From contig CAJIZT010000008.1 of the NCBI GenBank assembly GCA_905182015.1, forward strand, positions 121,801 to 158,185: DNA of 36,385 nucleotides, in the 5' to 3' direction. The position numbers and the translations under genes are program-made. How positions within the stretch are numbered: position 1 is the first letter of the stretch; every line of letters begins with the position of its first letter. The stretch comes from an alpha proteobacterium MED-G09 (GTDB lineage Bacteria > Pseudomonadota > Alphaproteobacteria > MED-G09). Below the pieces are notes generated by a model, which did not search any database, had not been told where the DNA came from, and saw only the letters and a program-made list of their open reading frames with translations. Positions 1 to 36,385 of this stretch are shown piece after piece.

Positions 1-1
1 A

Positions 2-457
2 GCAAAAATATGTATGTCATCTGGAAGCAATATGATAATTGCATCGGGCAATAATAAAAATCCATTAACTTCAATTCAAAGGGGGGGCAATTGCACATGG
101 TTTAATCCAGAGAAATCAATAAAAAATTCTTTAAAAGTTTGGTTGTCTGGTCAATTAAAGCCCGGCGGAAAAATATTCTTAGATCGGGGTGCTGGTAATG
201 CTCTGCTTGATGGAAAGAGTTTACTTTCTGCAGGTATTTTAAGTATTGACGGAGATTTTGACAAAGGAGATACTTTAGTTATTTTTAATAATAAGAACTT
301 AGAAATTGCTAGAGGTCTATCAAACTACGGGTCAGAAGATCTTAATAAGATAATAGGGAAGAAATCTGAAGAAATTAAAGATATACTTGGATATATGGAT
401 AAACCAGAGGTCATCCATAGAAATAACCTTGTATATTCCGGTAAAAAAGAGAATTAA
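2..457 (+). CDS. proB: Glutamate 5-kinase, C-terminal part (truncated by window edge)
   Basis: This is the distal part of glutamate 5-kinase, which phosphorylates glutamate in the first step of proline synthesis. The reading frame is open from base 2, so the start lies outside the window; the first internal ATG is at 14. About 151 residues are visible. They hold the end of the amino-acid kinase domain (SGSNMIIASG, then a G-T/C-W-F motif) followed by a PUA domain containing GKIFLDRGAGNALLDGKSLL and a typical SAGI segment. The TAA stop is directly followed by the proA start, so translation of the two is probably coupled. The PUA domain places it among full-length bacterial ProB proteins rather than kinase-only forms. 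Confidence 0.9.
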   Translation, partial: AKICMSSGSNMIIASGNNKNPLTSIQRGGNCTWFNPEKSIKNSLKVWLSGQLKPGGKIFLDRGAGNALLDGKSLLSAGILSIDGDFDKGDTLVIFNNKNLEIARGLSNYGSEDLNKIIGKKSEEIKDILGYMDKPEVIHRNNLVYSGKKEN

Positions 458-1723
458 ATGTCAGAAGAAATTAAAGAGATATTATTTACAATGGGGAGAA
501 ACGCACGAAAAGCTTCTTATGCCTTGGCTATGGCATCGGAAGAAAGAAAAAATGTAGCACTCAATAGTATGGCAAATAATATTGAAAAAAATGCAAAGAA
601 TATACTAGAAGCAAATAATCAGGATGTTCAAAAAGCAAAAAAAAATAATATTTCGGAATCATTCCTGGATAGACTGATCTTAAATGATGAAAGAATCCAA
701 TCAATGGCAGGCGGATTAAGAGAAATTATAAAATTGTCAGACCCAGTTGGAGAAAAAATAGCTAAATGGAAAAGACCAAACGGTCTTCATATAGAAAGGG
801 TAAGAACGCCACTGGGAGTAATAGGAGTAATCTATGAAAGCAGACCAAATGTTACTGCTGACGCAGGAGCGTTATGCCTTAAGGCTGGTAATGCTGTTAT
901 ACTTAGAGGGGGCTCTGAAAGCTATCATTCTTCTAATGAAATTTATAATTCCTTAAGAAGCGGGTTAATCGAGGCTGACCTTCCTGAATTTTCAATACAA
1001 ATCATTCCTACAACCGATAGAAGTGCAGTAGGATATCTTTTGTCTGGGCTAGATAATGCAATAGATGTTTTAGTCCCAAGAGGCGGAAGAGGCCTAGTAG
1101 AAAGAGTGCAGAATGAAGCAAGAGTTCCTGTTTTTGGACATTTAGAAGGTATTTGTCATTTGTATATTGATAAAGATGCCGATATCAATAAAGCAGTAGA
1201 TATTACAATAAATGCGAAGATGCGAAGACCGGGTATCTGTGGCGCAGTAGAGACTTTGTTGATTGATGAAGTATCTGCAACAGTATTCCTTCCAGAATTA
1301 AATAATGCACTGAAAGCGGCAGGATGCGAAGTAAGGGGATGCAAAAAAAGTGTTTCCATATCCAATGATATAATTCCTTCTGACATATCAGACTGGAGTA
1401 CAGAATATCTTGATGCAATTATTAGTATAAAAATAGTCAAGGGAGTTAAGGGAGCTATTAAACATATAAATGAATATTCAACTAATCATACGGACTCAAT
1501 TGTTACTGAGAATATAAATACTGCTGAGGTGTTCTTAAGGGAAATAGATAGCGCTATAGTTATGCATAATGCCTCAACACAATTTGCAGATGGCGGAGAA
1601 TTTGGAATGGGTGCTGAAATTGGTATTGCTACTGGAAAATTCCACGCTAGAGGACCCGTAGGTGTAGAGCAACTAACTACCTTTAAATATGTAGTTCGTG
1701 GTTCGGGGCAAACAAGATCTTAA
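458..1723 (+). CDS. proA: Gamma-glutamyl phosphate reductase
   Basis: ProA reduces glutamyl-5-phosphate to glutamate-5-semialdehyde with NADPH, the second step of proline synthesis in the cytoplasm. The 421-residue protein has the usual family length. It shows the family segments [14 protein letters not shown] (about 129-142), [12 protein letters not shown] and PRGGRGLV, and the catalytic cysteine Cys261 within [13 protein letters not shown]. The ATG follows the proB TAA without a gap, and the stop overlaps the nadD start by one base (TAATG), so this is a tightly packed operon. The context, length and catalytic Cys agree; I see nothing abnormal. Confidence 0.96.
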
Positions 1724-2319
1724 TGTCAAAAATCCTGTTAGATGAAATCATTATACCTAAGCGATCCAAGGTAGGCCTCTTTGGCGGATCATTTAATCCA
1801 GCACATGAATGGCATTTTCAGGTGGCTAATGAGGCTTGTAAATCTTTAGGCTTAGATTTAGTTATTTGGTTAGTTTCACCTCACAATCCCCTAAAGGATA
1901 AAACAATTTTAATGCCCTTAAAGGAAAGGTTAAAGGGTGCCAAGGAAGTTGCTACTTCGGAAAAATTCTTGGTAACGGATATTGAAGAAAGGATAAAAAC
2001 TCAATATTCATCTGATACAATATCAGCCTTCCAGGGCTCTTACCCTACAGAAAAATTTGTTTGGATAATGGGATCTGACAATGCTGCTCAAATTGAATAT
2101 TGGAAAAATTGGAAAAGCTTTGTAAACGGAATTCCTTTGGCGATTTACCCTAGGGCGACTCATCCCCTTTCTGACATTGACGATACATTGGGGAAATATG
2201 CAAAAAAAATTGATGAGAAAAATTCTAAAGATCTGATTAATCGTGCTACTCCATGTTTTACCTTTATTAATGGACCAATGAATGATATTTCCTCAACAAG
2301 GATTAGGAGTGAAAAGTGA
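1723..2319 (+). CDS. nadD: Nicotinate-nucleotide adenylyltransferase
   Basis: NadD transfers AMP to nicotinate mononucleotide, giving deamido-NAD in NAD synthesis. The 198-residue length is usual. The N-terminal nucleotide-binding motif reads GLFGGSFNPAHEWH (19-31) and the C-terminal ISSTRIR motif (near 189-195) is intact. The family form of the first motif ends in (H/T)xGH; here the glycine is Trp30 (codon TGG at 1810-1812), while both histidines, His28 and His31, remain. Position between proA and rsfS is the usual alphaproteobacterial order. It overlaps proA by one base and rsfS by four. Function is assigned with confidence; the effect of Trp30 is unknown. Confidence 0.92.
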   Translation: MSKILLDEIIIPKRSKVGLFGGSFNPAHEWHFQVANEACKSLGLDLVIWLVSPHNPLKDKTILMPLKERLKGAKEVATSEKFLVTDIEERIKTQYSSDTISAFQGSYPTEKFVWIMGSDNAAQIEYWKNWKSFVNGIPLAIYPRATHPLSDIDDTLGKYAKKIDEKNSKDLINRATPCFTFINGPMNDISSTRIRSEK

Positions 2320-2660
2320 GTAATAAACTATTAAAAGAAATAATATCTAACCTTGGAGATAATAAGGCTAAAGATATCACCTCCATACCACTAGAGGGGA
2401 AATCTGATATGGCAGATCATTTAGTTATTGCCACAGGAACATCAAGCAGACATGTAGCTTCCCTGTCGCAACGAATCGTTGACAACCTAAAAGACTATGG
2501 ATTAAAGAGCATAAATGCCGAAGGACTTGAGAAGGGGGATTGGGTTTTAATAGATGGGGGTGATATTATAGTTCACATTTTTAGAGAAGAGGTGAGGGAT
2601 TTCTATAATCTTGAAAAACTCTGGTTGCCCTCTTTAGAGACTGACACCAATAGTTTATAG
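2316..2660 (+). CDS. rsfS: Ribosomal silencing factor RsfS
   Basis: RsfS (RsfA/Iojap, DUF143) binds ribosomal protein L14 and blocks subunit joining when nutrients are short. The 114-residue protein carries the conserved C-terminal signature EKGDWVLIDGGDIIVHIF followed by R-x-FY-x-LE-x-LW. The start is GTG at 2316, inside the GTGA overlap with the nadD stop, so it is likely translated by coupling. Gene order nadD-rsfS-rlmH is widely conserved in bacteria. Length and motif are normal. Confidence 0.94.
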   Translation: MSNKLLKEIISNLGDNKAKDITSIPLEGKSDMADHLVIATGTSSRHVASLSQRIVDNLKDYGLKSINAEGLEKGDWVLIDGGDIIVHIFREEVRDFYNLEKLWLPSLETDTNSL

Positions 2661-2662
2661 AA

Positions 2663-3142
2663 ATGGACTTAGCGATTATTTCGATAGGGCAATTAAAAAA
2701 TAACCCGCTTTTAAAAATACAGGATGATTATAAAAAAAGAATTACTAGCCTAGGTAGGGGTGTTGGTATAAATAATCTAACAATTAAAGAGGGTTTAGTA
2801 TCAAAAAAATCCACAATTAAGGAACGTAAGGGCGAAGAAGCAAAATTCTTAAAAAAAAACATCTTAAGAAAAGATTATAATATATTTCTTGATAAAACGG
2901 GTGATGAGATTTCCTCACTTGGAATAGCTAAATTTTTTTCAGAAAAATCATTGGATTATTCTAAAATAGTTTTTTATATAGGCGGTCCGGATGGTTTTGA
3001 AAAAAATATCTTAAGTCAGTCGAGTAAAATTATTTCTTTTGGGAAAGTTACTTGGCCGCATATGTTAATTAGAATTATGCTCTTAGAGCAAATATATAGG
3101 AGCATTACAATATTAAAAAATCACCCGTATCATAGAGAATAA
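2663..3142 (+). CDS. rlmH: 23S rRNA (pseudouridine1915-N3)-methyltransferase
   Basis: RlmH is a SPOUT-class methyltransferase that modifies pseudouridine 1915 in helix 69 of 23S rRNA on assembled ribosomes. The 159 residues match the usual length. The SAM-binding knot is visible as FYIGGPDGFEKN, and the C-terminal HMLIRIMLLEQIYRSITIL plus the terminal PYHRE are hallmarks of the family. It begins two bases after the rsfS stop. In many relatives gpmI and an envC-like peptidase gene follow; here ctpA comes next after 57 bases. Confidence 0.94.
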   Translation: MDLAIISIGQLKNNPLLKIQDDYKKRITSLGRGVGINNLTIKEGLVSKKSTIKERKGEEAKFLKKNILRKDYNIFLDKTGDEISSLGIAKFFSEKSLDYSKIVFYIGGPDGFEKNILSQSSKIISFGKVTWPHMLIRIMLLEQIYRSITILKNHPYHRE

Positions 3143-3199
3143 ATAATATACTAAGATTCTTTATGTGTTACCCCGTATTCAAATAGCTCAAGGAACAAG

Positions 3200-4543
3200 A
3201 TGAAAAAAATATTTAAATCAGATAAAAAAATCTTATTCCTAATATTAACTATATGCGCTATGAGTTTCTTACTTTCCAAACTTAATGCCGCAGAAACTAT
3301 TTCTCAAGAAAATAAAATTCTTATCGAATCAGTAATTGAGCTTGTTAAGAACGAGTATATTGATGAAATAAATGAAGATGAAATTATTGAATCAGCAATA
3401 AATGGGATGCTTCAATCTCTTGATCCTCACTCAATTTATTTTAGCCCAGAAAAATTTAAAGAATTAAAAAATGATACTAAAGGTGAATTTGGAGGGCTTG
3501 GAATAGAAGTGACTATGGAAAAAGGGTTAATAAAAGTAATTTCTCCTATTGACGGAACTCCGGCACAAAAAAGGGGAGTTTTAGGGGGTGATTTGATCAC
3601 TCACATTAACAAGGAATCTATTTTAGGAAAAAATCTTTCTGAGGTAGTTACCCTTATGAGGGGAAAGCCAAAGACTAATATTGAAATTACAATAGTAAGG
3701 GATGGTATTGAAAATGGTTTTGACCTCTTAATCACAAGAGAGATTATAAAAATTCCAGGTATATTGGTAAGAGTAGAGGGTGATACAAAAGATATAGGTT
3801 ATCTTAGAGTGTCTGCCTTTAATGAAAGAACGGCTAAAAGATTATATAAAGAAATATTGAATTTTGAGATAAACCCATTAAATAAAATAGAAAGCTATAT
3901 CCTAGACTTAAGAAGAAATCCCGGGGGATTGCTAAGCCAGGCAATAGAAGTTTCTAATTTATTTATTGATAAAGGCCAAATTGTTTCAACAAAAAGACCA
4001 CGATTTGACGCAACTATTAGTGAATATAGAGCAAAAAAAGGTGACTTAATATCAGGAAAGCCTTTATTAGTCATGGTGAATGGAGGGTCGGCCTCAGCCT
4101 CAGAAATAGTTGCCGGAGCATTGCAAGATAATAATAGAGCAATTATACTAGGAACCAAGACATTTGGAAAGGGTTCAGTTCAGACCTTGTTTCCGATTAA
4201 AAAGAATAAACTATTTTTTTCTTCAGATGATAAGTTGGGTGCAGTCAAGCTGACAACAGCAGAATACTTCACCCCATCTGGAAAATCTATACAAGCAAGG
4301 GGCATTCGACCGGATATAAGAATAGAGCAAGAAATAGGTAATGATATGGATTTAGATTCCTTCCTTGTTGGGGAGACGCAATTAAACAAGTATATAGAAA
4401 ACAAAGAAAGCCAATCAAAATTGAAATCAGGATCGTCAGCATATATACCAAAAGATAAAAATAAAGATGTACAATTAATTCAGGCAATAGATATTTTATC
4501 AGGTCTTAATAGGGAAATAACTAAAAGAAGAAATCTTAAATAA
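3200..4543 (+). CDS. ctpA: Carboxy-terminal processing protease, S41 family
   Basis: This is a periplasmic or membrane-anchored serine protease that trims C-termini of envelope proteins. The 447-residue protein starts with a basic segment and a hydrophobic stretch (about 11-28) ending in LNAAE, a plausible signal peptide or anchor. A PDZ domain follows (about 97-180, GEFGGLGIEV onward). The S41 domain has DLRRNPGGLL, the SASASE box with the likely nucleophile Ser299, and Lys324 in FGKGSVQTL as the base. A Shine-Dalgarno AAGGAAC lies just before the ATG. The stop touches the rppH start. An envC-like amidase activator often encoded upstream in relatives is absent. Confidence 0.94.
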   Translation: MKKIFKSDKKILFLILTICAMSFLLSKLNAAETISQENKILIESVIELVKNEYIDEINEDEIIESAINGMLQSLDPHSIYFSPEKFKELKNDTKGEFGGLGIEVTMEKGLIKVISPIDGTPAQKRGVLGGDLITHINKESILGKNLSEVVTLMRGKPKTNIEITIVRDGIENGFDLLITREIIKIPGILVRVEGDTKDIGYLRVSAFNERTAKRLYKEILNFEINPLNKIESYILDLRRNPGGLLSQAIEVSNLFIDKGQIVSTKRPRFDATISEYRAKKGDLISGKPLLVMVNGGSASASEIVAGALQDNNRAIILGTKTFGKGSVQTLFPIKKNKLFFSSDDKLGAVKLTTAEYFTPSGKSIQARGIRPDIRIEQEIGNDMDLDSFLVGETQLNKYIENKESQSKLKSGSSAYIPKDKNKDVQLIQAIDILSGLNREITKRRNLK

Positions 4544-5059
4544 ATGATTGATGAAGATAAAAATATAGAAAACCTGAAGATGAGAGAGGCCGTGGGTGTG
4601 ATCTTGATGAGAAAAGATGGCATGATATGGACTGGAAAAAGAAAAATAGGTCCTGGAGTCAGGCCGGGCGAAAAAAATCTTTGGCAAATGCCCCAAGGTG
4701 GAATTGATGAAGGTGAGGAACCTATAGAGGCTGCCTTCAGAGAGCTAGAAGAGGAGACAGGAAGCAAATCAGCAAAACTATTATTAGAACTAGACTATTG
4801 GCTTGAATATAAACTACCGAAAGATCTCATAGGTAAGGTTTTAAAAGGATTCAAGGGACAAAAACAAAAGTGGTTCTTGATGGAGTTTTATGGAAATGAT
4901 GAAGAATTCGATTTAAATAATCATATTCCAGAGTTTGATGAGTGGAAATGGCAAGATTTAAAGACGATGCCAAATTTAGTTGTAGATTTCAAGAAGCCGT
5001 TATATGAAAAATTAACAAAAATCTTTATTCAAAAAATTGAAGAGAATAAAGTTATCTAA
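4544..5059 (+). CDS. rppH: RNA pyrophosphohydrolase (Nudix)
   Basis: RppH removes pyrophosphate from 5'-triphosphate RNA ends, which opens mRNAs to RNase E decay. The 171 residues include the RppH-type start of the domain (AVGVILMRKDG), PGVRPGEKNLWQMPQGG, and a full Nudix box at 52-74 (GGIDEGEEP then REL-EEETGS). The ctpA-rppH order is typical of Alphaproteobacteria. The ATG directly follows the ctpA stop. Its 3' end overlaps the convergent atpC by eight bases, so no terminator separates them. Confidence 0.94.
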   Translation: MIDEDKNIENLKMREAVGVILMRKDGMIWTGKRKIGPGVRPGEKNLWQMPQGGIDEGEEPIEAAFRELEEETGSKSAKLLLELDYWLEYKLPKDLIGKVLKGFKGQKQKWFLMEFYGNDEEFDLNNHIPEFDEWKWQDLKTMPNLVVDFKKPLYEKLTKIFIQKIEENKVI

Positions 5060-5438
5060 AATTTTCTATTAGCTCTTTGCGACCAACAAGTAATTCTTTC
5101 TCAAGGTCGGTCGCTATATCTATTTTTTTATCGAGACTGTCAATCTCCGATTTCAAAAAAGAAGCATCACTATCCGTTAAATTTAATGAGCTTTCGGCAA
5201 GTATTGTGATTTTATCAGGAGTAACGTCAACAAAGCCTCCCTCAACAAGAAACTTTTTTATATTATCTTTGTCAAAAGTTACCTCAACTATGCCCTGTCT
5301 AAGTGTAGTCATGTAGGGAGCGTGATTAAAGAGAATACCAGCATCACCTTCCTTCCCTGGAATCAAAACCATATCAACATCTGATGATACGATAGATCCC
5401 TCAGGGGCAACAAAATCAAAATTTATTTTTGTATCCAT
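5052..5438 (-). CDS. atpC: ATP synthase F1 epsilon subunit
   Basis: This is the central-stalk subunit that couples rotation and can inhibit ATP hydrolysis. The 128-residue protein has the N-terminal beta-sandwich (NFDFVAPEGSIVS, then PGKEGDAGILFNHAPYMT and a VEGGFVDV segment) and a short helical C-terminus. It is the last gene of atpHAGDC, starting five bases after atpD. The stop lies inside the 3' end of rppH on the other strand. Confidence 0.95.
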   Translation of the reverse strand: MDTKINFDFVAPEGSIVSSDVDMVLIPGKEGDAGILFNHAPYMTTLRQGIVEVTFDKDNIKKFLVEGGFVDVTPDKITILAESSLNLTDSDASFLKSEIDSLDKKIDIATDLEKELLVGRKELIENFR

Positions 5439-5443
5439 ATCTT

Positions 5444-7772
<2,329 letters not shown>

Positions 7773-7778
7773 AATTAA

Positions 7779-9317
7779 TTAATTATTTTTTTTAAAATTC
7801 TCTAAAAAACTCTTTAACGTTTCCTTTAAAAGAGCTTCATTTTCTTCGCCTAAGGCATTAGTAGATTTAATATCATCAAGAATATTCATGAAGTCTTTCT
7901 TAACCAACCCTAATAACTGGGTCTCAAAATCACCAATTTGATTAACTTCAATTGAGTCCATAAAGCCATTTACTCCGGCATAGAGGAGGATTACTTGCTC
8001 CTCTGAGGATAAGGGAGAAAATTGACCCTGCTTTAATAATTCTGTCAAACGCTCACCTCTCGCTAGAAGCTTTTGAGTTGAAGCATCAAGATCTGACCCA
8101 AACTGAGAAAACGCTGCCATCTCTCTGTACTGAGCAAGCTCACCCTTGATTGAACCAGCGACTTTTTTCATTGCTTTAGTTTGAGCCGAAGAACCAACAC
8201 GTGAGACAGAAAGTCCAACATTAACCGCAGGTCTTATACCTTGGAAGAAAAGATCTGTTTCAAGAAATATTTGGCCATCTGTTATTGAAATAACATTAGT
8301 AGGTATATAAGCGGAAACATCATTAGCTTGAGTCTCAATAATTGGCAAAGCGGTTAATGAACCGCCGCCATTATCATCATTTAATTTAGCAGCACGCTCT
8401 AATAGTCGTGAATGAAGATAAAAAACATCACCAGGATAAGCCTCACGCCCAGGCGGTCTTCTTAAAAGTAAAGACATTTGCCTATAAGCCACTGCTTGTT
8501 TTGACAAATCATCATAAACAACCAAGGCATGCATCGAGTTATCTCTAAAAAATTCACCCATTGCACATCCAGTAAATGGAGCTAAGAATTGTAGTGGAGC
8601 TGGCTCAGAAGCTGTTGCCGCAACTACAATAGAATATTCAAGCGCACCGTTTTCTTCAAGGGTTTTAACAATTTGAGCTACTGAAGATCTTTTTTGTCCA
8701 ATAGCCACATATATGCAATATAGTTTTTGATTTTCATCATCAGAGGCATTGACCTCTTTTTGATTTAAAATAGTATCAATAGCAACAGCTGTTTTCCCAG
8801 TCTGTCTGTCACCTATTATAAGCTCTCTTTGACCTCTTCCAATCGGAATTAGGGAATCAATTGCTTTTAAGCCTGTCTGCATAGGTTCGCTAACAGATTT
8901 TCTGGGAATAATTCCAGGAGCCTTGACGTCTACTCTTCTTTTCTCAGTGAATTCGATAGGACCTTTTCCATCAATAGGATTACCCAAAGAATCAACAACT
9001 CTACCTAACAGGCCCTTACCTACAGGAACCTCAACGATAGAGCCGGTCCTTTTAACTGTGTCACCCTCTTTGATTGACGAGTCATCTCCAAAAATAACGA
9101 CACCAACATTATCTTCCTCAAGATTCAAAGCCATGCCTTTGATATTACCTGGGAATTCTACCATTTCTCCAGCCTGAACATTATCCAGGCCATAGATTCT
9201 TGCTATACCATCACCCACCGATAGTACTTGGCCTATTTCTGAAACTTCGGCCTCTTTTCCAAACTCTTTAACTTTTTTCTTTAGTATAGCTGATATTTCT
9301 GCGGGTTTAATATCCAT
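7779..9317 (-). CDS. atpA: ATP synthase F1 alpha subunit
   Basis: This is the non-catalytic nucleotide-binding subunit of F1. The 512 residues are the normal length. Visible motifs are the P-loop [33 protein letters not shown], and [14 protein letters not shown] with the conserved arginine that reaches into the beta-subunit site. It begins two bases after atpH. The membrane-sector genes (atpB, atpE, atpF) are not in the window, in line with the split atp operons known from Alphaproteobacteria. Confidence 0.97.
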
Positions 9318-9319
9318 TT

Positions 9320-9889
9320 CTAAGCCTCATTCATAACATTTTTAATTGATTTAAGACGGGTAAGAAGTGAAGTATCTATCATCTTGCTTCCCATTTGAAC
9401 TATAAGACCGCCTAATATTTCTTCATCAACCTCAACCTTAATATCAACCTCAAGAGCAAAATGATCTGATAAAATCTTTTCAATATCGCCTTTTTGACTA
9501 TCGGTAATTGGTTTGGCAATTGTTATCTTTGCGGTCGCCTTCTTCTTTAATTCCAGCAAATAAGCGTGGAATGCTTTAATAATTTGAGGTAATAAGGGTA
9601 ACCTTCCATTTTTACATAGAACACTAATAAAATTATTTATTAAAGAGTTGGATCCAATTTTTTCTAATATTTCAGTCATTAACGAAAGTTGTTCACTAGA
9701 TGAAAAAATTGGGCTTTTAATTACAGCACTTAAGTCACTATTTGAATTAATAACATCACCGATAACCAATAGCTCCTGATCAATATCATCCACTAGGTCT
9801 TTTTTTTCTTCCTCCTGAGCTAGCTCAAAAAGAGATAATGCATACCGTCCGGGTAAGCCAATTACATGATCTTGGTTTGATTGATCCAT
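9320..9889 (-). CDS. atpH: ATP synthase F1 delta subunit
   Basis: The delta subunit (OSCP homologue) joins F1 to the peripheral stalk. The 189-residue protein starts with [20 protein letters not shown], with the family's G-x-x-x-RYA-x-x-L-FELA segment, and ends with a [19 protein letters not shown]-type C-terminal domain. It is the first gene of the operon, so the upstream 139-base gap to priA must carry the promoter. The alternating acidic and lysine-rich central region is normal. Confidence 0.94.
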
Positions 9890-9932
9890 AAAAGATAGCC
9901 TAATATTCCTAAGTTATTGAATTACAATGATA

Positions 9933-9938
9933 ATTATA
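9933..9938 (-). promoter_or_regulatory. Candidate -10 element of the atp operon
   Basis: A perfect TATAAT on the minus strand lies 44 bases before the atpH ATG in the only sizeable gap upstream of the operon. I see no good -35 at 16-18 bases, so this is a tentative call resting on position and the -10 match alone. Confidence 0.3.
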
Positions 9939-9954
9939 AAATATTTTCTTTAAA

Positions 9955-9973
9955 AGAGATTTATAAAATCTCT
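9955..9973 (-). terminator. Hairpin after priA, possible weak terminator
   Basis: A perfect 8-base-pair inverted repeat (AGAGATTT, three-base loop, AAATCTCT) lies 56 bases past the priA stop. On the minus strand it is followed by TTTAAAG, a short U run. The stem is AT-rich, so termination would be weak. It lies between priA and the proposed atp promoter, which fits separation of the two units. Confidence 0.4.
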
Positions 9974-10028
9974 CATAGATGGTGGTAACATAAGCTTTTA
10001 ATCCATGCAATATCTGATAGCGATTCTC

Positions 10029-12185
10029 TTATAAAAAATAATATGGATCGATATCAATAGTTAATTTAATTGAGCTAGGTTTCCTAATATTTTTAATCCA
10101 GAAATCAATATATTTTTGTAAATTCGTTTTTTTGTCTGCCTTCAATAAGAATCTATATCGAAACCTTCCCCTTGCCTTGGTTATGGGGGCCGGTGCCGGA
10201 CCCAAGACAATTATAGAGTCAGATCCCGGGATAGCTGCTTTCACTTTATTACAAAATTTAATTAATTTAGAAGAATCCGTATCAGATAAGATAATAGCGG
10301 CTAATTTACCATATGGAGGTAAATTACCTTTCTTTCGTATATTAAGCTCAGCCTCATGAAAGCCTTCTCTTTCCGAGGTCACAAGAGACCTTATAACTGG
10401 GTGTGACGGAAAATAAGTCTGAAGAAAGGATTTACCAGGAAGCTTTTCTCTTCCAGTTCTTCCCGAAACTTGATGCAGAAGTTGGTACGTCTTTTCTGCC
10501 GCCCTCAAATCACCATTAGCCATGCCTAAATCTGCATCTATTACTCCTACGCAAGTTAGGCGGGGAAAGTGATGCCCTTTTGAGATAATTTGAGTACCAA
10601 TCAGAATATCGATTAATCCACTAGCCATATCCTTAAGAATCTGATGAGCATCCTTTCCATTGTCAGATGAAAGAGTCGCTATATTAGCGCCCTTAAAGGT
10701 GTTTATTACTTCTTCCGTAATTCTTTCAATCCCTGGCCCACAAGCTATCAGGCTATCCTTAGTGTGGCAGTCTGGACAGGACTGAGAAATCTTTAGAGAG
10801 AATCCACATTGATGGCAGATAAGTTTAGGATTGAATCGATGCTCAACTAAATAAGAATCACATTTAGGGCACTCTACCCGATACCCGCACTTTTTACATA
10901 AAGTTAATGGTGCATATCCTCGTCTATTTAAAAAGATCAACACCTGTTCTTCTCGATCTAAAGTCTCTTTTATTTCAGTTTTGAGTCTCTCTGATATCCA
11001 TTGGTTTTTAATATATGCCTCATCACGCATATCAATCGAGTGGACAGCAGGAAGCTTCGCTTCACCAATTCTATCGGGTAAGTGAAGTTTTTTATACTTA
11101 TCTTCCCTTACATTTAAAACTGTTTCAAGTGATGGTGTTGCGGATACCATAACAACAGGAACTTTCTCATAAGACCCTAGCGATATCGCCATATCCCGAG
11201 CATGATAAATTACTCCCTCTTGTTGCTTATAAGAATGATCATGCTCTTCATCAATCACTATTATTCCAAGATCTTTAAAGGGAAGAAATAATGATGACCT
11301 TGCTCCTATTACTAATTTTGATTCGCCACGAAAAACATCTTGCCAAATTTCTCGTCTTTTAGATTTAGTTAAATCTGAATGCCACATAACGGGTTCAATA
11401 CCAAATCTTATTTTTATTCTTTCAAATAATCCTTCCGTTAAAGAAATTTCTGGTAGTAAAACTAATGATTGTCTATCAAGGCGAAGAGTTTCCTCAATAG
11501 CCTCAAAATAAACTTCTGTTTTTCCAGAGCCTGTTACACCATCAATTAAGAAACGTTCGAATTTTTTATCTTTAATTGAAGTAATAATTTTTTGTGCAGC
11601 AGAAAATTGATCACTATTTAAGTCCAGCTTTCCTTTATATAGTTTCTTTTTAAATATTTTCTGAGAAACATACTCTCCCTCTATTAGAATACCGTTTTCA
11701 ATAAGTTTTTTAACAACTGAATATGCAACATTAGTTTCTTTTGAAATCTCAGAGGCTGATAAAAAAATTTCACCGTCCCTCATTAAATCAATAACTTTAG
11801 ATCGAGCAGAAGTTTTTTTTATGGCCTCGATAGAATTATGGTCTAATTTATATGTTTTTATACTTTTCTTTTTCTCGACAAGATAATCTTGTGGAATAAA
11901 TAGCTTTAACGCCCTGCCTAAAGTAACAAAATTGTAACGACTAAAAAATTTTATAAAATCTATTGTTTGATTAGAAAGTCTATATGGTGGGTAGTTCTGA
12001 ATAATTTCCTTAAGCTTAGACTCATCAAATCTCTCTGTTGATTCTTCCCAGGCGATACCCATTAGCTCTCTATTGCGAAAAGGCACCCTAACAATAGCAC
12101 CTATCTCAAGATTTAAACTCTCAGGTATTGAGTAGTCATATGCCTTTGGTGCATTGGTTGCTAATAGAACAGAAATTTTTTTCAT
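10029..12185 (-). CDS. priA: Primosomal replication restart helicase PriA
   Basis: PriA recognises stalled or collapsed replication forks and reloads DnaB. The 718 residues show the N-terminal DNA-binding region, Walker A GVTGSGKT (216-223), the DEEH box (312-315), SATPSLE, and a zinc-binding segment with eight cysteines (430, 433, 439, 442, 457, 460, 470, 473). The later helicase motifs [13 protein letters not shown] and QVSGRTGRE are present. It diverges from the transaldolase gene across 82 bases and lies upstream of atpH. No clear Shine-Dalgarno precedes the ATG. Confidence 0.96.
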
Positions 12186-12220
12186 CTTATCAAATTCACA
12201 TTACACAAAATATGTTACAG

Positions 12221-12230
12221 TTGCATGCAA
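12221..12230. promoter_or_regulatory. 10-base palindrome between priA and tal
   Basis: TTGCATGCAA is a perfect palindrome located near the middle of the 82-base divergent gap between priA and the transaldolase gene. Its position would suit an operator acting on either gene. A 10-base palindrome can arise by chance, and no clear promoters were identified beside it. Confidence 0.25.
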
Positions 12231-12267
12231 TTCTATTGAGTCGCAACAAACAAGAGGAATAATTAAA

Positions 12268-12924
12268 ATGAAATTTTTTATTGATAGTGTAGATATTGAA
12301 GCCATAAAGAAGTTCACATTAAGCGGGATGGTTGATGGAGTAACAACTAATCCTTCTATTATCGCAAAATCAGGTAGGGATTTTAAAGAAGTTATAAGAG
12401 AGATATGTTCAATTGTTCCTGGACCAGTAAGTGCTGAAGTAACCGCAACTAAGGCAAGCCAAATGATTGAGGAAGGAGAGGTCCTAAGCAAATTAGCAAA
12501 AAATGTCACTGTAAAAGTTCCTCTAACTTGGGACGGCTTAGAGGCATGCAAGAGGCTCGCTGATCAGAATATAATGGTAAATGTTACATTGTGCTTTTCT
12601 GCACAGCAGGCATTGCTTGCAGCAAAAGCAGGTGCGGCCTTTATTTCACCTTTTATTGGACGTCTAGACGATCTTGGAGAAGATGGTATGGATCTAATAA
12701 AGGATATAAGGGCTATTTATGATAATTATTCTAACTTAAAAACTGAAATTTTAGCAGCCTCAATCAGAACTCCCGATCATGTAAGACGAGCTGCAATTTT
12801 AGGCGCCGACGTATCGACCCTTCCCCCGACCGTATTAGAGGAATTAGCGATTCATCCTCTAACAGACAAAGGATTAAAAGCTTTCTTAGATGATTGGGAA
12901 AAAACCGGCCAAAATATAATATAA
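12268..12924 (+). CDS. tal: Transaldolase / fructose-6-phosphate aldolase family
   Basis: This is a small class I aldolase of the TalC/FSA family, acting in the non-oxidative pentose phosphate pathway. The protein has 218 residues from the ATG at 12268, chosen because AAGAGGAAT lies just upstream; the frame runs further back to 12154, but that would overlap priA. The Schiff-base lysine is Lys83 in [21 protein letters not shown] (23-36) is the family N-terminal motif. Glu57 in SAEVTAT sits where, to my knowledge, transaldolases have Glu and true fructose-6-phosphate aldolases have Gln, which favours transaldolase. It overlaps xerC by one base (TAATG). Confidence 0.88.
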
Positions 12925-14225
12925 TGAGAGAAATTGAAGATTTAATTCCTAACTCTATCAAGTTTACTTCTTCAAGCGATGATCTACAGGAGCAATGTTA
13001 TTCTTTTATAGGAAGTTTGTTTCAAAAAGGCCGGAGCCCGCTCACAATAAAAGAGTACGCAAGAACTATTTCTCACTTTATTGTTTTTTTAAATAATTAT
13101 TTAGATCACTCAGTAAGGTTACAAGATATAAAAAATTTAGATAAGATAACGATTAATTCTTATCTATCATACTACAGAGAGCCAACAAAAGATCATCTTA
13201 GTGCTGACTTAAAGAAAAGATTCCATCACCAGAGATTTTTTTTTCTTTCAAAAATTCCAGTAAATACCTTAGGCCAGGATATAATCTTTTTTAAAAAAAA
13301 AGAAACTCAAGAGCTTTTAAGTAATCTAGAAAAAACTTTCAATGGGAAGGTTAGGACCGGCCAAGAATTAGAAGATGGTCTTAAGGGTCAAAAAAACCTT
13401 ATGAATAAGATAGAAAGGCTAAGAAGGAATAATTGCATTAAATTTTATGATAAGAATAAAGAAAAATCTGCCAGAAGCGTTGCCCGATGTACCTCTGTAT
13501 TAAGAACATTTATCGATTTCTTAATTAAAAAAAATAATTGGGAGGGTCATAATATAAAAAAAATAGAATCTTCCAGATTCAAACAAAGAACAGATAATAA
13601 AGTTTTTGAAGAAAACGAAATAATAGATTTCTTGCAATACCTTGACCCAGATATAAACAAAATAACCCTCAGTACAAAAGAATCTGCTTGGGAGCAACGA
13701 AGAGATCTATCGATATTATATTTTCTATATTCCTCAGGATTAAGAGTCTCGGAGGTATTGCAATTTAAGAAAAAAAATTTTCCTTTTAAGGAATTTATAA
13801 AAATTAAAGGTAAGGGTGATAAGGAGCGCTTTATTGTCGTCCTTGATATCGTAAATGAAAAAATAGGAAAATACCTTGATAGTTACTCTCACTCAAATCA
13901 TGAGTTAGATTTATTAGATGAAGACCCTCTATTTATTAAATTAACAAAAGGAGTAAAGAAAAAAATATCCGCTAGGGATATTCAAAGAAGTATGAAAAAA
14001 AATATTCAAAGGTTTGATGGCAGTTATCCAATTTTTTCAACACCTCACTCCCTAAGGCATAGTTTTGCTTCTCATATTCTCAGGGGAGGAGCGGATATAA
14101 GGACTATCCAAGAACTCTTGGGTCACAGTAGTCTAGCAAGCACCCAAATATATACGCAATTAGATGAGAAGACCCTTTTAGATGTTTATGATAAATCTCA
14201 CCCACATTCAAAAGATAAGATTTGA
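12924..14225 (+). CDS. xerC: Tyrosine recombinase XerC-like, enlarged N-terminal domain
   Basis: This is a tyrosine recombinase, presumably resolving chromosome dimers at dif. The start is the ATG at 12924, overlapping the tal stop, giving 433 residues; XerC proteins are usually near 300. The catalytic set is complete: Arg274 (YSSGLRVSEV), Lys in GKGDKER (296-300), His375 and Arg378 (HSLRHSF), His401 (LLGHSS) and Tyr410. The extra length sits in the core-binding domain, between about 88 and 180, where a lysine-rich helical segment separates NSYLSYYRE from ARSVARCTSVLRTF. Gene order next to priA and tal supports a chromosomal XerC rather than a phage integrase. XerD is the alternative name. 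Confidence 0.85.
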   Translation: MREIEDLIPNSIKFTSSSDDLQEQCYSFIGSLFQKGRSPLTIKEYARTISHFIVFLNNYLDHSVRLQDIKNLDKITINSYLSYYREPTKDHLSADLKKRFHHQRFFFLSKIPVNTLGQDIIFFKKKETQELLSNLEKTFNGKVRTGQELEDGLKGQKNLMNKIERLRRNNCIKFYDKNKEKSARSVARCTSVLRTFIDFLIKKNNWEGHNIKKIESSRFKQRTDNKVFEENEIIDFLQYLDPDINKITLSTKESAWEQRRDLSILYFLYSSGLRVSEVLQFKKKNFPFKEFIKIKGKGDKERFIVVLDIVNEKIGKYLDSYSHSNHELDLLDEDPLFIKLTKGVKKKISARDIQRSMKKNIQRFDGSYPIFSTPHSLRHSFASHILRGGADIRTIQELLGHSSLASTQIYTQLDEKTLLDVYDKSHPHSKDKI

Positions 14226-15629
14226 TTACATATGCAATGCTCGTCCATCTGTATCTAAAGCGGCTTCTTTAATTGCCTCAGATAATGTAGGATGAGCGTG
14301 ACAAATATGAGCCAAATCCTCTGACGTAGCCTCAAACTCCATAGCGACAGCGGCCTCTGCAATCATAGTTCCTGCCTGGGCTCCAATTATATGAACACCT
14401 AGAATTTGATCACTTTCCTCAGAGGAAAGAATTTTTACAAACCCGTCCGTCATCTTATTAACTTTGGCTCTTCCATTGGCTAAAAACGGAAACTTTCCAA
14501 CTTTATATGATATGGATTTTCCTTTTAAATCCTCTTCTGTCATGCCAACCGATGCAACTTCTGGATTTGTGTAAACTACGCTAGGTATAATTCCATAATT
14601 CACATGCCCTGGCTTGCCTTTAATTAATTCCGCAACAGCTACGCCTTCTTCTTCAGCCTTGTGTGCTAGCATAGGCCCTTCGATAACATCACCTATCGCC
14701 CAAACACCTTCAACATCAGTGCGGTAATTTTTATCAATTTTTATAAAGCCTTTATCGGTCAGCTTAATGCCTAGAGATTCATCAAAAAGTCCTTTGGTAT
14801 TTGGAACTCTACCTGTAGAAACAAGTACAATCTCAGTTTGTAGAGAGGAAGATTCCGAGGAGCTCACATTTTCAATATGCACTTCTACTCCTTCTGAATT
14901 TTTTTGAGTACTTTTAACCTTACTACCTAGAATAAAATTAATTCCTTGTTTTTTTAAGATTTTTTCAAATTGAGAAGACAATTCACCATCTAGGCCTGGA
15001 GCTATTCTATCCAGGTACTCAATTACGGTTACATTCGATCCTAACCTACTCCAAACAGATCCTAGCTCTAGGCCAATATAGCCTCCACCAATTATCGTTA
15101 AAGTTTCAGGTACTTTTTTTAAAGAAAGTGCGCCGGTCGATGAAACAATAGTATCTTCATCAATCTCTACCCCCGGAATAGAGGCTGAAGAAGATCCAGT
15201 TGCTACCACAATATTAGTTGCTTCAATAATCTTTTCAGTTTGATCGTGGAGTGTTAAATTTATTTGATTAGAGGAAATAATTTTAGCTTCAGCAAAAATT
15301 CCTGTTATCTTATTTTTTTTAAAGAGAAAGTCTATTCCTTTAACGTTTCCGTCAATACCTTCATCCTTATAGCTCATCATATCTTTTAGATTCAAAGATA
15401 CATTCTCTACATTAATACCCATAGAGGCTGAATTCTTTGTTTCATGAAAAACCTCTGATGCGTGCAAAAGGGCTTTGGACGGAATACAGCCTACGTTTAA
15501 ACAGGTGCCTCCATGAGCCCCCCTTTTATCAATACATACCACATTTAAGCCTAATTGTGCAGCTCGAATTGCACATACATATCCACCAGGTCCGGATCCA
15601 ATAACGGCTAAATCATAACTTTCTGACAT
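14226..15629 (-). CDS. lpdA: Dihydrolipoyl dehydrogenase (E3)
   Basis: E3 reoxidises dihydrolipoamide in 2-oxoacid dehydrogenase complexes and the glycine cleavage system. The 467 residues hold the FAD motif GSGPGG (11-16), the redox pair Cys43/Cys48 in GGTCLNVGCIPSKALL, the NAD motif IGGGYIGLELG, and the C-terminal His446/Glu451 dyad in HAHPTLSEA. It is the last gene of the sdh-mdh-suc run, two bases after sucD. In relatives sucA and sucB usually precede it here; they are missing. Its stop abuts the xerC stop on the other strand. Confidence 0.96.
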   Translation of the reverse strand: MSESYDLAVIGSGPGGYVCAIRAAQLGLNVVCIDKRGAHGGTCLNVGCIPSKALLHASEVFHETKNSASMGINVENVSLNLKDMMSYKDEGIDGNVKGIDFLFKKNKITGIFAEAKIISSNQINLTLHDQTEKIIEATNIVVATGSSSASIPGVEIDEDTIVSSTGALSLKKVPETLTIIGGGYIGLELGSVWSRLGSNVTVIEYLDRIAPGLDGELSSQFEKILKKQGINFILGSKVKSTQKNSEGVEVHIENVSSSESSSLQTEIVLVSTGRVPNTKGLFDESLGIKLTDKGFIKIDKNYRTDVEGVWAIGDVIEGPMLAHKAEEEGVAVAELIKGKPGHVNYGIIPSVVYTNPEVASVGMTEEDLKGKSISYKVGKFPFLANGRAKVNKMTDGFVKILSSEESDQILGVHIIGAQAGTMIAEAAVAMEFEATSEDLAHICHAHPTLSEAIKEAALDTDGRALHM

Positions 15630-15631
15630 TC

Positions 15632-16507
15632 TTACTTCTCCAATATTTTCAATAACGTTTTACCTAACGAGGCTGGGGAATCCGCAAGAGTTACACCAGC
15701 TTTCTCAAGTGCAGCTATTTTATCTTCTGCGCCACCCTTACCACCAGAAATAATGGCACCTGCATGGCCCATTCGTCTTCCCGGAGGAGCAGTTAATCCC
15801 GCAATAAATCCTACTATAGGCTTTTTGATTGAAGATGAAATAAGAAAATCTGCAGCTTCTTCTTCTGCGGACCCTCCAATCTCACCTATCATAATAATAG
15901 ATTCTGTTTCTTCATCGTTTAAGAATAAATCAAGACAATCGATAAAGTTAGTCCCATTAACTGGGTCGCCTCCTATTCCTATACATGTTGATTGACCTAA
16001 GCCACATGCTGTAGTTTGCCCAACTGCTTCATAGGTTAAAGTCCCAGATCGAGAAACAATACCAACGTTACCTCTCTGGTGGATATGTCCTGGCATAATA
16101 CCAATTTTACATTCGCCTGGGGTAATAATACCTGGGCAGTTAGGTCCTATTAGTCTTGTTTTAGAGTGTATTAACATCTCTTTTACTCTAACCATATCCA
16201 TCACCGGGATACCTTCGGTAATACAAATTACTAATTCTACTTCAGCCTCGATTGCCTCTATTATAGCAGCAGCTGCAAAGGGCGGGGGGACATAAATAAC
16301 CGATACGCTAGCTTGTGTATCTTTCACTGCCTCTGAAACATTATTAAAGACAGGCAAACCAAGGTGTGATGATCCGCCCTTACCTGGCGTAACACCGCCA
16401 ACCATTTTAGTTCCATAAGCTATTGCTTGTTCGGTATGAAAAGTACCTTGGCTACCTGTAATACCCTGACAAATTACCTTTGTTTCTTTATTTATTAATA
16501 CTGACAT
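15632..16507 (-). CDS. sucD: Succinyl-CoA synthetase alpha subunit
   Basis: The alpha subunit binds CoA and carries the phosphohistidine in the step succinyl-CoA to succinate with nucleotide triphosphate formation. The 291 residues include [28 protein letters not shown], and His248 in [14 protein letters not shown], the phosphorylated residue. It overlaps sucC by one base and is followed after two bases by lpdA rather than sucA. Confidence 0.96.
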
Positions 16508-17676
16508 TATTTGATTCCTGAAATTGCTTTAGTGATTTTTTGTGCGGCATCATCAAGATCTGAGCCGCTGATTACAGTAAGATCTGATTCTTCAATAATT
16601 CTCTTACCCTCTTCAACGTTTGTCCCTTCAAGCCTAACAACTAAAGGTACTGAAATATTGGTTTCCTTTGCAGCAGCAAGAACTCCTTCCGCCACAACAT
16701 CACACCGCATTATACCTCCAAAGATATTGACTAAGATTCCTTTAACATTTTTATCGGACAAAATTATTTTAAATGCTTCCGTTACCTTATCTTGAGTTGC
16801 AGAACCTCCAACATCAAGAAAATTAGCAGGCTCTTCTCCGTAAAGTTTTATAATATCCATTGTTGCCATTGCAAGCCCAGCTCCATTTACTAAACACCCA
16901 ATATTTCCATCCAATTTAATATAGGTTAGACCAATTGCATTAGCGGCCAGTTCAGATGGATCCTCTTCATCGGCATCTCTTAATTCTTCAATATCAGGGT
17001 GACGAAATAAAGCATTATCATCAAAATTAACTTTGGCATCAAGGCATATGAGTTCATTGTCTTCAGTTAAAACTAATGGATTTATTTCTAGCAAACTCAT
17101 GTCTGTTTCAACAAATGCACTGTAAAGATTTTTTAATAAAGAGCCGCTCTTGAGCATTAGACTATCATCCAAACCTAATGCCTTTGAAATAGAAATAACA
17201 TCCTTCTCATTAATCCCAGTCAAGGGGTCGATATCAACGGTTAATAACTTTTCGGGTGTATTTTCAGAAACCTCCTCAATATCCATACCACCCTCAGTTG
17301 ATGCTATGAAATTGACCCGAGAATTTTTTCTATCGACAACAATTGATAAATAAAGTTCATCTACTATATTGCTACCTTCCTCTATATAGACCTTCCGCAC
17401 TAACTGTCCTTCTGGTCCAGTTTGATGAGTTATTAGATTCATGCCAAGAATTTCTTCAGATACTTTTCTTACTTCATCCAGAGACTTGACAACCTTAACA
17501 CCTCCGCCCTTACCTCTTCCCCCGGCATGTATTTGAGCTTTTACGACCCATACACTGCCTCCTATTCTTTCTGCGGCATCGACAGCACTTGCTGAATCTA
17601 AGGCCAAAAATCCTGGTACGGTCGGAACATTATATTTCTTTAATAACTCTTTTGCTTGATATTCATGAATATTCAT
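16507..17676 (-). CDS. sucC: Succinyl-CoA synthetase beta subunit
   Basis: The beta subunit carries the ATP-grasp nucleotide site and, with SucD, interconverts succinyl-CoA and succinate. The 389 residues start [18 protein letters not shown] and contain [38 protein letters not shown]-type and [13 protein letters not shown] motifs. It lies 31 bases after mdh and overlaps sucD by one base. Length and motifs are normal. Confidence 0.96.
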
Positions 17677-17707
17677 TTTTTTCTCATTATTTATAAAAAT
17701 TAGTTAA

Positions 17708-18703
<996 letters not shown>

Positions 18704-18716
18704 TTAAAAAAATTTC

Positions 18717-18745
18717 ATGATACTCTTAGCAATGGTTCAGGTAAA
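18717..18745 (-). promoter_or_regulatory. Candidate promoter for mdh-sucCD-lpdA
   Basis: On the minus strand TTTACC (18740-18745) is followed after 17 bases by TATCAT (18717-18722), which is 34 bases before the mdh start. Both boxes deviate from consensus, but spacing is ideal and the location is the longest gap in this gene run. A 5-base-pair inverted repeat (TGGTT/AACCA) overlaps the -35 box. Confidence 0.35.
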
Positions 18746-18758
18746 AACCAAATAGTTA

Positions 18759-19826
18759 TTATAAATATTCTTTTGACCTCATTTCATGCAATCTAGAGAT
18801 GCACCGTTGGAATTCAAACTTACTATCACCCGCTGTATATAATTCTTCAGGTTCGCCATCAGCAGTTATAAATACTTTCTTATGATTATCATATAAAGCA
18901 TCTATCAAAGAAATAAACCTCTTAGCTTCATTTCTTTTTTCTCGCGCAATCTTTGGAATATTTTCAATAAAAATAATATCAAATTCTTTTGCTATAGATA
19001 AAAAATCTTCTGCACCAAGAGGCTTTCCACATAAATCATTAAAATCAAATCTTACACATCCGAGTGCTTGCTTTTTAATTTTTAACTCACGGCCCTTTAT
19101 AAATAAAACCTTCTCCTCATATGGCGACCCATTGGACAGTCTATTAAATATTTCATCGATAGATTTTTTTGATGAATTATTTAGTGGTGAGAAATATGAT
19201 TCAATATTAACTGCTCTATTTTTTCTATAATCTTTGCCACTATCGAGACTTATAACTAAACATTCCTCCTCAAGATACCTAATAAATGGTGTTAATCTGT
19301 CCCTGTGTAAACCGTCTGGATAAAGACCGGCGGGTCTTAGATTTGATGTTGTGATAATAATGGTCCCTTCGTTAAAAAGAATTGTAAATAACTTTCCAAT
19401 AATAGATGCATCGGCTATATCGTAAATCTGAAATTCATCAAAACAAAGAAATTTTGTTTCCAAGGCAACTTCACGACCAATAACAAGAAGCGGATTGCTA
19501 ATATTTTTATTTTTTCTTACCTTATGAAGTCTATTATGCACATCAATCATAAATTCTTGAAAATGAATTCGTTTTTTCTTTTTTATATCGATAGAGCTAA
19601 AGCACATATCCATTAACATGGTTTTTCCAACGCCTGCTTCACCATGCAAATAGATGCCTTTTGATAATTTTTTTCTTTTTTTTATGCTCTGATAGATAGA
19701 AGTCTCAAGACTTAGGCATTCTGACAAAAACTTATCAATTTCAGTCATTGCAAGTTCTTGATTGGCATCAAATTTTATAAGATTTTTTTTTAAGTAATCA
19801 TTATATGTTGAGAGAGGACTCTTCAT
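18759..19826 (-). CDS. zapE: Cell division protein ZapE / AFG1-family ATPase
   Basis: ZapE (AFG1/LACE1 family) is an AAA-like ATPase linked to the Z-ring in bacteria and to protein quality control in mitochondria. The 355 residues contain Walker A GEAGVGKT (62-69), Walker B LCFDEFQIYDIADA (127-140) and TTSNLRPAGLYPDGLHRDRL, a family signature. It is placed between sdhB and mdh, a common alphaproteobacterial arrangement. It starts 22 bases after sdhB. Confidence 0.92.
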   Translation of the reverse strand: MKSPLSTYNDYLKKNLIKFDANQELAMTEIDKFLSECLSLETSIYQSIKKRKKLSKGIYLHGEAGVGKTMLMDMCFSSIDIKKKKRIHFQEFMIDVHNRLHKVRKNKNISNPLLVIGREVALETKFLCFDEFQIYDIADASIIGKLFTILFNEGTIIITTSNLRPAGLYPDGLHRDRLTPFIRYLEEECLVISLDSGKDYRKNRAVNIESYFSPLNNSSKKSIDEIFNRLSNGSPYEEKVLFIKGRELKIKKQALGCVRFDFNDLCGKPLGAEDFLSIAKEFDIIFIENIPKIAREKRNEAKRFISLIDALYDNHKKVFITADGEPEELYTAGDSKFEFQRCISRLHEMRSKEYL

Positions 19827-19848
19827 TCACCAATAATTAGAGGAAATT

Positions 19849-20625
19849 CTATTTCCTAAGGGCTAATTCCTTTTTTATTTCAGCAATAGCTTTGGCAGGA
19901 GATAATCCCTTGGGGCAGGCTTTTGCGCAATTCATAATAGCCCTACAGCTATATACTTTAAAAGCATCATCTAATTCATCTAAACGTTCTTCTTTAAAGT
20001 CATCGCGGCTATCACTTATCCACCTATGGGCTTGTAAAAGAGCTGCGGGTCCAAGATATTTATCTGAATTCCACCAATAGCTTGGGCAAGATGTAGAGCA
20101 GCAAGCACACATTATGCACTCATACATACCGTCTACTTTTTCTCTATCCTCCTTAGACTGATACCACTCTTCTTCTGGTGCAGAGGACTTAGTTTTCAGC
20201 CACGGTTGAATAGATTTATGTTGTTCGTAGAAATTAGTAAGGTCTGGAACTAAGTCTTTAACAACGGGCTGATGGGGAAGGGGGTTGATCTTTACTTGCC
20301 CCTTGATATCTTCAATGGATTTAGTACATGCTAGCGTGTTTACACCATCAATATTCATTGCGCATGAACCACATATACCTTCCCTGCAAGACCTTCTAAA
20401 GGTCAAGGTTGGGTCTAATTCATTTTTGATCTTAATTATAGCATCGAGAACCATTGGTCCACACTTTGATAAATCTATCTCATAGTAGTCCATGCGAGGA
20501 TTATCCTTATCTTCTGGGTTCCATCTGTATATAGAAAAACCTTTCTTATTTTCACTATCAGACTCCAGGGGATAACTTTTACCTTTTTGAACTTTTGAGT
20601 TCTTTGGTAGTGTCAATTCAGCCAT
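19849..20625 (-). CDS. sdhB: Succinate dehydrogenase iron-sulfur subunit
   Basis: SdhB passes electrons from SdhA flavin to quinone through three Fe-S centres. The 258 residues show all ligands: Cys80, Cys85, Cys88 and Cys100 for [2Fe-2S]; Cys170, Cys173, Cys176, then Cys237 for [4Fe-4S]; Cys180, Cys227 and Cys233 for [3Fe-4S]. Trp-rich [14 protein letters not shown] matches the quinone-site region. It follows sdhA after eight bases. Confidence 0.97.
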
Positions 20626-20633
20626 AATAAATC

Positions 20634-22424
20634 CTAATAAACTCTTTCTTTTGGAGGAATATAAGCAATATCATTACTTAATGTATAGTCATGTACTTTT
20701 CTATATGAAATATCTACTTTTCCATTTTCATCAACCCAGGCAAGCGTGTGCTTCATCCAGTCATCATCATTCCTGTCTGGAAAATCTTCTCTTGCATGAC
20801 TGCCTCTAGATTCTGTTCTTTCATCAGCACCAGAGATGGTTGCCATCGCTTGCACTATCATATTATCAAATTCGAGAGTTTCAATAAGATCTGAATTCCA
20901 AATAAGGGATTTATCCTTTACGCCAATATCAGACATATCTTCAAAAACTTTTTTAATCTGCGCACGACCTTCCTTTAAAACCTCATCGGTTCTAAAAACA
21001 GCACAATTATTCTGCATTGTTTTCTGCATATTAAGGCGTAGCTCAGATGTCGGCGTTGAACCATTTGCATTCCTAAATTTATCCAGTCTTTTAATAGAAT
21101 TTTGACCTGCATCCTTGGGGAATTCGACTTCGTGAATCCCTGGCTTAATTATCTCAGTGCACTTAATAGCTGCAGCACGACCTAAAACGACTAAATCTAT
21201 GAGTGAATTTGACCCCAGCCTATTTGCACCATGAACTGAGGCGCACGCCGCTTCACCGACAGCCATGAGACCAGAAACAGTCCTGTCTTCATTTTCCGGA
21301 GATGGATTAAGGACCTCTCCCATATAATTAGTCGGAATACCGCCCATATTATAATGAACGGTTGGAAGGACTGGAATTGGCTCTTTAGTTACATCGACAC
21401 CAGCAAAAACTTTTGCAGATTCTGATATACCAGGCAATCTTTCGGCAAGAATTTCTGGATCTATGTGATCTAAGTGAAGGAAAATATGATCTTTTTCTTC
21501 ACCAACTCCTCTTCCTTCCAGGATCTCAACAGTCATTGCTCGAGAGACAACATCTCTTGATGCTAAGTCTTTAGCCTTTGGAGCATATCGCTCCATAAAA
21601 CGCTCTCCTTCAGAGTTTACAAGGTACCCACCTTCTCCCCTTGATCCTTCAGTAATTAAACATCCTGCGCCATAAATTCCAGTCGGATGAAATTGAACAA
21701 ATTCCATATCTTGTAATGGTAACCCGGCTCTCAAAACCATTGCAGATCCATCGCCAGTACATGTATGGGCTGAAGTAGCAGAAAAATAAGCTCTGCCATA
21801 TCCACCTGTTGCAAGTATAGTTTGAGAAGACTTAAATCTATGCAATTTTCCATCTTCCATACATAAAGCGACAACTCCAACACACTCTCCGCCTGGTGCC
21901 ATAATTAAATCAATAGCAAAGTATTCAATAAAAAAATCAGCTGCTGCACTAATCGATTTTCCATAAAGAGTGTGTAATATTGCATGACCTGTTCTATCTG
22001 CTGCTGCGCAAGTTCTTTGAGCAGGCGGCCCCTCACCGTATTCAGTAGTCATACCACCAAAAGGTCTCTGATATATTTTACCTTCCTCAGTTCTAGAAAA
22101 AGGAACTCCAAAATGCTCTAACTCATATACAGCTTTAGCGGAATTCTTACATAAATATTCAATCGCATCTTGGTCTCCCAACCAATCTGCACCCTTGACG
22201 GTATCGTACATATGCCATCGCCAATCATCTTCACCAAGATTCCCTAAGGCAGCAGATATTCCACCTTGCGCAGCGACAGTGTGACTACGGGTAGGGAAAA
22301 CTTTTGAAATACATGCAGTTTTTAAACCGCCTTCAGCGGCACCTAAAGTTGCCCTTAATCCAGCACCGCCAGCACCAACTACTACCACATCATAAGTGTG
22401 ATCGATAAACTCATATTCTGACAT
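20634..22424 (-). CDS. sdhA: Succinate dehydrogenase flavoprotein subunit
   Basis: SdhA oxidises succinate to fumarate using covalently bound FAD. The ATG at 22424 is preferred over the in-frame ATG at 22439 because TTGGAAAAA precedes it and the latter has no ribosome-binding site; the product is then 596 residues. Seen are the dinucleotide motif [11 protein letters not shown], His48 in [10 protein letters not shown] (FAD attachment), and [20 protein letters not shown], which contains active-site residues. It follows sdhD by 21 bases. Confidence 0.96.
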
Positions 22425-22445
22425 TTTTTCCAATCTCATTTTAAG

Positions 22446-22793
22446 TTAACTTAAAAAACTAATCATAAACATAGAAACAGAAGTTGCCAATGCGACAATA
22501 ACGACCATAACAAGATTTAACTTCCCTAATAAAAACCTCATGAAAACCTCATCCACATAATCATCGAGGATGTGATTAAAGCCAATCCACATATGGTAAC
22601 ACATTGAGAGACTAAAGATTGTTACAATTAGCCACATAAAATTGTTATTTAAACCTTCTATTACATCGATATAAGACTTACCAATCCCTTTAACAAAGAA
22701 ATTGAAAACGAACACGCCCAATAAAAGATTAATTACTGCTGTTGCTCGTTGGAATAAGAAATGGCGTGTACCTTCCGAGTATCTATTTTTCAT
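22446..22793 (-). CDS. sdhD: Succinate dehydrogenase membrane anchor subunit
   Basis: This is a small hydrophobic anchor that helps hold heme b and the quinone site of complex II. The 115 residues form three likely membrane helices (about 20-37, 50-72 and 90-113). YHMWIGFNHILDDYV in the second helix region matches the H-x-x-x-G-x-x-x-I-x-x-D-Y pattern of the family and includes the likely heme-ligand histidine. It lies between sdhC and sdhA. Confidence 0.9.
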   Translation of the reverse strand: MKNRYSEGTRHFLFQRATAVINLLLGVFVFNFFVKGIGKSYIDVIEGLNNNFMWLIVTIFSLSMCYHMWIGFNHILDDYVDEVFMRFLLGKLNLVMVVIVALATSVSMFMISFLS

Positions 22794-22805
22794 AACTCAA
22801 TAAAC

Positions 22806-23195
22806 CTATATAAACCAAACAACTAAAGTAGATAATAAAGATAAAATTACTGTAAGTCGGGCAAGCAACTCAACCGCAGTTAAGCTAAATCCATTTCCGG
22901 TGTCCCAAATAAAGTGTCGGATACCTCCAAAAAGATGGTGGAAAAAGGCCCATGTAAAAAGAAATAAAGCAAACTTAATTATAAAAAAAGAAAACAGCTT
23001 TCCGACAAAATTATATGTATCTGGTCCAAAAACAATAGAAACATACCAAATCAAAAGGAGGAGGCTTCCAAAATAAAGCACAGCGCCAGTAACTCTGTGC
23101 ATTATTGACATAATCATGGTAAAAGATGGTTGATAAATCTGAAGATGCGGTGACAAAGGCCGATCATCATTATTTAATTTATTTTTATTTATCAT
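22806..23195 (-). CDS. sdhC: Succinate dehydrogenase cytochrome b556 subunit
   Basis: This is the second membrane subunit of complex II. The 129 residues contain RPLSPHLQIYQPSFTM and MSIMHRVTGAVLY, the family's signature, then three hydrophobic helices and FHHLFGGIRHFIWDTG with the likely heme-ligand histidine. It is first in the sdhCDAB operon. A perfect TATAAT ends seven bases ahead of the ATG and no Shine-Dalgarno is visible, so the mRNA may be leaderless. Confidence 0.94.
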   Translation of the reverse strand: MINKNKLNNDDRPLSPHLQIYQPSFTMIMSIMHRVTGAVLYFGSLLLLIWYVSIVFGPDTYNFVGKLFSFFIIKFALFLFTWAFFHHLFGGIRHFIWDTGNGFSLTAVELLARLTVILSLLSTLVVWFI

Positions 23196-23201
23196 TCTTA
23201 A

Positions 23202-23207
23202 ATTATA
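23202..23207 (-). promoter_or_regulatory. -10 element of the sdh operon, close to the start codon
   Basis: A perfect minus-strand TATAAT ends six bases before the first base of the sdhC ATG, so transcription would begin at or next to the start codon. TTATCT about 18 bases upstream is a poor -35. No Shine-Dalgarno sits between, which agrees with a leaderless transcript; another unseen promoter upstream remains possible. Confidence 0.4.
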
Positions 23208-23288
23208 CTCTTAAGGTAAACTCAAAGATAATGATTTTTATGGTGTTATTACTTTAGTGTAAACAAAATTTTTAAAGAAAATAATTTT

Positions 23289-23987
23289 ATGAAATTAATA
23301 GCAGGAATTGATGGTTCAAAAGGTGGGTGGGTTAGCGTTAGCGCTAATGTGAATAACAATCAGGATCCTGAATTTAATATATATGAAAATTTTAAAGACA
23401 TATCTAGAAAGGATTTAGAATTAATTCTTGTTGATATGCCTATTGGTTTAGAAAAAGAACTTTTTCAAGGTGGAAGAGTTGTTGACCGTGAGGCAAGACG
23501 AGCACTTATAAAAGGTAAATCCAGTATATTTAATTCCCCTTCAAGGCTAGCCTTAAAGGCAAAAGACTATCAAGAAGCAAATGAGATAAATAAGTCTCAG
23601 GGAATGGGCCTTTCAAAACAAAGTTGGTTTTTGTTTAAAAAAATTAAAGAAGTCGATGATTTCTTAAAATTACAAAATCGGCCGCAGGTTTTTGAATCTC
23701 ACCCAGAGCTAGTTTTCCAGACCATGAAGGGTGGCGAAATTGAATTTAAAAAGAGTACTCGTGAGGGCTTAGCCGAAAGGATCGGGTTATTGCTAATGCA
23801 TGGCTTTAATGAAAAATTCATAAATCAATTTATTGGTAAGAAGTCTAAATTATATAAAGATGATGATTTTCTAGATGCTTGTTCACTTCTTTGGTCGGCT
23901 AGAAGAGTGAAGCAAAACAAAGAAATTAAAATCCCAAATGAAATATTCAAAGATGAGAAAGGTGTAATTATGCAAATGAAGATTTAG
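23289..23987 (+). CDS. DUF429 family protein
   Basis: This 232-residue protein belongs to the DUF429 family, thought to have an RNase H-like fold; the biochemical role is unknown to me. Seen are GIDGSKGGWVSV at the N-terminus, ELILVDMPIGLEKE (about 44-57), VVDREARRAL, IFNSPSRLAL and FESHPELVFQ, with acidic residues suited to metal binding. It is the only gene of unclear function in the window. It diverges from sdhC over 93 bases and its stop overlaps that of asd by four bases. No promoter of its own is clear; AAAGAAAA before the ATG is a weak ribosome-binding site. Confidence 0.8.
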   Translation: MKLIAGIDGSKGGWVSVSANVNNNQDPEFNIYENFKDISRKDLELILVDMPIGLEKELFQGGRVVDREARRALIKGKSSIFNSPSRLALKAKDYQEANEINKSQGMGLSKQSWFLFKKIKEVDDFLKLQNRPQVFESHPELVFQTMKGGEIEFKKSTREGLAERIGLLLMHGFNEKFINQFIGKKSKLYKDDDFLDACSLLWSARRVKQNKEIKIPNEIFKDEKGVIMQMKI

Positions 23988-25000
23988 TAAAGAAAATCCT
24001 CGTTAAGTGCTTCAGCAATCTGAATGGCGTTTAGAGCAGCACCTTTTCTTAGGTTATCAGATACAACCCATAAATTAAGTCCATACTCTACCGTTTCATC
24101 TCTTCTTATCCTCGAAATATAAGTCGCATCATTTCCAGCAGAATCTACTGGGGTTGAATAGCCACCATTCTCTCTTTCATCGTAGACACTGCACCCGCTA
24201 GCATGTTCCAAAACCTCTCTCGCCTCTTCTTCTGAGATAGGTGAATCAAATTCAACATTAATGGATTCCGCATGTCCAATAAAAGTAGGCACCCTGACGC
24301 AGGTTGCATTAACCAAAATATCTGGTCTTATAATTTTCTTAGTCTCATTAATCATCTTCTGCTCTTCTTCTGTATTCCCATTTTCTAGAAATAGCCCTAT
24401 TTGCGGAATGACATTAAAAGCAATCTGTTTGGTAAAGCTCTCAGGCTCGACCTCTTGGTTAGAAAAAATTCCTTTTGTTTGATTGAAGAGCTCTTCCATT
24501 GCTACCTTCCCGGCCCCAGAAGTCGACTGATAGGTAGAGACATTAATACGGTTAATTGAAGATAAGTCCTCTAGCGGCTTAAGCGCAACAACCATCTGAA
24601 TAGTAGAACAATTTGGGTTGGCAATAATATTAGTAGTTTTATAATGGTCTAGCATTTCTATGTTTACTTCGGGTACTATTAATGGAACATCATTATCCAT
24701 TCTAAATTTTGAAGAATTATCTATAACGATACAACCTTGTTCTGCGGCTATTGGAGCGTAAACTTCCGAAATACTTCCACCAGCAGAAAAAAGAGCAATA
24801 CTAGTATCAGAGAAATCATAGCTAGCTAAGCTTTGAACAACCAATTCCTTGTTCCCAAATGAAATCGAGTCACCTTCACTTTTTTCTGAAGCAAGAGCAA
24901 TAACCTCCTCACAGGGAAACTTTCTTTCCGAGAGAATGCTGAGCATTTCTCTGCCAACATTACCTGTTGCGCCAACTACTGCTATTTTATTGATACCCAT
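23984..25000 (-). CDS. asd: Aspartate-semialdehyde dehydrogenase
   Basis: Asd reduces aspartyl phosphate to the semialdehyde, feeding lysine/diaminopimelate, threonine and methionine synthesis. The 338 residues include VVGATGNVGREML (NADP site), NPNCSTIQM with catalytic Cys131, STSGAGKVAMEEL, and RVPTFIGHAESINVEF with the acid-base histidine. It is the last gene of the rpsP-to-asd run, ten bases after leuB. Together with dapF in this window it serves the diaminopimelate route needed for peptidoglycan. Confidence 0.96.
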   Translation of the reverse strand: MGINKIAVVGATGNVGREMLSILSERKFPCEEVIALASEKSEGDSISFGNKELVVQSLASYDFSDTSIALFSAGGSISEVYAPIAAEQGCIVIDNSSKFRMDNDVPLIVPEVNIEMLDHYKTTNIIANPNCSTIQMVVALKPLEDLSSINRINVSTYQSTSGAGKVAMEELFNQTKGIFSNQEVEPESFTKQIAFNVIPQIGLFLENGNTEEEQKMINETKKIIRPDILVNATCVRVPTFIGHAESINVEFDSPISEEEAREVLEHASGCSVYDERENGGYSTPVDSAGNDATYISRIRRDETVEYGLNLWVVSDNLRKGAALNAIQIAEALNEDFLY

Positions 25001-25010
25001 CCTTAACTCC

Positions 25011-26114
25011 TTAGGTTAAATTATTGAGTGCAGAAATAACTGCATCGCTCATCTCAACCGTTGAAACAATACTGCTACCCTTTGTTGAAATATCCTTAGT
25101 CCTTAGACCAGATTCTAAGACATTAGAAATTGCCTTTTCAAGAAGGAGTGCGTCTGATTCTCTAGAAAAACTATATCTTAGAGCCATAGCAAAAGATAAA
25201 ATAGAGGCAAGAGGATTGGCAATTCCTTTACCCTCGATATCAGGTGCAGAACCATGTACTGGCTCGTATAGTGCATTCTTAAATATCCCATTATTTGATT
25301 TCCCTAAAGAAGCAGACGGGAGCATGCCTAGGGATCCAGTTAACATAGCGGCAACATCCGACAGCATATCACCAAATAAATTATCTGTTACAATAACGTC
25401 AAATTGCTTTGGACACCTAACAAGCTGCATTCCACAATTATCAGCCAACATATGCTCGAGCTCAACCTCAGAATATTTTTCTTTATGAAGTTTAGTTACT
25501 TCTTCATTCCATAGCAAACCTGATTCCATGACATTGCGTTTTTCGGAAGATGTAACTTTATTATTTCTTTTCTTAGCTAACTCAAAAGCTACCTCGGCAA
25601 TCCGAACTATTTCCCAAGTCTCATAAACCTGTGTATTGACACCTCTTCTATTGCCAGACCCCAAGTCTTCAATTCCACGAGGCTCGCCAAAGTATATTCC
25701 GCCTGTAAGCTCCCTAACTATTACAATATCAAGCCCTTCAATGATTTCTCTTTTCAGAGCAGATGCATCCACCAGGGAAGGGAAGCAAATCGCAGGCCTA
25801 AGATTGGCGAATAACTCTAGGTCTTTCCTTAGACGTAACAAACCAGCTTCTGGTCTATTTTCATATTCAACATTATCCCACTTTGGACCTCCAACCGCAC
25901 CAAACAATACTGCGTCTGAAGATTTTGCTAACTTCATCGCATCTTCCGAAATTGCTGTGCCGTTTATATCGTAAGAAGTTCCCCCGACATAATCAAATTC
26001 AACTTCCGCGGCTAAACTATTATTTTCATTAAACCATTTTATAACTCGATTAACCTCAGCCATAACCTCTTGACCAATTCCATCGCCTGGTAAAATTAAA
26101 ATTTTATTAGACAT
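25011..26114 (-). CDS. leuB: 3-isopropylmalate dehydrogenase
   Basis: LeuB oxidatively decarboxylates 3-isopropylmalate in leucine synthesis, using NAD. The 367 residues show ILPGDGIGQEVMAEV, LRLRKDLELFANLRP (substrate arginines), RELTGGIYFGEPRG and VTDNLFGDMLSDVAAMLTGS (metal-binding aspartates). It lies 12 bases after leuD and ten before asd. The enzyme is distinguished from isocitrate dehydrogenase by these motifs and by the neighbouring leuCD. Confidence 0.96.
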   Translation of the reverse strand: MSNKILILPGDGIGQEVMAEVNRVIKWFNENNSLAAEVEFDYVGGTSYDINGTAISEDAMKLAKSSDAVLFGAVGGPKWDNVEYENRPEAGLLRLRKDLELFANLRPAICFPSLVDASALKREIIEGLDIVIVRELTGGIYFGEPRGIEDLGSGNRRGVNTQVYETWEIVRIAEVAFELAKKRNNKVTSSEKRNVMESGLLWNEEVTKLHKEKYSEVELEHMLADNCGMQLVRCPKQFDVIVTDNLFGDMLSDVAAMLTGSLGMLPSASLGKSNNGIFKNALYEPVHGSAPDIEGKGIANPLASILSFAMALRYSFSRESDALLLEKAISNVLESGLRTKDISTKGSSIVSTVEMSDAVISALNNLT

Positions 26115-26126
26115 CTTTTTATACCT

Positions 26127-26759
26127 TTATCGGGGAATATTCCAAGGGCGCTCTTGAGAAGCTTTATTCTCAAAATCATCAATGAGCGATATTTTTTTTA
26201 AAGTAGACCCTATATCATCTAACCCCTTTACCAGACAATCCTTATTAGACCGATCTACCTCAAATTTTATTTCACGATCACGCAGAACTATCACCTGATC
26301 AATTAAATTTACTTCTATTTCATCGCCCTTCATTGCTTCATTGGTTATTGAATTAATAATACCTTCATCAAGCCTAATAGGTAGAATTCCATTCTTAAAA
26401 GAATTATTAAAGAAAATATCAGCAAAGGATGGTGCGATGACAACCTTAATACCAAAGTCTAGTAAAGACCAAGGGGCATGCTCACGACTTGAGCCACAAC
26501 CAAAATTCTTTCCTGCAATTAATATTTTTGCATTTCTAAATGGTTTTTTATTGAGAATAAAAGTATCAATCTCATTGCCGTCAACATCATACCGCATTTC
26601 ATCGAATAGATTTTTACCTAGTCCAGAACGTTTAATTGTTTTTAAAAATTGTTTTGGAATAATCATGTCTGTATCGATATTCATCATTAAATTTAATTGA
26701 TTTCCTGACTTATTCATCATCGGAGCAGCTATACCCTTAATTAAAGAAAATTTATCCAT
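26127..26759 (-). CDS. leuD: 3-isopropylmalate dehydratase small subunit
   Basis: LeuD is the swivel-domain partner of LeuC in the conversion of 2- to 3-isopropylmalate. The 210 residues include NIDTDMIIPKQFLK, AGKNFGCGSSREHAPWSL (signature), and SFADIFFNNSFKNGILPI. It lies two bases after leuC. Length agrees with proteobacterial LeuD. Confidence 0.96.
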   Translation of the reverse strand: MDKFSLIKGIAAPMMNKSGNQLNLMMNIDTDMIIPKQFLKTIKRSGLGKNLFDEMRYDVDGNEIDTFILNKKPFRNAKILIAGKNFGCGSSREHAPWSLLDFGIKVVIAPSFADIFFNNSFKNGILPIRLDEGIINSITNEAMKGDEIEVNLIDQVIVLRDREIKFEVDRSNKDCLVKGLDDIGSTLKKISLIDDFENKASQERPWNIPR

Positions 26760-26761
26760 TC

Positions 26762-28168
26762 CTAACCAACCATCTCTCTAACATCAGCCAAACATCCGGC
26801 AACTGCCGCTGCAGCTGCCATTTTTGGGCTTACAAGATGCGTTCTTCCTTCTCTACCTTGCCTTCCTTCAAAATTTCTATTTGAAGTTGATGCACATCTC
26901 TCTTTTGGAGAGAGTTTATCCGCATTCATTGCCAGACACATTGAGCACCCAGGTTCTCTCCATTCAAAGCCAGCTTCGATAAAAATACGATCTAGACCTT
27001 CTTTCTCCGCCTGCTCTTTAACTAAGCCAGACCCAGGGACAACCATCGCCATAACCCTCTCTGAGACTTTTTTTCCAGAAAGAATAGACGCTGCCTCCCT
27101 TAAGTCCTCGATACGCCCATTAGTACAAGAGCCGATAAACACTCTATCAATAGCAACTCCCTTGATCGGGGAACCCGGAACAAGATTCATGTAGTCGAGA
27201 GATCTCTTAACTGCACTTCTTTTTGACTCATCTTGAATATCCTCTAAATTAGGAATATTACCATCAATTGAAATTACATCCTCTGGACTTGTCCCCCATG
27301 TAACAAGAGGCGTTAGATTGCCCGCATCAATCTCGATAGTTTTATCGTACTCCGCGTCCTCATCACTTGGCAGGCTTTTCCAGTACTTAACTGCCCGATT
27401 CCATTCCTCGCCTTTGGGTGACATTGGCTTATCTTTTAAATATTCAAATGTTTTTTCATCTGGGGCAATTAATCCAGCCCTAGCTCCAGCCTCAATTGTT
27501 AAATTGCAAAGAGTCATTCGCCCCTCAATACTTAAAGACCTAACGGCCTCGCCAGTATACTCTATAACATACCCAGTTCCACCTGCTGTGCCAATTGTAC
27601 CTATAACCGAAAGAGCCAAATCCTTTGCTGTTACATTATCTTGACATAATCCATTAATTTTTACTTGAAAGTTTTTAGCTTTTTTCTGAATAAGGGTTTG
27701 CGTAGCAAGCACGTGTTCCACTTCTGATGTTCCGATTCCATGAGCTAATGCACCAAAAGCACCATGAGTTGATGTATGACTATCTCCGCACACTATTGTA
27801 AGTCCGGGGAGGGTAAAGCCTTGCTCTGGACCAATTATATGAACAATTCCTTGTCGCTTATCAGTAGTTTTTATGTATTCAATGCCAAATTCATTACAGT
27901 TATCTTCTAAGGTTTGGATTTGTATCTCAGACTCCCTATCCCCTATACCTTTTGATCTATCTGTGGTTGGAATATTATGGTCTGCGACCGCCAAGGCACT
28001 CATCGGGCTCCTGACTTTTCTGTTTGATGTCCTCAACCCCTCAAAAGCTTGCGGACTAGTTACCTCGTGGATAAGATGACGATCTATATAAAGAAGACAA
28101 TCATCATCACCTTCATAGGCAAGGTGAGACTCCCATATTTTATCATATATTGTTTTTGATTCAGACAT
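26762..28168 (-). CDS. leuC: 3-isopropylmalate dehydratase large subunit
   Basis: LeuC carries the [4Fe-4S] cluster of isopropylmalate isomerase. The 468 residues include [20 protein letters not shown] and the cluster ligands Cys348 ([13 protein letters not shown]), Cys408 and Cys411 ([11 protein letters not shown]). It begins the leuCDB-asd part, 29 bases after rplS, so it may be co-transcribed with the ribosomal genes. I saw no leucine-rich leader peptide in that gap. Confidence 0.96.
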
Positions 28169-28197
28169 AATGCATCTCCCTTTAAGGAGTATATATG

Positions 28198-28617
28198 CTA
28201 AGAGTCGCTTTGAGAAGCTTCAGCATTGTTAGCTGCTTTAGAAGTCTTCTTAGCTGTATATGTTTTACGCTCAGTAATTCTAGCAGATTTACCTCTGCGT
28301 GATCTTAAGTAGTAAAGCTTAGATCTACGGACTCGCCCAGATCTCACCACTTCAATTGAAGCAATGGCAGGGCCATATAAAGAGAAAACTCTTTCAACAC
28401 CCTCTCCATAAGAGATTTTTCTCACAGTAAAGTTTTGATTTAAGCTCTTACCTGAACGAGCAATACATACACCCTCGTAAGCTTGGACCCTTTCACGTTC
28501 GCCTTCCTTTATACGAACATTAACCTTAAGAGTATCACCAGGGCGGAAATCCGGAATAACCTTGTCCTTAGACAACTCTTCAACATGTTTAGCTTCTAGC
28601 GTTTCAATTATATTCAT
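28198..28617 (-). CDS. rplS: 50S ribosomal protein L19
   Basis: L19 lies at the interface of the ribosomal subunits. The ATG at 28617 gives 139 residues beginning [15 protein letters not shown], as usual for this protein; an in-frame TTG at 28626 is less likely. [34 protein letters not shown] and [15 protein letters not shown] are family motifs. The C-terminus carries a short Lys/Ala/Ser tail. The 91-base gap after trmD shows only weak pairing, with no leader I could identify. Confidence 0.95.
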
Positions 28618-28708
28618 GACGATCAACTTTAATTTATATTAAAAATTTATTTTTTAACTGAGATAGGTCAATTAGCACAGACATTGCCCTTAAGTCACCC
28701 TATTTTTA

Positions 28709-29401
28709 TTATATTTTATCTTTTTTTTTCAAAAGAAGGTCTGGTCGCCTTTTTTTTGTTAAATCCACTGATTTATTTTTACGCCATTCTTCAATAGCCC
28801 TATGATTACCTGATAATAATATTTCCGGTATTTCGGCGTTATTAAATACATTTGGTTTAGTGTATTGCGGATACTCTAGCAGCCCTTCAGTAAAACTTTC
28901 GATAACAGTTGATTCATTATTGCCAATTACATTTGGCAATAATCGAACAACTGAATCTAAGAAAGTTAATGCAGCAACTTCACCCCCGGACAAGATATAA
29001 TCACCTACTGAAATTTCCTTCATATCATATTTTTCAATAATTCTTTGATCAACACCTTCAAAATGACCGCATAATATTGACACGCCCTCATTTAAAGAAA
29101 ATTTTTTCACCACATCCTGAGTTAGTTGTTTTCCTTTTGGAGAAAAATAAATGATTTGATTTTTATCATCGAAACAATCAGTGATTGCCTTGTCCAAAAC
29201 ATCAGCTCTCAATACCATACCAGGGCCGCCCCCTGCTGGTTTTTCATCTACGTTATTGTGATTTCCTAAGCCATATTCTCTAATATTGTGAACCCTTAGA
29301 TTCCATATATCTTCTTTTAATGCTTTGCCTGACAAACTGTGTTGGAGCGATCCAGGAAACATTTCGGGGTATAGCGTCAAAATATTAGCAGTCCAAACCA
29401 T
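28709..29401 (-). CDS. trmD: tRNA (guanine37-N1)-methyltransferase
   Basis: TrmD methylates G37 next to the anticodon and prevents +1 frameshifting. The 230-residue SPOUT enzyme shows GGGPGMVLRADVL, IYFSPKGKQLTQ, LCGHFEGVDQRI, EISVGDYILSGGEVAAL (knot and SAM site) and LLEYPQYTKP. It directly follows the rimM stop without a gap. The conserved rpsP-rimM-trmD-rplS order supports the call. Confidence 0.96.
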   Translation of the reverse strand: MVWTANILTLYPEMFPGSLQHSLSGKALKEDIWNLRVHNIREYGLGNHNNVDEKPAGGGPGMVLRADVLDKAITDCFDDKNQIIYFSPKGKQLTQDVVKKFSLNEGVSILCGHFEGVDQRIIEKYDMKEISVGDYILSGGEVAALTFLDSVVRLLPNVIGNNESTVIESFTEGLLEYPQYTKPNVFNNAEIPEILLSGNHRAIEEWRKNKSVDLTKKRRPDLLLKKKDKI

Positions 29402-29905
29402 TTAACTATCCATTTCTGCAATAATGATCTTATCGTTCAAGATAATCTCTAAAACAAAGTCTTTTGTAAACGGTATCATTTCAAGCTTATTATTTGTTAA
29501 TTTAATTTCTAAAATATCACCTGCCCCAAAATTATAAATGGCAGCAATACTTCCGACCCTTTGATCTGAAGAGTTTTCTACAGCAAGCCCTATAAGCTGA
29601 TTGTGATACCAGGCATCATCACCTAATTTTTTTAATTGTAAATTTTCTATGAAAACTTCTTTCCCTTTAAGGGCTTCTGCCTCGGTCCGTCTATCAACTC
29701 CATGAAGTTTAACCAAAAAATGCTCTTTACGAGTAGAAAAATTACTCACCTTATATTCCTTTTTTTCCTTACCAAGGAAAAAATATGAGTAATCAGAAAA
29801 TGTCGAAGGATTTTCTGCAAAGTATTTGATTAATACCTCGCCCTTTAATCCTTTTGCCTCCAAAAGAATGCCAACGCAAATTAAATTCTCTTTTTCAAAA
29901 GTCAC
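29402..29905 (-). CDS. rimM: Ribosome maturation factor RimM
   Basis: RimM assists 30S assembly, mainly maturation of the 16S 3' domain near S19. The 167 residues begin ICVGILLEAKGLKGEVLIK (RimM N-terminal barrel) and the PRC-like second domain contains VGSIAAIYNFGAGDILEIK and MIPFTKDFV. The start codon is GTG with no evident Shine-Dalgarno; translation may depend on rpsP, which ends 15 bases upstream. Confidence 0.92.
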   Translation of the reverse strand: MTFEKENLICVGILLEAKGLKGEVLIKYFAENPSTFSDYSYFFLGKEKKEYKVSNFSTRKEHFLVKLHGVDRRTEAEALKGKEVFIENLQLKKLGDDAWYHNQLIGLAVENSSDQRVGSIAAIYNFGAGDILEIKLTNNKLEMIPFTKDFVLEIILNDKIIIAEMDS

Positions 29906-29920
29906 TAAAAAAAAGTATCA

Positions 29921-30436
29921 TTATTTATCTTCAGTGTCGCTCGGGGTTTCTGCTGCAGGAGCTGGAGCTACTTCTGCTTCTGGAGCTGGAGCTGGAGCTA
30001 CTTCTGCTTCTGGAGCTGGAGCTGGAGCTACTTCTGCTGCTGGAGCTACTTCTGCTGCTGGAGCTACTTCTGCTGCTGGAGCTGGAGCTGGAGCTACTTC
30101 TGCTGCTGGAGCTGGAGCTACTTCTGGTTTTTCTACAGGTTCTTTCTTCGGCTTAGCTTTTTGAGGGTTATTTCTAGGCTCTCTTTTTAATATTCCTGCC
30201 TCATCAAGAAACCGGGCAACTCTATCGGTAGGTTTTGCCCCTTGTGAAAGCCAATGAATAATTCTATCATTATCAAGAGTAATTCTATCATCATGATCCT
30301 TAGGCACCAATGGATTATAAGAGCCAACTCTTTCAATATATCGTCCATCTCTAGGTGACCTAATATCGGCCACAACAATTCTATAATAAGGTCTTTTTTT
30401 TGCACCACCTCTTGCTAATCGGATCTTTACTGACAT
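29921..30436 (-). CDS. rpsP: 30S ribosomal protein S16 with EVAP-repeat tail
   Basis: S16 is a primary 30S assembly protein. Residues 1-85 are a normal S16 core: [20 protein letters not shown], then [20 protein letters not shown] and the [12 protein letters not shown] segment. After a basic linker (86-104) comes a low-complexity tail with seven EVAP units (starting at residues 105, 113, 123, 129, 135, 145 and 155) and an acidic end. Many alphaproteobacterial S16 proteins have Ala/Lys-rich tails; this one is repetitive and acidic. Shine-Dalgarno AGGAA precedes the ATG. Upstream lie a promoter and a structured leader. Confidence 0.95.
29948..30124. repeat. In-frame tandem repeat inside rpsP
   Basis: The 177-base stretch consists of variants of GCTGGAGCTACTTCTGCT (plus strand) with unit steps of 18, 24 and 30 bases, which encode the EVAP-A/P-rich tail of S16 on the minus strand. 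All steps are multiples of three, so copy-number change would keep the reading frame. Long spurious open frames occur on the plus strand here and are shadows of the repeat. Confidence 0.9.
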
Positions 30437-30550
30437 TTATCTATTCCTTTTTTAATATTTAAAACCAACCAGTATTGCGTCCGTGTACGAAGCCTCGTTG
30501 ACGAACGGCAATCCATTTGGATTGTTTAAGTTTATTACTTAATTAATAAT
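30437..30550 (-). other. Structured 5' leader of rpsP
   Basis: From the proposed transcription start near 30550 to the rpsP ATG there are about 114 bases. They can form a perfect hairpin CAATCC-AAAT-GGATTG (30509-30524), followed by CCGT...ACGG and nested TCGT/ACGA pairings (30481-30508). No open frame covers the structure. It could be an autoregulatory ribosomal-protein leader or an attenuator for the rpsP-rimM-trmD-rplS run; I do not recognise a known leader family. Confidence 0.4.
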
Positions 30551-30556
30551 AGCCAC

Positions 30557-30585
30557 ATATAGTCTAAATATTGAAGATAAGTCAA
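30557..30585 (-). promoter_or_regulatory. Promoter of the rpsP operon
   Basis: On the minus strand TTGACT (30580-30585) is followed after 17 bases by CTATAT (30557-30562). This is the best -35 match seen among the promoters in this window, in the divergent gap between rpsP and dapF, and places transcription start near 30550. Confidence 0.55.
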
Positions 30586-30599
30586 GGCAATCAATTTAA

Positions 30600-30621
30600 G
30601 TGGAATTAATAACTATTCCAC
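30600..30621. promoter_or_regulatory. Inverted repeat upstream of dapF
   Basis: GTGGAAT and ATTCCAC form a perfect 7-base-pair inverted repeat around an 8-base spacer, ending 16 bases before the dapF ATG at 30638. It could be an operator or a hairpin in the dapF leader. No known binding-site consensus was recognised. Confidence 0.35.
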
Positions 30622-30637
30622 ATTATAAGTGAAGTTA

Positions 30638-31507
30638 ATGGATACAGCTCAAGATATCGCTAATGAGACAATAATTAAGTTTATTAGTATGAACGGTGCG
30701 GGCAATAAATTTCTTATCCATGATTCTAGGTATAAAAGAATAGATATGAATAAGGATCTCATTTTATATTTATATAATCATAAGGATTTAATTAGTTTTG
30801 ATCAGTTTGTTCAGATTAATAGACCAGAAAGAAATGGTGATGTAAAAGTCTCCTTTTGGAATTCTGATGGAACTGTGGCTGAAATGTGTGGTAATGCGGT
30901 TAGATGTATTGCTCACCTAATAATCAAGGAGACATTAAAAAAAGAAATCAAAATTGAGACTATTACTAAAGAAATAATTTGCTGGGAAAATGGTGATAAT
31001 ATTTCAGTGAACATGGGAGTCCCCAATTTCATGTGGGATGAAATACCCTTGAAAGGTGAGAATAAAAATTTCTCTACCATATTAATTGATCTACCAGACC
31101 CTCCGTGTGAGCTACCAAAATTTAGCGCAGTTAATGTTGGAAACCCTCATGCTGTATTTTTCTTTAATGACAACCTAACTCCAAAACTCAGTAAATTTGG
31201 CAAAAAGATAGAGAAGAATAAAATATTCTCAAAAGGAGTTAATGTTTCTTTTGCTGTTATAGTTGACCAAGAAAACATAAATTTAAGTGTCTGGGAAAGA
31301 GGCGCAGGCGCAACACTTGCCTGTGGCTCAGCTGCTTGCGCAACCGCAGTGGCTGCAGCAAGATTAAACCTAACTAAACGAGCTGTGACTATAACCCTAC
31401 CTGGTGGTAATTTAGAAATTAACTGGAAAAAAGACGATCATATTGTTATGACAGGTCCATATGAATTTAATGGTGAGGATATTATAGATGTATCTAATTA
31501 CAAATGA
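30638..31507 (+). CDS. dapF: Diaminopimelate epimerase
   Basis: DapF converts LL- to meso-diaminopimelate for lysine and peptidoglycan. I place the start at the ATG at 30638 (289 residues); an in-frame GTG at 30629 is possible, and neither has a strong Shine-Dalgarno. The two catalytic cysteines are present: Cys84 in EMCGNAVRCI and Cys229 in LACGSAACATA. FISMNGAGNKFLIHD and VNVGNPHAVFF are family segments. It overlaps mtaB by four bases (ATGA). In relatives ffh usually lies on the far side, next to rpsP; it is missing here. Confidence 0.94.
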   Translation: MDTAQDIANETIIKFISMNGAGNKFLIHDSRYKRIDMNKDLILYLYNHKDLISFDQFVQINRPERNGDVKVSFWNSDGTVAEMCGNAVRCIAHLIIKETLKKEIKIETITKEIICWENGDNISVNMGVPNFMWDEIPLKGENKNFSTILIDLPDPPCELPKFSAVNVGNPHAVFFFNDNLTPKLSKFGKKIEKNKIFSKGVNVSFAVIVDQENINLSVWERGAGATLACGSAACATAVAAARLNLTKRAVTITLPGGNLEINWKKDDHIVMTGPYEFNGEDIIDVSNYK

Positions 31508-32757
31508 CAAAAAAAGCTGAAGTTATAACATTTGGATGCAGACTAAATATTTATGAATCTGAGATCCTTAAGCAAGGGGTTAAAGAACATAAAATTAAAG
31601 ATACGGCTATCTTCAATAGCTGTGCGGTAACTTCAGAATCTGTGAGGCAGGTAAAGCAGTCTATAAGGAAAAGGAAAAGAGAATTTCCTAATGATAAAAT
31701 TATTGTAACAGGTTGCGCAGCTCAAATCGAACCGGAAACATTTTCTAGTATGAGTGAAGTTGATCTAGTTTCAGGTAATATTGAAAAAAGAAATATAGCT
31801 AATCTTATCTCCTCAAAAAGTATTAATAAAATTGAAGTTCGTAATATTATGGAAAATCAACAAGAGCTTAATGGCCTGGTTGATGGATATGATAATAGGT
31901 CAAGAGCATTTATTGAAATACAGAATGGGTGTGATCATAGATGTACTTTTTGTATTATTCCCTACGGAAGAGGTAACTCCATATCAAAGTCTGTAAAAAA
32001 TATTATAAATGAGATTAATTTGATGCTTGAAAAGGGTCATAAAGAAATTGTACTTACTGGAGTTGATATTGCCTCGTGGGGATATGACTTAGACAAAAAG
32101 AGCAATATTGGGTTTTTAGTAAAAAAGATTCTAAAAGGGTGCCCGAAACTGATGCGGCTGAAACTATCCTCAATGGATGTCATTGGCTTTGATGATGAAT
32201 TATTAGAAATTATTACCACTGAGAGTCGGGTTCTTCCCCATATACATCTATCGCTTCAGGCTGGAGATGATATGATTCTGAAAAGAATGAAAAGGCGCCA
32301 CCTTCGGAATGACGCAATTAGCTTATGTAAAAAAATTCGTGCTTCAAGGCCTGAGATAGCATTTGGAGCTGACTTCATAGTTGGCTTTCCGACGGAGACT
32401 AATGAGATGTTCTTAAATACTTTGAATATAGTTGATGAATGTGGATTAGACTGGCTTCACGTATTTCCTTTTTCTCCAAGGCCGGGAACTCCTGCCTCCA
32501 AGATGCCTCAAACCGACAAAGTAGTTTCCAAAGAAAGAGCGAGAACCCTTCGAGAGAAGGGAGAAAAAATAAAGAAACTTCATTTAGGGAATCTAGTAGG
32601 TAAAGATGTTGAGGTCTTTGTAGAAAAAGATAATAAGGGTCACACCAATCAATTTGCACCAGTCAAGCTTGCTGAAAACTATAAGCCTGGCACCTCTGTA
32701 ATTGCCCACATAAGTAACTCAGATGATAGCTTTGTTTATGGAAGGTGTATTAATTAA
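31504..32757 (+). CDS. mtaB: tRNA t6A37 methylthiotransferase MtaB
   Basis: MtaB is a radical-SAM methylthiotransferase that converts t6A37 to ms2t6A in tRNAs. The 417 residues hold the N-terminal UPF0004 domain with Cys12, Cys40 and Cys71 (second cluster) and the radical-SAM motif Cys143-x3-Cys147-x2-Cys150 in NGCDHRCTFCIIPYGRG. FGCRLNIYESE and the FGADFIVGFPTET segment favour MtaB over MiaB or RimO. It overlaps dapF at ATGA and its stop shares TTAA with the convergent gene at 32754. Confidence 0.9.
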   Translation: MTKKAEVITFGCRLNIYESEILKQGVKEHKIKDTAIFNSCAVTSESVRQVKQSIRKRKREFPNDKIIVTGCAAQIEPETFSSMSEVDLVSGNIEKRNIANLISSKSINKIEVRNIMENQQELNGLVDGYDNRSRAFIEIQNGCDHRCTFCIIPYGRGNSISKSVKNIINEINLMLEKGHKEIVLTGVDIASWGYDLDKKSNIGFLVKKILKGCPKLMRLKLSSMDVIGFDDELLEIITTESRVLPHIHLSLQAGDDMILKRMKRRHLRNDAISLCKKIRASRPEIAFGADFIVGFPTETNEMFLNTLNIVDECGLDWLHVFPFSPRPGTPASKMPQTDKVVSKERARTLREKGEKIKKLHLGNLVGKDVEVFVEKDNKGHTNQFAPVKLAENYKPGTSVIAHISNSDDSFVYGRCIN

Positions 32758-33257
32758 GGGACCAAATAATCACTAAGAAAATCAATGGGGCCAACATGAC
32801 GTAGAATAATTTTTCCTTCGCCGTCAATTATAAAAGTTTCTGGAACCCCGGTAATTCCCATGTCTATACCAAAATATCCATTTCCATCTATTCCTATAAA
32901 ATTATATGGATTTCCGTTTCTTTCTATAAAATTTTTAGCCTCAGAATTTTGATCTTTATAATTGATACCGATCATAATTAAATTATTTTTTTCTTTAAGG
33001 GCCATAAGGCTAGGATGCTCAACTTTGCAAGGCAGGCACCAGGAGGCCCAAAAATTAATTAATTTATAGCCCGGCTCTCTGAGTAAGTTATTAAGGCTTT
33101 TCTTGGATCCGTTAGAATCTGTAAACTCAATATCAGATTGAGGAGCTGATTTTCCAATTAGTGGACTTGGATTTTCTTTTGCTCCACCAGAAACTAACCA
33201 AAAAAGAAATAAGGCTAGGGTTAATAGAAAAAACAATAAAGGTAAAATTCTGCTCAT
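32754..33257 (-). CDS. ccmG: Thiol:disulfide interchange protein CcmG/DsbE-like
   Basis: This is a membrane-anchored periplasmic thioredoxin-like protein. The 167 residues start with one hydrophobic segment (about 4-23), then PLIGKSAPQ, the active site WCLPC with Cys74 and Cys77, and GVPETFIIDGEGKI with the cis-proline. Those features match CcmG/DsbE, which reduces apocytochrome c before heme attachment. ccmABCD are not beside it, although relatives group them; a general TlpA-type role is the alternative. Confidence 0.82.
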   Translation of the reverse strand: MSRILPLLFFLLTLALFLFWLVSGGAKENPSPLIGKSAPQSDIEFTDSNGSKKSLNNLLREPGYKLINFWASWCLPCKVEHPSLMALKEKNNLIMIGINYKDQNSEAKNFIERNGNPYNFIGIDGNGYFGIDMGITGVPETFIIDGEGKIILRHVGPIDFLSDYLVP

Positions 33258-33401
33258 AGACCTATTTATCTCAAATTATTTGTGTCATATAAAGGTATTA
33301 ATTTTTAAATGATCTACTAATTTATATTAAATTAATAAATCATATTTTAGTTATAGAAAATCTTATGCTTAAAAATTACAATACTTTAGCAAAAGAAAGC
33401 C

Positions 33402-33407
33402 TATAAT
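33402..33407 (+). promoter_or_regulatory. Candidate -10 element of acnB
   Basis: A perfect TATAAT lies 31 bases before the acnB ATG in a 181-base gap. I see no convincing -35 at 16-18 bases. The predicted 5' UTR is about 25 bases and contains CTAGGT as a modest ribosome-binding site. The rest of the gap is AT-rich with nothing else recognised. Confidence 0.4.
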
Positions 33408-33438
33408 ATGCCAAAACTAACTTTTTGCTAGGTTTACT

Positions 33439-36201
33439 ATGAATTTATACAAATCTTATTTAGAAGAAATTGAAGAAAGAAAAGCGATGGGCTTACATCC
33501 CAAACCTATCGATGATAAAGCGCTTACCGCTGAGATAATTTCTCAGATAAAAGATACTGAGAACGAATATAGACAAGACTCTCTTAACTATTTTATTTAC
33601 AATGTACTGCCGGGTACAACGAGTGCAGCCGTTGTTAAGGCGCAATTTTTGAAGGAGATCATTCTGGAGAAAATTACTCTGGAAGAAATTTCGTCAGCTT
33701 TCGCCCTAGAATTATTATCACACATGAAGGGTGGGCCATCGGTAGAAGTTCTTCTCGATCTCATTTTGGATGCCGAGGATTCAATAGCACAAAAGGCGGG
33801 TGAGATCCTTAAGACTCAAGTATTGTTATACGAGGCTGACACTGAACGATTAAAAAAAGCCTTTACTTCTGGAAATAAGATCGCGAAGAGTATACTCGAA
33901 AGCTATTCGAAGGCTGAATTCTTCACTAAATTGCCGGATGTAGAGAAGGAAATTAAAATTGTTACCTACATAGCCGCTGAGGGAGATATCTCAACAGATT
34001 TACTATCTCCGGGTGGGGAAGCTCATTCGAGGGCCGATAGAGAATTGCATGGTAAGTGTATGATATCGGCAGAGGCACAATATGAAATTCAAAAAATGCA
34101 GAAGCTTCATCCAGATAAAAGAATAATGTTAATAGCAGAGAAGGGGACTATGGGTGTTGGTTCCTCTAGAATGTCAGGAGTAAATAACGTTGCATTATGG
34201 ACAGGAAAACCTGGTAGCCCATATGTGCCTTTTGTTAATGTCGCACCGATAGTTGCAGGTACGAACGGGATCTCTCCGATCTTTCTGACAACAGTGGATG
34301 TTACTGGTGGAATCGGTATCGATTTAAAGAATTGGGTAAAAAAGTTCGATTCTGACGGAAATCCGATTCTAGGCAAGGACGGCAACCCTCTCTTAGAGCA
34401 AGCTTACTCTGTTGATACTGGCACTGTGCTAACGATAAATACAGAGCATAAAAAACTATATGATGAACAGGGAGAAGAGTTAACTGATATTTCCTCATCT
34501 TTTACGCCTCAGAAGCTTGAGTTCATAAAAGCCAGAGGATCCTATGCTATTGTTTTTGGAAAGAAACTTCAGGGCTTCGCATGTAGTACGCTGGGCATCG
34601 AGCTAGAGTCCGTCTTTGCTCCGTCAAAACTAATTTCCCATGAAGGTCAAGGTCTCACCGCTGTTGAAAAGATATTCAATAAAAATGCTGTGGGTATACC
34701 AACTGACGCCGTTTTGCATAGCGGTTCCGATGTTAGGGTTAAGGTTAATATCGTAGGCTCGCAAGATACAACCGGGTTAATGACCACCCAAGAACTTGAG
34801 GCTATGGCAGCCACACTAATTTCTCCGACTATTGATGGCGCCTATCAATCAGGTTGTCATACGGCTTCGGTTTGGGACTCAAGGGCCAAAGCCAATATAC
34901 CTAAACTAATGAAATTTATGAACAGATTTGGGCTTATAACGGCAAGAGATCCAAATGACGTGTATCACCCAATGACTGATGTGATACATAAGGTGCTAAA
35001 TGACCTTACTGTTGATGATTGGTCAATTATTATTGGAGGAGATTCTCATACACGTATGTCAAAAGGTGTTGCCTTTGGCGCAGATTCTGGAACTGTGGCA
35101 TTAGCATTAGCGACAGGAGAGGTAACTATACCCATACCAGAGTCTGTTAAAGTAACCTTTAAGGGTAGTATGAAAAATTATATGGACTTTAGGGATGTGG
35201 TCCATGCGACGCAAGCGCAAATGTTGGAACAATGCAGTGAAAACGTTTTTCAGGGACGAATTATAGAAGTACATATTGGAACTTTGCTTGCCGATCAAGC
35301 TTTCACATTCACTGATTGGACCGCCGAAATGAAGGCTAAGGCATCAATTTGTATTTCACAGGATACTACCCTTATTGAATCTTTGGAAATAGCAAAGTCC
35401 CGAATTCAAAAGATGATCAATAAAGGGATGGATAACGAAGAGAATACTTTGAGGGGCTTAATTGATATAGCGAATAATAGAATCAAACAAATTAACTCTG
35501 GAAATAAGCCGGCATTAGCTCCAGATAAAAATGCGAAATATTATGCTGAGGTTGTAGTCGATCTGGATAAGATAGACGAACCTATGATAGCCGACCCCGA
35601 CGTATACAATACTGATATATCAAAGCGTTACACTCATGACACCATCAGGCCTATTTCATATTATTCTGCAGAGAAAAAGGTAGACCTAGGATTTATTGGA
35701 TCATGTATGGTGCACAAGGGTGATATGAAAATACTAGCTCGGATTCTGAAAAATATAGAGACTAAGCATGGAGCTGTAAATTTCAAAGCTCCACTTGTAG
35801 TTGCACCGCCAACTTATAATATTGTCGATGAGCTAAAAGAGGAAGGCGACTGGGATATTCTAAAAAAATATGCTGGTTTTGAATTCGATGATGACATTCC
35901 CAAGAGTTCAGCTCGAGTTGAGTACGAGAATATTTTGTACCTTGAGAGGCCAGGTTGTAACCTCTGCATGGGGAATCAAGAAAAGGCTAGTAAAGGAGAT
36001 ACCGTAATGGCAACTTCTACTCGCCTTTTTCAAGGAAGAGTAGTTGCAGATGCAGAAGACAAAAAAGGTGAATCACTTTTGGCGTCAACTCCGGTTGTGG
36101 TTCTTTCGACTATTCTTGGAAGAACTCCATCGATAGAAGAATATAAAGATGCTGTTGAGGGGATTGACCTCACTAGGTTTGTGCCACCACCAAGAATCTA
36201 A
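33439..36201 (+). CDS. acnB: Aconitate hydratase B / 2-methylisocitrate dehydratase
   Basis: AcnB isomerises citrate to isocitrate in the TCA cycle, and many members also act on 2-methylisocitrate. The 920 residues carry the AcnB-type N-terminal helical repeat domain (about 1-160), then the swivel domain (GDISTDLLSPGGEAHSRADR), and the catalytic domain with [4Fe-4S] ligands Cys756 (IGSCMVHKGD), Cys840 and Cys843 (RPGCNLCMGN). E. coli AcnB has 865 residues; the extra length includes a DGNPILGKDGNPLL insertion. From memory the sequence resembles Bacteroidota AcnB more than proteobacterial forms. It stands alone, divergent from ccmG. Confidence 0.96.
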   Translation: MNLYKSYLEEIEERKAMGLHPKPIDDKALTAEIISQIKDTENEYRQDSLNYFIYNVLPGTTSAAVVKAQFLKEIILEKITLEEISSAFALELLSHMKGGPSVEVLLDLILDAEDSIAQKAGEILKTQVLLYEADTERLKKAFTSGNKIAKSILESYSKAEFFTKLPDVEKEIKIVTYIAAEGDISTDLLSPGGEAHSRADRELHGKCMISAEAQYEIQKMQKLHPDKRIMLIAEKGTMGVGSSRMSGVNNVALWTGKPGSPYVPFVNVAPIVAGTNGISPIFLTTVDVTGGIGIDLKNWVKKFDSDGNPILGKDGNPLLEQAYSVDTGTVLTINTEHKKLYDEQGEELTDISSSFTPQKLEFIKARGSYAIVFGKKLQGFACSTLGIELESVFAPSKLISHEGQGLTAVEKIFNKNAVGIPTDAVLHSGSDVRVKVNIVGSQDTTGLMTTQELEAMAATLISPTIDGAYQSGCHTASVWDSRAKANIPKLMKFMNRFGLITARDPNDVYHPMTDVIHKVLNDLTVDDWSIIIGGDSHTRMSKGVAFGADSGTVALALATGEVTIPIPESVKVTFKGSMKNYMDFRDVVHATQAQMLEQCSENVFQGRIIEVHIGTLLADQAFTFTDWTAEMKAKASICISQDTTLIESLEIAKSRIQKMINKGMDNEENTLRGLIDIANNRIKQINSGNKPALAPDKNAKYYAEVVVDLDKIDEPMIADPDVYNTDISKRYTHDTIRPISYYSAEKKVDLGFIGSCMVHKGDMKILARILKNIETKHGAVNFKAPLVVAPPTYNIVDELKEEGDWDILKKYAGFEFDDDIPKSSARVEYENILYLERPGCNLCMGNQEKASKGDTVMATSTRLFQGRVVADAEDKKGESLLASTPVVVLSTILGRTPSIEEYKDAVEGIDLTRFVPPPRI

Positions 36202-36234
36202 AGTCATAGAGCTTTCAAATACTTATTAAGTAAA

Positions 36235-36284
36235 ATTTCATAAAAAAAACGACTCCAGAAGGGTGAGGAGTCGCTTTATGAAAT
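36235..36284 (-). terminator. Strong terminator hairpin ending in eight U on the minus strand
   Basis: CGACTCC (36250-36256) and GGAGTCG (36267-36273) form a perfect 7-base-pair stem with a 10-base loop; on the minus strand it is followed at once by eight T (36249-36242). An outer stem ATTTCATAAA/TTTATGAAAT (36235-36244, 36275-36284) can extend it. On the plus strand the same structure could also help end acnB, but lacks a U run. The minus direction is clearly the better terminator. Confidence 0.75.
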
Positions 36285-36339
36285 CATATTTGATTTCTTA
36301 ACAAGTTGTATAAAGAGGGATATGGGAAATACAACTTGA
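36242..36339 (-). ncRNA. Candidate small RNA with pyrimidine-rich loops
   Basis: Read on the minus strand, this 98-base stretch would form three stem-loops: CAAGTTGTA/TACAACTTG (36330-36338 with 36302-36310, 9 base pairs, 19-base loop), GAAATCA/TGATTTC (36280-36297, 7 base pairs), and the GC-rich terminator stem (36250-36273) followed by eight U. The outer loops read TTTCCCATATCCCTCTTTA and TCACCCTTCT, both rich in C and U with anti-Shine-Dalgarno character. A promoter sits 7 bases upstream. No open frame fits. The alternative is a cluster of terminators serving acnB and an unseen minus-strand gene. Confidence 0.55.
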
Positions 36340-36345
36340 ATAATT

Positions 36346-36373
36346 TTTATATATTGACAAATTGTTGAGGCAA
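36346..36373 (-). promoter_or_regulatory. Promoter of the candidate small RNA
   Basis: On the minus strand TTGCCT (36368-36373) is followed after 16 bases by TATAAA (36346-36351). The predicted start, about seven bases later, falls at 36338-36340, just where the first stem begins. A small inverted repeat TGTTG-AGG-CAACA (36363-36375) overlaps the -35 box and could be an operator. Confidence 0.45.
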
Positions 36374-36385
36374 CATGATGTTAGA

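Follow-up and report, generated by a model that had tools for sequence, protein, structure and literature searches.

The alphaproteobacterial small RNAs (sRNAs) referred to as alpha-r14, NfeR1, or cuckoo RNAs (CcsR1-4) act in trans, fold into three hairpins, and expose unpaired C-rich anti-Shine-Dalgarno motifs on stems of divergent sequence; the defining feature of the family is a CCUCCUCCC motif in every hairpin, within its unpaired region (PMC10746234). At the CIN1 loci, cuckoo RNAs are often linked to a short DUF1127 gene (PMC10253847). Members of the alpha-r8 family (suhB, RF00519; MmgR, SisA-D) are short alphaproteobacterial sRNAs that have a terminator; their anti-Shine-Dalgarno stretch of pyrimidines, UUUCCUCCCU, is single stranded and located between a weak hairpin and the terminator; the same work describes CrfA-SisA, a pair of an sRNA with a partner RNA (PMC12559287). 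Known sRNAs with loops of this kind in alphaproteobacteria are, or are assumed to be, anti-Shine-Dalgarno repressors (PMC10746234, PMC12559287).

The window analyzed here is a 36,385-nt stretch of DNA from an alphaproteobacterium of the MED-G09 lineage. Near its end, on the minus strand, it carries a unit (positions 36338-36242) that, judging from its sequence and that of its relatives, is very probably a genuine sRNA gene. To our knowledge, streamlined alphaproteobacteria of the ocean have yielded few regulatory RNAs so far. The joint reading favored here, and considered fairly probable, is that of a stand-alone, previously undescribed sRNA that is specific to the OCS116/PS1 clade and most likely works in trans as an anti-Shine-Dalgarno regulator.

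The new sRNA resembles the alpha-r14/cuckoo RNAs in having three hairpins in all homologues, C-rich loops, and divergent stems; all three loops are C-rich in two genera and two of the three in the genus of the window. In contrast to that family, none of the 12 homologues has the CCUCCUCCC motif, their loops containing CCCUC, CCCUUCU, and CCUCC instead, and, unlike at the CIN1 loci with their DUF1127 genes, the neighbor of the sRNA is a DUF2794 gene. The likeness to cuckoo RNAs suggested in the initial annotation thus extends to the architecture and not to membership in the family. With alpha-r8, the sRNA shares its short length, a terminator, and pyrimidine-rich anti-Shine-Dalgarno-like motifs. 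These motifs are, however, located within hairpin loops, and the 10-mer UUUCCUCCCU is found in no homologue. RF00519 had no match at the sRNA locus in any family genome searched, and elsewhere in these genomes only subthreshold matches were seen. The defining features of alpha-r14/cuckoo and alpha-r8 were looked for and found lacking; the sRNA represents a new lineage-specific family outside both, probably with a similar way of working.

Structure of the sRNA Gene

The unit and its immediate surroundings comprise the following features.

36368..36373, minus strand: -35-like box TTGCCT of the predicted sRNA promoter, seen in the sequence; relatives have TTGCCA, TCGCCA, or TTGTCA at roughly the corresponding position ahead of the sRNA
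36346..36351, minus strand: -10-like box TATAAA, 16 bases after the -35 box and 7 bases before the RNA start
36339..36385, minus strand: conserved upstream block, the promoter region, common to the divergent DUF2794 gene and running on into contig C7
36242..36338, minus strand: predicted sRNA gene, ~97 nt, with three hairpins and its own terminator (fold z-score, covariation, covariance model matches, and identity)
36302..36338, minus strand: hairpin 1, a 10-bp stem CAAGTTGTAT/ATACAACTTG with the 17-nt loop TTCCCATATCCCTCTTT that includes the conserved CCCUC
36280..36297, minus strand: hairpin 2, a 7-bp stem GAAATCA/TGATTTC with an AATA loop
36247..36276, minus strand: hairpin 3, the Rho-independent terminator, a 10-bp stem AAGCGACTCC/GGAGTCGTTT with the 10-nt loop TCACCCTTCT
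36242..36246, minus strand: 3' end of the terminator U tract, seen in the sequence
33439..36201, plus strand: acnB (aconitate hydratase B; Pfam assignment), converging with the sRNA

The initial annotation had described a minus-strand unit consisting of a promoter, two stem-loops, and a terminator hairpin with a U run, and exactly such a unit is present at positions 36373-36242. Its 7-bp second stem stands as described; the first stem, given as 9 bp, has 10 bp and a 17-nt loop, and the size of ~98 bases was close to the ~97 nt found here. The 104-nt stretch with the sRNA has a folding energy of -30.7 kcal/mol, compared to a mean of -9.05 for dinucleotide shuffles (z = -9.0), and none of 200 shuffles folded as well. 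The loops have unpaired probabilities near 0.9 or more. Small open reading frames (ORFs) within the sRNA, on either strand, are not conserved.

Generic signal searches did not list all parts of the unit. A promoter scan left the sRNA promoter out; as 0.9 promoter-like sites are expected in the region by chance, the TTGCCT-16-TATAAA match is by itself no better than chance. In the relatives, conservation of the -10 box is poor, with TAAGTA, TAAGAT, and TGAGAC in its place. A terminator scan missed hairpin 3, because its 10-nt loop exceeds the limit of the scan.

The window ends with contig C8, and contig C7 opens with the same 50 bases (36336-36385 of the window, G000:C7:1-50), so the two contigs almost certainly join at this overlap. 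Beyond the join, the next gene is on the plus strand and encodes a 120-aa DUF2794 protein (PF10984, 94 bits). The possibility that the terminator belongs to an adjacent minus-strand coding gene beyond position 36385, named in the initial annotation, is excluded, because the DUF2794 gene points away from the sRNA. Flanked by the convergent acnB and the divergent DUF2794, the sRNA stands by itself and has the parts of a stand-alone, Rho-independently terminated sRNA gene: a predicted promoter of its own, a conserved structured body, its own terminator, and no coding gene.

Homologues and Gene Neighborhood

The current analysis revealed 11 further distinct homologues in three genera of OCS116/PS1-clade alphaproteobacteria (12 sequences with that of the window), all of them located between an aconitase gene and DUF2794. 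In DNA searches, homologues in the genus of the window matched over their full length and those in other genera of the family at the terminator hairpin. Protein searches with DUF2794 led to named records from the OCS116 cluster, the PS1 clade, and marine genomes labeled "Rhodobiaceae," in each of which the sRNA is directly upstream of DUF2794 and in the opposite direction. Full-strength matches to the sRNA model and DUF2794 co-occur in exactly the same 11 of 18 sampled family genomes; those without either are mostly incomplete, but one that is 96% complete lacks both.

DUF2794 is the neighbor of the sRNA in all 11 cases. The aconitase on the other side is AcnB, except in locus L038 (one genus), where an AcnA-type enzyme is encoded. 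DUF2794 has acnA at a distance of ~1 to 2 kb in many other Rhizobiales, so the type of aconitase at this locus appears to vary while the sRNA and DUF2794 stay. Compared with the set L033-L040, L038 shows an apparent in-place exchange of acnB for the acnA-type gene, with the sRNA kept. The same sRNA and DUF2794 locus is also present in L041 (PBXX01000020.1), titled Gammaproteobacteria MAG RS466; given an OCS116-type locus under this title, L041 is probably a mis-binned OCS116 contig.

These arrangements bear on the earlier proposal that the sRNA acts as a cis-antisense regulator of the acnB 3' end. The two genes do converge and are just 40 nt apart in the window. However, this gap separates the 3' end of the sRNA from the acnB stop codon, so that the aconitase coding region is not overlapped; the neighbor in L038 is an acnA-type gene and not acnB; and the loops pair no more than ordinarily with the final 300 nt of acnB, which 19 to 26% of other genes match or beat. 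Cis-antisense control of acnB is accordingly the least probable of the alternatives considered here.

Conservation and Covariation

The compensatory base changes that were to be expected in relatives of a structured RNA were found in all three hairpins. Within the genus group, hairpin 1 has three fully compensatory pairs (GUA/UAC to ACC/GGU) and hairpin 3 has two (A-U to G-C and C-G to U-A); other genera show additional compensatory changes in hairpins 2 and 3. The share of paired cells is 94.9%, compared with 33 to 46% when the partners are slid by 1 to 3 bases. The C-rich loops stay across all 12 sequences while the stems change by compensatory pairs: the hairpin 1 core CAAGU/ACUUG and its CCCUC loop motif are kept in every sequence, and the CCCUUCU loop of hairpin 3 is nearly invariant (CCCUUUU and CCCUCUU occur once each). 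The hairpin 2 loop is CCUCC or CCCC in two genera and A/U-rich in the genus of the window.

Could the functional RNA be on the plus strand, as a leader of DUF2794 or an element of the acnB 3' untranslated region? The complement does have GA-rich loops (AGAGGGAUAUGGG and AGAAGGG), e.g., potential CsrA-type GGA sites, and lies upstream of DUF2794. However, in every homologue the plus strand has the weaker fold z-score, it is in the minus-strand sense that the U tract comes after the hairpin, and the small plus-strand ORFs are unconserved. Hand-set stems in the 12 sequences contain 289 Watson-Crick pairs, 15 G-U pairs, and no A-C pairs, a count that is biased because the stems were picked to pair, although the 15 G-U pairs would still become A-C mismatches on the plus strand. 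A plus-strand function is therefore highly improbable.

Sequence identity is distributed unevenly along the locus. In the genus group, the sRNA is 83% identical, whereas the 3' spacer between it and the aconitase gene reaches ~45% (44.6, compared with a shuffled baseline of 42.0). The 75 bp upstream have mean identities of 85.7% within the genus group and 67.2% to other genera, compared with shuffled baselines of 56.1 and 50.7, respectively. This pattern can be weighed against the view that the terminator alone is functional, as a (possibly bidirectional) aconitase terminator, and that the remainder belongs to a divergent promoter. In several relatives, the hairpin is symmetrical and flanked on either side by A and T tracts, and it comes directly after the aconitase stop codon, as such a role would have it. 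Yet the whole sRNA is conserved while the sequence between it and the aconitase gene is random, hairpin 1 carries compensatory changes of its own, and the terminator loop is conserved even though termination does not need it, which makes this view quite improbable.

Between the sRNA and DUF2794, a block, CATAATTnnAACATnATnTTG(C/T)CA, is conserved (36339-36385, continuing into L002:1-106). Divergent promoters that overlap, or a site for a regulator, may be located in it.

Boundaries of the Family

Two covariance models were built from disjoint sequences, R1 from the group of the window and R2 from the other two genera. Each recognized the sequences of the other: R1 matched the other genera with E values of ~5e-5 to 5e-4, and R2 matched the window sRNA at 3e-6. 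Matches to the sRNA were obtained in 11 family genomes. Class-wide scans sampled 289 and 385 genomes. Beyond the family, they yielded no R1 match at an E value of 0.01 and a few weak R2 matches in four genomes. On inspection, the latter proved to be unrelated terminators or G/C-rich repeats, and three of the four genomes lacked DUF2794. In 71 other alphaproteobacterial loci with DUF2794, no homologue was found beside this gene with R1, nor with R2 in most of the same loci. No paralogues were detected in 398 kb of the genome of the window, and no copies in a phage collection. The covariance search thus showed matches in both directions within the family and nothing convincing elsewhere in the class.

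The sRNA also appears to be undescribed, as the initial annotation had it. No Rfam 15 family matched it at the gathering score (whole window) or when the locus and six homologues were scanned permissively. The entries that surfaced at E values of 0.7 to 9, among them SpF39, Phe_leader, and PyrR, scored 11 to 19 bits, compared with gathering scores of 36 to 90; they have only a terminator-like hairpin in common with the sRNA and were regarded as chance matches. Literature searches for DUF2794 with an sRNA, or for OCS116 with a small RNA, returned nothing relevant. Along with the missing Rfam match, the compensatory changes, the conservation of loops and promoter, and the strand asymmetry bear out the proposal of a complete stand-alone sRNA gene with C-rich loops. 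With its defined locus, model, and boundaries, this sRNA can be searched for in existing marine metatranscriptomes.

Predicted Mode of Action

The sRNA is predicted to be transcribed from its own promoter, divergently from DUF2794, and a Rho-independent terminator of its own would stop transcription shortly before the 3' end of the aconitase gene is reached. The unpaired loops (CCCUC in hairpin 1, CCCUUCU in the terminator, and, in two genera, CCUCC or CCCC in hairpin 2) could pair with purine-rich ribosome-binding sites of mRNAs. Several mRNAs would be targeted in trans, probably with the help of Hfq, and their translation blocked. Such repression of several mRNAs is favored because the loops are accessible, Hfq is encoded in the genome, the regions upstream of start codons are purine-rich (AGGAA, GGAGA, GAGGA, and AGAGG are enriched), and known sRNAs carry loops of this kind. 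Anti-Shine-Dalgarno action in trans, as suggested by the loops and by the known sRNAs, is considered probable.

Target prediction covered 361 genes and their orthologues (~400 kb of the genome, start codons being assigned crudely). The hairpin 1 loop reached energies below -9 kcal/mol in 15.6% of the start regions versus 7.0% of the control regions, a preference that composition-matched shuffled loops equal on average. A comparison of three genomes yielded 30 conserved target candidates, compared with a null of 23.9 (maximum, 33), i.e., no convincing conserved regulon; the sole candidate above 30 shuffles was the single best one, and it was carried by one genome. TonB receptors were near the top of the target list and were not enriched (P = 0.13). 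Pairing of the sRNA to the acnB start, the DUF2794 start, and the acnB 3' end was weak or ordinary.

Since the predictions for start regions are not specific, they are also compatible with a real structured sRNA whose C-rich loops serve a protein partner (CsrA-like, ProQ, or Hfq), a sponge function, or a contact with another sRNA. The repetition of CCCUC/CCCUU motifs in successive hairpins would likewise suit an array of protein-binding sites or pairing with the G/A-rich loops of a partner RNA, as in CrfA-SisA (PMC12559287). However, C-rich loops are the known anti-Shine-Dalgarno signature in this class, in both alpha-r14 and alpha-r8, and such roles appear unlikely, if less so than the alternatives discussed above.

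If the anti-Shine-Dalgarno reading is correct, it can be tentatively proposed that a multihairpin regulator of this type arose independently of cuckoo/alpha-r14 and alpha-r8 in streamlined marine alphaproteobacteria, with DUF2794 as its locus-bound partner and with loops swapped or dropped between genera; it might replace the alpha-r8 sRNA, which was not found above the cutoff in these genomes. The sRNA would then add a case of apparently convergent C-rich-loop architecture, and the conservation of its exposed anti-Shine-Dalgarno-like loops suggests that posttranscriptional regulation outlasts genome reduction.

Other RNA Matches in the Window

Two other Rfam matches were noted in the window. 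The Rickettsia sRNA47 family (Rp_sR47) matched positions 3908-4214 on the minus strand with a score of 61.8, compared with the gathering score of 60. This match is antisense within the gene for an S41 peptidase (CtpA-like; 3200-4543) and probably reflects protein-coding conservation, not an sRNA. The "ffh" sRNA motif was found at positions 30470-30522 on the minus strand (38.5 bits), upstream of a run of minus-strand genes that includes trmD (28709-29401), and is likely a leader element.
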